DNA of 64,000 bases. Source: Hypoxylon rubiginosum (taxonomy: Eukaryota > Ascomycota > Sordariomycetes > Xylariales > Hypoxylaceae). Positions 1-64,000 of this stretch are shown here, one piece after another. The number at the start of each line of letters is the position of its first letter. Position 1 is the first letter of the stretch. A program made the position numbers and the translations under genes. The stretch covers positions 1,116,001-1,180,000 of the forward strand of contig CADCXA010000024.1 in NCBI GenBank assembly GCA_902806565.1. The letters are read 5' to 3'. Under the pieces are notes generated by a model. That model did not search any database. It was not told the origin of the DNA and saw nothing but the letters and a program-made list of their open reading frames with translations.

Positions 1-935
1 CTAATTCTGCTTCTCCGTCTTATATAAAATGTTCGCCGCTTGCTTGGTCCAACTCCTTGGTTGATGGTAATATTATGTCCAATCGCGACGGCATCATTCC
101 CAAAATGCCGTAAGGTACTCTCGCGGAATACGAGAAACGTTACAACTAGTAGCAGCAGAAAGACTTCCTTTTCTGCGTCTGATGGATACGGAGAGTGTAC
201 CAGTAAGACTGAATGAGATGGAAGGGACGAGGAATCATGTCGGGGCCCAATGCAACTTGAGGAGGTTGTGATTGGGTAGTTCTGGGCGGTAAGCCTTTCA
301 GCCCATTCCGCAAAGGCTCGGCCGTGAACGTTTAATAAGCCGTAGAAAATGATGAGAAATAGCGCAGTCACTTGAAGTCGTGGCTTACTCCTGAGGCGCT
401 TCTCCGATTTCGGGATTAGGTGATATCTGGCGATAAATATTACCGTATAAAGAGTTGGGCCCGAGAAGGTCCTTATCTTGCGCTGGGTATCTATTGGCTG
501 ATCTGAACTAGGAGAGCTACCTATATTCCAGCTTTGCGGGTGGTCGAGATAGGTAGGTAAGGAGTGAGCTTTGCGCGGAATTGAAGGGAAGTGTCTCTCC
601 TTTTTTGGCAGATGACTCGGAGACAAGATAGCAGCTTTGGTCCTTTCGGGCGATATTCCAATAGTGAAACTCATTTCTCTATGTAGGGTAGACATGGTGA
701 CTTGTGATGGAGTCTATCTAGCAGGCAATCAATACTGGAGGTTAGGAAAAAGAAATGAGGAAGAGAAAACAAAGTTCACGTATGGAGGCCAACATGGAAA
801 TAAATACATAATTGAGTGTCTGTAGGTACATGTAGGTAGGTACCGGGGTAGATGACTACATGGATTTGCACTGCCCTCTAGTAGACATGACTCAGATTTG
901 TCCTTTATCCTTTGACAAAACCTGGATGTAATAGT
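1..935. other. intergenic, no gene recognised
   Basis: I see no reading frame with family resemblance on either strand; the only open frame (637-825, +) has no recognisable features. The stretch contains an AGGT/ACCT-type short repeat around 821-843. It lies downstream of the SesB-like gene, which ends at 936 on the minus strand. Confidence 0.5.
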
Positions 936-2320
936 TCAGAAATTGAGAAGATATTTTGCCCCCAGCCTTAGCATTTCCATAAAATACCACAAATTTATGG
1001 AACCGGGGGCAATCTGTACAGTCTGATTCCCGTTCCCATCTTGTAAACTTTTATTTCTATTCCCAAGTTGTTGAGTCTTGTTCGTATCTCCCTTCGTTGT
1101 GCTCCAGTTAGCATTGCCTAGTTGAACTGTCGCGTTGTAATGCCCCAGGATACTCGACTCGTTCATTTTGGAACATGATTTTCTTTCGTTAGAACTGAAC
1201 GTGGGTTCCTCAGAAATGGGTAGCACATGGACTGAACGTCTTTGGAAAGAGAAAGAGTCATTGGCCATCTTGGTTATGTTGTCCGCTACTTGCTGGTACA
1301 TTGGGTCATCCTCGCTGGCAAACTTGCAGATTTGGCGATGGTTAGCGTCTAATGGTATCTGCTTCTCACGAGTGCCTGGCAATCCAAGAACTGCAGAGTC
1401 CTGGGGTACAACCTAAGTCTGCAGTTAGCAACACACTATAGAGAGTCAACAACCTGAGCTTACAATGCCGAAGCGACCAAGGGGTCGGGTTTCATAGAAG
1501 GTTAGAAACTGAAAGTCCTCAAGAAGCTGTCGGAAGTCGCTGGTGATAGTATTAAGAGTGGAATTATTCTTAAGTGCATCCATGAAGCTGTTGCTAGGGC
1601 TCCCCGACAGGGAACGAGCGATTTTTGCTACCATATCACCAACTTCTGCATGATTCCCCCCTTTATGGGGAGTACCAAAGAAGGCGATACCAAACGTTGA
1701 TTCGCGGATGGCTCTATAGGCTCTATCATTACTTGAATGAACTAGTGCCTGGGAATAGTTAGAAACTCCGTATGTAAGCTTAATGAGACTATTCCAGTAA
1801 CGTACCCGTTTCACAATAATCCCTCCTAAACTATGGCATATAAATATCAATGGGCGATCGGGATTTATCTGTTGTAAATACGGTAAGCTATTGCACCCCA
1901 ATAAACGTGTAAGGTACGTACAGTCCGGACTGCCTCTAACTGATTCAGGAGATTCTCAGCTTGCTCTGTTATGCCAGCAGTTGATGCTTGGAATGCTACA
2001 TTTGAGTTATATCCAAAGAGTAATATTCTTGCCCTTGGGATCCGCTTCGGAAGGAAGTCTCTGAGCCATAATTTTCCTTCGGCTGTCCATGTGGCTTCGG
2101 CGTGCAACTGCTTGTCGAGGGGATTAAGTCCGTGGACGGCAACGATACTATTTTATGTGTCAACTGGGCTGCAATATGAAGTTTGAATTGAAACATACTC
2201 AACAAGAGGCTCTGGCGGGTCAACAAGAACTTTTAGAAAGTTCTTCGAGCTTTCAGTCTGTTCTCCTTTCTTGTCAGCATTCAAAGTCTTTTCAGACTGC
2301 TTCCGACCCCAGGGAACCAT
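936..2320 (-). CDS. SesB-like alpha/beta hydrolase with C-terminal curlin/sigma-like amyloid repeats
   Basis: Five exons, read 5' to 3': 2320-2199, 2147-1922, 1868-1806, 1748-1464, 1412-936; introns of 51, 53, 57 and 51 bases with donors GTATGT, GTACGT, GTACGT, GTAAGC and TAG or CAG acceptors. The joined product is 390 residues. Residues 41-48 (DIVAVHGL) begin the hydrolase fold; the nucleophile elbow HSLGG gives Ser129; FFGTPHKGG is at 160-168; His257 in LDANH is the likely catalytic His, with an Asp near 237 a possible third member. This matches the SesB-type lipase-like family found in fungal cell-death gene clusters. Residues 322-366 are five perfect nonapeptide repeats of type G-x-x-N-x-x-x-Q-x (GHYNATVQL, GDTNKTQQL and so on), followed by a hydrophobic 24-residue tail. 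Start: ATG at 2320 in context acaATGG, the only ATG in frame before the first intron. Inference: the repeats form a templating amyloid that controls the hydrolase. Family call is firm, the amyloid role is not tested. Confidence 0.87.
1011..1145 (-). repeat. five 9-residue GxxNxxxQx repeats in the SesB-like protein
   Basis: Codes residues 322-366 without gaps. Position 1 is Gly in all five units, position 4 Asn in all five, position 8 Gln in four of five. Two consecutive units give Q-x-G-x2-N-x3-Q-x-G-x2-N-x3-Q, the spacing of curli amyloid repeats. Confidence 0.9.
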
Positions 2321-3738
2321 TGTAGGTAGCGTATACTGGGTTTCGATCTTGAAATTGGCATGTCAGTAGCAATTTTTACTACAAAAGCATGGTTTGAAAA
2401 GAGTTTTTATTTTCTGCTAGTCAGCCTGCATATTCTCTCCAAAGTGTCTAACCATTGGTATGCAAACACGTATACTTACGTATACTTAGTGGCAATGATG
2501 CTACAATGTGGCGACCTCGCCTTCCAATAAATACCTACCTAGGTAGCATTGATACTCCGCCACAACACAGCCTGCATTACGTTGGGTGTGAGTGTACGAA
2601 GCTAGGATGCAAAGCTCCTGTTGGGAATGGTCGAAAGTAAGGCTAGCAATCGGCGGTGTAATCTTCGAGTATGTTCTCCATGCTACCAAGGAGGTATGTT
2701 TGGAGATTATATGATACTGTGGTTGCTGTTCGTGGGGACAATTAAACCCTCAAATCCTACATTTCATAACGACTTGTTAAGCAAGGCTATGCATTGAAAG
2801 AAGGCAGCGAAGCAGGCTCCCTATTCATTTAATTTTCGCCAAGCCTGGCCCTCGGACTTGGAGATCGAGGCTGGCTGGACATCCCGGTACATCTTACTGA
2901 AATGGGAGTGTATCTGGCTCACCGGCTTCATGATGGCGTAAGAGGGCGAGCTCGCACTTACACCAATGAATGAGCTAATGGGTCCCTATGCCGGACTTGT
3001 CCAATATGTATTGCTCTGTACTACACAGATAGGGACTCAGGAGGGTTGCAAATTGCGTAGTTGACTGCAAGCAATACTGTCACCCGGCAACCGCGAAACG
3101 ACTGCTACGCAGCTTTACTTAGAGGCTAGGAATGTGGGTATTCTGCCTTGATGCACATCACGAGCCTCAGCTCATGCGGGTGATGCACTCAATGCATCCA
3201 AAATATATTAGAACCTTCACAGTGGCCATTACTGTGCGAGGCACTCATCCCAACGATAGGAGAATCCTTCTACATATGATCCACTATATACCACAGCCTG
3301 CTTTCCTTTCCCCAACAAACTCCCTCTCTTTGCATATCGGGCTTTGAGTGCTCAAGTCATATATCATTTCCTTGTCAGTAAGGTTAACGCAGGATGACAC
3401 AATGCAACTGCCTTATACAACAGCCTCGTTCAATGTGAGTGGACTATATCTAATGAGACGTTTCAAATTAGTAGGTCGCGACCTTAGTAGATTTCTCACC
3501 TTCTCTAGATAGATAATAATTTATATAAAGGGGTTACAAGTCGAGGGGGGGGGGGACGTTTTGCGGCATTAGTCACATCTTGTGTGTTCTACCAAGAACG
3601 ATTGCCTTGCAAATACCTCATTGTCAGTTTTCTAGTAAGTACCAGGTACTCTGCCATTCTATTCCTATGTATCAATCATCCCTGTACAAGTCGGCCACAG
3701 AGTTAGCTGACCCCTTATCACATCTGACCAGAATAACA
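2321..3738. other. intergenic between divergent SesB-like and tail-anchored genes
   Basis: No supported gene. It must hold the promoters of both divergent repeat-bearing genes. It contains a palindromic ACCTACCTAGGT-type motif near 2531-2545 and a G homopolymer around 3545-3555. Frames at 3132-3347 and 2455-2640 have no family features. Confidence 0.5.
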
Positions 3739-4110
3739 ATGTCATCGATGCACCAACGATACGGCCCGGGACAGACAATAGGATCGCAGACCGAAGTCGA
3801 AACAAAAGACAAGAATGTCAACAGAGACAAGAATGTCAACAGAGACAAGAGCGTCAGAAAAGACAATAGAGACGATGGGACGTCAAGCGGCCCACAGCAA
3901 ACCGACACACCTAATGATAAGGCTAAGAATACCGCTTCGAATGATGGGGATGAAAATGATATCGAACAAGATGGAGCTTGGAACAGGGGCTATAATCGCG
4001 GAGACAGAAACACGATTCGGCAGAAAACCCTAGAGTCTTCGAGTATCGCCTACATGATATGTGCAGGCATTGCTGTAGTAGCTGTGGTAGTAACTTGGTG
4101 GTTGAAGTAG
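3739..4110 (+). CDS. small tail-anchored membrane protein with three curlin/sigma-like repeats
   Basis: 123 residues from the ATG at 3739 (context aacaATGTC); upstream ATG 3667 is in the same frame and would add 24 residues, but its context is weaker. Residues 22-45 are a charged low-complexity run of six-residue units such as KDKNVN, RDKNVN, RDKSVR. Residues 70-96 are three nonapeptides, GDENDIEQD, GAWNRGYNR, GDRNTIRQK. Residues 102-122 form one hydrophobic segment ending in WWLK, so the protein is predicted to be tail-anchored with the repeats facing the cytosol. No family is recognised beyond the repeat. It is divergent from the SesB-like gene and convergent with the third repeat gene (169 bases apart). 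Inference: membrane-bound partner or membrane-acting arm of the same system. It could also be a structural fibre protein; function is unknown. Confidence 0.7.
   Translation: MSSMHQRYGPGQTIGSQTEVETKDKNVNRDKNVNRDKSVRKDNRDDGTSSGPQQTDTPNDKAKNTASNDGDENDIEQDGAWNRGYNRGDRNTIRQKTLESSSIAYMICAGIAVVAVVVTWWLK
3946..4026 (+). repeat. three 9-residue repeats, homologous to those of the neighbour at 4403-4645
   Basis: The 27 residues coded here align without gaps to the first 27 repeat residues of the minus-strand neighbour with 13 identities (counted by eye), including every Gly at position 1 and Asn at position 4 and the Gln at position 8 of units 1 and 3. Confidence 0.85.
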
Positions 4111-4279
4111 CTTTGTTGGATAACAACGTAGGTTGATTTGGTAGGGTTGGTATGCTTGATCTGTTAAAGTCGGGGTATCCAATGAATGAAGACTAAAATA
4201 ACCATTACTATTGCTTCATGGGGAACTAGTTTGTCATATTACGATGAAATAGGAGACATCAAAACGTGTAACCCGCCCA

Positions 4280-4753
4280 TCACCCAAAGACTCTATTCCA
4301 GGGCCAACTGTTTTGGAGCCCAGTATACCAAGCATCGAACCCCTTCAACTCCTTCCCCTGAATATATTCTACTTCGGCGTCAATGTATTCGTCTCCCTCC
4401 ATATACTGAACAATGGTCTTCCCCTCACCAGTTGTCTTGCTCTTATTGCCATTCCCTTTTTGTGCGATCTTGTGATTATTTCCAAACGTGTCAGCGACGT
4501 TATGAGCAACAAGTTGGTGAGTTCTGTTTCGATTCCCGTTAACATCGTTCCGGTGTCCTGTACCTTCTTGGCCAGTACTATTCCAGTCTCCTCTATGATT
4601 GCACTTATTATCCTTCCCGTCTTGAGCTATCTCATTGTCATCGCCATCGATTTTAGCGTCATTGAATTTGTCTGAAGAACCGGCAGTGAAGTTGTTGAGC
4701 CCCTCTTTGAATTTGGTTTTTTTCTCATTAAGGAATTTCCAGATGGCATTCAT
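4280..4753 (-). CDS. small protein with nine curlin/sigma-like repeats
   Basis: 157 residues from the ATG at 4753; the frame stays open for another 24 codons upstream but without an ATG. Residues 1-36 begin NAIWKFLNEKKTKFKEGLNN after the Met, a likely amphipathic basic helix. Residues 37-117 are nine contiguous nonapeptides (81 residues, no gaps): GDDNEIAQD, GKDNKCNHR, GDWNSTGQE and so on. Odd-numbered units all have Gln at position 8, even-numbered ones do not, giving an 18-residue super-period as in a two-strand beta-solenoid rung. Residues 118-157 are an acidic then aromatic tail (WYTGLQNSWPWNRVFG). No enzyme or receptor domain is present. Inference: amyloid-forming adaptor or seed for the SesB-like neighbour, or a helix-plus-amyloid effector of the kind where an N-terminal helix attacks membranes. 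Function unproven. Confidence 0.72.
   Translation of the reverse strand: MNAIWKFLNEKKTKFKEGLNNFTAGSSDKFNDAKIDGDDNEIAQDGKDNKCNHRGDWNSTGQEGTGHRNDVNGNRNRTHQLVAHNVADTFGNNHKIAQKGNGNKSKTTGEGKTIVQYMEGDEYIDAEVEYIQGKELKGFDAWYTGLQNSWPWNRVFG
4403..4645 (-). repeat. nine 9-residue repeats with 18-residue super-period
   Basis: Gly leads eight of nine units; Asn is at position 4 in most; Gln at position 8 marks units 1, 3, 5, 7 and 9 only. Unit 6 has lost its leading Gly. Confidence 0.88.
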
Positions 4754-6348
4754 AGCATCGGTGTGATTTATATTTCGTCTTTGGCTGAAAATAAGTGCTG
4801 TGCTTACTTGAGACGGAGTGAGCAATCGTGATTATTTGTATGTTGTAGCAGAAAGTGTGTTCAGATGCGGAGAAACTGAAGTCCGATATATTCTGAATAA
4901 CCGTTCACTGGCAAATACTGGCAAGTGGATCGAGTGAAAAGGTTAGGGTGAGAGTGGGAAGAATGGAGGTATGTAAGGGGGCAGTTTAGCATGAATTATG
5001 AGAACCTGAAGACAGAGAACGAACACATTGTCTCCCCTTATACTTTCAGGCTGGGAGATAGGATTCTTGAAAGGAATGGGTGGTTACACATCTGGGTTGG
5101 GTACCTACCTAGGTAGGTAGGCACGCAATATTTGCATGTTTGATAAGATTGTCTCGTTTCCTGGCCTGGCCTGCCCCCCGGTCACGTTGATGCCTCTGAT
5201 TTTGTCAGATTGCCTACCTGGCTGCCTCTTCACCTTTCGGCTGCCTCCCTTGTGGCTGCCTCTGACCTTGGAATAGGTATCTATATCCCTACTATCCCAA
5301 GTTAAAAAAAACTTAGCTTAGAAGATTATGAAATTGGGGTTTGGTGATGCCTACCCAGAATCTCAACAATCACTTCACGACGTTTGCTGAGCTTCAAAGA
5401 AAACGCCAGCCCTCATAAGGTGAATGGGATTGATAGCGACTTCTCTGCTACTCGGCTGCTGACTACAACTACTGAAAATGTACCTAAATTTTAGAGCCCT
5501 TATAATTGCCGATCGTATGAACAGTTTCTCTAGACTTATTATTGTATTCATGGGATGAATATGTGGCTTAGAGACATGACAACTGATAGGTGGAATAGGG
5601 CGCGTCCCATGTGTGTCATCCTGTAACAATTGTTGGTCCGCCATCTTACCATTGAGATGACAAATTGGTAAGATGACATCAACATCCCTGCCTACCTAAT
5701 CTCTCATCTTAATCACCATCAATCAATCAAATTTTTGGTGAGGCTCAGTGCGATAGTGAAAGTACCTAAGGCAGTGAATTTTCACCAATAGTGTACCATA
5801 TCCAACTACCTGGACCAAGTATTACACTTGGATCCTTGAGCTTTGAGGTAACGTAACATGAAACTGTGTTTAAGATACCTACGTGATACACTACCTACCT
5901 GGGTACCTATCTATAGGTAGGTAATCAAGCGAAATGTTCTCAGATTCTCCAATATGGCAACCCTGATGTCTGAATAAGAACTGGAGGGTCGACCCGTGGA
6001 TTGGCATGACTAATAGCCGCAAACAAGCTTCCCGGCACTGCAAAGTCTCCTTTAACCGACCCGAAAGTTTGTGTGCATACTAGATACCTAGGGGTCGCTT
6101 TATTGGCAAAAGGCTGAGCCCCTTGTTTTCTTTGGCTGGACCGCCAGATTTCACTGCGGGGAAGTAGCCGAAAGAAGCCTTTCTCGGAGCGTGACCTGCC
6201 TTATTAGGACTGTTATATGCAGGTTGTCTTAGCTATACGATATCGTATGTAGATTGCCGATTATTGCTTGAAGAATTCATATATCACCTCTATTTCCTTC
6301 TAAGATGCTGCTGGCAGTAGGATCATCTTTTCAATACCCCTTTACACG
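4754..6348. other. intergenic, no gene recognised
   Basis: About 1.6 kb without a supported gene. It holds palindromic AGGT/ACCT runs at 5101-5121 and around 5890-5922 and stretches of CT-rich repeats (tggctgcctc, ctgcctccct) near 5200-5260. The open frame at 5375-5644 (-) shows no family features. Confidence 0.5.
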
Positions 6349-9056
6349 ATGCGCCTGCACCGGCTACTGCTGGGGCTCTGCCTTGGCATCGACGCCACTA
6401 CCGCCACAGTATTGGTGTCTGAACCTGGCGACGTCGCCGTCATACCATCGTGGGACATCCAATCTTCCGAGACAGTCGGTACGGACCTAGAGGCGTTGTC
6501 CCGTCCTGGCGTCGACACTACGACATGGCACGAAGTCGACAGCTCCCGCTGTACACTCATGGGCTGTCTTATACAAGCTGGAGTCTATCGTGAGAACGGA
6601 CTCTTCTTCTCAAATGCGCTGCAGAGCTTCAACTCGAGCCAATTCAAAGTGCCTTGGGTATACCGGAAAGAATTCGCTCTTGAACCTTCAGCGGGCCGGC
6701 ATTTCCACATCCAGACTCACGGGATCAACTCCGGCGCCGATATATATGTGAATGGCCAAGAGATCGTGACCAAGGAGACTCAATCAGGTGCTTATGTTGG
6801 GAGTTCTTACGATATTACCAGTATAGCAGAGGATCGAAATGCATTGGCAGTGCGCGTGTATCCGACCGACTACAACTACGATTTTGCCCTCGGGTTTGTG
6901 GATTGGAACCCGTATCCGCCCGATAACGGAACGTAAGTAATCTCTTGTCCAGAGAGAAGTGCTGACTAACTCATTGTCGAAGTGGCGTATGGCGGAATGT
7001 GGAAGTGAAACAGACAGGACCGGTCGCACTGGGGCCATTGCGGGTGACTACTCAAGTCGGATTGCTAATTGAAAATTCTAGCGCCGTTGTGGGGTTGAAG
7101 GCGACAGCCACGAATCTAGAGGACCGGGAGGTTACTATCGAGCTAAAGGGCACTGTTTCTCTCGAAGAAGGCGGCCGAAACTACAACTTGAACAAGACCG
7201 TCACGATACCCCCGCTTGGAACCACCGAATTGGCCTTATCAACAACACTAAACAAGCCCGCGATCTGGTGGCCAAGGCAATGGGGCGAGCAACCGCTATA
7301 TCTTGGCCAGCTATCCGCTTCAGTCGACGGGGCTCTCTCCGACAAAGTAGAGCAAACGTTTGGCATCCGTCAGGTAACTTCGAAGCTCACTTCGAATAAC
7401 GACACCATATTCTACGTCAATGGCTATCCTTTCCAAGTTTCCGGCGCGGGCTACTCGGCTGACATCTTTCTGCGTTGGGATACGGCCAAATTCACCACAC
7501 AGGCTAAACTCATGCTCGACCTAGGCCTTAACACAGTGAGATTGGAGGGCAAAAATGAGCATCCGGAGCTATATGAGGTTGCAGACCGCCTAGGCTTGAT
7601 GGTCCTGCCGGGTTGGGAGTGCTGTGATAAATGGGAGGCCTGGACGTACAATGAGGACTTGGCCGTTAAGTCGGAGTGGACAGGGGCCGATTACACAATT
7701 GCGAATAGGAGCATGTATCACGAAGCTCTCATGCAACAGGGTCATCCGAGTGTGCTGGGATACCTAGTCGGTAGCGACTATTGGCCCGACGACACAGCGG
7801 CGGAGATGTACTACCATTCACTCAAGGCAGCAGACTGGCAGGGACCTATCATTGCGTCGGCATCAGAGAGGGGCTTCCCGGCGATTCTAGGTCCATCAGG
7901 ATTAAAAATGGCCGGGCCATACGACTGGGTGCCGCCGAACTACTGGTACGATGTTGAGCCAGCAGAAGATCGCTTGGGTGCTGCGTTCGGCTTCGGTTCC
8001 GAGCTTGGTGCCGGTGTAGGAACGCCGGAAATTAGCAGCTTGAAGAAATTCTTGTCGGAATCGGATCTGGAAGACTTGTGGAAGAACCCAAATAAGGGGC
8101 TTTATCATATGTCGACGAGCGTGTCATCCTTCTATGACCGTAAGATTTATAATGATGGTCTGTGGAATCGCTATGGTGCGCCTTCTTCACTGGAGGACTA
8201 CCTGCTCAAAGCCCAAATCATGGACTACGAGGCGACAAGGTCTCAGTTCGAGGGCTTTTCAGCCCTGTGGAGCGCCGAAAGACCAGCGACGGGGCTCATT
8301 TACTGGATGCTGAATAACGCATGGCCAAGTCTGCATTGGAACCTGTTCGACTACTACCTGCACCCAGCTGGATCTTACTTCGGAGCCAAGGTCGGTGCTA
8401 GGAAAGAGCATGTAGCGTACGATTATAACGGGAAGCTCGTGTATCTGATCAACCACTCGCTAGATAGAAAGGGCTCGAGATCGGTGGCGGTCGATGCCAT
8501 TGACAAGAGTGGCAAGACAATCTACAGCAGCCACAAAGTTGTCAAGACAGAGCCGAATACTAGTAAGGTCATTCTGGACCTCACCAAGGCTCTCGGATCG
8601 ATCACGGACGTCGCATTCCTGCGCCTCGTCCTTTCGGATGACAAGAAAGCCGTACTTAGTCGCAATGTCTACTGGCTTGCAACGACTATCGACACGTTGG
8701 ACTGGGACAACTCGGACTGGTTTTTCACACCGGTCACTGAGTACGCGAACTTCACCGCCCTGAACGATCTACCGGCTGCCAAAGTCTCCGTCACGCTTGC
8801 GACATCACGATCGCATCGACGTGAAGCAGCAAAGGATATCTCGGTCGTGGTCGAGAACCACTCTAGAGTCCCCGCGTTCTTTATCAGGCTCAATCTCGTC
8901 GACAAGGATGGCGAAGACGTCCTGCCGGTGCTATGGTCGGATAACTATGTTACTCTATGGCCTAACGAGAAGCTCGAGCTGAAGGTTGAAGGCGATGGCG
9001 GGGCCGCCGTTCAGGTCAGCGGTGGGAATATAAAAAAGGCGAATGTATATCTGTAA
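6349..9056 (+). CDS. secreted GH2 exo-beta-D-glucosaminidase (exochitosanase)
   Basis: Two exons, 6349-6932 and 6983-9056, with one 50-base intron (GTAAGT ... gactaac ... AAG); 885 residues, close to the usual fungal length near 890. Residues 1-20 are a signal peptide (MRLHRLLLGLCLG then Ala/Thr-rich), so the enzyme is exported. Layout is the GH2 set: sugar-binding jelly roll (about 80-195, with GVWRNVEV after the splice), immunoglobulin-like domain, TIM barrel from about 330, then C-terminal beta domains. In this GH2 subfamily the acid/base is an Asp and the nucleophile a Glu; I place them at Asp460 (LVGSD) and Glu535 (GFGSELGAG). The family releases GlcN from the non-reducing end of chitosan oligomers. 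A start at 6305 is out of frame. Codon use and splice sites are regular and nothing is broken. Confidence 0.9.
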
Positions 9057-9456
9057 TCGCTCGGAAAAGTTGGCGTTAACATAGCTGGTCGTATTTCTGG
9101 TGTCTAAAATCAATTCCTGCTGACATGTTCCCGTCCAGGAATAATAATACTAAGCCCAAGTTAAAAGCTCTGCTGCTTCCATGGTCTCTTGGTGGCGCCC
9201 CCGCTTTCTCTCATGCATCCAATTTTATGAATGTCAACCTGATCGCAAGGCCGTTCGCTTCGTTCATCTCTCTGAAACCAACGCGTAGTATCTGGCTGAA
9301 ACTGCCTGCCATAATAAGGGTATCATATCGAGACTTCCATGCCGACTTTTAGTATCCGGATAAAAGTTGAGAGAAGAATCACCAGACACGTACCATCTCA
9401 AACCTTTTTTAACCTCACTTGCATCTCCCCCCTCACTAACCCTACCGCCGCCGTCG
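9057..9456. other. intergenic between convergent GH2 and 2EXR genes
   Basis: No gene seen. It holds the 3' ends of both genes; a further 3' exon of the 2EXR gene could lie here, but I could not place convincing splice sites. Confidence 0.5.
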
Positions 9457-9993
9457 CTACCTCAAGCCCCAGAAGTCGCCGGGCCCCCAGATGGTCCTCT
9501 CGATGACGTCCCGGCGCGGGTGGAACCAGACGCCCGGGTCGCCCGGCTCGTCCTCGTCGCGGAACGCGAGCCGGTACCCGGCGCGGCGGACGGCCTCGCG
9601 CGACTCGAAGCACACGTGGGCCAGCGGCAGGCGCAGGCTGGCCCGCTCCAGCAGCTGCATCCTGAGCCCCGCCGACGCGTACACGAGCGCGTTGAAGACG
9701 CGCGAGCCTGGCAGCGCGTACCGCCAGATCATCTCCCGGACCTCCGGCGGCAGGTCCGCGAAGGTGACCGGCTGTTGCTGTTGCTGCTGCCGACTGTCGC
9801 CGGACATGTCCTCTGCTGCCGCTGCTGTTGTTGCTACCAGTGGGCGGCGGCTCTGGTGAGGCTGTCGGTGGTGGTCCGCAGCGCGTTGGTGAGAGGAGCT
9901 CCGGTCTAGGAGCTGTGATGGTGGCTTGCCGAGAGCGGCACTGACGTAATGCCCCGGGACGTCAGCTGGGATCGAAGCTGGGAGACAATCCAT
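9457..9993 (-). CDS. 2EXR-domain protein with polyglutamine tract
   Basis: 178 residues from the ATG at 9993; an in-frame ATG at 9807 would give 116 residues and also keeps the domain, so the start is uncertain. A Q6 tract coded by CAG/CAA repeats is at residues 69-74. The 2EXR signature follows: FADLPPEVREMIWRYALP (78-95), LAHVCFESREAVRRAGY (124-140) and GVWFHPRRDVIERTIW near the end. This is a fungal-expanded family of unknown biochemical role, related in its opening helix to F-box-like segments. The frame stops at WGLR, directly after the domain; relatives are usually longer, so either the gene is short or a further exon was missed. The sequence is much more GC-rich than its neighbours. 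Confidence 0.72.
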   Translation of the reverse strand: MDCLPASIPADVPGHYVSAALGKPPSQLLDRSSSHQRAADHHRQPHQSRRPLVATTAAAAEDMSGDSRQQQQQQPVTFADLPPEVREMIWRYALPGSRVFNALVYASAGLRMQLLERASLRLPLAHVCFESREAVRRAGYRLAFRDEDEPGDPGVWFHPRRDVIERTIWGPGDFWGLR

Positions 9994-10553
9994 CTTTGGG
10001 AGATGAGTCAAGGCTACTGGACTGGGAGAGCGGGAGAGCAAGAGTTTATAAGTTGGCTTATGAGCTGACAATCATCTGAGCTCATTGCTGTAACGTATGC
10101 GTTATAGTCTATCCCGTGCGCATCCGTGGGCACCCGGGCAGCGACGTCAGTGGGTTTGTGCGGGACTTTTGTCGTCACATTGCATATAACAGTATCCCTA
10201 TAAGCAATAACTTCATACATAGGATATGCAAATATCAAAGATACCCCTGAATACCCTCTTCGATTATGCGACAAATGCTTCTGCTGTTATATTTCGCATA
10301 GTATAAATCGTATTCAAGTTGAGATCATATTCGTAATAGGTTTCTTATTCTAAAGCTTCGTAGTCAAGGCACGAACTTACGCTATCACGTAAACTGAGAC
10401 TTGAGAATATGGTATTTCGCCTCGATCGAAGCAAGGGTGCTTCATTGCCAGCCATAATGGCATTTAATATCCTGGTAATGTCTGTTTCCTGCAACTAGAC
10501 ATAGTTTAACTGCTATGGATAGTTAAGAGGCTTTATCCCAGTTAATCCCGGAA
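9994..10553. other. intergenic, no gene recognised
   Basis: Upstream of the 2EXR gene and downstream of the P450 pseudogene; no family features on either strand. Confidence 0.5.
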
Positions 10554-12254
10554 CTAATGCGAGAACAAATCCCTTTGTAACGACATTATATCGACATGTG
10601 AGCGAAGCTTAGCATATATGAAGTACTCCTCTGGCTTAAGCGCTAGCTTCTGCTTGACGCATAGTTTGTAGTCGGGATCCACGAGCTCAAAATCACATTT
10701 CTGAAACAAGAGAGCTATGGCCAACGTGGCCTCTTGCAAGGCAAACGCCCTTCCTAATGATGTAAGTCAGTACGAAATGACGCCAGAACCAACATGAAAG
10801 TGGGAGTATTACCAATACAAGCTCTCTGGCCGTTCCCGAATGCCTTTCACTAGTAGTTAACACCGGAATCCGAAGCAGGGAGCGCGTTACCTACCTACCT
10901 TCAAAGAGTTTCTTAGCAGCTTCGTAAAGTTCTCTCCAAGTATTCTCTCAGGCTTGAACTCTTCAGCATCTTCACCCCAAACTTTAGATCTGACAGAGCA
11001 AAGCGTTAACATCAGAATCGTTCTCTGGGGTAGCAAAGAATGGGAAGGGGCAGTCGTATCTCTATGCAACTTGCGGTTCACAATTACCATTGTCTGGCCG
11101 CTCTTGATTTCCCACTTCTGTCCAAGTACAACAGGGACTTCAGGGTTTGACTCATGACGAGAAAAAATGACAACAAGCCGGCTGTCGTCTCGTGCCCTAT
11201 GACAGATAAAATTAACCGCTAGTTTTCCAAGTGCCTTGAAGGGAGAATTGCCAGTATAGGAATACACACCGGCGATTAGGAATGTGATCATGTTATCAAT
11301 TATGATGTCGTCCGTGAGTTTCTTCCCCGTCTTAGGATCGCTTCCATTCAGCATTGCGCCCACAAGATCCTTTTTGCCAGAAGGGTTGGCACGACGCCTA
11401 GCGATCACTTCCGCCACGAGTTGATGAACGAGCTTATTGTTCTCGTCAAACTTTTGTGTGCCGTCCTGTATAAGAGTAGCATACCACCACGGCCTATATG
11501 CCCGCAGTCCCGATTCGCTGAGCAGCTCTGTCATAGCTTGAACGTATGGCGGAACCTGTTCCATGTGGAACGAGTTGAATCGAGTGTCCATGGCGCACCT
11601 ATACGTATATTGACGAGTGATCGGATGCAAGCATTAGATCGAGAAAGATCGTCGCAGCGTTTACTTACAAAGCAACTGTATCGATGGTAAGGCAAGTGAA
11701 GTCTTGTACTGGATTAATGGGAGTCTCTGGTCTAAACCGAGCCTATTTCAGCACTAGCTGCGATGCGATATCTAGCATCTTTAGTATAACGTGTTAGATA
11801 ATGAAAGAAATTGCGGCAGTCTGAAAGGCGCACCTGGAAACATATTCCGAATAGGCACGGACCCGAAAGCTAGTAGCAATGTCCTGTGAGCTATCCCCCA
11901 AGTTTCTTGGTTGGGGTAGGCAGAAAAAAGTCGTCACGAACTACCTCTCGTAGCTCTCGCAAGAATCCAGCAGGATATTTTGCGAATTCCTTCCTAGTGC
12001 AAACCTCGTCTACTAGGTCTCGACTAGTTACGATGATTCTGTCCTCTCCTCCAATACGCAGCTTGTATATGAGGCCTCATGGATCGACGTCAGCAGAGCG
12101 CTCAAAAAGGTGCTATGCTAGATAACTCAGTTGGACTTCCCTTACCATAAACATCCGCAAGATTCGCCATATCTCGAATGCTGTTCGCCGGGTCGATATT
12201 TCTCAGGTTACCAAGAAACGGTAGAGGCCACGGCCCTGGAATTGAATGAGCCAT
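10554..12254 (-). pseudogene. cytochrome P450 pseudogene, CYP505/BM3-like haem domain
   Basis: The start is MAHSIPGPWPLPFLGN at 12254, followed after a short intron by GLIYKLRIGGEDRIIVTSR and the CYP505-type stretch EVCTRKEFAKYP. Further on are DTRFNSFHMEQ, an I-helix LIAGHETTAGLLSF (recovered when an intron at about 11270-11190 is removed), VWGEDAEEFKPERI, and an intact haem motif FGNGQRACIG (spliced near 10820-10755). Damage: about five extra bases near 11910-11920 shift the frame after FFLP; LVLK-stop-ARFRPETPIN near 11730 has TAG where family members have Trp; and the segment between the I-helix and HESNPEVPVVLG, which should carry the K-helix ExxR, is missing. The frame ends shortly after the haem domain with no reductase domain. 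The TGG-to-TAG change equals CpA to TpA on the other strand. Its start lies 157 bases from the LTR element. Ancestral residues are inferred from the family. Confidence 0.82.
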
Positions 12255-12410
12255 GGCTATGGATGAAATGTGAGTGCCGCCGCTGAATTCTTGAAGGAAA
12301 CTGGGCAACGTTTAAGAAGATCTATTCAACTACGGGCGCGGTAGAAAGACTGTCAAAGACACGCCTGTTGGCGACTAATAGGCAATGAGATTGTTTTGTT
12401 TGGCTCCGAA

Positions 12411-12733
12411 TATAACAAGGGTCTATATTAGAGATTTGAAATAACTTTAATTTAATGTAATAATTTTTACAGGTTTTAAGGTTCTTAATTCCCTTTAATT
12501 TAGATAAGAATTTAAGGTTTTATTTATATTTTAAGGTTATTATTTAATTTTTATCTTATTGTTATTTTAAACGTTTAATTAATATATATTAGTTTTATTA
12601 TTTTAATTTAAATTATTTTTATTTATTTAATTTTAATTAACTTATATATTAATATATAAAATATATATTTATTAAAATTTATAATTATAAGTTTTTTTAA
12701 TTAAATAAATTATTTAAATTAAGTTATATAATA
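12411..12733 (+). repeat. LTR (323 bp), left, family A copy 1
   Basis: Same length and continuous alignment with 18978-19300, 19922-20244, 26545-26867 and 40429-40751 (inverted). The outermost 26 bases are only lightly mutated. Confidence 0.88.
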
Positions 12734-15700
12734 TTAATTTTTTTTTTTAAATTTTATTTTAAAATATTATTTTATAAATATAAAAGTTTATAAATTTTTT
12801 TAATTATTATTAATAAAAATTCTTAATAAAATATTTAACTTTTTTATTAAATAAATAATTATAAGGTTTTTAAATTTAATGTTTTTTAATAAATTATTTT
12901 TTTTATTTAATTAAATATTTTATTTTTTTTAAGTTTTTTATAAAATCTTTTATTTTTTTTATTTAATAATTTTTTATTTTAATTAAAATTATTTTTTATA
13001 AAACTTAATTAAAATTAAATAATATTTAATTATTAATATAATAAGGTTTAATAAAAAAAATATAAAAAAAATTATAAATTTTCTAGTTTTTAAAAAATAT
13101 AAGTTTTATAATAATTAAAAAAATTATTTTTTAAATTTTAAAAAGTTTTAATATTTTTTAATTTAACTTTTTTATAAGTTTTTTTATTTTTACATTTTTA
13201 ACGTTTAATATAATTAATTATTTTTTAATATATTTAAGATTTTTAATATATTTTTTATTTATTTAAGTTTTTATTTATTATCGGTTTTATTTAAAATATT
13301 TTTAAATATTTTTTTAAATTTAAATTATTTAATAAAAGTAAAATTAGTTTTTTAAGTTTTTAAATATTTTAAATAAAAGATTATATATTATAAAGTAATA
13401 ATTATAATTAATATAAAAAAATATTATATAAAAAAAAAAAAAATTATATTATTATAAATAAATTTAATTATAAAAAATAAGTTTTTTTAGTTATTTATTT
13501 TATAGTTAATAAATAATTATAAATAAATTTTAAAAGTTTAATTAAATTATTTAATTTAATTATTAATTTAAAAATAAAAAATTATATTTATATAAAATTT
13601 AATATTTATTAACTTAAAAAAGTTTTTTTATAAATATATTATAAACTTAAAGTTTTTATTAAAAATAATATTTAATAATATATTATATAATTTTTAATAT
13701 TTTTTAATAAAAATTTTAATAAAATTATTAATCTTTTTTTTTTTATTTTAAAAAAAATAAAATAAGTTATTTTTATAAAAAAATTTATTATTATTTATAT
13801 AAAATTATATTTATTTAATAATAATAAGTTTATAATAAAATTTTATAAATTAAAAAAAACTATAAAATATATATTTTAAGATTTTATTTTTTTAGTATTT
13901 TAAGTATTTTTTAATATATTTTTTAATTATATTTTTTAAATTAAGTTATTAAAAGTTATAAATAATTAATTTTATAATTTTATTTATTTTTATATAACTA
14001 GTAATACGTATATTATATTTAAATTTTATAATTTTTTATTATAAAATTATTAATATTTATAAATGGTTTTTATAATAAAACAAATTATTTTATATTTTTA
14101 TATTTTTTTTTAATTAATTCTTTTATTTTAAATAAATAAGATTTTTTAACGTAGTTTTTTTAAGATTTTTTATAAATTTTAATAACTATTATAATATTTT
14201 AAAACTATAAAGTTATTTTAATATAAATAAAATAATAATTAAAATAATAAATATAGTTTTTTATAAATATAAAAAATATTTTTCTTATAAAATTAAAATA
14301 ATTAATTAATTTTTAGTTTTTTTTTTTTTTTAAAATAATATTATAATAATTTAAATAAAATATTAGTTTTTTTATTTAAACGTTTTAATTAATAGTTAAT
14401 AATAAATTAATATAAAATAAATTATTAAACTTATTAAGTTTATTTTTAGTTTAATATTTTAATAATAATAAAATAAAAAAGGTTTTAATAATTAAAGTAA
14501 ATTTTAATTTAATAATATACTTTTTTAAGATATTATTTTTATTTTTTAAAAAAATTAATAATATTTAGTAATTTTTTATTATAGATTTTATAATTTATTT
14601 TAACTAGGTTTAATTTTTAGAAGTGAAATATTATAAAATAAAATTTCCTGGTTTCATTTTTTTAAAATAAAATTAATTTTATTATAAAATTTAAAATATT
14701 TATTTTAATATAAGTAATTAAATTTAAATTAAAGTAAATAAAAATTAAAATAATTATAAATTAATTTTTTAATATTTTAAAAACGATTAATATTAATTTT
14801 ATCTATTTTTAATCTTTTTTATTTTTTTTATTAATATTTATTAAAAATTTAATTATTATTAAGAAATTATAAATAAAATGTTAATAAAAATTTATAAATC
14901 TTATAAATTATTAGTATTTTTTAAAATTAATCGGGTTTTTTATTTTTAAATATTTTTAATTTTATTTAAATTTATTAATATATTATTAATTTTAATAATA
15001 TATTTTAAAAATTTAACTTTTTAAACTTTTTAAGAATATTTTTTTAATAATATAATTAAATAATGTTTTATTAACTATTTAAAGATTTTTTTTATTAAAA
15101 TATTATATTTTTTTTAGGTATTTTTATAAATAAAGATATTATTAAAATAAATAAATATATTAGCGTTAATTAAATCTTAAAAAATATTATTTATTATAAT
15201 TTAAAAAATTACTAAGGTGTTAATAAGTTTAAAAAATATTATTAGGTATTTATATAAATTATATTTATATTTAAAAACTGTTTTTTATTTATTTATTTTT
15301 TAATTTATATAAGGTTAAATTTAAATTTAAAGTTAATTTTAATAAAAAACTTAATAATTTTAAATTATATTTAAAGTTTTATAATTAAAAAAATTAAATA
15401 ATAAATTAATATAATAATAACATTAAGTTTTTAATAGTTAATAATAAATTATAATAAATTTTTTAAGTTTATTTTTTTAATAAATATTATTAAAATAACG
15501 TATAATAAAATAGATTTTTTAATTTTTTTTATATTAATTATTTTTTTTAATTAAAACTTTAAAATAAATAATTTTTTTTTATTTATAATATAAAAAGATT
15601 TTTAGAAAAATACTTTTTTTTTATAAAAATTTATAGTATAATTTTAAGGTTAATAATTAAAAAATTATTATTTTATTTTTTAAATTATAATTAAATAAAA

Positions 15701-18700
15701 TTCTTAGAATTTTTTAAAAATGTTTTAAGTATTTTTTAAATATTTATTTAAATTATTATTAAAATAAAAAAAAGTGTTAATAAGTTTATTAAAATTTTAT
15801 TAATATAGTTTTTTTTATAGTATTTAAAAATAAATTAAATTCTTTAAATTTAAGAAAAAAAGTAAGTTAGTTAATATTATTTAAATTATTATTAAAATAA
15901 AATAATATTATATTTTTTATTTAAATTAATAAATTTAAAATTAAAATAAATAAAATAGTTTTTTTAATATTAAAATATAAAAGTTTTTAAGTAAAATTTA
16001 TTTTTTTATTTAAATATTAAAACGTTAAAGTTTATTATAAATTAAAAATATTATTATTTATAAATAAAAATTTTTTATTAATATATTTTAAAAAAAAATA
16101 TAATTAATATATTATTTTTTATATTTATAAGTATTTTTATTTAATATTTCTTATTATTATAAATAAATATTATTTTATAAATAAGTTAGTTTTTAAAATA
16201 TAATTTAAAAGTTAATTTATTAAAAATTAAAAACTTTTTATAGTTTATAATTTAATATATTAAAAAAATATATAAAAGTTTATTAATATTTTTTATAGTT
16301 TTATATATTTTTTTTAGTTTTAATTATTTAGTAAATAAAATTTATTATAGTTTTTATATTTTAATTAAAATAAATTTATTATTAAGTTATTAGTTTTTTA
16401 TTAATATAATAAAATAATTATTTAAAAATTTAAATTAAAGTTTTTTTTTTTAGTAATTTTTAAAAAAAAAAGTTTTATTAAAATTAAATTAATTTTTATT
16501 TTTTTTATAAATATAAAAGCCGGTGTTATATTATTATTAAACTTTTATTTTATAAAGGTAATTTTTTTTAAAGTTACAAGTAATTTTTTTTTATTAATAT
16601 TTTTTTTTATAAAATAAAATAAAATACCGTAATTATTTTTTTTATAATATTAATATAAGTATTTATTTTTTTTATATTAATTAATATTTATTTAATTAAT
16701 TTTTTATAAAGTTTTTTTATTAAAAGTTTAATGTTTATTTTTAAAATTAAGTTAGTTACTATTTATTTATTAATTTTAATTAAGTTTAAAATAATTATTT
16801 TTATTATAAGGTTAATAGTTTAATTTTAATTATTTTATTATTAAATCGGGTTTGTTTTTTTTTAATATATTAAAATTTATAAGTATATTTTTATAAATTT
16901 ACCTGGCTTTTTAAATAATATTAATAAATTTTTTATTATTATTTAAGAGGTTTTTTTAATAAAAATATATTAGTTTAATAATTTTATTTAATAAAATTTT
17001 AATAATATAATTTTAAAAAATAGTTTTAAATTATTAAATTAATTTATTAAAGTTTAATATTTTAATAAAATATTAAGTTATATTTTTATAATATTTAAAC
17101 TTAAATATTTTTTTTAAGTTATAATATTTTTTTAAAAGGTTTTTAAAATGTTTTTTTAAAATAAGTTTATAATTTATTTAAAAATTTATAAGTTTTATTT
17201 ATTTTATTATTTATAATTTTTATTAATATTATATTTAAGTTTTATTTATTAATAAAAATTTTATTTAATTAATATAATAATAATTTTTTAAAAAGCTTTT
17301 TATATATATTTTTATATATAATTTTATTTTTAAATATTAAGGTTAAAACTTAAAAAAGTTTTTATTATTATAAGTAATAAATTTATTAAAATATATAAGG
17401 TTAATAATAATAAAAATAAAATAAATTAATTATTTAAGCGTTTAAATTAATTTATTTTTTAATATAATTAAAAAAGTTAATTTAATATATAAAATATAAA
17501 AAAGTAACGGTTTTTATAAAAATTTTAATAATAATTTATTTTTTTTATTATTAAAATTATTTAAATTATTATTAAAATTATTAAAAGAAAATAATAAATT
17601 ATTTTTTCTATTTTTTTTTAATATAAAAAATCTAGTTTAAATAAAGTTAAATTAAATTTAAATATTAATAATAATTTTTTTAATTTAACTAATTTATAAA
17701 ACTTAAATAAATAATTAATTTTTTATTTTTATTTTTAAATTAAAATATATAAATAAAAAATAAATACTAAAAATAATATTAATTTAAGTTAATTATTAAA
17801 AATTAAGTTTAAATATAATTTATTTTTTTATATTTTTAAGTATTAATTATATATCGATTAGTTAATTAATAATTAATTATTTAATAAATTTAATAAAAAT
17901 GGTTTTAATATATATTTAAAAATTTAATAATTATTTTTAAAAAATTTAATTTAATTAAACTAAATTAATATATTTTTAAATAAATAATTTATTAATTTAT
18001 AAGTTTTTAATAATAATTTATCAAGCGATTTTATTTTAGGTTTTTTTATAAGTATTAAAATTAATATATAATAATTTTAAAATTAAATATTATTTTTAAA
18101 TAATTTAAATTAATTTGTTAATTATAATTTATTATATAATATTATCGTTTATAAATTTAATAATAATTTCTTAAACTTATTATAAAAAGATTTAATTAAA
18201 TTATTTAATATAATATTTAAAACTAATAATTTAAATAGTTAATATTTTAATTTTTATATTATATATTTAAATAATAATATTATAAATTATATAAAAAACG
18301 TTATAACTTTTATAAATTTTTTAATTCTTTTAATAAATAATATTTATTTAAATAACTAAAATTTAAATAATATTATAAAAGTTTTATATTTAAATATAAA
18401 ATTATAAAATTTATTTTAAAAAGTTAATAATAATAATATTAAATATAATAAAATTAAAAATATTTTTTATAACTAGTTTATAATTTTAAAATTAATAAAA
18501 TATAAAAGTTAAATTTTTAAGTTAAAATATTATTTTTATTTTAATAGGTTTTTAAATAATAAAAAAAATATTAAATTTAATAAAAATTTTTTAAATTTTT
18601 AATAAGGAAAAAATAAAAAAGATTTTTATTAATATTATTTATATAAAAAGTTAATTAATTAAAAAGTTTTTTTAATTAAAAAAATTTTAAATTTAAATTT

Positions 18701-18977
18701 TTTAAAAAATAAAATATAATAAAGTTATTAATAAAAATAATAATAATATTAAATTATAAAAAAATTACATTAAAATAATAATATAAATTATTTTAAAAAA
18801 AATATCTTTTAATAATAATAAAAAAGTATTATTTATTAAAAAAAAAAGTTTTAAATTATTAAAAAAAATTATAAAATAGTTAATTTAAAGTAAAAAAGTT
18901 TTAAAATATTTAATATTTTAAAAATTTTTATTAGTTATTTAAATTTAATATAGTTTTTAAAAAAAATAAAAATTATT

Positions 18978-19300
18978 TATAATAAAAATTTATATTAAAA
19001 ACTTAAAATAATTTTAATTTAATATAATAATTTTTATAAGTTTTAAAGTTTTTAATTTTTTTTAATTTAAATAAAAATTTAAAGTTTTATTTATATTTTA
19101 AAATTATTATTTAATTTTTATTTTATTATTATTTTAAACGTTTAATTAATATATATTAATTTTATTATTTTAATTTAAGTTATTTTTATTTATTTAATTT
19201 TAATTAATTTATATATTAATATATAAAATATATATTTATTAAAATTTATAATTATAAGTTTTTTTAATTAAATAAGTTATTTAAATTAAATTATATAATA
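18978..19300 (+). repeat. LTR (323 bp), right, family A copy 1
   Basis: Starts tataataaaaatt, the fully A/T version of the LTR start; length identical to the left LTR. Confidence 0.88.
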
Positions 19301-19921
19301 TTAAAACTAAAAAAAAAAATATTTTAAATTTTATTAAAGTTATTAATTATTTATTTATATTAATTTTAATTAAATATTAATAATAACATATTAATTAATA
19401 TATAATATTAATAATTAAAAATATATTTATTAATTTTTTTTAATATTATATTTATTTAAATATTTAAAATATTATAATATTATATATTATATATTAAAAA
19501 AAAACTTATTATAAGTTAATATAATTTAAAGTTTTTATTAATATTATTTAAAGTTTTAGTTATTAAAACTTATAATAAAAAATTTTAAAATATATATTAT
19601 AATATTTTTTTTTTTTTTAATATATTTATTTTAATTTTTTAAATATTAACTTAGAAAAAAACCTTTTATAATATATAAATCTTTTATAAAAATAATTGTT
19701 ATATAAGCCGGTTTTTAATATTTAAGGGGCGGTATTTTATAATATATAATTTAGTTATTAAATGCCAGATATATATTTAATAAAAAATAACGTTTAATTA
19801 AATTAAAAATAATTAATAGTTTAAAATTAATATAAAATAAGATATTAATTTACCAGTTTAATTAAAAAAAAAAAAAAAAAGTTATTTTAAGTTATTAATA
19901 TAAATTATTTAGTTAACTTAA
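19301..19921. other. AT-rich spacer between two family A copies
   Basis: 621 bases as AT-rich as the elements but outside both. Small GC islands remain (tataagccggtttt near 19705, aaggggcggta near 19723, atgccagata near 19762). Since RIP acts on repeats, this is probably a piece of another duplicated sequence or was caught by spreading. No gene seen. Confidence 0.55.
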
Positions 19922-20244
19922 TATAATAAAAATTTATATTAAAGATTTAAAATAGTTTTAATTTAATATAATAATTTTTACAGGTTTTAAAATCCTTGAT
20001 TTTTTTTAATTTAAATAAAAATCTAAGGTTTTATTTATATTTTAAAGTTATTATTTAATTTTTACTTTATTATTATTTTAAATATTTAATTAATATATAT
20101 TAATTTTATTATTTTAATTTAAGTTATTTTTATTTATTTAATTTTAATTAACTTATATATTAATATATAAAATATACGTTTATTAAAATCTATAACTATA
20201 GGTTTTTTTAATTAAATAAGTTATTTAAATTAAACTATATAACA
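19922..20244 (+). repeat. LTR (323 bp), left, family A copy 2
   Basis: Begins tataataaaaattt and ends actatataaca. It is slightly less mutated than the copy 1 right LTR. Confidence 0.87.
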
Positions 20245-23200
20245 TTAGTTTTTTTTTTTTTAAGCCTTATTTTAAAACGTTATTTTATAAATATAAAAGT
20301 TTATAAATTTCTTTAGTTATTATTAATAAAAATTTTTAATAAAATATTTAGTTTTTTTATTAAATAAATAATTATAAAGTTTTTAAATTTAATATTTTTT
20401 AATAAGTTATTTTTTTTATTTAATTAAGTATTTTATTTTCCTTAGGTTTTTTATAAAATTTTTTATTTTTTTTATTTAATAGTTTTTTATTTTAATTAAA
20501 ACTATTTTTTATAAAACTTAATTAAAATTAAATAATATTTAATTATTAATATAATAAGGTTTAATAAAAAAAAAATAAAATAAATTATAAATTCTCCAGC
20601 TTTTAAAAAATATAAGTTTTATAATAATTAAAAAGATTATTTTCTAGATTTTAAAAGATCTTAATATTTTTTAATCTAGTTTTTTTATAGGTTTTTTTGT
20701 TTTTATATTTTTAACGTTTAATATAACCAGTTATTTTTTAATATATTTAAGGTTTTTAATATGTTTTTTATTCGTTTAAATTTTTATTTATTACTGGTTT
20801 TATATAAGGTATTTTTAGGTATCTTTTTAAATTTAAATTATTTAATAAAAGTAAAATTAATTTTTTAAGTTTTTAAATATTTTAAATAAAAAATTATACG
20901 TTATAAAATAATAATTATAATTAATATAAAAAGGTATTATATAAGAAAAAAATAAAACTATATTATTATAAATAAATTTAATTATAAAAAATAAGTTTTT
21001 TTAATTATTTATTTTATAGTTAATAAATAATTATAAGTAAAGTTTAAAAGTTTAATTAAATTATTTAATTTAATTATTAATTTAAAAATAAAAAACTATA
21101 TTTATATAAAATTTAATATTTATTAACTTAAAAAAATTTTTTTATAAATATATTATAAACTTAGAGTTTTTATTAAAAATAATATTTAATAATATATTAT
21201 ATAATCTTTAATATTTTTTAATAAAGATTTTAATAAAATTATTAATTTTTTTTTTTTTTTTTAAAAGGGATAAAATAAGTTATTTTTATAAAAAGATCTA
21301 TTATTATTTATATAAAATTATATTTATTTAATAATAATAAATTTATAATAAAATTTATTATAATAATATATTAAAATTTATAATAAAGTTTTATAAATTA
21401 AAAAAGATTATAAAATACGTATCTTAGAATTTTATTTTTTTAATATTTTAAATATTTTTTAATATATTTTTTAATTATATCTTTTAAATTAAACTATTAA
21501 AAATTATAAATTATTAACTTTATAATTTTATTTATTTTTATATAACTAGCGATATATATATTATATTTAAATTTTATAATTTTTTATTATAAAACTATTA
21601 ATACTTATAAATGGTTTTTACAGTAAAATAAGTTATTTTATATTTTTATATTTTTTTTTAGTTAATTTTTTTATTTTAAATAAATAGGATTTTTTAACGT
21701 AACTTTTCTAAAATTTTTTATAAATTTTAATAATTATTATAATATTTTAAAACTATAAAGTTATTTTAATATAAATAAAATAATAATTAAAATAATAAAT
21801 ATAGTTTTTTATAAATATAAAAAATATTTTTCTTATAAAATTAAAATAATTAACTAATTTTTAACCTTTTTTTTTTAAAGCGATATTATAATAATTTAAA
21901 TAAAATATTAGTTTTTTTATTTAAGTGTTTTAATTAATAGTTAATAATAAATTAATATAAAATAAATTATTAAACTTATTAAACTTACTTTTAATTTAAT
22001 ATTTTAATAATAATAAAATAAAAAAAATTTTAATAATTAAAGTAGATTTTAATTTAATAATATACTTTTTTAAAATATTGTTTTTATTTTTTAAAAAAAT
22101 TAATAATACTTAATAATTTTTTATTATAAATTTTATAGTTTATTTTAATTAAGTTTAATTTTTAAAAATAAAACATTATAAGGTGAAATTTCTTAGTTTT
22201 ATTTTTTTAAAATAAAATTAATTTTATTATAAAATTTAAAACGTTTATTTTAATATAGGTAATTAAATTCAGGTTAAAATAAGTAAGAATTAAAATGGTT
22301 ATAAATTAATCTTTTAATATTTTAAAAATAATTAATATTAACTTTATTTATTTTTAGTTTTTTTTATTTTTTTTATTAATATTTATTAAAAGTTTAATTA
22401 TTATAAAAAAATTATAAATAAAATATTAATAAAAGTTTATAAATTTTATAAATTACTAGTATTTTTTAAAACTAATTAGGTTTTTTTATTTTTAAATACT
22501 TTTAATTTTATTTAAATTTATAAATATATTATTAATTTTAATAATATATTTTAAGAATTTAATTTTTTAAACTTTTTAAAAATATTTTCTTAGTAATATA
22601 ATTAAATAATATTTTATTAACTATTTAAAATTTTTTTTTACTAGGGTATTATATTTTTTTTAAATATTTTTATAAATAAAAATATTATTAAAATAAATAA
22701 ATATATTAGTGTTAATTAAATTTTAAAAAATATTATTTATTATAATTTAAAAGATTATTAAGGTATTAATAAATTTAAAAAATATTATTAAATATTTATA
22801 TAAATTATATTTATATTTAAAAACTATTTTTTATTTATCTTTTTTTTTAATTTATATAAAGTTAAATTTAAATTTAAAATTAATTTTAATAAAAAACTTA
22901 ATAATTTTAAATTATATTTAAAATTCTATAATTAAAAAAATTAAATAATAAATTAATATAATAATAACATTAAATTTTTAATAATTAATAACAAGTTATA
23001 ATAGATTTTTTAAATTTATTTTTTTAATAAATATTATTAAAATAACATATAATAAAATAAACTTTTTAATTTTTCTTATATTAATTATTTTTTTTAATTA
23101 AGGTTTTAAAATAAATAATTCCTTTTTATTTATAATATAAAAAGGTTTTTAAAAAAATATTTTTTTTTTATAAAGATTTATAATATAATTTTAAAGTTAA

Positions 23201-26200
23201 TAATTAAAAAATTATTATTTTATTTTTTAAATTATAATTAAGTAAAATTTTTAAAATTCTTTAAAAATGTTTTTAAATATTTTTTAAATATCTATTTAAA
23301 TTATAACCAAAATAAAAAAAAGTATTAATAAATTTATTAAGATTTTATTTATATAATTCTTTTTATAATATTTAAAAATAAATTAAATTCCTTAAATTTA
23401 AAAGAAAAAATAAACTAATTAATATTATTTAAGTTATTATTAAAAAAAAATAATATTATATTTTTTATCTAAATTAATAAATTTAAAATTAAGATAAATA
23501 AAATAATCTTTTTAATATTATAATATAAAAACTTTTAAATAAAACCTACTTTTTTATTTAAATATTAAAACATTAAAATTTATTATTAGTTAAAAATATT
23601 ATTATTTATAAATAAAGATTTTTTATTAATATATTTTAAAAAAAAATATAATTAATATATTATTTTTAATATTTATAAATACTTTTATTTAATATTTTTT
23701 ATTATTATAAATAAATATTATTTTATAAATAAATTAACTTTTAAAATATAATTTAAAAGTTAATTTATTAAAAGTTAAAAACTTTTTATAATTTATAATT
23801 TAATATATTAAAAAAAAGTATAAAAATTTATTAATATTTTTTATAATTTTATATATTTTTTTTAATTTTAATTATCTAATAAATAAAATTTATTATAGTT
23901 TTTATATTTTAATTAAAATAAATTTATTATTAAGTTATTAATTTTTTATTAGTGTAATAAGGTAACTATTTAAAAATTTAAATTAAAAATTTTTTTTTTA
24001 ATAATTTTTAAGAAAAAAAACTTTATTAAAATTAAATTAATTTTCGTTTTTTTTATAAATATAAAAGCTAATATTATATTGTTACTAGATTTTTATTTTA
24101 TAAAAATAATTTTTCCTAAAATTATAAGTAATTTTTTTTTATTAACATCTTTTTTTATAAAATAAAATAAAATGTTATAATTATTTTTTTTATAATATTA
24201 ATATAAATATTTATTTTTTTTATATTAATTAATATTTATTTAATTAATTTTTTATAAAGTTTTTTTATTAAAAGTTTAATATTTATTTTTAAAATTAAGT
24301 TAATTACTACTTATTTATTAATTTTATTTTTTTAAAAATTAATTTTAATTAAATTTAAAATAATTATTTTTATTATAAAATTAATAACTTAATTTTAATT
24401 ATTTTATTATTAAATTAAGCTTATTTTCTTTTAATATATTAAGGTTTATAAATATATTTTTATAAATTTATTTAATTTTTTAAATAATATTAATAAATTT
24501 TTTATTGTTATTTAAAAAACTTTTTTAATAAAAATATATTAACTTAATAATTTTATTTAATAAGATTTTAATAATATAGTTTTAAAAAGTTATTTTAAAT
24601 TATTAAACCGATTTATTAAAATCTAGTATTTTAATAAAATATTAAATTATATTTTTATAATATTTAAATTTAAACATTTTTTTTAAGTTATAATGTTTTT
24701 TTAAAAGGTTTTTAAAATATTTTTTTAAAATAAGTTTATAATTTATTTAAAAATCTATAAATTTTATTTATTTTATTATTTATAGTTTTTATTAATATTA
24801 TATTTAAGTTTTATTTATTAATAAAAACTTTATTTAATTAATATAATAATAGTTTTTTAAAAAGTTTTTTATATATATTTTTATATATAATTTTATTTTT
24901 AAATATTAAAATTAAAACTTAAAAAAATCCTTATTATTATAAGTAATAAGTTTATTAAAATATATAAGATTAATAATAATAAAAACAGGATAAATTAATT
25001 ATTTAAACGTTTAAATTAATTTATTTTTTAATATAATTAAAAAAGTTAATTTAATATATAATAATTTATTTTTTTCATTATTAAAATTATTTAAATTACC
25101 ATTAAAATTATTAAAAAAAAGTGATAAATTATTTTTTTTATTTCCTTTAAATATAAAAAATTTAACTTAAATAAAATTAAATTAAATTTAAATATTAATA
25201 ACAATCCTTTTAATTTAACTAATTTATAAAACTTAAATAAATAATTAATTTTTTATTTTTACTTTTAAGTTAAAATATATAAATAAAAAGTAAATACTAA
25301 AAATAATATTAATTTAAATTAATTATTAAAAATTAAATTTAAATATAACTTATTTTTTTATATTTTTAAATATTAATTATATATTAATTAATTAATTAAT
25401 TATTAATTATTTAATAAACTTAATAAAAACAGTTTTAATATATACTTAAAAATCTAATAATTACTTTTAAAAAACTTAATTTAATTAAATTAAATTAATA
25501 TATTTTTAAATAAGTAATTTATTAATTTATAAATTTTTAATAATAATTTATTTAATAATTTTATTTTAAATTTTTTTATAAATATTAAAATTAATATATA
25601 ATAACTTTAAAATTAAATATTATTTTTAAATAATTTAAACTAACTTATTAATTATAACTTATTATATAATATTATTATTTATAAACTTAATAATAATCTT
25701 TTAAATTTATTATAAAAATATTTAATTAAATTATTTAATTTAATATTTAAAACTAATAATTTAAATAATTAATACTTTAATTTTTATATTATATATTTAA
25801 ATAATAATATTATAAACTACGTAAAAAATATTATAATTTTTATAAACTTTTTAATTTTTTTAATAAATAATATTTATTTAAATAATTAAAATTTAAATAA
25901 TATTATAAAAATTTTATATTTAAATATAAAGTTATAAAATTTATTTTAAAAAATTAATAATAATAACATTAAATATAATAAAATTAAAAATATCTTTTAT
26001 AATTAATTTATAATTTTAAAATCAATAAAATATAAAAATTAAACTTTTAAATTAAAATATTATTTTTATTTTAATAAATTCTTAAATAATAAAAGAAATA
26101 TTAAATTTAATAAAAAAATTTTTAAGTTTTTAATAAAAAAAAAATAATAAAGATTTTTATTAATATTATTTATATAAAAAGTTAATTAATTAAAAAGTTT

Positions 26201-26544
26201 TTTTAATTAAAAAAATCTTAAATTTAAATTCTTTAAAAAATAAAATAAATTTTTTTTATTTTAATAATTTTAAAATAAAATATAATAAAACTATTAATAA
26301 AAATAATAATAATATTAAATTATAAAAAAGTTATATTAAAATAATAATATAAATTACTTTAAAAAAAATATCTTTTAATAATAATAAAAAAATATTATTT
26401 ATTAAAAAAAAAAGTTTTAAATTATTAAAAAAAATTATAAAATAATTAACTTAAAATAAAAAAATTTTAAAATATTTAATATTTTAAAAATTTTTATTAA
26501 TTATTTAAATTTAATATAATTCTTAAAAAAAAATAAAAATTATT

Positions 26545-26867
26545 TATAATAAAAATCTATATTAAAAATTTAAAATAATTTTAATTTAATATAATAATTT
26601 TTATAAATCTTAAGATTTTTAATTTTTTTTAATTTAAATAAAAATTTAAAGTTTTATTTATATCTTAAAATTATTATTTAATTTTTATTTTATTATTATT
26701 TTAAACGTTTAATTAATATATATTAATCTTATTATTTTAATCTAAGTTATTTTTATTTATTTAACCTTAGCTAACTTATATATTAATATATAGGATACGC
26801 ACTTACCAAGATTTGTAACTATAGGTTTCTCTAATTAGGTGAGCCACTCGGATCGAGCCGTGTGACA
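26545..26867 (+). repeat. LTR (323 bp), right, family A copy 2, with unmutated outer end
   Basis: Bases 26,790-26,867 are of normal composition and end gatcgagccgtgtgaca; the rest is RIP-degraded. Confidence 0.9.
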
Positions 26868-26980
26868 CCCGACACCCTAGCCGACTCATCTCGCACTAAT
26901 CCTAAATCCCCCCTTCCTTCATTATTACCCCATTTTCTTCACTTTTTTGTTCCTTGTCGCTTTACATCTCAATACTTACA

Positions 26981-28081
26981 ATGTATCTCACGGATCAGCT
27001 TACGTAGCTTTACCCTCCCAAGCCCGGCTTCATTGGAGACGATCTCCCCTTACTTCATGGGAAGGTTAGTCTTGCCTTGCTCATTCTCATCTTCATATGC
27101 TAACCATTCCCGTTGAATCTAGGTTTATATTGTGACGGGCGCTAGTGGTGGCGTCGGCAAAGAGCTTACCCGCATCCTTTATAATAAGGGCGGCAGGGTT
27201 TATGTCGCGGCCCGATCCGAGGAGAAGGCCACGAAGGCTATCGATGACATCCGGAAGACTGTCTCCTCTTCCAACAATGGAGAACTTATTTTTCTGCCGT
27301 TAGACTTAGCTGATCTGACAACTATCAAGGCGTCCGCCCATAATTTCCTCCGTCGTGAAGAGAAGTTACATGTCCTATTCAATAATGCCGGAGTGATGCA
27401 CCCTCCAGCGGGTTCCAAGACGGCCCAAGGCTATGAGTTACAACTCGGCGTTAACTGTCTTGGCACTTTCTTATTCACGAAGTTGCTAACTCCGCTGCTG
27501 GTCGAAACGGCAAAGACAGAGCCGCCAGCAACAGTCCGTGTGGTGTGGGTCTCATCGACAGCCATCGAGGCCGCCTACGGTCTCGAAGGCGGAATCGACA
27601 TCGACAACCTCGATTATCACAAACCACTTCCGCTCTGGACAACATACGCTGTCAGCAAAGCTGGCAATTTCTTCCACGGCACAGAGTTTGCAAGGAGATA
27701 CAAAGCCGATGGTGTCGTGAGTATTCCGCTCAATCCCGGCATTCTGGACTCGGACCTTTGGCGCTGGCAGGGGAGGCTGGCACATGCCTTCTTCAAGATG
27801 GTTCTCCTCCACCCTCCGATTCTAGGGGCATATTGTGAGCTTTTTGCCGGCCTATCGCCAGATGTCACGTTGGAGAAAACGGGGAAATGGGGTGAGTAAT
27901 GAAATATCGACCATTGGTTTTTGTTGACTGACGCGTCCCTCAAGTTATCCCATGGGGACGGTTCCAAAACGTGCGCTCAGACCTTGAGGCTGCATCCAGG
28001 TCCGCAAGCGAGCCGGGTGGTACGGGAATCGCAGATAAATTCTGGGAATGGTCAGAAGAGCAGATTAAGCCACACCTCTGA
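26981..28081 (+). pseudogene. short-chain dehydrogenase (SDR) with a premature stop in exon 1
   Basis: Exons 26981-27064, 27123-27891 and 27945-28081, with introns of 58 and 53 bases; 329 residues if the early stop is ignored. The body is a good classical SDR: VYIVTGASGGVG (Rossmann), LFNNAGVM, WVSS, and YAVSK with the catalytic Tyr and Lys, then NPGILDSDL and a C-terminus KWVIPWGRFQ ... EEQIKPHL. It resembles fungal SDRs of the WW-domain oxidoreductase type. Exon 1 reads MYLTDQLT, stop, LYPPKPGF; codon 9 is TAG at 27005-27007 where a Gln (CAG) is expected from relatives. No other ATG lies before the Rossmann motif, so the protein should be lost. The gene begins only 114 bases from a RIP-degraded LTR and the change is CpA to TpA. 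Confidence 0.82.
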
Positions 28082-28298
28082 ACGGCCAAGGCTACACGAC
28101 AGTATCACCACTTGTCGATGGGGGGTAACGGCTCTTGGAACCGTAAACGGGTTGGTGACCTACCTGTAGTTTTGGTACTTTGAAGTCTTTGGTTGTCATA
28201 AGATGTTTAAGAATAAGGTAGACAGATTGAACATTGCTTCGCAACCACATACCCTAACTGACCACATGTAAGGTTAGCAGATGGCCATTCTAACTCAT

Positions 28299-28632
28299 GA
28301 TTGACCTACGCAAATCCGGTGATCACCAGACGAGAGACAATCATGGTTACGGCGTCGGCCGGCGCATCTGCCTTGGCATACATCTCGCCCAACGGGGTCT
28401 TTGGCTCGCCGTTGCGAGACTCTTATGGGCTTTCGAGGTTTGGTCAAAATTATACGCAATCGGAAAAGCAATTCTCATCGACATGACGCCGGAGACTGGA
28501 TGCCGCGAAGGTTTCTTGAACCAGTGTCTGTCTTTCGGAGTCGACATCAAGGTTAGATCAGAAGAACGCCGAGCAACTATCTTAAGGGAAACTGCTAAGG
28601 CAGAAGCTGAAGTTTTCACGGCGCCTTCCTAG
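28299..28632 (+). pseudogene. cytochrome P450 C-terminal fragment
   Basis: About 110 codons covering only the haem-binding end: HGYGVGRRICLGIHLAQRGLWLAVARLLWAF contains the ligand Cys, followed by the usual ... GFLNQCLSFGVDIKVRSEERR tail to a normal stop. The rest of the P450 (about 400 residues) is absent; upstream DNA shows no matching exon. A different subfamily from the pseudogene at 10,554-12,254. Confidence 0.78.
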
Positions 28633-29506
28633 GGTATTTTACCTCGTCCCACATGAAATTCGAGAGGGCGCCGATGACTGCGGTACCATAAGAAGGCTCT
28701 GACCTGCTAGCCGGAGTGGCTGTGGGTGAGGGGTGATGGGCTCATTAGGAACCTAGGTTAGGTAGGTACCTAGGTAGGTAACTTGGATGAATAGCAAAAG
28801 GATATTGGTAACTTGATAAATTGATAAATGGTAACCTAAGGCAAACTGAGATTGGTATTCTAAGGCATTCACCTTTATACACTAGTCTCCTTTGCTACAG
28901 CAAACAATAAGACAATCGGGACTAGCGCGTTTTTTGACAGGGAAAGGGGGTCCGTGTGCGTTTGAATGGGTGTTTGATAAATTGTGAGGCTATCGCGAAG
29001 CTTGCTATCTTTTGCCTAAGGTTCGCTATCGATCCATGCATTGGTGCTATGCTTGTTTGCTTTGTGACAGCACAGTGAGAAAAGTCACGCTAGGTTTGGA
29101 TCATTGACTCCATTGTTTGATTGTGTAGCTCCCATTGAATAAATACTTGCCTATTATCAGGTATCATTCGACTTATTCCTAAGGTAAACTGCCGCCCAAT
29201 GCACCGCGCACCTACTGTAATGGGTGTCAACACCTAAGGCTAATAAACTAATAGGTATCAATACCTAAGGCCAATAATGCCACTTGCTCTGGCCGCAAAA
29301 ACTATATATACATGGCTACCTTCCTCCATATTCCATCCTTTTTTTTTCTCCATATCGACATCTTCAGTGTCCCAGTCAGTCACAGTCACGCCTTTCACCG
29401 AAGACTTTGACAAATCTTTCGACACCGTCCTATAACGATCAATTCGACCCTTGATCTTTTCTCTTTCTCTACTAGTGTAGCACCCAACTAGTACATACCT
29501 CTCACC
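28633..29506. other. intergenic with short repeats
   Basis: Holds a palindromic run of CCTAGG/TAGGTA units at 28751-28780 and an imperfect 20-bp direct repeat (tcaayacctaaggcyaataa) at 29227-29246 and 29258-29277. The right end carries the promoter of the gene at 29,507. Confidence 0.6.
29301..29310 (+). promoter_or_regulatory. possible TATA element
   Basis: The sequence actatatata lies about 200 bases before the ATG at 29507 and is followed by a T/CT-rich tract at about 29335-29350, a common fungal promoter layout. Confidence 0.35.
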
Positions 29507-30213
29507 ATGCGCAACTTTCTAGGCTGGACTGGCGGATGGACCGGCCTGAACCAGGGTCCTCAGGCTAACCAGCCTAGGGCGCCGTCTGGCATTCAAAACG
29601 GCCGCCAGAACCCCACGGCGGTGGGTCTCCGGGGAACGAGTACTTCCTTCTTCTTCGGCGGCCAAACCCGCCCCCCTTTGGCCTCCAACAACCCTTTCGC
29701 CCCAGGTCAAGCCGCCGCTAGCAACACTGTCCCGAACTACCCCCCGCCCAGCTACGCCGAGGCCACTGGCTATGCTCCCCCTGCTGATGCCACACCCAGT
29801 TATCCACCTCCCAGCTACGCCGCTGCCACTGGTAGGTATACTACACCTTCTACTAGCTCAACCTTCACGAGCTACAATCAGCCCAACAACAGCCAGCACA
29901 CTACCAGCCAGTCCACAACTAGCCAGCGCGCCAACCAGTCTAGTCTTCCAGGCTATGTCCTCGCCGCACGTAAGTAAAAGAAAATTAACATATAGTTATG
30001 ATGTTGAATCACAAGCTAATGACGACTACGATAGAGGAAGAAACCCGGCAATATCGAGCGGCACGTCGCGCCGAGGCCCAGGCCCAGGCACAGGCCCAGG
30101 CACAGGCCCAGACCCAGACTGCTGCCCAGGCTGCAGCCGAAGCGGAGTGGTACCAAGAACAGATGGCCGCCAGGGGGAGGGTGTATGACTACAGTCCTGG
30201 CAGCTATGACTAA
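29507..30213 (+). CDS. low-complexity protein with two PPxY motifs and an AQ-dipeptide run
   Basis: Two exons, 29507-29969 and 30035-30213, joined across a 65-base intron (GTAAGT ... gctaatgac ... TAG); 213 residues. The first part is rich in Gly, Asn and Pro; two near-identical units YPPPSYAEATG and YPPPSYAAATG (about 78-88 and 99-109) each hold PPSY, a PPxY-type ligand for WW domains such as those of Rsp5/Nedd4 ubiquitin ligases. The second exon codes EEETRQYRAARRAEA, an alternating Ala-Gln run and an acidic, Tyr-rich end, likely a helix plus tail. There is no signal peptide or membrane segment. No family is recognised. Inference: an adaptor or a disordered cytosolic protein. The splice is supported by the AQ-run frame being open only after joining. 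Confidence 0.7.
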
Positions 30214-30716
30214 AGGGGCTGTCAATCATACCAGCGTGTTCGCTGGCGGTAGGGATGGGATTTCATAGCACTGAGGAGAATGGGGGTGGAGGATCTTCGT
30301 GCTCGGTATGATTCATACATACATACACCAATGAGATTGTTGATTTTGGAAACCTTTACGATCTTTATTTAAGTGACATGTTCGTGCCGCGAATGCTAAT
30401 ATCATCCCACCATACCTAAGTACTTTCACGCCCAATGAAGAATATTTCAGTGCCTTAAAATATCTGATTTATGCGTAGCAACTATAACTAGGTACCTCCC
30501 AGCTACCTACGTTTTAAGTCACATTTCCAATCTGTTCTCAATCTCCGTAGCTACCCAAGTAGGTATTCCCTTACCCGTTCGGATCGTCGTCTCGACTGAC
30601 CACGCCCCGCCCCTCTATCTTGTCGATTCCCATGTTTCACAACGCGGATCCCTCCAATGTACCGAGCGTTCCTTCATCCAGCCCGCTGGAATTCGAGTGC
30701 TGATTTTACCCCCCTC
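30214..30716. other. intergenic between convergent genes
   Basis: No gene seen; contains a short catacatacataca run near 30310 and ACCT-type repeats near 30490-30510. Confidence 0.5.
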
Positions 30717-31562
30717 CTAAGGCTCGTACGGCGGAGGCGGACTACCGTTGCTATTACGATCCAACTCCGGGTCGAAGCGCTCTCTGCCGTCCCTACCGTA
30801 CCTCTCGCGCAAGTCGTCTAGCTCGTAATCGTGCGGTTCCAGCGATCTCCGGATGTCTGGGCCGGAGTCCATGGCCCCGACGACAGCCGCATAGAACGCC
30901 GGCGGTTGCGAAACCCAGTTGGCGCCGAAGTGCTCGCGCATGTGGTTTCCGCAAAACGGATACGCGCCTTCGTCCACGGCTCGACTCGACCCGGTGGTTC
31001 CGCGCCGTCTCGATGGTCGGGCATCCGTCGGCCTGTGGACCGGTCCATCGTTGTGACTGTGACGCCCCTGTGCTTGAGCATGTTCGCGGCGCGGCCTGTG
31101 ATGGTTTCCGTGGGCGTTCCCGTGGGTATGGTTCCGACCATGTCCGTGCATGGAGAGACTACGACCAAATTCGTGGTTGTGTCTATGGCTGTGGCCATGA
31201 TTGTGGCCGTAGCCGTGGTCGTGGTCGTGGTCGTGGTCGTGGTTGTGGTTGTGGTTGTGGCCGTGGCCGTGGCTGTGGCTGTGGCCGTGGCCGTGTTGAT
31301 GAGTGTGGCTGTGTTGAGTGTGGCGACGACGAAGATGAGGGTGGAACTGCGTATTGGTAATGGGCTCGCTCCGGCCGGTTGTTACGTTATAAGCTATTCC
31401 TAGCTCGTTAAGGACAGTGTACGTTGGCATGAATGGGTGCCCGTGCTCGAGGCAATCATGAAGACCCCTTCCGCAGGGACAGACGCAGCACCGGCAATTC
31501 TGAGGGCGGCCGCACTCGCAGCCCGTGTAGTCTTCGATAAGGCCTCCATCGACGCGGCTCAT
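30717..31562 (-). CDS. Cys/His-rich protein with long His-repeat tract, probable metal binder
   Basis: 281 residues from ATG 31562, intronless. Residues 15-37 carry eight Cys (CECGRPQNCRCCVCPCGRGL then C37), enough for one or two zinc sites. Residues 81-153 alternate His with Gly, Ser, Asn or Asp (HGHGHSHSHGHGHNHNHN, then a DH run). Near 207-222 is YPFCGNHMREHFGANW, and the C-terminus reads SPPPPYEP, a PPxY motif. There is no signal peptide or membrane segment. The His tract resembles those in zinc/nickel-handling proteins, but there is no transporter or chaperone domain. Inference: intracellular metal buffer or metal-responsive adaptor. The repeated codons make long Val-rich and Gly-rich shadow frames on the other strand, which are not genes. 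Confidence 0.75.
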   Translation of the reverse strand: MSRVDGGLIEDYTGCECGRPQNCRCCVCPCGRGLHDCLEHGHPFMPTYTVLNELGIAYNVTTGRSEPITNTQFHPHLRRRHTQHSHTHQHGHGHSHSHGHGHNHNHNHDHDHDHDHGYGHNHGHSHRHNHEFGRSLSMHGHGRNHTHGNAHGNHHRPRREHAQAQGRHSHNDGPVHRPTDARPSRRRGTTGSSRAVDEGAYPFCGNHMREHFGANWVSQPPAFYAAVVGAMDSGPDIRRSLEPHDYELDDLRERYGRDGRERFDPELDRNSNGSPPPPYEP

Positions 31563-32740
31563 CTTGTCTGTTCTACTAATAGACTGATCTACTTATAGAT
31601 TATTGATGGATACATAAGTACCTTGTTAGATTCACAGCTTCAGCTTGATTGATTGTATGCCTAAGGTAGAGGATGGTGCTTCGGGATGTTGTGCCGGGGT
31701 AATAAAAGGAATACGTTAGGAGATAGGAAGTTATATATGTGTAATTTGAGCTATTCTATTATAGCTACAGCTAATGAATCGAGTTTGCGTTACTACTGTC
31801 ATTCATAACGTGCCGTCGTATTTTGCCCTGACTCGAACGACACTGCAAACGCCGAATGGAACAAATTCATACGTAGGTACGCTACAATCACCGACTTGCT
31901 TGGGATATCTGACTACTTACCGAGGAAAGTCGTGTTGGGGCAACACAAAATATTGAAGAAACAAAGAAAAAAGCTCAGTCGAGGAGTTGAACTCACAACC
32001 TACGAAATACCCACATCGGACAAGCATATTGTTAAGTGCTTGAAAGGAGAGCCAATAATGGTCTACACTAACCGAAAAGGGTTGATTTACTCGATTGTCA
32101 TTTCGTGGCGTTTGTGACAAGGGCGTACTGGTACGTCAGTAGTGACCTGAACCTGCATTGGGATTGGTGATGACCTCCAAATCAGGCCCGCAGTTGCCAG
32201 GAACGGCAATCACCTTGCATATGTAAGCTTTCAGCTACATCTAAGGGCAGTGTCCGCCTCCCCGGCGAGCTGAAATCTATGGACACAGGCCTATCGCATT
32301 ACTTGTCGTTAGTCAACACTTCAATAATATCCGCGTCGACAAGATTACCTAGCTGGTGATCTCGACAAATTCAACAACATATACTCTGACCCATCTTCAG
32401 CAAATTTCATCCTGTCCAAGAACCAAGTCAGCTGAATGTCCCCCTTTCAAGAATCTCAGCATCGACAACGTTAAGTATTGACGCCAATCTCACTTTAACG
32501 CTCAACTTCTGCCGCTGCTTCTGGTGTGCCAACGGGACGACTTCGCATCATGCTTCTAATGCCAAGACGAGGTCAAACGAGTAACGAGCTGCTAGAAGTA
32601 TGGACCAAGTGGAGATGAAGAGAAAGGGAGGGAGTCATTTTCTCATTTAAGGAAGAGGGAATCCCGTATTTCATCTGTTCTTTATCTTCTCATCACCAAC
32701 ACCCGAGACTTCACAGTATCTTCCACCAACCAACGACACA
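31563..32740. other. intergenic, no gene recognised
   Basis: About 1.2 kb. Frames at 31774-31956 and 31896-32117 lack family features. The part before 32,741 is the promoter of the GLEYA gene. Confidence 0.5.
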
Positions 32741-33469
32741 ATGATGCGCAATATCCAAGGCCTGGGCTTGCTCCTACTGGCCTCGGCGCCCATGATCACC
32801 GCCGTCATTCCTCCCGTCGAGCTGTGTCCCAGCTGTCCCAAGCCGAAGCACTGCTTCAACGAGGGCTGGGACTGGGCGTACTACAGCAACCCCCTTCACA
32901 ACGACGGCGAAGACTACCCGGGATTTCGCGCCGACGTCTTCAAGACGCGGGATCCCGCCTACTCGGGCGTGACGCCCTGGATCGGCGGCCACCTCGGCTA
33001 CACCGAAGCTGACCCGGACACGGCGACCTTCTACCAGTCCTCGACGCAGCTCAACAGCACCTACTTCGCGCTGAGCCACCGCGCCTACCTGTACGCGTGC
33101 GAGAGCGGGGCGTGGCAGTTCGACGTCTCGCGCGTGGACGACGCGGTCCTGGCCTGGGTCGGCGACGCCGCGTACGCGGGCTGGACGGACGCGAACGCCG
33201 ACGCCAGGGCCGCGTGGACGTTCCTCGGGGCCGCCGGGCAGCACTTCGGCGCCGCGAGCTTCGCCAGGGACCTCGACGGCGGCCGCTTCTACCCCATGCG
33301 CTTCGTCTTCGCGAACGCCCAGTGGGGCGGCAGCTTCAACCTGACCATCACGAGCCCCAGCGGCGTCATCGTGCACCGGTCCGGCCGCGGCAGCGACTGG
33401 GTCGTCCGGTCCTCGTGCGGCTTTGACACCTCGGCTCCGCGCTTCCCTGATTTCGGGGCGGAGACCTGA
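32741..33469 (+). CDS. secreted GLEYA-domain lectin-like protein
   Basis: 242 residues, intronless, ATG 32741. Residues 1-21 are a signal peptide (MMRNIQGLGLLLLASAPMITA). The mature part begins with a Cys-containing linker (ELCPSCPKPKHC), then a GLEYA-type beta sandwich: GWDWAYYSNPLHN (about 42-54), a stretch with GVTPWIGGHLGY, one N-S-T glycosylation site near 106, CESGAWQFDVSRVDDAVLAWVGDAAYAGW, and RFYPMRFVFANAQWGGSFNLTITSPSG. GLEYA domains bind cell-surface sugars in fungal adhesins. Here the protein stops soon after the domain with no Ser/Thr-rich stalk or GPI signal, so it is expected to be released rather than wall-anchored. It is very GC-rich at third positions, in contrast to the AT blocks nearby. 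Confidence 0.85.
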   Translation: MMRNIQGLGLLLLASAPMITAVIPPVELCPSCPKPKHCFNEGWDWAYYSNPLHNDGEDYPGFRADVFKTRDPAYSGVTPWIGGHLGYTEADPDTATFYQSSTQLNSTYFALSHRAYLYACESGAWQFDVSRVDDAVLAWVGDAAYAGWTDANADARAAWTFLGAAGQHFGAASFARDLDGGRFYPMRFVFANAQWGGSFNLTITSPSGVIVHRSGRGSDWVVRSSCGFDTSAPRFPDFGAET

Positions 33470-34104
33470 GAGATGGACGAAATGGCTTTTAGGGGTTCTC
33501 CCCTATATGAACAGGAGTTTTCTAGGATTGATGGGAAAGAGGGGGGACGCAGGTATATTCGGATGTAAATTCATGTTTTGGATGCTTTTGTTTAACCCTT
33601 CCTTATTTCTTGCCGGCTCACTCTTAGTGTGGCTAAAGGGGTTTCAACATAACCAACTATCCGCGGCTGAGGGCAATTAAGGAGAATTATGGCCCAGAAG
33701 CTCTATTTTATGCGACTACAGCAGTTGGTAGTGAATCGTGGATCTCGGAGCTAGATGGTCGGCTTTGTCGAGTATGAAGATGTGCGATCAATTTTTGGGC
33801 TTCACTAATTTTAAATTTATATTTCATTATATTAAAACCCCCCTTTTTCCTAATATATAATTGTAAACCTAATTTTTCAATTTGCTTACTACATTATGGG
33901 ATTCTTGATGTTTGTACAATTTTCAATGGTTTACGTTGGCAGAGTGACCTCAAATTCAGCAGGAGTTTGCTGTTATTTCGAAAAAGACTTGAGTGTAAAG
34001 GTCTGGAATAGGAGAACTCATAGTCTATCTTGTCTACGATTTACCCGAGCCTACCGTATGAAGCACCGCAATATATACACGGGTCCTGAACCGTGTCGTG
34101 ACAC
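33470..34104. other. intergenic, no gene recognised
   Basis: Downstream of the GLEYA gene and of the minus-strand SDR. A locally AT-rich patch lies at about 33805-33870. The frame at 33896-34210 overlaps the SDR's last exon on the opposite strand. Confidence 0.5.
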
Positions 34105-35170
34105 TTACCAAGGAAGCTTATCACTCTTCAAGTTGAAGAACTCACCAGATACTTCATCCCGGGTCGCTCTGTCAATCTACACTGGGTGGTTAGCAAGGTA
34201 CGAGATGTGAAGCCCGTACAACTGATTATTTTCATCATACCCTCCACGCTCTCCTCGATGGTATATGTAGCTTTTTCCAATCCCCACTCCCTGGCAATCC
34301 AATTCCCTGGTTCGGTTTGGACCAATCTTGACAAGATTTAGTTATGAAGATTGCCAATTTCTATGTGGGACCACTTATTACCCTGGATTGAGCGCCACGC
34401 GACCAGCCATTCATTCGTAAAATGGATTGCACTACCAACCAGACCAGTCAGCATGAAAAAGTTTATCATATTCGCGGCGCATGGTTCGATTCTAAACCAT
34501 AGGGCAAAACAGGTAGGCGTTGAAGATGAAATGCTCACCGAGTAAGCCAATTTAAAGAAGCTTTGGCTGCAGCATAGGAGGTGCCATCCCAAGACCGAAT
34601 TTTTCCCATGAGGGTAATAGAGCCGCCTCCCGTCGAGATAGACACCCATTTCGGCCTCGAAGCCTTCTGCAGCAGGGGAAGACATGCCTGAAAGAGCATG
34701 AGAGGGCCTATAGCGTTGACCTGATACGTGGTCGTCATCTCTTGGGCAGTGACTCTGTCGAGTGGGGTGGTTGGAAGTGGGCTCCCGCCTGCATTGGCGA
34801 TGACAATGTCCAGGTGCTCGATTCCCTCAGACTTGACCACCTCCAAAGCCTGCTGTGGGTCGGTTGGTGAGGTACTCTCGATCGTGACCAGCAGCAGCTT
34901 GGAGCCATCAGCCGCGTGGAAAGCCTTCAGTTCCTCAACGCTCAGGGCCAAGGCGGCACTTTCGCGAATACTGCCGATGACGATATGCTGCGGCCTTGAA
35001 AGATACGCTTTGGCAAAGCCGTTCCCTATGCCTGAGAGGATAGTACTAAGTGTGAGTGCTGGGCAATGAGGAAGAAGAGTAGACATTGATCATTCTACAC
35101 AAGTCTGGAAAGACGGTAAGATGGAGCACGTACCGCGACTCACACCACTTATGAAAACCACGGTAGCCAT
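34105..35170 (-). pseudogene. SDR of the norsolorinic-acid-ketoreductase-like type, frameshifted
   Basis: Start MATVVFISGVSRGIGNGFAKAYL (exon 1 35170-35134; 92-base intron 35133-35042; exon 2 from 35041). Exon 2 carries DIVIANAGG, YQVNAIGPL, WVSIST and the active-site SYAAAK, ending ASLNWLTR. Exon 3 begins AIHFTNEWLVA, but then the frame changes: relatives continue as xALNPG, and that reading is found one base out of frame near 34395, consistent with one lost base. After another intron LVQTEPGNWIAREWGLEKATYTIEESVEGMMKII follows, and the last exon DRATRDEVSGEFF ends at 34105. The final intron does not fit consensus sites in the expected phase. Up to the frameshift it is a complete SDR; probably a pseudogene, though a single-base sequence error could produce the same picture. 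Confidence 0.7.
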
Positions 35171-35731
35171 GATAGACAATTTGAGAATGAAGCAGGAGAG
35201 AAAGCGTCGAGAACAGTCATTCAAGCAAGCTATGCGACTTCGATTGGTGGGTGTCAAGTTACTCATAAGAATAGGGCTATAGAGGGTAAGTTCATGCATT
35301 TGAATCAAGTACCTACGTCCGAATCGGAGGGAGTGTTGGTTATCCCAGGCAAAGGGGGGGCTGGGCGGCGCAGGGCTGTCAGCGCTGTTGATTCCAGCGC
35401 TGTTGGTTTGCGAGAAATGTGACATGCACGTACATGTTGGGGGATAAGCCCACCCTCGCCCATTTCAACGAGGTTCAATAAGCTCGCTGTCAATAGGAAG
35501 GAGGGTTACAATGTTGGCTAAGAACTCTTGCAACATCTCCAACACTCCATTTTGTACCATAGACTTTCATCTGATACTACTCACCAACAATGCCGAGTAC
35601 TGGGGAGACAATCTGTGGATGGTGAATCATTTTATGTCAGATTTTCCGTGTATTGGGTACCTGCATACCCAGGCAGGTAGTGAGCGGAGCACTCAGCCTG
35701 CTTCATCACGTATCAAGTAGGAGGAGGAAAA
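35171..35731. other. intergenic, no gene recognised
   Basis: Between the minus-strand SDR and the P450 remnant; no family features. Frames at 35305-35493 and 35511-35720 look random. Confidence 0.5.
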
Positions 35732-36048
35732 TATGTCTCTTAACTCCATCAGAAACTCAATCCCGAATCCCAGAGAATTCCTACCAGAGCGGTGGTTAGG
35801 TGACCCCAAGGGTCCGGACGGTTCACGACCTCTGAGCCAATACCTTGTATCTTTCAGCCGCCGGTCTCGCGGCTGTGTGGGCAAATGACCTGGCAATGAT
35901 GGAATTCTACGTCGCGTTGGCAACTTTGTTTCACCCGCACGAACTAGAGCTTTTCGGAGACGTCGCGGGAGGACGTCGACTTCGCCGTGGATCTCGTAAA
36001 GCCGATGGTAAGACGTGGCAGCAAAGAGGTTAGAGTTATTGTCAAATG
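35732..36048 (+). pseudogene. cytochrome P450 3' remnant with two frameshifts
   Basis: Reads NPREFLPERWLGDPKGPDGSR then YLVSFSRRSRGCVG, the PERF and haem-Cys region. One base is then missing near 35882, and the second frame continues as NDLAMMEFYVALATLF. An extra G near 35956 moves it to a third frame, SREDVDFAVDLVKPMVRRGS, which ends at a stop before 36050. All three segments belong to the C-terminal 100 residues of a typical fungal P450; the N-terminal 400 residues are not present. Confidence 0.78.
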
Positions 36049-36407
36049 ATGTAGAATAGGCGAAGGCGATAGCCTAGAAACCGCCAACCTGCCTCTTCAG
36101 CTCCAATTAACGTATTACGTAATCTGAGCCTCTAAAACTTAGCCTTAAGGCTGTTGTAATTATAGTGGGCTATAGGGCTTTGGCATATTACAGGGCTTTG
36201 GTACAGGACTTACAGGGCTTTAAGTGCCCTATAGCTCACTGTAATTGCCTCATGGTCTGCGACTAGCAGCGCCCATCCAAACCAATAGCGCTGTTTAGCC
36301 CGCATCGTTCGTTCTCGCGCCACTAAAACAGCTACTAATCTAGTAGTTATATCTAAGAGAGGGCTTCAAACATCACGATTAGCAGGTGCGATCTGCTGTT
36401 ATCTACG
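36049..36407. other. intergenic with a hairpin repeat
   Basis: Contains the 21-bp inverted repeat described at 36158-36246 and a repeated cagggcttt unit between its arms. Otherwise nothing seen. Confidence 0.5.
36158..36246. repeat. short inverted repeat, possible MITE remnant
   Basis: Arms 36158-36178 (aattatagtgggctataggg c) and 36226-36246 are inverted copies with two mismatches; the 47-base loop holds three cagggcttt-like units. No target duplication is obvious. Confidence 0.5.
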
Positions 36408-37343
36408 ATGGCATCTCTGTCCAAACTTCGGTCCTTGATAACCCAATTCTGGCCGCCTCGCCCTACATTCACTGATGCCGACATTCCGAGGGGCTCTCAG
36501 GCCGGGCGAGTCTTTATGGTGGCGGGAGGTAATGCAGGCATAGGTTATGAGCTGTGTAGAATCCTTGTTGGTACTGGCGTGACCGTGTACATGGCTACTC
36601 GATCCAAGGTGAGTCAGTTCGAACTGGGTGCTGCAGATATGCAACGGGCCGTATCCGTACTTGTTTATGCTGGACCAGATTGACTCACTGGACCTACTTC
36701 GCAGGAGTGAGCCGAGGCGTCCATCCAATCTATCAAGTCGTCGTACAAGGAGCCAGATGTTATGACGGGTCAACTCAAGTTTCTACACCTAGATCTGAGC
36801 GACCTTGGCTCGGTCCGGGAAGCGGCGCGTCGCTTCGCACAGGAGGAAAACAAGCTTGACGTCCTCTAGAGCAACGCGGGGATCGGCCCCAACGCTGTCG
36901 AGTACGGGGCGCGCACAGTGCAAGACCTGGAGCTCTTCATGGGGGTGCATTGCGTAGGCGCACTGCTCCTCGCGGAGTTGCTACTGCCCCAGCTCCGGGC
37001 CGCCGCCTCCTCTGAGATTCCCTCGCGCGTCGTCTGGCTAACGAGCATCCTCGAGGATACGTCGGCGCCGCAGGACGGCGTCAACTTTGCCGTTTTGGAG
37101 ACGGGCGCACGCGATCAGACGACCAACTATGCGGCTTCCAAGGCGGGCGCGTGGCTGCTGGGCCGAGAGTTTGGTCGCCGGCACGCCCCGGACGGCGTTC
37201 TCAGCGTCGTGATGAACCCGGGCAACCTGGATGCTGGGTCGTTCAAGGGGACGCCGCGTTTCGCCATGTTCATGATGAGGATGTTGTGGCTGCAGAAACC
37301 GGTATTTGGAGCGTACACGGAGCTCGTATATACTATCATATAG
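36408..37343 (+). pseudogene. SDR with two premature stops and a replaced C-terminus
   Basis: Exon 1 (36408-36608) codes MASLSKLRS ... VFMVAGGNAGIGYELCRILVGTGVTVYMATRSK; the intron is 36609-36704 (GTGAGT ... GCAG). Exon 2 opens E-stop-AEASIQSIKSSYKEP, with TGA at 36708-36710 where Arg (CGA) is plausible, and later has LDVL-stop-SNAGIG, with TAG at 36867-36869 where relatives have Trp. The rest is well kept: MGVHCVGALLLAELLLP, VVWLTS, the catalytic NYAASK and NPGNLDAGS. It stops at GAYTELVYTII, where relatives continue for about 50 more residues. Related to the SDR at 26,981-28,081. TGG to TAG corresponds to CpA to TpA on the other strand. Confidence 0.82.
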
Positions 37344-37733
37344 GAGTTATATAAGGTACCCCTAGGTATGTTATAGGTACGTTTTGATTCCCAGGGATAA
37401 TAATACTTTCTTAGATTCATCCTATCTTCCTAGGTACATTTAAATTGAAGTTATTGTTTTGAAATTAATAATCCTACTACTGACTATGGAAAACTCGTCA
37501 TTGGCCGTTTTTTATGAATATAAGCTTAACATGTGTGAAAAATAAAGCGATTGACTTGTAATTCTCAGCTCATGTTTACTAACTACCTAGGTATATATAT
37601 CTCTTAAATAGGCCCTGTGAGAAGTGTAATATTCTTATATAAATTCAACTAAACTACCTCCAAAAGGTTACCATCGTCTCTAACCTAGCAACTACTACGA
37701 CCGTCTATCATACCTACCTGGTATCTATTCAAA
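37344..37733. other. intergenic, no gene recognised
   Basis: AT-leaning stretch with CCTAGGTA-type motifs near 37355-37370 and 37585-37595. It should contain the promoter of the next gene. Confidence 0.5.
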
Positions 37734-38297
37734 ATGCCGCGAGAGATCACCAAAGAGGCACGAGCTAAGTATACAAGCTCTCGCGCAGATTTGCGAAAGA
37801 AAAGACGTGCTGAAGGACGATGCACCGTAGCGAAATGCAAAAACAAATTAGACCCCACGACCACGACTTACTGTACCTATCATCGAGAAAAATATCGACC
37901 TCACAGGAAAAAGGTAGGCGGAGATAAAGGCAGACCTTTACCCACTCTACTTCCACGTGGTCACTCAGTGGCGCCTCCACCTCCGCGTCGTTCCTCAGCA
38001 GCGCCTCCGCCTTCACGCAGTCCCTCAGTAGCACCTCCGCCTTCAATTCGTCGTAGCTCAGAGGCGCCTTCACATCACGCTTTTGAGATTCCACCTCTCG
38101 ATAGTGGCTCCCATCGCGAAGCATTACTACCCGGCAATCTAAGAGTAGTGATGGAACCTCAGTGCCACTCGGGTGGACCTGGACTTTTCCGCTATCCTAT
38201 CCCGGATCCGTCTGGATCAACAGCTGGCCAGCCTGGATCATCGCGGGATGTTGGGAACGGATATGACGGAAGCCGAACAACTGGTGGTGGTAGCTGA
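37734..38297 (+). CDS. small Cys-rich, Pro-rich protein with zinc-knuckle-like N-terminus
   Basis: 187 residues from ATG 37734. The N-terminus is basic (REITKEARAKY ... RKKRRAEGRC) and holds C30-x4-C35-x11-C47-x2-H50, a spacing that could bind one zinc. Residues 77-115 are three APPPP-S-R units (SVAPPPP, SAAPPPS, SVAPPPS), then a Gly/Ser-rich disordered end. No signal peptide. Its C-terminus may be extended by an unrecognised intron, since the following stretch could code Tyr-rich sequence. The family is not recognised. A related frame lies 1.5 kb downstream (39,215-40,003) and shares the C-x4-CKN core. Possibly a nuclear or RNA-binding factor; this is only inference from charge and Cys spacing. 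Confidence 0.6.
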   Translation: MPREITKEARAKYTSSRADLRKKRRAEGRCTVAKCKNKLDPTTTTYCTYHREKYRPHRKKVGGDKGRPLPTLLPRGHSVAPPPPRRSSAAPPPSRSPSVAPPPSIRRSSEAPSHHAFEIPPLDSGSHREALLPGNLRVVMEPQCHSGGPGLFRYPIPDPSGSTAGQPGSSRDVGNGYDGSRTTGGGS

Positions 38298-39214
38298 GGG
38301 ACTGATTATTACTACGCGCCATCGTCCTCGCACAGGCACAGGCACTAGCCAAACAATGGAGAAGGAACGGATTATGGAAGATTGTACGTTGGGGAGTTAA
38401 CGGCGCTTTTTGGAAGGTCGACTATCTGGATAGCTGGATCTACTAGCAAATGGTGGAAGGCGATAATGAATAATTCGGTCTAGCTTCGGGGCGTATGGAT
38501 AACGATGTCATTATTGTCTGTATAGTATCATTTTAGATAATAACAGCGTTTTCCTTACTTCGTTTTCTTTTTCTCGTTCTCGTAGCGATGATGACAACTA
38601 TACTCACACTGCCTTTGGCTCGGGCACAGGGAGGCGGCAGCCAGTGCAAGTAAAAATCGGCCGTGGTACATCCCTACCTTCTCCCTAGCTAGGTATACAC
38701 TCTGGGACATGTCATACCACCTACTCCCAGCAGCATGGGGTTTCTTGGCTTACTTGTGACTCAGCTGCTAGTGGCAGCCAAACCATACACCTTTCATCCG
38801 TTCTTTTGCCTTGTGTACCCGGGAGGTGGATGGTTGTTGATGTTATATTTAATTAATTCAATTCCGTGTCGAGGGGAATGATCCAGTCCTCGCACGGGAC
38901 GTGGGTGGTTAAATATCACGCAGACGATTAGTCAGTAATACACCTGGGGACTTAATACCCCTATTCATAAGTTCCACCACCTACTTTATAGTTGTAGACT
39001 CCTAATGACTTTGGCACCAAATTTAATTTAAGGGGTCACAATGGTGATAAAGTTGTATGTCATAGTTACTATCCGAGACATTTTATGTGATCCGAAGAAG
39101 GCAATGTTTCCTCTATACCTAGGTACCTACCTCCTAAGGTACATACATATAGGGAGGTTCTTGAAATCTGCGCAGTCTGTAAAATTCTTTACCTACCGTA
39201 GGTCTCAACTCAAC
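38298..39214. other. intergenic, no gene recognised
   Basis: No supported gene. It contains CCTAGGTACCTACC-type repeats near 39117-39133 in the putative promoter of the next gene. The frame at 38173-38400 overlaps the previous gene in another frame. Confidence 0.5.
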
Positions 39215-40003
39215 ATGAACTCTTGGGAAGCAGCTTACGACACGAACTCTAAATATAGTCAAGGAAGCTATTCTTTACCACCCATTTCATATGACGCACC
39301 AACCTCAAATCCATTGAACGCTGAACAGGACCTTTTCAAGCGAGACGTGAAAATTGCTCGTGGACTATGTCTCATTACTTAATGCAAAAACTTCGTGGCT
39401 AGATATTGCTTCACATATTTATGTCCTCATCATTTCGAAAAGCAACAAGAAGAAAAAGAGAAACAACAAAAAGACAGTGAAAAACAACCACCTCTTCAGA
39501 GCGATGGGGTAAATATTCCACCTCGTCGGAGCAATGGACAGAACATGTTACCATCTCTTTTCAGTCCTGGACTTACTACGCTACTCCAGGGAGAACGCCG
39601 TCAGAATCATCATCCTAGCCGCAAAACCATACATCATGATTCTTCATCACCCGTCTCAAGTAGGACACAGCCCAACCGCATAAGCGGACACAGAAGTGGA
39701 CACGGAACTTCTCCATATGGTTCGAGTCTTCCGCTTCCACAATCTACCAACGCATTTGAATATAAACCTCATCGTCGACCAAGTCCATACATCCCGGCCC
39801 CATATTACCAGTCCCGGTCCGATGCAGCCACGAATAACTACAAATCGATTTCTTATGGACCAGTAACCGGCCAACCGGAATCATCTCAGCATAGACAAGC
39901 CAACCATCAATTTTATGACTTATATGAATTCGACACTCGCACTCAACCCAGTCCAGACGACTCGACTTCGTATTTATCGACATATGGTCAATCTCGACGA
40001 TGA
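39215..40003 (+). pseudogene. relative of the small Cys-rich protein, with in-frame stop
   Basis: The frame from ATG 39215 to the TGA at 40001-40003 is continuous except for TAA at 39380-39382. The N-terminus MNSWEAAYDTNSKYSQGSYS leads to RGLCLIT-stop-CKNFVARYCFTYLCPHH, which matches RCTVAKCKN of the upstream neighbour when the stop counts as one residue (C-x4-CKN). Beyond it are a charged KQQEEKEKQQKDSEKQ run and a Tyr/Pro/Ser-rich disordered region to STYGQSRR. No splice sites remove the stop. The CAA-to-TAA change assumed here is CpA to TpA, and the gene lies 426 bases from a RIP-degraded element. An alternative is that two separate short proteins are made. Confidence 0.6.
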
Positions 40004-40428
40004 CAGGCTTTTTGGAGCACTCGTGAAGATATAGTTACGAAACTTCGTGTGCGTATAATCCTGGGAAATAAAAGGAAGATGGCGTGGTGCGATGATGTAG
40101 GTACCAAGAGAAAAGGGGGGCGGGAAAAGAGAGACAAAAAAACGTCGAGAACTTAATTTCAGGTACCGGTATATTGGAGTTGTTAATAATTTCATCTTTC
40201 ATGTCGAACTAATTACCTCTATGAAGATATCTTACATGTGATTTACTCTAGCAATAAGAGAACCTAATTTATGTTATATAACTGAAACATAAGATCCTTA
40301 ACTTATTTTCTAGTAGGATACATTTCTTATAAACCTTATAATGGTAGGAACGTGGCGGTTTCCTTCGTATATCTATTTAATAAAGTTCCCTTTAATAAGT
40401 TTTTAAATATTAAAAGATTCTTTTATAA
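40004..40428. other. flank of AT-rich block 2
   Basis: GC content falls gradually from about 40200 to the element boundary at 40429. No gene seen. The five bases before the element, TATAA, are a mutated copy of the CACGG on its other side. Confidence 0.6.
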
Positions 40429-40751
40429 TATTACACGGCTTGATTTAAGTGGCTCACTTAATTAAAAAAACTTATAGTTATAAATCTTAATAAATATATA
40501 TTTTATATATTAATATATAAGTTAATTAAAATTAAATAAATAAAAATAATTTAAATTAAAATAATAAAATTAATATATATTAATTAAATATTTAAAATAA
40601 TAATAAAATAAAAATTAAATAGTAATTTTAAAATATAAATAAAACTTTAAATTCTTATTTAAATTAAAAAAAATTAAAGATTTTAAGATTTATAAAAATT
40701 ATTATATTAAATTAAAACTATTTTAAATTTTTAATATAAACTTTTATTATA
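40429..40751 (-). repeat. LTR (323 bp), left, family A copy 3
   Basis: Ends cttttattata, the reverse complement of the A/T version of the LTR start. Exactly 323 bases, as in copies 1 and 2. Confidence 0.87.
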
Positions 40752-43700
40752 AATAATTTTTATTTTTTTTAAAAACTATATTAAACTTAAATAATTAATA
40801 AGAATTTTTAAAACATTAAATATTTTAAAACTTTTTTACTTTAAATTAATTATTTTATAATTTTTTTTAATAATTAAAAACTTTTTTTTTTAATAAATAA
40901 TATTTTTTTATTATTATTAAAAGATATTTTTTTTAAAGTAATTTATATTATTATTTTAATGTAACTTTTTTATAATTTAATATTATTATTATTTTTATTA
41001 ATAAATTTATTATATTTTATTTTAAAATTATTAAAATAAAAAAAACCTACTTTATTTTTTAAAAAATCTAAATTTAAAATCTCTTTAATTAAAAAAACCT
41101 TTTAACTAATTAACTTTTTATATAAATAATATTAATAAAAATTTCCTTTATTTTTTTTTTATTAAAAACTTAAAAGATTTTTTATTAAATTTAATATTTT
41201 TATTATTATTTAAAAACCTATTAAAATAAAAATAATATTTTAATTTAAAAGTTTAACTTTTATATTTTATTAATTTCAAAATTATAAACTAATTATAAAA
41301 AATACTTTTAACTTTATTATATTTAATATTATTATTATTAACCCTTTAAAATAAATTTTATAATTTTATATTTAAATATAAAATTTTTATAATATTATTT
41401 AAATTTTAATTACTTAAGTAAATATTACTTATTAAGAAAATTAAAAAGTTTATAAAAATTATAATACCTTTTATATAATTTATAATATTATTACTTAAAT
41501 ATATAATATAAAAATTAAAATATTAATTATTTAAATTATTAACTTTAAATATTAAATTAAATAATTTAATTAAATATTTTTATAATAAGTTTAAAAAATT
41601 ATTATTAAATTTATAAATAATAATATTATATAATAAATTATAATTAATAAATTAATTTAAATTACTTAAAAATAACATTTAATTTTAAAGTTACTATATA
41701 TTAATTTTAATATTTATAAAAAAACTTAAAATAAAATTACTAAATAAATTATTATTAAAAACTTATAAATTAATAAATTACTTATTTAAAAATATATTAA
41801 TTTAATTTAATTAAACTAAGTTTTTTAAAAATAGTTATTAAATTTTTAAATATATATTAAAACTATTTGTATTAAATTTATTAAATAATTAATTACTAAT
41901 TAATTAATTAATATATAATTAATATTTAAAAATATAAAAAAATAAGTTACATTTAAATTAAACTTTTAATAATTAATTTAAATTAATATTATCCTTAGTA
42001 TTTATTTTTTATTTATATATTTTAACTTAAAAATAAAAATAAAAAACTAATTATTTATTTAAATTTTATAAACTAATTAAGTTAAAAAAATTACTATTAA
42101 TATTTAAATTTAATTTAATTTTATATAAATTAAACCTTTTATATTTAAAAGAAATAAAAAAAATAATTTACCACTTTTTTTTAATAATCCTAATAATAAT
42201 TTAAATAATTCTAATAATAAAAAAAATAAACTATTATTAAAATCCTTATAAAAGCCGCCACTTTTTTATATTTTATATATTAAATTAACTTTTTTAATTA
42301 TATTAAAAAATAAATTAATTTAAACATTTAAATAATTAATTTACTTTATTTTTATTATTATTAATTTTATATATTTTAATAAATTTATTATTTATAATAA
42401 TAAAAACTTTTTTAAATTTTAATTTTAATATTTAAAAATAAAATTATATATAAAAATATATATAAAAAGCTTTTTAAAAAACTATTATTATATTAATTAA
42501 ATAAGGTTTTTATTAATAAAAAAAACTTAAATATAATATTAATAAAAATTATAAATAATAAAATAAATAAAACTTATAAATTTTTAAATAAATTATAAAC
42601 TTACTTTAAAAAAACGTTTTAAAAACCCTTTAAAAAAACACTATAACTTAAAAAAAATATCTAAGTTTAAATATTATAAAAATATAGTTTAATATTTTAT
42701 TAAAATATTAAATTTAAATAAATTAATATAATAATTTAAAACTATTTTTTAAAATTATATTATTAAAACCTTATTAAATAAAATTATTAAACTAATATAT
42801 TTTTATTAAAAAGGTTTTTTAAATAATAATAAAAAATTTATTAATATTATTTAAAAAACTAGGTAAATTTATAAAAATATATTTATAAATTTTAATATAT
42901 TAAAAAAAAACAAGTTTAATTTAATAATAAAATAATTAAAATTAAATTATTAATTTTATAATAAAAATAATTATTTTAAACCTAGTTAAAATTAATTTTT
43001 AAAAAAGTAAAATTAATAAATAAGTAATAATTAATTTAATTTTAAAAATAAACATTAGGTTTTTAATAAAAAAACTTTATAAGAAATTAATTAATTAAAT
43101 ATTAATTAATATAAAAAAAAAAAATATTTATATTAATATTATAAAAAAAAAACCATGGTATTTTATTTTATTTTATAAAAAAGAATATTAATAAAAAAAA
43201 TTATTTTTATAAAATAAAAATTTAATAATAATATAACATTAATTTTTATACTTATAAAAAAAATAAAAATTAATTTAATTTTAATAAAACCTCTTTTTTT
43301 AAAAATTACTAAAAAAAAAAAACTTTAATTTAAATTTTTAAATAACTATTTTATTATATTAATAAAAAACTAATAGTTTAATAATAAATTTATTTTAATT
43401 AAAATATAAAAATTATAATAGATTTTATTTATTAAATAATTAAAGTTAAAAAAAATATATAAAGTTATAAAAAATATTAATAAGTTTTTATATTTTTTTT
43501 TAATATATTAAATTATAAATTATAAAAGATTTTTAATTTTTAATAAATTAACTTTTAAATTATATTTTAAAAGTTAATTTATTTATAAAATAACATTTAT
43601 TTATAATAATAAAAAATAATATATTAATTATATTTTTTTTTAAAATATATTAATAAAAAATCTTTATTTATAAATAATAATATTTTTAACTTATAATAAA

Positions 43701-46700
43701 CTTTAACATTTTAATATTTAAATAAAAAAATAAGTTTTATTTAAAAACTTTTATATTTTAATATTAAAAAAATTATTTTACTTATTTTAATTTTAAATTT
43801 ATTAATTTAAATAAAAAATATAATATTATTTTATTTTAATAATAACTAGAATAATATTAATTAATTTATTTTTTCTTTTAAATTTAAGGAATTTAATTTA
43901 TTTTTAAATATTATAAAAAAAATTATATAAATAAAATTTTAATAAACTTATTAACATTTTTTTTTTTTAATTATAATTTAGGTAAATATTTAAAAAACAC
44001 TTAAAAATGTTTTTAAAAAATTCTAAAAATTCTACTTAATTATAATTTAAAAAGTAAAATAATAATTTTTTAATTATTAATTTTAAGATTATATTATAAA
44101 TTTTTATATAAAAAAAACATTATTTTAAAAACTTTTTTATATTATAAATAAAAAAGAATTATTTATTTTAAAACCTTAATTAAAAAAAATAATTAATATA
44201 AAAAAAATTAAAAAATTTATTTTATTATACGTTATTTTAATAATATTTATTAAAAAAACAAACCTGAAAAATTTATTATAATTTATTATTAATTATTAAA
44301 AACTTAATATTATTATTATATTAATTTATTATTTAATTTTTTTAATTATAAAACTTTAAATATAATTTAAAACCGTTAAATCTTTTATTAAAATTAATTT
44401 TAAATTTAAATTTAATTTTATATAAATTAAGGAAAAAGATAAATAAAAAACAGTTTTTAAATATAAATATAATTTATATAAATACTTAATAATATCTTTT
44501 AAACTTATTAATATTTTAATAATTTTTTAAATTATAATAAATAACATTTTTTAAAATTTAATTAATATTAATATATTTATTTATTTTAATAATATTTTTA
44601 TTTATAAAAACATTTAAAAAAAATATAATATTTTAATAAAAAAAGTTTTTAAATAATTAATAAAACATTATTTAACTATATTACTAAAAAAATATTCCTG
44701 GAGAATTTAAAAAATTAAATTCTTAGAATATATTATTAAAATTAATAATATATTAATAAATTTAAATAAAATTAAAAGTATTTAAAAATAAAAAAGTTTA
44801 ATTAACTTTAAAAAATACTAACAATTTATAAGATTTATAAACTTCTATTAACATTTTATTTATAATTTTTTAATAATAATTAAACTTTTAATAAATATTA
44901 ATAAAAAAAATAAAAAAAATTAAAAATAAATAAAATTAATATTAATTATTTTTAAAATATTAAAAGATTAATTTATAATTGTTTTAATTTTTATTTATTT
45001 TAATTTAAACTTAATTACCTATATTAAAATAAATATTTTAAACTTTATAATAAAATTAATTTTATTTTAAAAAAATAAAACCAGAAAATTCCATTTTATA
45101 ATATTTTATTCTTAAAAACTAAATTTAATTAAAATAAACTATAAAATCTATAATAAAAAACTATTAAATATTATTAACTTTTTTAAAAAATAAAAACAAT
45201 ATCTTAAAAAAATATATTATTAAATTAAAATTTTTTTTAATTATTAAAATTTTTTTTATTTTATTATTATTAAAATATTAAATTAAAAATAAACTTAATA
45301 AACTTAATAACTTATTTTATATTAATTTATTATTAATTATTAATTAAAACATTTAAATAAAAAAACTAATATTTTATTTAAATTATTATAATATTACTTT
45401 AAAAAAAAAAAAACTAAAAACCAGTTAATTATTTTAATTTTATAAAAAAAACTATATTTATTATTTTAATTATTATTTTACTTATATTAAAATAATTTTA
45501 TAATTTTAAAATATTATAATAATTATTAAAATTTATAAAAAATCTTAAAAAAATTATATTAAAAAATCTTATTTACTTAAAATAAAAAAGTTAATTAAGA
45601 AAAAATATAAAAATATAAAATAACTTATTTTATTATAAAAATTATTTATAAATATTAATAATTTTATAATAAGAAATTATAAAATCTAAATATAATATAT
45701 ATATTATTAATTATATAAAAATAAATAAAACTATAAAATTAATTATTTATAACTTTTAATAATTTAATTTAAAAAATATAGTTAAAAAATATATTAAAAG
45801 ATATTTAAAATATTAAAGAAATAAAATTTTAAAACATATATTTTATAGTTTTTTTTAATTTATAAAACTTTATTATAAACTTTAATATATTATTATAATA
45901 AATTTTATTATAAATTTATTATTATTAAATAAATATAATTTTATATAAATAATAATAAATTTTTTTATAAAAATAACTTACTTTATTTCTTTTAAAAAAA
46001 AAAAAAAAAAAAACTAATAACCTTATTAAAATTTTTACTAAAAAATATTAAAAATTATATAATATATTATTAAATATTATTTTTAATAAAAACTTTAAAT
46101 TTATAATATATTTATAAAAAAACTTTTTTAAATTAATAAATATTAAATTTTATATAAATATAACTTTTTATTTTTAAATTAATAGTTAAATTAAATAATT
46201 TAACTAAACTTTTAAAACTTATTTATAATTATTTATTAACTATAAAATAAATAATTAAAAAAATTTACTCCTTATAATTAAATTTATTTATAATAATATA
46301 ATCTTATTTTTTTTTTATATAATATCTTTTTATATTAATTATAATTATTATTTTATAATATATAATTTTTTATTTAAAATATTTAAAAATTTAAAAAATT
46401 AATTTTATTTTTATTAAATAATTTAAATCTAAAAAAATACTTAAAAATATTTTAAATAAAACTAATATTAAATAAAAATTTAAATAAATAAAAAACATAT
46501 TAAAAATCTTAAATATATTAAAAAATAACTAGTTATATTAAATATTAAAAATATAAAAATAAAAAAACTTATAAAAAAACTAAATTAAAAAATATTAAAA
46601 CTTTTTAAAATCTAAAAAATAATTTTTTTAATTATTATAAAACTTATATTTTTTAAAAACTAAAAAATCTATAACTTATTTTATATTTCTTTTATTAAAT

Positions 46701-47068
46701 TTTATTATATTAATAACTAAATATTATTTAATTTTAATTAAATTTTATAAAAAGTAATTTTAATTAAAATAAAAAATTATTAAATAAAAAAAATAAAAGA
46801 TTTTATAAAAAACTTAAAAAAAATAAAATATTTAATTAAATAAAAAAAATAATTTATTAAAAAATATTAAATTTAAAAACCTTATAATTATTTATTTAAT
46901 AAAAAAATTAAATACCTTATTAAAAACCTTTATTAATAGTAATTAAAAAAACTTATAAACTTTTATATTTATAAAATAACATTTTAAAATAAAACTTAAA
47001 AAAAAAAAAACTAATATTATATAATTTAATTTAAATAATTTATTTAATTAAAAAAAACTTATAATTAT

Positions 47069-47250
47069 TATTAAATAATAAAAAGTTATTATAAAAGATT
47101 TATTTAAATTTTATATATAAGTTAATAATTAAAGCCGTAATAATTTTATTATAAAGTTATTTTAAAAAATTATAAGAATATATATAATTAAAAAATATAT
47201 ATTTAATATATATAATTAATTTTTTAATTAAATATATATATTATTTAATA
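47069..47250. repeat. LTR (182 bp), left, family B
   Basis: Aligns over its whole length with 52621-52802; the differences are mostly A/G or C/T. Confidence 0.9.
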
Positions 47251-50200
47251 ATTAAAAGTTTTATTTACTTAAAAATTAAAAAGTTATATATAAATAATAA
47301 TATATAATTTTTAATTAATTAAAAATTATAAAATTATAAAATAATTATATTAATAAAATTTTTTATAATTTAAATCTAATTAATAGTAAAAAAAATAACA
47401 TATTAAAAATAATAATAAAAAAGGTTTTTTATAACAGCTTAATTAATTAAAAATAATAAAATAAAAAGTTTTAAATAAAAGTTATTAATTTAAAACTTTA
47501 AAAATATATTAATTTTATAAAAATATTAAAATAATTAAAAAAGTTATTTTAATTAAATGTTAATAATTATCTAAAAAAAGTTTAATAAATAATATAAAAT
47601 TTATTAAATAATAATTTTTAAACTATAATAAATAAAAGTTAAAAAAAATAAATTAAAATAAATAAAAAACCTATAAGTTTAATAAAAATAATAAAAAAAA
47701 ATAAAGTTATTTATAAAAAAAATTAAACCTTTTATAGTTATAATTATAAGATTTATTAAACTTATTAATAAATAATTAAGAAATTAAAAAATTAGGTTAT
47801 TAATTTTATATTTTTAAATTATTAAAATATATATTTTAATTTAATAAATATTTTATATAAATAATATAAAAAATTATTTATTATTAATAAAATATATAAT
47901 AATTAATTAAAGTTATAAGTTTAAAAATAATATAAAAAAATAATATAATAATTAATAAAAATATTTAAGAATTTTAAAATATAAATAATTAAATAAAAAT
48001 TAGTTATTATAAATATAAAAATAAAAGATTTTATAAATATTATTAATAATTAATTATTAATAAAAAATTTTAAAGTTATATTTAACAATGTTTTAAATAA
48101 TTAAATAATTAATTATAAATTATTAAATATTAATAAAATTAAAAGTAATATATTTAACTATTTAAATATAATAATTATTTTATATAAATATATATTTTTA
48201 TAATTAATTTTTATATGGTTTTATTTTATAAAAAAAGTATTTATTATTTAATTTAATAATATAGAATTTAATTATAATAAAAACTTAAATATTAAATTAA
48301 GATAAAAAAAAAACATTATTTTTAAACTTTTTAATTAATTAAAATAAAGTAAAAGTGGTAAAAATTACGGTAAATTACATGGCTAAAATAATTTAAATAA
48401 ATAAATTAAGTTAATTAAAAAAAAACAAGTTAATATATTTATTAATTATTTATAAAAAATTAATACTTTATATTTAATTTATTATAATTACTATAAGATT
48501 TTTAATTATTAATATATTATTAAAAATAAAGCTTTAAAAAATTAAACCTTAAATTTACCGTAAAAAAATTAATTAAATATAAGATAATTAAAAATAATAT
48601 ATTTATTAAGCTAGTTAAAAAAATAAAAAAAAAGTTATTTATATAAAATAAAAATTAATTAATTTAAATAATTAAAAAAATAAAAAAAATGTTCTTAATT
48701 TTATAAGTTATATTTAAAGTTAATATTTATTCTTTAAAAAACTTAGTAATTTTAAATTTAAAAATTATTATTTATATTTTTAATTAATTTAATTAATTTT
48801 TATTATACCGAATAATATATATTAAAGATATAATTTTTATAAAAGATTTAATTATATTTATATAAAAATATAAAAAAATAAATATATATTTAAAAAGTTT
48901 AAAAAAAGTAAGATTTTTATAATTATAAAATATAATATACTATAAAAAATTTATATATAATATAATATTATTAAAACTTTTAAAAAAAATAAAATATTAA
49001 TAAAATTATAAAAATATAAATAATTACTTATAAAAAAAAAATAATTTTATCTTAAATATTATTATTAATAAATAAAATTAATATATTTTAAAAGATTTTT
49101 CTAAGAATTTTATTAATTATTTATTTTATATAAAAAATGTTAAATTTAATAGTTAAATAAAATAATTTTTAAATATAATAACTAATAAATTATAATATTT
49201 ATAATTTAACCACTTAAAATTAAAAGCTTTTAATTATATAATTAATTACTTTTAAAAAATAAAAATTAAAAAGTTTAATTTAATTAAAAAAATTAATTAA
49301 ATTATTATAATAAAATATAATATATATAATTATAAAAAAATTAAAAAACTTAATTATTATAAATATTATAAATAATTAAACAAGCTAAGTAAATATTTAG
49401 TTATTAATTTTTATAATTTAAAAATAAACTTTTAAAAATATTAATATATAATGTTAATTATTAATAAATATATAAAATAAGCCTGGGATTTTTATTTTAA
49501 AAATTATATTTTAAACTTAATTATTAAAATTTTAAATTAAATATTTAAAATTATTTAAAAATAATACCAATTTAATATTAAAATTATTAAATATAATAAT
49601 AAGTTAATAATAAAAAAATATATTATATAAAATTATATTTAATAAATATATTATATTAAATTTAAATTTTTAATATTAAATATATAAAATTAAAATAAAA
49701 GCGTTAAATATTTAAAAAGTATAATTAAATAAAAAACTTAAACAATAAAAATAAAATTAAAACTTTTAAGTTTTTTATAAATAAAAATTTTTAAAACTAC
49801 TATTTATTTTTATAATTATATTTTTAAATATAATTTTAACTAATAATTTTTATATAAACGTTTTTATATTTATTTAACTTTTAAAAATAATATAATCACT
49901 AATAAAAAATTATATTAAACTTATTTAAAAATATATAAATATAAAACGTTTATATTTACTATAAAAATAAAATAAAAACAAAATTAATATTAATATTTTA
50001 ATCTAAAAATATAAATAAACTATTTAATAAGTTACAGTTTTATAAATATTTATAATATTTAAATCTTTATATTAAAATAAATTATTAAAATATAAAATGT
50101 TATATTTAATAAAAATATTATATTTAATAAAGATATTTTATTTTTAAAAAATAATTTATTATATATAATAAAAAAAAATATCTAAAACTTAATTAACTAA

Positions 50201-52620
50201 ATTATTATTTTATAAAACATAAAAAAAAAAACTAACTTAAGGTTATTAACTTTTAAAGAAAATAAAATAAAAATAAAAATACTAGTAAAAAATAAAAGCG
50301 AGTAAAACTATAAAATAAATAATAATAATAAAAAATATAATAATAAAAAAACTAAAAAGCTTAATTATTTTTATATTAAAATTATATTTATATTATATTT
50401 TATTTTTAATGTTACTTTTTTACTAGTTATTTTATTATTTATTATAATAATAATAAAAAAGTTAAACGTTATAAATTATACCTTTTTAAATATTAATATA
50501 AAAAAAAAATTAAATATTATAAATTACATTTTTTTAAATATAATTAAAAAAATAAAATTAAACGTTATAAATTACGTTTTTTATAATAAAATAAAAAAAA
50601 TAAAATTAAATATTATAAATTACACCTTTTAAAATAAAAATATAAAAAACGTTATTTTAATAAGTTAAATTATAGCTTTTAACGTGTTTTTAAAGTAAAT
50701 TAAAAAGGATTTATTTATTTTTTATTTTAAAACTATAAACTATATAATAAATTAAAAAACTATATTTAATATAAAACATTTAATTTTAATAATAAAATTA
50801 ATATATAAAAAGTTAATAAATAAAATATAAATAATATAAATAATATATTATTTATAATATTATTTTATAAATTAAATAAATTTAAATTTAATATTATACT
50901 TAAAATTATATAAATTTAAAAAGCTGTAAAAACTTTTATAAAAAAAGTAAAAAATTTATAAAAAAGATTTATTATCTCTTTTAAAAATTTATAAAAAATT
51001 ATAAAACTATATTTTAAAATAAAAATTTAAAGAAACTAAAAAATTATATTTAAATAATTATAAAAAAATAAACTTTTAAGTTAAATATAAATAATTTATA
51101 AAATGTAAAATAAAACTAATGGTTTAAAAAAATTAATAAATTAAAAATAAACATTTAAACATTTATATTTTAATATTAACTAAAAAATTATTTCGAACTT
51201 TTATTATAATTATAATAAAATTTAACTTTAAATTAATTTAATATAATATAATTAACGTATTTATAAATATAAATCTAAATAAAGAAATTTATATAAAAAT
51301 ATTTTTAAAATATTAAAAATGTTAAATTATTTTACATTTATTAAAAATATTATATAAATTAAAAAAATCTTTTTTATTTTAATAAAAAAAGTTAATTAAA
51401 ACACTTATAAAATTAAACTTTTTAATTATTTCTTATAAGTTTTATTACCTTTTTAAAAATAAAATATTAATTTTTTTTTATATTAATAATATTATTTTTA
51501 TATATTAAAACTATAAGTAATAAATAATAAATATAATAATATTATAATTATAAAAAAAATATTAATTTATAAGTAAAAATAACTTATAATAATTTCTCGG
51601 AATTAAAATAATTAAAAATTAAAATAAAAAACTAATTTAGCTTTTTTAATTTTTATATATAAATAAATTAAATAAATTATTAATAAATAAAAAACCAGGA
51701 ATTATTTTTTTAATTTTTATAAAAAATAAGGAATTATTATTTTTATTAAAATTAGTTTTTTTATAGTTTATTTAACGATATTAATAAAAAATTAAATTAA
51801 TATTATATATAATAATAATTATATATTTTAATATTATTTTTATAGTTTTTTAACTGGCTAAATTTAATATAAATCTTAGTAATAAATATTATTTTAAAAC
51901 TAACTAATTAATTTAATATTTTTTTATTATTTAATATTTATTTTTATAATATAAATATATTAATATATTTAAAATAATTAATAACGTTTTATTTATTAAT
52001 AATATTTTCAATTAAAAAAATTTATAAATATATATAATAAAGTTATTTAAAAAAGTAATTAAATAATATATAAATAAATAAAATATAATAATTATTTTTA
52101 TAATAAAAACAAAGTTATTATTTTTTATATAAACTATAAAAAAAATTATATTTATATTATATTTAATTATAAAACTTAATATAAGTTTAAATAATTTAAA
52201 AATTATAATATATTATAATAATAAATAAATAATTAAACTAATATATATAAATATTATATTATTTTAAATTAAATTATAATATATAAATATTTATAACTAT
52301 TAGTTATAATAAAAAACATTTATAAATTAAATTAAAGTTATTTATATCCTTATAAAAAATATAATAATAAACGGTTTTATTAAAATATTTATTATAAAAA
52401 AATTTATTATATTTATTTAATAATTAAACTTAATAAATATATAAAAAAGAATTAAATTTAAATAAATTTATAAGCTTATAAAAAAAGATTTTAATAAAAT
52501 AAAAAACTTTTTATTTAATAAAAAAAACAATACGTATATAATTAATAATTAAAAAATATTAAAAAATAAGTTTTAATTATTTAAACTTTTTTATTAAAAA
52601 TAAATAAGCTTAAAAAAATA

Positions 52621-52802
52621 TATTAAATAATAAAAAGTTATTATAAAAAACTTATTTAAATTTTATATATAAACTAATAAATAAAACTATAATAACCTTA
52701 TTATAAAACTATTTTAAAAAATTATAAAAATATATATAATTAAAAAATATATATTTAATATATATAATTAACTTTTTAATTAAATATATATATTATTTAA
52801 TA
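52621..52802. repeat. LTR (182 bp), right, family B
   Basis: Same length as the left LTR and followed by the ATTAT duplication. Confidence 0.9.
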
Positions 52803-53077
52803 ATTATAAATCTTAATAAATATATATTTTATATATTAATATATAAATTAACTAAGGTTAAATAAATAAAAATAACTTAAATTAAAATAATAAAACTAAT
52901 ATATATTAATTAAATATTTAAAATAATAATAAAATAAAAATTAAATAATAACCTTAAAATATAAATAAAACCTTAAATTTTTATTTAAATTAAAAGGAAT
53001 TAAAAACCTTAAAACCTGTAAAAATTATTATATTAAATTAAAGCTATTCTAAGTCTCTAATACAGACCTTTGTTACA

Positions 53078-53611
53078 CACGGCATCTTAAGTTATAAGAC
53101 CAATCTTAGTAAAGCTCCCACTTCTATTAAAGGTAGGTAGTCGGCTTCCACGGCCTATCTCTTCGGTACCTATCCTGTTTGACAAGAGAGTAGGCTATTT
53201 CGGATTATATATTCGGGCGAACTACCGTCAAATGCCTTGACAGATCTAATAACCCATTTGGCCTGATAGTACCCGGTAGACCCTTCATACGCGGCTATGT
53301 TGGCACCGCAGCCGCCGTCAAGATCATTCACTTGAAGGTACTCGTTGCATCATGCGACGGGGAAATCGGAACTCATCGGTCGCTAAATTATTCATCTTCT
53401 ACCTCAGCCACGAAGCTCTTCTTATATTTCTGGGCAGCTTAGCACCTGAAACTCCCATTCATCAGGCATATGATTCTCGTTCCGTCAGGGATTAAAACAT
53501 CTAGTTTTCGAGAAATTCTCAGTTTTTTGTTCGTTGGCAAAATCCATCTTATTCCAGCCGTTTGGAAATGGCGCGGTTCTCTCTAAGGAAATTACAATGA
53601 ACGCCAAGAAA
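53078..53611. other. intergenic beside AT-rich block 2
   Basis: Normal base composition begins within the last 30 bases of the element. No gene seen on either strand. Confidence 0.5.
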
Positions 53612-55465
53612 TCAAACCAGGTGGAACTCCTGAGTCTCGATATGCTGATCTTGGAATAACGCGAACACGTCCAGGTCGTACAAAAAGCAGTCCCCGATCA
53701 GCTCGTAAGTGCCATTATCTCTAGCTCTCAAGACGAAGGGGTACTTGCCACCAGGGAAGAAGACGATATCATCTTTCTCATCTGCGTGGGGTGGTGCCAA
53801 ACCCATCGAGCCCTTATCGGTGATGAAGAACTTTCGGCCGTAACAGGTTATCTCTAACTGGCGACCAAACTGTTCCAACTTCTTGATAATAGCCTTAGTT
53901 TGTTCCTCTTTTTGTTGCTCGCTTCCAGGCCCATTGTCCACCTTAGCCATTGGTCCAGTGGCTTGGGCTTTTTCAAACCACTCAGGATCAGCATCCCCTA
54001 GCACACCGGTGCTGAGATTCAGATACCATAGGTTGAACATATCCGTCACGCGAGACGCCATGGGCCGCGTTTTCCTGACGTATGGCTTTTGGTCGCTTTC
54101 AATTAGTAAGTCAACCTCGTCCTTCCCAGCTACAGTATCGGCGAAAGCATCTGTAATTGATTGAGGAAATCTCTTCGTATTGGTAAGTCTTAGTGCTAGT
54201 TCCTCCCATCCGCGGAAAACGTTGCTGAACCCCTCGGTCCCAAACACGACTGTCTCTTCCGCCTTTAGATCGTCGGCTAGCTTGTCGATCTTTTCAATTA
54301 ACCGCCCGCGAACTGCGAGGATATTGCTGGGGAGAAAGCCATACTCTGGAAGTAGCTTAAGGGGATAATGAATGGAGTAGGTCGCCGCTTGGTCAAATAT
54401 TCTTGGCAGAGTGCCTACCGGGTTGACAATGCTGTAGTCTGGAACCCAGGATGGAAGACCAGGCAGCTGCTTGCGAGTTCCAAGCCAATGAAGGACCTCG
54501 AGATCTTGACTCGACTCGATGACGTCGCGAGTAAATTCTTGAAACACTTGAACATGGTCCTTATAATAGGCACCAGCAACATCAGAGGTCGAGTCAGCCG
54601 CCATAACCGCGAACACCTTATCTCTCGGATCATCCGCTCGGCAATGCCTACTCCACAGGAATGTATTCCTCGCTCGCCCGCGATGGGTACCAGTAAGATC
54701 AAGAAGATTGTGCACGTGTGTTGGGCCATCCGGACCCTCCAGCGGATGGTAGTAACTGCTCTGGGGCAAAAAGGTAGAGCATTTTATCAGCTCCAGCCAT
54801 TCGCTCTGGTGGCGGCCACACAACATCGTAACCTTCTTGCAAATTACGAGCTCTACAGCAAGCCATGCGTTGTAGAACGAACTCCTTTTGCATAGCTGAC
54901 GAAAGGCCTCTTCTGTCTCGCCCCGATAGGAACACCAATTGAGATGGTTATGTCCGCGGCATCTGTCGAGATGCTCGAATACTAGGTTCGATTTGTTCTC
55001 CGTAGCTCCAAGCCAAACAAGGAGGCTAGTTGAGGCCTCGTAAGTACGGATTAACTTGCTGGTTTGCGAAGCTTTTTCTTCGTCATAACTGTCTCCTTCG
55101 CCAAATTTTTGGTTGATACAGATACCTTCGGTAAAAAGGAGCCTCGGCTTATCCTCCAATCTAACTCGCTGTAATGCCTCCCAGATATCTGCCGGGATGT
55201 CGAGGGTCTGGCCATTCAGGGAGATGGGTACAAGCGGCTTTGATGAGGCACGCCAGTCGCAAGAGAGGATTTCGTACTGATGAACCTCATCGTCTTTCGT
55301 GTGAAATATTCTGCACCTAATTGGATCTTCGGGTGAAAGAGAGGGCTCAAGTTCCAGAAGCCTTCGACAATTTCCCTCTATCTCAATAAGGTCATAGCGG
55401 AATTGGGTTGCAGTGTCTTCCAGCCAAGGGACTGGCTCGCTGGAGGAGTCTTCGAGGAGAGACAT
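53612..55465 (-). CDS. HET-domain (heterokaryon incompatibility) protein
   Basis: 617 residues, intronless, ATG 55465. The HET domain spans about 64-215: YEILSCDW (65-71, where most relatives have LSYxWG), LNGQTLDIPADIWEALQRVR (83-102), LLFTEGICINQ (109-119, usually LWVDAICINQ) and SLLVWLG (147-152). The C-terminal module ends GRKFFITDKGSMGLAPP ... DDIVFFPGGKYPFVLRARDNGTYELIGDCFLYDL, typical of stand-alone fungal HET proteins, and the length is typical too. HET domains, related to TIR-like folds, trigger cell death when incompatible strains fuse or when an activator is sensed. Two core motifs diverge from the consensus (SCDW, TEGICINQ), so activity is uncertain. The gene is intact although it begins 2.4 kb from a RIP-degraded element and ends only 535 bases from it. 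Confidence 0.9.
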   Translation of the reverse strand: MSLLEDSSSEPVPWLEDTATQFRYDLIEIEGNCRRLLELEPSLSPEDPIRCRIFHTKDDEVHQYEILSCDWRASSKPLVPISLNGQTLDIPADIWEALQRVRLEDKPRLLFTEGICINQKFGEGDSYDEEKASQTSKLIRTYEASTSLLVWLGATENKSNLVFEHLDRCRGHNHLNWCSYRGETEEAFRQLCKRSSFYNAWLAVELVICKKVTMLCGRHQSEWLELIKCSTFLPQSSYYHPLEGPDGPTHVHNLLDLTGTHRGRARNTFLWSRHCRADDPRDKVFAVMAADSTSDVAGAYYKDHVQVFQEFTRDVIESSQDLEVLHWLGTRKQLPGLPSWVPDYSIVNPVGTLPRIFDQAATYSIHYPLKLLPEYGFLPSNILAVRGRLIEKIDKLADDLKAEETVVFGTEGFSNVFRGWEELALRLTNTKRFPQSITDAFADTVAGKDEVDLLIESDQKPYVRKTRPMASRVTDMFNLWYLNLSTGVLGDADPEWFEKAQATGPMAKVDNGPGSEQQKEEQTKAIIKKLEQFGRQLEITCYGRKFFITDKGSMGLAPPHADEKDDIVFFPGGKYPFVLRARDNGTYELIGDCFLYDLDVFALFQDQHIETQEFHLV

Positions 55466-56114
55466 TTTGGACGTCCAGATTCCTTACGTAATCAAGGGGC
55501 CCACTTCGATATCCTTTTGACGATACTGTCGAACATATCGCTATAACCAATATCGCTATAACCAAAGCTATGCACGTCTCGACGATAAATCGTGCCTATC
55601 CAGAATATCCGGACCGAAGTTCGATTGATTTGCAAGTTTACCTAATGTAAAGAAGTAATCCAGGTTTCATTCGTATCTAATGTGTCTTTTAAGATGTTTG
55701 TTGGTTGGAGCATGACGTGTTGTAAATAATGAGCGGGGAAGTTGAGCCAACCCCTGAGTGCCTGAACTCTCCTCCCATTATGAATTCACGTGATGCCATG
55801 ATGCATGATAGGGGCACTTTTTCTTAATTTCGAGGTATTTTTCTATTCAGTCGTGAATCTATTATTCTCTTTCTAAATAATACAGACAATAGGTGAAATT
55901 CTATCATCCCCGAGCCATTGTGTAACCGGAATGTCTTTTGGTAGTCGTTAGTGCCCCTGTTCCCGTTTAGGTATCGTGCCTAATCGGAGTCCCCTAAACC
56001 CCTGAGCCCCTGAGCCCTAAGCCCCTGAATAGGTACCTGAACCTTTTGCCCATGTCTCTTAAACGCCAAATTAACAACACTACCTACATGTAGGTAGGTT
56101 AGCGAAGAATCCAA
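55466..56114. other. intergenic with small tandem repeats
   Basis: Contains a perfect 15-bp tandem duplication (tatcgctataaccaa) at 55536-55565, a CCCCTGA-type tandem at about 55990-56030 and a palindromic ACCTACATGTAGGT motif at 56081-56100. It holds the HET gene promoter and the 3' end of the GNAT gene. Confidence 0.6.
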
Positions 56115-56711
56115 TCACCAATTCTTCTTCGTGAACACATAATCGGTCTGAATACAGTCTCCCGTCGCGAATTCCGTCTCGCCCACTTTCACGTAGCCCA
56201 GTCTCTGGTAGAGCCTCTGCGCGTTCGCGTTCTCCTCCCAGACGGTCAGCCATAGTGTCTTGAATCCTTCCGCTTTGGCTTTACTTTCCACGGCTGCGAT
56301 GAGCTTGCTTCCAATGCCCCGGCCGTGCGCTGTTGTGCTGACATACAGTCTCCTGAGTTCGGCATGTGTGGATGCGTCGCCGAGCAGGCACGGGTCGCTT
56401 AGGCCCCGAACCAGTTGCACAAAGCCCAGCACCTCGCCGGACTCGTCTCGGGCCACGAAGGTGCTGGTATTGGTCTGTTGCGCATTCAAGATCTCGGCCT
56501 CGACGGCGTCGGCAGAATATGTCGTGGCCAAAAAGGCAGCCAGGTCGCTGGCTGGGACCGAGAAGCCAAAAGCCGCGGTGAATGTGTTAGCGCCGATCAA
56601 GGCTATCGCTGCCGCATCCGATAGTAACGCATCTCCAATGATTACTTCGTGTGACGGTTTGGACGACAGCTGGGATGCTGCGATGGTCGATGCAACTTTT
56701 GCTGTGGCCAT
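56115..56711 (-). CDS. GNAT-family N-acetyltransferase
   Basis: 198 residues, intronless, ATG 56711. The acetyl-CoA motif A is clear: ELRRLYVSTTAHGRGIGSKL (118-137), with the pyrophosphate loop HGRGIG at 129-134; NANAQRLYQRLGY (161-173) is motif B. An N-terminal extension of about 20 residues precedes the fold, and the protein ends after VFTKKNW. The family moves an acetyl group from acetyl-CoA to an amine; the substrate cannot be told. No signal peptide. The gene is intact. Confidence 0.88.
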   Translation of the reverse strand: MATAKVASTIAASQLSSKPSHEVIIGDALLSDAAAIALIGANTFTAAFGFSVPASDLAAFLATTYSADAVEAEILNAQQTNTSTFVARDESGEVLGFVQLVRGLSDPCLLGDASTHAELRRLYVSTTAHGRGIGSKLIAAVESKAKAEGFKTLWLTVWEENANAQRLYQRLGYVKVGETEFATGDCIQTDYVFTKKNW

Positions 56712-57599
56712 TGTGTATGATATGATAACAATTAGATTGACAATTGATCTACCTGTGAAAAGTCGAGGAAAGGGGCAAATGATCCTTTTAAGGTCCCTGG
56801 GTGGTAGCTAGCTAGCTGTTTGAATATCTTCTGTACTGAATAATTTCAATCAAGGTCAAGCCTGAGATCGAAAGGAGCTCCTAGTTGACTTCTTATATGC
56901 ATAAGGGACCACTAAGCCTGTCCACTAACGTAGCCCCGGTACTCGGTCTTCGGTGACTCCATGTAGCCTATTTTAGTGCACTAAGATGCTACCTTGTAGG
57001 GCTTTTAGGGCAAGGTAATCCCAATCGGACCCGCCGCCAGCAGATTGACGGCTTATAGACATATGCGCGCCCTGCGCCTTGTCAATACCCAATCGGGAAT
57101 GTCGAGGTCATTTAGAATGCTCTGAGTGGACGGCGATGGATGACACTAGAACGGCCGGTAGAAATGACTCAACAGCGTAAGTGAATTGGCTATCATCATC
57201 TTTTTAACGAGGCCATAATCTTAGTGAGTGATATGCACGCATACTGGAATTTTAAGGGGTATGTGCATAAGGTGCGTAAAGTCCTACATAAGTTACCTGG
57301 TACTCAACACCAAGTGTTTTATCACCAACTAACCGATAAGTTGCAACCGGAGTGAATTTTGAGAGTGAATATGATATCGAAACTTCTTTACACGATGCTC
57401 AGTACTTCAAATTCTTGCTCCAAGAGCATATCCCACAGCAATTATTTAAACTACCCAAGGCAGGTCTCTTTTCAAACCTGTTCGTAGTGCAGTAACCATA
57501 AGGTATAGACTCTCACCTACGATAATTGTGATCACGATATCGATAGTATCGCGATTGCCTCCGCCAAGCATCTTCCGATTGTCTCTGTCTGCTTCGACC
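56712..57599. other. intergenic, no gene recognised
   Basis: Divergent promoter region of the GNAT gene (-) and the Ser/Tyr-rich gene (+). No supported frames. Confidence 0.5.
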
Positions 57600-58409
57600 A
57601 TGCCTAAAGGATCTGGAGGATCTTATAGGTCTGAAAGCACATATAGACCTCAATCATCTAGCCGATCTGATGCATCTTATGGATCTACTTCCAGTTACTA
57701 CGGAGGCTCAACTCGCTCTGTCTCGAGCCGATCAAGCTGTCGGCCTGATTACGGTACACGTAGTCAGCCCCAATATGGATCACGTCAACCGGATTTCCGC
57801 CCATATCAATCACCAATGCGGCAGTATCTGGAACCCCCCACAGCTAGACCGACCCAGTACAGTCCATCTTTGAGCAGCTCGGTCCCATACAGCAGAACCC
57901 CAAATACCACTCCCTCGCATACCACGAACCGAGATGCTCCGTCTTCATATAGCATGACCTCATATGCCTCTACGCCTTCGTACAGCATGTCCCCACGTCC
58001 TACGATGACCCCGGCGTATACCATGAGGTCATCCCCAACGATGGCCCCGACGTATACCGCGAGGCCACCCCCAACAAGGGCCCACGGGTACACCGCGTGC
58101 CCGGTCCTAGCAGCGGATCCTTCGTACCGGGCGCTATCGAGGAGGACAACCATCACTGCGACATCTCAGCAGCCCGGGGTTTACTCAGACCAATACGCCA
58201 GCCAACCGTCCCAGCGCACCCGCCAACGTGCCGTGTCAGTGGATGTTCGACACGCTAGTAGCCGAGGCCCGACGACTGGCAGGGGGCTCCCGAACACTGC
58301 GAGCAATGTTTCGTACTCCTATGGTAGTGACAGCGAGTACCCGGGATCCACGGTCGACTATCAGTCCATACATGTATCGATCCGCCGTGGACATTCGGGA
58401 CGACACTAG
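57600..58409 (+). CDS. Ser/Tyr/Pro/Arg-rich low-complexity protein
   Basis: 269 residues from ATG 57600 (context gaccATGCC); the frame is open 24 codons further upstream without a better start. Composition is dominated by Ser, Tyr, Thr, Pro and Arg. The first 60 residues are rich in SYR and SYG units (GGSYRSESTYRPQ, SSYYGG). The middle, about 145-190, has imperfect units of the form PxYTMRSSPTMAP and PTYTARPPPT. There is no signal peptide, membrane segment or recognised domain. Such Tyr/Ser/Arg-rich disordered proteins often undergo phase separation or bind RNA, but that is only inference. The opposite strand has a Gly/Val-rich shadow frame. The open frame of 270 codons and ATG context favour a real gene. 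Confidence 0.6.
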   Translation: MPKGSGGSYRSESTYRPQSSSRSDASYGSTSSYYGGSTRSVSSRSSCRPDYGTRSQPQYGSRQPDFRPYQSPMRQYLEPPTARPTQYSPSLSSSVPYSRTPNTTPSHTTNRDAPSSYSMTSYASTPSYSMSPRPTMTPAYTMRSSPTMAPTYTARPPPTRAHGYTACPVLAADPSYRALSRRTTITATSQQPGVYSDQYASQPSQRTRQRAVSVDVRHASSRGPTTGRGLPNTASNVSYSYGSDSEYPGSTVDYQSIHVSIRRGHSGRH

Positions 58410-59966
58410 TCGAGGGAATAGCTCAGGCTAGCATGTCTAGGATACCAAAGAGCAGCCTCGGTGCTCTTATAATATTTTCATAGGATAATGTACCTATCTA
58501 GGTAGTCTAGTTAGTATCGCATAGGGTGATATAGGAGAGGCGAATAGATACCCCCTTTTTTTTCTTCTTAATTCGGTGGCAGAGGCTTGTCAAGTCGGTG
58601 TGTGGTGTTGGGGTTCCAGGTATTTTTATCTGCGACCAATTTATGACTACCTATGAGTTATATAATCATTTCGAGAGTAGTTGATAGGTACCTAGGTAAG
58701 TATTTGAATAGGCATTGTGTTGATGAAACAAGTTGGCTAAAGTTGAACTCGCCATTCCTTATACGAAAAAATAAACCCCCCTTTTCTACACAGCTTAGTA
58801 TCTAGCACGACATACGCTTCCTTGCAGCTCCACGAACCATCAGCCGACGGAGTTCCCTCTGGTATCACGGATGAGCAGTATTCCATATTCAACATTATTA
58901 TAAAGAGAGCAGAGCAGTAGGACGGACCCAGGAGCCGAGACGGCAAGTCGCTGGACGGCTACCCCTGAATGATGGTGAATTTCATACAGCTGTATCGGGG
59001 GCCACTTCTTGCAATCTGTACGCTACGATACTCAAAAGCAAAGGGATATAGTAAAGCTCTTAGCGCTTAGTTGCGCGGTCCTAGTCACCTGGACGAAGCT
59101 CAAGTCAGCGTGGGGGACCATGATTTAGGGTACCAAGATGAAGTTGAGCAAATTTGCTGGAATGAAAAGCGGTCTGTTGGAATAGGACGTCCTATGAAAG
59201 GACAGATGCCAGTTAAATCTACATACACGAAGATCTCGGTCTCATTCTCGATAGTTTACGAAATACGTAGTACTCGACTGTTGAATCACATTTTCCATCC
59301 GACGCCGAAGGAATTATAACTGCAAAAACATCTCGATTTGATCTATTTTGTCTAATATTGTTTCCATCAACATTCACCTTCGTACCATATTTAGCCTTCC
59401 TACTTGTTTGGCCCCCGCGCTGCGAGTCGCTGACCATGTCACACGGCAGTATGCACCTGGGGGGTCGCCGGTGGCGTCTGAGCCATACGATTAATAGGTA
59501 ATAATTTACAGGGACTGCCCCTATAGGATATAAGAGGCTGATTGAGAATTGGGCTGCAATACTGCAACCTATTAGAGCGCCACGGCGCTTAAGAAAGAAG
59601 CCTTTACTGAATTAGATACTCCGAAGCTCGGGCATAACTAGGTCGGCATATATCCTTCTTTTGAAGAAGAAAAATAATAAGGGCCTTAGGACCTAAGATA
59701 GTTACTAGTTGAATTGAATAGCTAGTTCCAAGTTCTATATAATAGCCCTTATTACAGACTATGATTTCCGCCTTTCCCCTTTTTTTTCTTTTTTCTCCCG
59801 TTATGCTCCAGGCCGTCCTCGACTTCAAATGCCTAGGTACCTGTACACAAACGCAATGCCTAGGTACTCCTAGTATCAACTACTATTAGGGATAGTTCGC
59901 TGTTCCCTTGTTAGCTTTTTGAACCATTAGGTAAACCCCCTAGACAACATATCCATCCCCCTTCGA
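58410..59966. other. intergenic, no gene recognised
   Basis: About 1.6 kb with several short frames (58737-58946, 59071-59319, 59604-59879) that show no family features. CCTAGGTA-type motifs lie near 58495, 58690 and 59832-59866. Confidence 0.5.
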
Positions 59967-61088
59967 TTACCCCCGAATTATTTCTCTCTCAGAGAGCCGA
60001 GTAAACACACAGGTAGGAGAGAATGCTGGTGCATTATTGGCCAAGTAATTCCACCAGGATGTACCACTCGGGTGCATAAGGGATTCGTTCTCAACTAGCG
60101 CGACCTGCTCCCCGCTGATTTCGGTTCTTCGTCTGGCCTGGGTTGAAATCCACGCGAAAGTGATATCTCCCGCGGCATGGTCGTTCCACTCGTTGGCTTG
60201 GGTAAAACCTATGGTTCTGCACTGTCTCCAGTACCTGGCCACATTATCGGGCAGCAGATGGAAGACACTGTCAATTTGCTCGCTCAACTCGTCTTCAGCG
60301 AAGAAGAGATTAGGAATAATGACCGTGTTGTTCTTGAAGACGCTAGTTTCGAAAGCTGGTTGCCACGTCCTGTTTACTATAGTGAAGGCATCCGCCATCT
60401 CTACGTGTACGGTATCCAATTGGGTAAATCCGGCATGGTTGAGAAGCCATTCGAACGTGTCGCGCGCCTGACGGTAGTTGGTAACTGTCGAATAGGGGAT
60501 CACCATGTTTCGAACGTGTCCGGCAAGTTCTCCTACTGCAATTGCCATTGTTAGAAGCGGACGGCACTACAAAATAGCGGAGCAGGGAAGGGTATAAGAG
60601 AGATTAATGATAACTCACAGCCCAGCTTAAGTCCTGCCCAAAGGAACACGTCAGTCTCGGGTCGAAACCAGGTCAGTCTTCCATTCTCCAGTAGGAACAT
60701 CCTGCCCGTCCTCAGCGCGACATTTCTCGATTGCTCGCATACATGGGCTATCGCGGGCGGCCTTTGGATAACCTGAAGGGGGCCAGACTGTAGGATGTAG
60801 CGAGGCCCATCGTCGTCAGACATGGCATGCTACCAATTTATACCTATGTAAGCCGAAGAGCTTCCCAAATTGCTCGGTAAGACATTTGATCGTCTTCAGA
60901 ATCGAAATGATGAAGATTGAAGGTATCGGGGCAGACTTAATGGAAAGAAAATATGGGTAGAATATAACGGACACTAAGTGTGACTACTTAGATAGACGAC
61001 GAAGATACCATGTTCCCCTATTAGAGTGTATTCCTTAGGTGAGAAGAGGAGAGAGAAAGGGTATGAATGAGTAAGTGTGTGCGTGAGT

Positions 61089-61130
<42 letters not shown>

Positions 61131-61410
61131 GAAAAGAAGAGAGCAGAAGAGAAGAGAAAAAGGAAAGAAAGCAAACCATATAGAGTGGAATTAAAACACA
61201 AGAGGAAGGGGACAGAAGGGGGGGCAACTGGAAATGGGCAGGAGTTGGCGGAGTAAAATAAACATCGGTACTTGCCTCCCATATCATCTGCTTGATCTCA
61301 TACGGCAACGCACGGAACTGGGGGAAACCTGGCTGTCCGGCGGGTAGTTGCCCAGCCGGTAGCTGTTGAATCGAAAATTGGACACTGTCGGTTTCCATCG
61401 TTGAAGCCAT
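59967..61410 (-). CDS. 2EXR-domain protein, multi-exon
   Basis: Exon 1 begins at ATG 61410 and codes MASTMETDSVQFSIQQLPAG ... FPQFRALPYEIKQMIWEA, the start of the 2EXR domain; its donor is probably at about 61271. A later exon (about 60829-60619) gives DDDGPRYILQSGPLQVIQRPPAIAHVCEQSRNVALRTGR, the second half of the domain. The last exon is 60535-59967, joined by a well-supported 83-base intron (GTGAGT ... cttctaac ... CAG) that yields LKLGLGELAGHVRNMVIPYST. The C-terminus ends LSEREIIRG. The first junction is unresolved: with the (GT)18 tract the intron would be about 440 bases, long for this genome, and a middle exon near 60950-60850 may exist. The biochemical role of the 2EXR family is unknown. 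Confidence 0.75.
61091..61126. repeat. (GT)18 microsatellite
   Basis: Perfect dinucleotide run, flanked by A/G-rich low-complexity sequence to about 61170. It lies inside the first intron of the 2EXR gene. Confidence 0.95.
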
Positions 61411-63598
61411 TGAGAATTACGTGAGTTGTACAGCTATAGAGCAAAGGAAGAAGATACTGAACTGAAGAGAGGCAGGAAATGAATTGCGATCAGGTTCAAG
61501 AGTATATATAGGTAATTATGAGAGTCAACTGGAAGAGACAGTAATGAGCTCATTGACGTATTGCCTAACACAAAGTCGACGCTGGTTTCGAGACGGTAAC
61601 ATGCAACCAGCCCAATATACCGGACAAACTAAGCGGAACAGATAATAGGATCTCTCAGGCTTCATGCTACAGCTAAAATCAATGGCTGCGTCCTATCCAA
61701 CTGAATTTACGTCGAACAGACGCGTGTTAACTGCAACGGCAGTTATATGATTCGCGAATGAGCATTGAAGTAGCCTTTTGGACATATATTGTGCTCAACA
61801 AGTCGGTCATCACCACCGCGTCAAGGACGGACGATACGATTTAGGCTCCAATAAGATCTTGTGATTTCCCGCTACATTTTCGCTTATACTTCGGAAAAAT
61901 AGCCATTGAGGCCATCATCCTAACTCTTTCTTGATCCCTAATGACGTGGAAGTCTTCGTGGTCCTTCTTAGCCCGTTCCGGGCCTCGAAAGGCGGAGTAG
62001 GGGGTGCATCTCCTGACGTGTTGGAGTGCAAAAATGTCGACGAAGGTGATACTTTGAGTCTCAAATCAGAGTCTAGATTATCTATTAAGTATTATTGTGA
62101 CTAGGCATTCCGGTCACAGCATTGTTTGTTTTAGGCGGACAAGCTTCTGACGGTACTCGTAGCTAAAGGGTTCAAGAGTGGTAAGTACCTATGTACGTAG
62201 GGAACTAGAGGGAGTACCTAATGAAAAGAAACTTATAACACACTGAACTTAGGGATGTACTCAGAGTTGGGTTTCAAAGATTGCCTAGGTACTCTTGGGA
62301 GTCAAGGGTCATACAACGTCCTTTGTCCTTTAATACACTCACGGAAACTCATGGTCATCCTTGAGCACAGCCGAGAAGCTGAGTATCTGCTCACCTTACT
62401 CACGGCTCTACCTAGGTAGGAGAAAGGGGCTACACGTGATGAGGAGGCGGTGGGTAATGTTAGACGTTGCACAAAACAACTACCGGTAAACGTATCCGCA
62501 ACGAAGAAATGCCATTGGTTAGTAGGGTGGATGAGTAGGCAAACATTATTAAGAAAATCATGGAAACAAGTCATCCAAACGGGGATCCTACGTGCAATCG
62601 AATCGAAATATCAACTATATGATTTGTCGTTTATTACGAGATCTCTTCATTATAATGCCCTACGACTGCCAATGGGGTCTCTGAAGCTCAAAAGGTATTT
62701 ATTTTTATTTAGATAAAAGAGCGGGAATACGATTTGATTGGTGAACGTACAGGAGGTAAACCCAAAGGAGAAATATACTCGGCCGACACTGGGCCGGTAC
62801 TAGGCCGGTACTACTTCGTGTCTTAACCCCTGCTATTTCCGGGGAACGGAGAAGTGGCAGAGCACCCCTATTGCTTAGGTTAGGTACCCATTGACATGTC
62901 TCTTCCAGTGTTCCAATGCGCGATAAGCTCTCGAATTCAGCCTATGCCCAGCACTTGACTATAGATTCTTCGCAAGTTCGTTCATACAGATACTCTGACC
63001 CTTATTAATGGAAGAGATTTCGATCGAGGTTCAGCTAGCGGGCGGGCAACAGGCAGGTTAGCTGGTTAGATATACTTACCTAACGTAGTACAGAGAGGTA
63101 GTACAGAGAGCTAGAGACCTGGAACAGCAGGGTTCAAGAATCCTACCATGCAAGTTCGCGATTCCCAGTTACCTGATGGAGCTTAGATCGCCCAGGCCGC
63201 CCTACCACTGGTCTACTGGATCATGCGAGGTACGGCCGGTTGATTTTTAAATTTAACATCACGAAGAGCTACAGGTGCACGGCCCCTTGCGGCCCCTTGC
63301 GGCCCTGGCCTGGGCCTGTTCAGCTAAAATTCCGGCCGTCGGTGGACGAGAGACGATGGCAGATGCAGGGGTTGCAGAAAATGCGAGCGAGGTGGCAGGG
63401 CACTTCGGTTCTCTACTCCTTCTGTCCTTCTAGCCGCAGTCAGCCCTCGCTCTAACTTACCTTCCAATCCCCTGATCCAATGGAGTGTGAGAGTGTTGAC
63501 ATCCTCCTGAAAGGTATCGCTAGTAAATGTTGCCTGTATAACGTGGTCGCCCTGCCCTTTCTCATGCATTGAGCGCATTTTTCTGTTCTGCTGCAGCA
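61411..63598. other. intergenic, no gene recognised
   Basis: About 2.2 kb without supported genes. Holds a CCTAGGTAGG motif near 62410, a doubled tacagagag unit near 63090-63110 and a direct repeat of cggccccttg at about 63280-63300. The last part is the promoter of the partial gene at the right edge. Confidence 0.5.
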
Positions 63599-64000
63599 AT
63601 GCAGGACCGCTACCAAGATGCGCTATTCGATAATAACAAGTACCATTTTCCTTCTAGCGCCTTAACGACTCCCAGACAGCCGGGTCTCGAGGTGGCCCCG
63701 GAGCGAGACGAACACGGCACGCCCGGGTTGCAGCCTGTGCCGAACGATGAACAGAAATATGCAGACATCGCGTCGGCAGGATTATACGATGCGACGCCGC
63801 CGTATAGAACATATGGGGCAGCACACGCGGATGAACTCACGTCGCAAGGGATGCAAGCCATCCTTACCGTAGAGCCGCAGCAATTGGCGCGATCACAAGA
63901 ACACCTCCAATCCCAGGAACGGCTCCCGTATCAATGGACCGGACCGAACGCGAATCAATACGACGGGCAATCGTTTCAGACTCTACCATCACCGCAGACT
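63599..64000 (+). CDS. partial gene at right edge, disordered N-terminus (product unknown)
   Basis: Open from ATG 63599 to the end of the window, 134 codons without a stop. Begins MQDRYQDALFDNNKYHFPSS and continues with GLEVAPERDEHGTPGLQPVPND, YADIASAGLYDATPPYRTYG and a Gln/Tyr-rich stretch. This is the style of the cytosolic N-terminal tail seen in many fungal single-pass wall or plasma-membrane proteins (GLEV motifs, Pro, Gln and Tyr rich), but no domain is reached. The long open frame and absence of a stop favour a real gene; an upstream exon cannot be excluded. Confidence 0.6.
   Translation, partial: MQDRYQDALFDNNKYHFPSSALTTPRQPGLEVAPERDEHGTPGLQPVPNDEQKYADIASAGLYDATPPYRTYGAAHADELTSQGMQAILTVEPQQLARSQEHLQSQERLPYQWTGPNANQYDGQSFQTLPSPQT

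Follow-up and report, generated by a model that had tools for sequence, protein, structure and literature searches.

Three adjoining genes of the wood-inhabiting fungus Hypoxylon rubiginosum, contained in positions 936-4753 of the window (the whole stretch of 64,000 nucleotides that was analysed), encode (i) a SesB-like alpha/beta hydrolase (A), (ii) a small protein with a predicted C-terminal membrane anchor (B) and (iii) a soluble repeat protein (C), each carrying a repeat of the same 18-residue register (Table 1). The register shared by B and C is beyond chance. A preliminary description of this DNA had proposed three adjacent genes that combine hydrolase, membrane-anchored and soluble components with a common repeat; the adjacency of the genes (A on the minus, B on the plus and C on the minus strand) is confirmed, and the common repeat is borne out by the register and by a cross-species profile. 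The favoured reading, held with about even confidence, is that homotypic, probably amyloid-type assembly of A, B and C clusters a lipase at the membrane without an adjacent NLR.

Table 1. Features of the three-gene locus (window coordinates)
Feature	Position	Strand	Basis
Gene A, alpha/beta serine hydrolase of SesB-like type, repeat domain at the C-terminus	936..2320	-	spliced model, homologues, DUF676, triad
Exons of gene A (390 aa)	2320-2199, 2147-1922, 1868-1806, 1748-1464, 1412-936	-	
A repeat domain (residues 313-366): 3 rungs of 18 residues, S-Q-S-Q-S-Q	1011..1172	-	homologue register, AF2 of P0003
Gene B, small protein with predicted tail anchor, 123 aa	3739..4110	+	open frame, hydropathy
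B repeat domain (residues 61-96): 2 rungs of 18 residues, close to the anchor on its N-terminal side	3919..4026	+	profile
B residues 102-122, predicted membrane anchor at the C-terminus	4042..4104	+	hydropathy, sequence
Gene C (157 aa), soluble protein with repeats	4280..4753	-	database protein F4820DRAFT_437148
C repeat domain (residues 28-117): 5 rungs of 18 residues	4403..4672	-	profile, whole-genome consensus search
C residues 1-22, N-terminal segment, basic and amphipathic	4688..4753	-	hydrophobic moment, low-confidence helix

The repeat unit comprises 18 residues, in which an S-type 9-mer (xxxN-x-S) alternates with a Q-type 9-mer (GxxN-x-T-x-Q), the consensus of one rung being N-x-S-x-[T/V/I]-x-G-x-x / N-x-T-x-Q-hydrophobic-G-x-x. 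Gap-free 9-residue units number 6 in A, 4 in B and 10 in C; at two units per rung, this gives 3 rungs for A, 2 for B and 5 for C. The 5, 3 and 9 gap-free copies of G-x-x-N-x-x-x-Q-x counted earlier could not be reproduced, since literal copies amount to 4, 2 and 3; the underlying 9-residue register holds and is longer than supposed. Conservation of the repeats in orthologues, on which the preliminary description had made its reading depend, is evident from a gap-free scan that recovered the same 18-residue register in 55 of the 115 A homologues scanned; an aligner placed gaps in 4 of 47 rows. Against an 18-column profile built from these 55 homologues, with A, B and C left out, the two rungs of B scored 21.5 bits and the five of C 81.5 bits, values reached by none of 20,000 shuffles of either segment. 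With S and Q units exchanged (register +9), the scores fell to -3.3 bits for B and -18.4 bits for C. One B rung taken by itself is not beyond chance (6 of 2,000 shuffles reach its score).

Gene A was modelled with five exons and four GT-AG introns of 51-57 bp, yielding an intact frame of 390 aa. A protein database search retrieved 363 homologues at E<=0.001, the best being 72 % identical over the full length. The A protein matches Pfam DUF676 at 20.8 bits (cut-off, 20.3); of 47 aligned proteins, 45 match this family at E<=10. In the 47-row alignment, Ser129 is kept in 45 of 45 ungapped rows and Glu223 as well as His257 in all 47. Judged from these features, A is a SesB-like alpha/beta hydrolase with an intact Ser-acid-His triad and a predicted enzymatic role, in agreement with the intact SesB-type hydrolase assumed before. 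Its repeat domain lies between a linker and a tail that are both unconserved in the alignment, and the orthologues of A frequently have a terminal helix, hydrophobic or amphipathic, themselves (hydropathy of 56 tails: 27 with KD > 0.5, 8 with KD > 1.6). Going by homologue names, SesB-like hydrolases with the repeat domain occur in many genera of Xylariales type and in a few other ascomycetes; Daldinia is one of the genera with A orthologues. When NLR-type relatives were sought for the repeats, P0048 was the only carrier among 16 listed homologues of more than 460 aa; it is a hydrolase with an apparently fused neighbouring gene (no Pfam family at E<=0.1).

The C-terminal segment of B is hydrophobic (KD 2.38 in the hydropathy window) and the N-terminus of C basic and amphipathic (hydrophobic moment 0.48-0.51), which recovers the membrane anchor, as a prediction, and the basic amphipathic start that had been ascribed to one gene each. 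B is short and in part of low complexity, and no Pfam family reached its own cut-off with it. A second tail-anchored protein (L029) is encoded upstream of the window, at a distance of 45 kb. It is similar to B at E 0.012 and was rejected as a carrier of the 18-residue repeat for its poor register fit, the score of 2 rungs being reached by 61 of 2,000 shuffles. C is 99 % identical over its length to the annotated F4820DRAFT_437148 of H. rubiginosum, and its own database copy was the sole match when C served as query. Membership of C in Pfam Reprolysin_4, to which residues 76-119 show sub-threshold similarity (E 1.7e-4), was rejected: the score of 21.8 bits stays 0.2 bits under the cut-off of 22.0, and because C is devoid of an HExxH motif, the match is put down to the richness of the rungs in His, Asn and Gly.

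Structure prediction, proposed earlier as a check, yielded for the A orthologue P0003 an AF2 model with one strand per 9-mer, a period of 18 residues and pLDDT values of 89-95. On the basis of this one orthologue, the repeat is predicted to form a stacked beta-arch solenoid. The AF2 model of C was poor (mean pLDDT 48.7; 33-69 for ten-residue blocks across the rungs); at this low confidence, strands appear in 7 of 10 units and the N-terminal segment is helical. A PDB fold search with this weak model gave 22 matches, none of them at E<=0.001 (best FapC, 0.68); CsgA and other beta-solenoids are among these non-significant matches. With the whole P0003 model, the match lists were filled by the hydrolase part. 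Searches of solved structures by sequence returned no match for the repeat profile, none for C and a single non-significant one (E 0.58) for the hydrolase profile.

Whether the repeats represent the described sigma motif, which reads GxGxQFNxx / GGTQNINT (PMC3321046), or a curlin-like class had been left undecided in the preliminary description. NACHT_sigma (PF17106) matched none of 47 full proteins and none of 38 repeat stretches at E<=10, nor B or C, and the published sigma peptide was recognised as positive control at E 1.7e-11. The same peptide scored -14.3 bits for one rung against the 18-column profile, with 281 of 300 shuffles at least equal. On both grounds the sigma motif was rejected, and by the Pfam profile the repeat is judged not to be sigma. 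The HET-s and Ses_B (PP) profiles were likewise without match at E<=10 in A, B and C, the 47 proteins and the 38 repeat stretches, and an NCBIfam search gave nothing meaningful. The PP motif is a pseudo-palindrome of about 20 residues (FxGx(x)NxGLQLxGxNxGxL; PMC5485727, PMC3321046). When four literature peptides were compared with the 18-column profile, three appeared unrelated; the 2.4 bits of the BASS3 peptide (reached by 2 of 300 shuffles) are too slight to build on. Weak matches to Curlin_rpt (PF07012) came from three of the 38 repeat stretches, the best at E 0.0024, and from 1 of 47 full proteins (E 0.43). The Pfam search of A, B and C suggested earlier was thus negative for Ses_B, NACHT_sigma and Curlin_rpt alike. 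The curlin kernel is described as N-$-psi-$-psi-$-Q-X-G-X-X occurring twice, about 22-23 residues in all (PMC10192328); such a length does not fit the gap-free 18-residue rungs of A and of the 55 homologues. By grammar, the repeat appears closest to curlin as described there, with an arch two residues shorter per strand, and is not a clear member of the profile. Of the curli spacing claimed before, the kinship in grammar persists, and the length differs (18 vs. about 22 residues).

Several rival explanations were weighed. SesB effectors with C-terminal amyloid motifs beside NLRs are a known pattern (PMC3321046, PMC5485727), and one motif class has been described as an exception to NLR adjacency (PMC9815663). 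These precedents favour canonical NLR-driven amyloid signalling, in which A would be the effector of an NLR whose N-terminal motif copy is located elsewhere or too diverged; so do the many NLR domain matches in the genome (at least 101 NPHP3_N, at least 20 NB-ARC and at least 59 NACHT, in overlapping sets). However, no NPHP3_N, NB-ARC or NACHT match lies within about 209 kb on the window's contig in a six-frame, intron-blind search, by which a fragmentary NLR could be missed, and by eye no NLR-like ORF was seen in the 10 kb upstream (L001) or among the long downstream ORFs. Furthermore, 50 NLR loci scanned with flanks of ~1.5 kb (30 NPHP3_N and 20 NB-ARC, 5 below cut-off) contained no 2-rung profile match above 10 bits; lone 18-mers at one of them (L047, 11.6 bits) and inside a glycosidase (window position 8991, plus strand; 14.9 bits) were taken as chance. 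Six-frame searches of the species' own genome (48.3 Mb) retrieved with the A repeat domain only itself and C (E 0.77 and 1.7), and with the cross-species consensus only A (4.8e-13) and C (E 0.002 and 1.28) at E<=10. As B was missed by both searches, short repeat copies can escape them. Canonical NLR control is considered rather unlikely. Much the same small probability is given to an ordinary folded beta-solenoid acting as constitutive scaffold or binding domain, without amyloid-type switch and with A held in a membrane complex. The confident folding of the P0003 repeat domain inside one chain agrees with this explanation, as do the hydrophobic or amphipathic tails of the orthologues, whose own terminal helix means that membrane binding of the hydrolase could be intrinsic. 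Yet a 3-rung solenoid would leave edges exposed, curlin subunits of the same predicted two-sheet solenoid fold are reported to polymerise (PMC10192328), and the occurrence of 2, 3 and 5 rungs of one grammar would be better explained by stacking.

Least probable, and in our view very unlikely, is an accidental grouping, B and C being irrelevant to A and their Gly/Asn-rich repeats having arisen or been copied locally. Repeat similarity ranks (n = 57) place C nearest to B and B 5th for C (on variable columns not among the top six), and the A repeats only 51st for B and 33rd for C, so that the ranks give no sign that A has co-evolved with B and C; A repeats are no closer to those of B and C than A-type repeats of other species are. 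In known loci, motifs are described as more alike inside one cluster than among orthologues (PMC3321046). Besides these ranks and the shortness and partial low complexity of B, the search for small repeat partners outside H. rubiginosum is compatible with an accident, since none was found among word-based candidates (7,990 scored, lengths about 89-283 aa). The 4 matches at E<=10 were the database copy of C, two C-terminal pieces of Pestalotiopsis-type hydrolases (P0122, P0123; compare P0040), which were rejected as small partners, and a metagenomic protein (P0124, E 0.61) that has 9-mers of a similar kind and a hydrophobic segment at its N-terminus, and for which no relatives were confirmed in prokaryote genomes. 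Against an accident stand the fit of B and C, in one register, to a profile derived from other species and the position of C, the second-best place in the genome for the cross-species consensus, only 3.4 kb from A.

According to the favoured reading, A, B and C would be parts of one assembly module. The 18-residue beta-arches may pile up as a two-sheet solenoid in which Asn and Gln form ladders, and because one grammar governs the rungs of all three proteins, these could join end to end in a single filament. B, with two rungs beside its tail anchor, would set this filament at the membrane, and C, with five rungs and an amphipathic N-terminus, may be the main building block or nucleator. Stacking of the three rungs of A would then cluster the SesB-like serine hydrolase at the membrane, where it would cleave lipids, leading to membrane damage or regulated cell death. 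The intermolecular, amyloid-type nature of the solenoid, the co-assembly of the three proteins, a membrane lipid as substrate of A and cell death as outcome are all presumed. Points against this reading are the ranks of the A repeats, the poor model of C, the search for small partners that gave none beyond this fungus, the sub-threshold Reprolysin_4 similarity, by which some of the C rungs would be read differently, and the lack of a meaningful match to any Pfam amyloid-motif profile. Of the amyloid signalling module proposed earlier, the anatomy of enzymatic, anchored and soluble proteins with a shared repeat stands, whereas signalling and a role of C as seed are putative; the nearby NLR and the closer relation of the A repeats to those of B and C that would mark a standard amyloid-signalling locus were not found. 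Published fungal signalling amyloids were, as reported in PMC9815663 and PMC3321046, found largely via NLRs and effectors encoded beside them, and by such NLR-centred discovery a motif on an effector without adjoining NLR could be missed. More tentatively, and with the chances rather against it, the locus may represent a receptor-less fungal amyloid signalosome, in which tail-anchored and soluble subunits, not an NLR, nucleate a membrane filament and switch on a SesB-type lipase; its arch of 18 residues, a minimal form of the curlin type, would then define a new family of signalling amyloids. Should B and C act as trigger, the lipase effector would be controlled by membrane state or expression and not by an NLR ligand. 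The repeat domain has a precise, testable grammar that would link intracellular fungal assemblies to curlin architecture.

Among known systems, the PP cluster of Chaetomium globosum (HELLP, SBP lipase, PNT1; PMC5485727) likewise counts a putative lipase among its two effectors, which carry a shared amyloid motif, but includes an NLR, and the present proteins do not match the Ses_B (PP) profile. Bacterial BELL/BASS, as described in PMC7889193, resemble B in joining a membrane-helix protein with an amyloid motif, whereas BELL, for which an alpha-helical bundle is predicted, is paired with an NLR, and B is a short tail-anchored protein with no NLR nearby. The ses locus of Nectria haematococca (SesA, SesB, HET-eN) shares a SesB-like hydrolase with a C-terminal three-fold Gly/Asn/Gln-rich motif, submotifs of about 9 residues and a motif common to the gene cluster; it differs in its partners, which are SesA and an NLR there and tail-anchored and soluble repeat proteins here, and in its sigma motif, the present repeat reading GxxN-x-T-x-Q-h / xxxN-x-S with no NACHT_sigma match. 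In case of the curlins CsgA/CsgB, rungs are about 22 and not 18 residues long, the Q-type strand here has one core position fewer, Q closes every second strand only, and the repeat, outside a secretion context, is fused to an enzyme and to a tail anchor; common to both, going by the curlin description in PMC10192328, are an N that opens the strand, a Q that closes it, the X-G-X-X arc and the predicted two-sheet solenoid.

The SesB-like serine hydrolase (A) belongs to a group of hydrolases that securely share a conserved repeat domain lying outside the tested amyloid-motif profiles. From 363 homologues of A at E<=0.001, the best 120 were taken, and the 115 of these with <=600 aa were scanned for rungs (18-residue pairs of one S-type and one Q-type 9-mer). 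Five 9-mers preceded by a sixth, gap-free and in register with A, are present in 55 of the 115, in line with the conservation in orthologues expected in the preliminary description; the remaining 60 are devoid of the 9-mer pattern or cut short in sequence. P0082 (Trizodia), where the pattern begins in a truncated protein, was left out of the carrier count. The majority of carriers are presumably Xylariales, judged by genus name; others, among the best 120 of 363, are from Gaeumannomyces, Fusarium, Pestalotiopsis, Pyrenochaeta and metagenomic sequences. In a 47-row alignment the domain has a mean pairwise identity of 43% and no insert columns, with gaps of 1-7 positions in 4/47 rows (P0065, P0078, P0087, P0097), and its flanks are unconserved (linker 11%, tail 16%).

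Since the selection rule for the 55 carriers relies on G, N and Q, conservation of these residues among them is partly built in. Residues outside this rule alternate between units: position 6 is Ser in units 2 (41/56) and 4 (39/56) and Thr in units 1, 3 and 5 (32/56, 42/56 and 38/56), while unit 3 ends in Phe in 33/56 and unit 5 in Ile/Val in 38/56. This alternation indicates a unit of 18 residues, present three times per hydrolase. The previously described motif G-x-x-N-x-x-x-Q-x is indeed repeated, but represents only half of the true unit, and the copy numbers of 5, 3 and 9 have to be replaced by 4 (A), 2 (tail-anchored protein B) and 3 (soluble repeat protein C) literal units.

The C-terminal end of the hydrolase orthologues, past the rungs, is often a helix of hydrophobic or amphipathic character (best-window KD > 0.5 in 27/56). 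Because a hydrophobic helix follows the rungs in some of them, the hydrolase itself may attach to membranes via its C-terminus. As to individual sequences, KD > 1.6 (18-residue window) after the rungs was recorded in 8/56 (P0023, P0024, P0032, P0037, P0039, P0055, P0074, P0097), and P0048 (Lasiodiplodia mahajangana O1611_g3021; 577 aa), which is missing the stretch bearing the catalytic serine, looks like a hydrolase fused to an unrelated neighbouring gene.

An 18-column profile, built from the 55 homologues only and applied to A, B and C, scored 21.5 bits for B (residues 61-96, two rungs) and 81.5 bits for C (residues 28-117, five rungs, i.e., ten gapless 9-mers), values matched by 0/20,000 composition-preserving segment shuffles and 0/2,000 whole-protein shuffles; a single B rung is within chance (score reached by 6/2,000 shuffles). 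When the register was moved by one 9-mer, so that S- and Q-type units changed places, the scores fell to -3.3 (B) and -18.4 bits (C), and this collapse indicates that the S/Q alternation itself is common to B, C and the hydrolases. In sequence, B and C securely bear the same domain as the hydrolases. In B, the rungs are directly followed by a C-terminal hydrophobic helix of ~20 residues, and the N-terminal stretch of C is basic and amphipathic. Along its entire length, C shares 99% identity with the hypothetical protein F4820DRAFT_437148 of Hypoxylon rubiginosum, so that the DNA probably stems from this species or one very closely related to it. A Pfam Reprolysin_4 match to C residues 76-119 (window 4403-4529; E 1.7e-4; 21.8 bits, 0.2 below the cut-off of 22.0) is read as a chance match of the His/Asn/Gly-rich rungs, C having no HExxH.

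AF2 modelling of the orthologue P0003 (46-row alignment) yielded six strands, one per 9-mer and each beginning just past Asn4, with block pLDDT values of 93, 89, 95, 89 and 91 (residues 341-390). Judged from strand positions, this would be the pattern expected for a solenoid of two sheets in which each turn comprises 18 residues. The beta-solenoid considered previously is hence favoured by the prediction for P0003, whereas C's own model, for which a five-row alignment was used (C, B, P0122, P0123 and exon 5 of A), has low confidence (mean pLDDT 48.7; 33-69 over the rungs) and, with strands in 7/10 units, adds no independent support.

Six-frame searches of the genome (48.3 Mb assembly, 70 contigs) retrieved only A and C with A's domain as query (C at E 0.77 and 1.7), and A (4.8e-13) and C (0.002 and 1.28) with a cross-species consensus, which found nothing else at E<=10. 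B was missed by both queries, so short repeat copies can escape detection. In its own genome, B retrieved itself and, with E 0.012, locus L029; C followed at E 1.77. B's best non-self genome match, L029, codes for another protein with a tail anchor. Its middle part resembles a coiled coil, and it has two GxGNSxxxQ units; these repeats agree poorly with the 18-residue register. Across 364 kb in 84 sequences, the window and 50 NLR loci among them, two-rung matches >10 bits were confined to A, B and C, and two single 18-mers elsewhere exceeded 11 bits (window 8991, 14.9; L047, 11.6).

Among 57 repeat sets, C is nearest to B, also in the variable columns alone (21 vs 7 for the next), B ranks only 5th for C in the reverse direction, and A holds rank 51 relative to B and 33 relative to C. 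B leans to C, and A is linked to both through family grammar and position, without special similarity; the case for the three having co-evolved as a trio is weaker for it. The metagenomic P0124 (139 aa) has a hydrophobic N-terminal segment followed by alternating GSGNSASTN / GNGNTTNxN-like 9-mers and reaches 48.3 bits over three rungs with the fungal profile, but a search E of 0.61 only; it is a possible membrane-anchored analogue.

Further genes are compiled below. The HET gene, 49 kb from the A-B-C cluster, is another of heterokaryon-incompatibility type. The His/Gly/Asn/Asp-rich frame matched no Pfam family at E<=0.001, and its opposite strand is likewise open.

Further features of the window and its contig (C24)
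Feature	Position	Strand	E-value
Exo-beta-D-glucosaminidase / GH2 type glycosidase, downstream of cluster	6966-9056	plus	7.4e-36 (Ig_GlcNase)
Open frame, long His/Gly/Asn/Asp-rich tract (HGHNHDHD...)	30717-31592	minus	
GLEYA-domain protein, adhesin-like	32651-33469	plus	1.4e-26
HET-domain protein (PF06985)	53612-55483	minus	1.6e-9
Second tail-anchored protein, ~45 kb upstream of window	L029:1459-2280 (C24:1070691-1070867)	minus	

As best reading, we infer with about even chances that A, B and C would co-assemble at the membrane as an amyloid-type, NLR-less signalling module. An exon-by-exon search of the own genome yielded at least 101 NPHP3_N, 20 NB-ARC and 59 NACHT matches (overlapping sets), of which a subset of 50 NLR loci was scanned for rungs. 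On the window's contig, the closest match ends at 907,116, ~209 kb short of the window; from the window downstream to the contig end, none of the three domains was matched. Typical fungal amyloid-signalling loci, according to two reports, contain an adjacent NLR bearing the motif (PMC5485727, PMC3321046).

With respect to known amyloid motifs, identity with sigma, one of the two options left undecided in the preliminary description, is not borne out by Pfam profile: NACHT_sigma at E<=10 matched 0/47 proteins and 0/38 repeat stretches, while a published sigma peptide, as positive control, scored 1.7e-11. Pfam Ses_B, reportedly a misnamed PP-motif profile (PMC12261475), matched none of A, B, C, the 47 proteins and the 38 stretches. 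In the parts consulted of the open-licence PMC literature (excluding preprints and most subscription papers), no description of the 18-residue motif or of the hydrolase/tail-anchor/soluble trio was recognised. Pfam Curlin_rpt matched 3/38 stretches (best E 0.0024) and 1/47 proteins. The curlin kernel, as given in PMC10192328, spans 22 residues and consists of two copies of N-$-psi-$-psi-$-Q-X-G-X-X; the Q-type unit (N-$-psi-$-Q-X-G-X-X) corresponds to the kernel minus one core position, whereas the S-type unit retains N, Ser and the G-arc and is devoid of Q. The curlin-like character proposed earlier holds as closeness in grammar with a shortened spacing; by profile, with matches in few stretches, membership is not clear. 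While not a demonstrated curlin member, the repeat may work like a shortened curlin arch.
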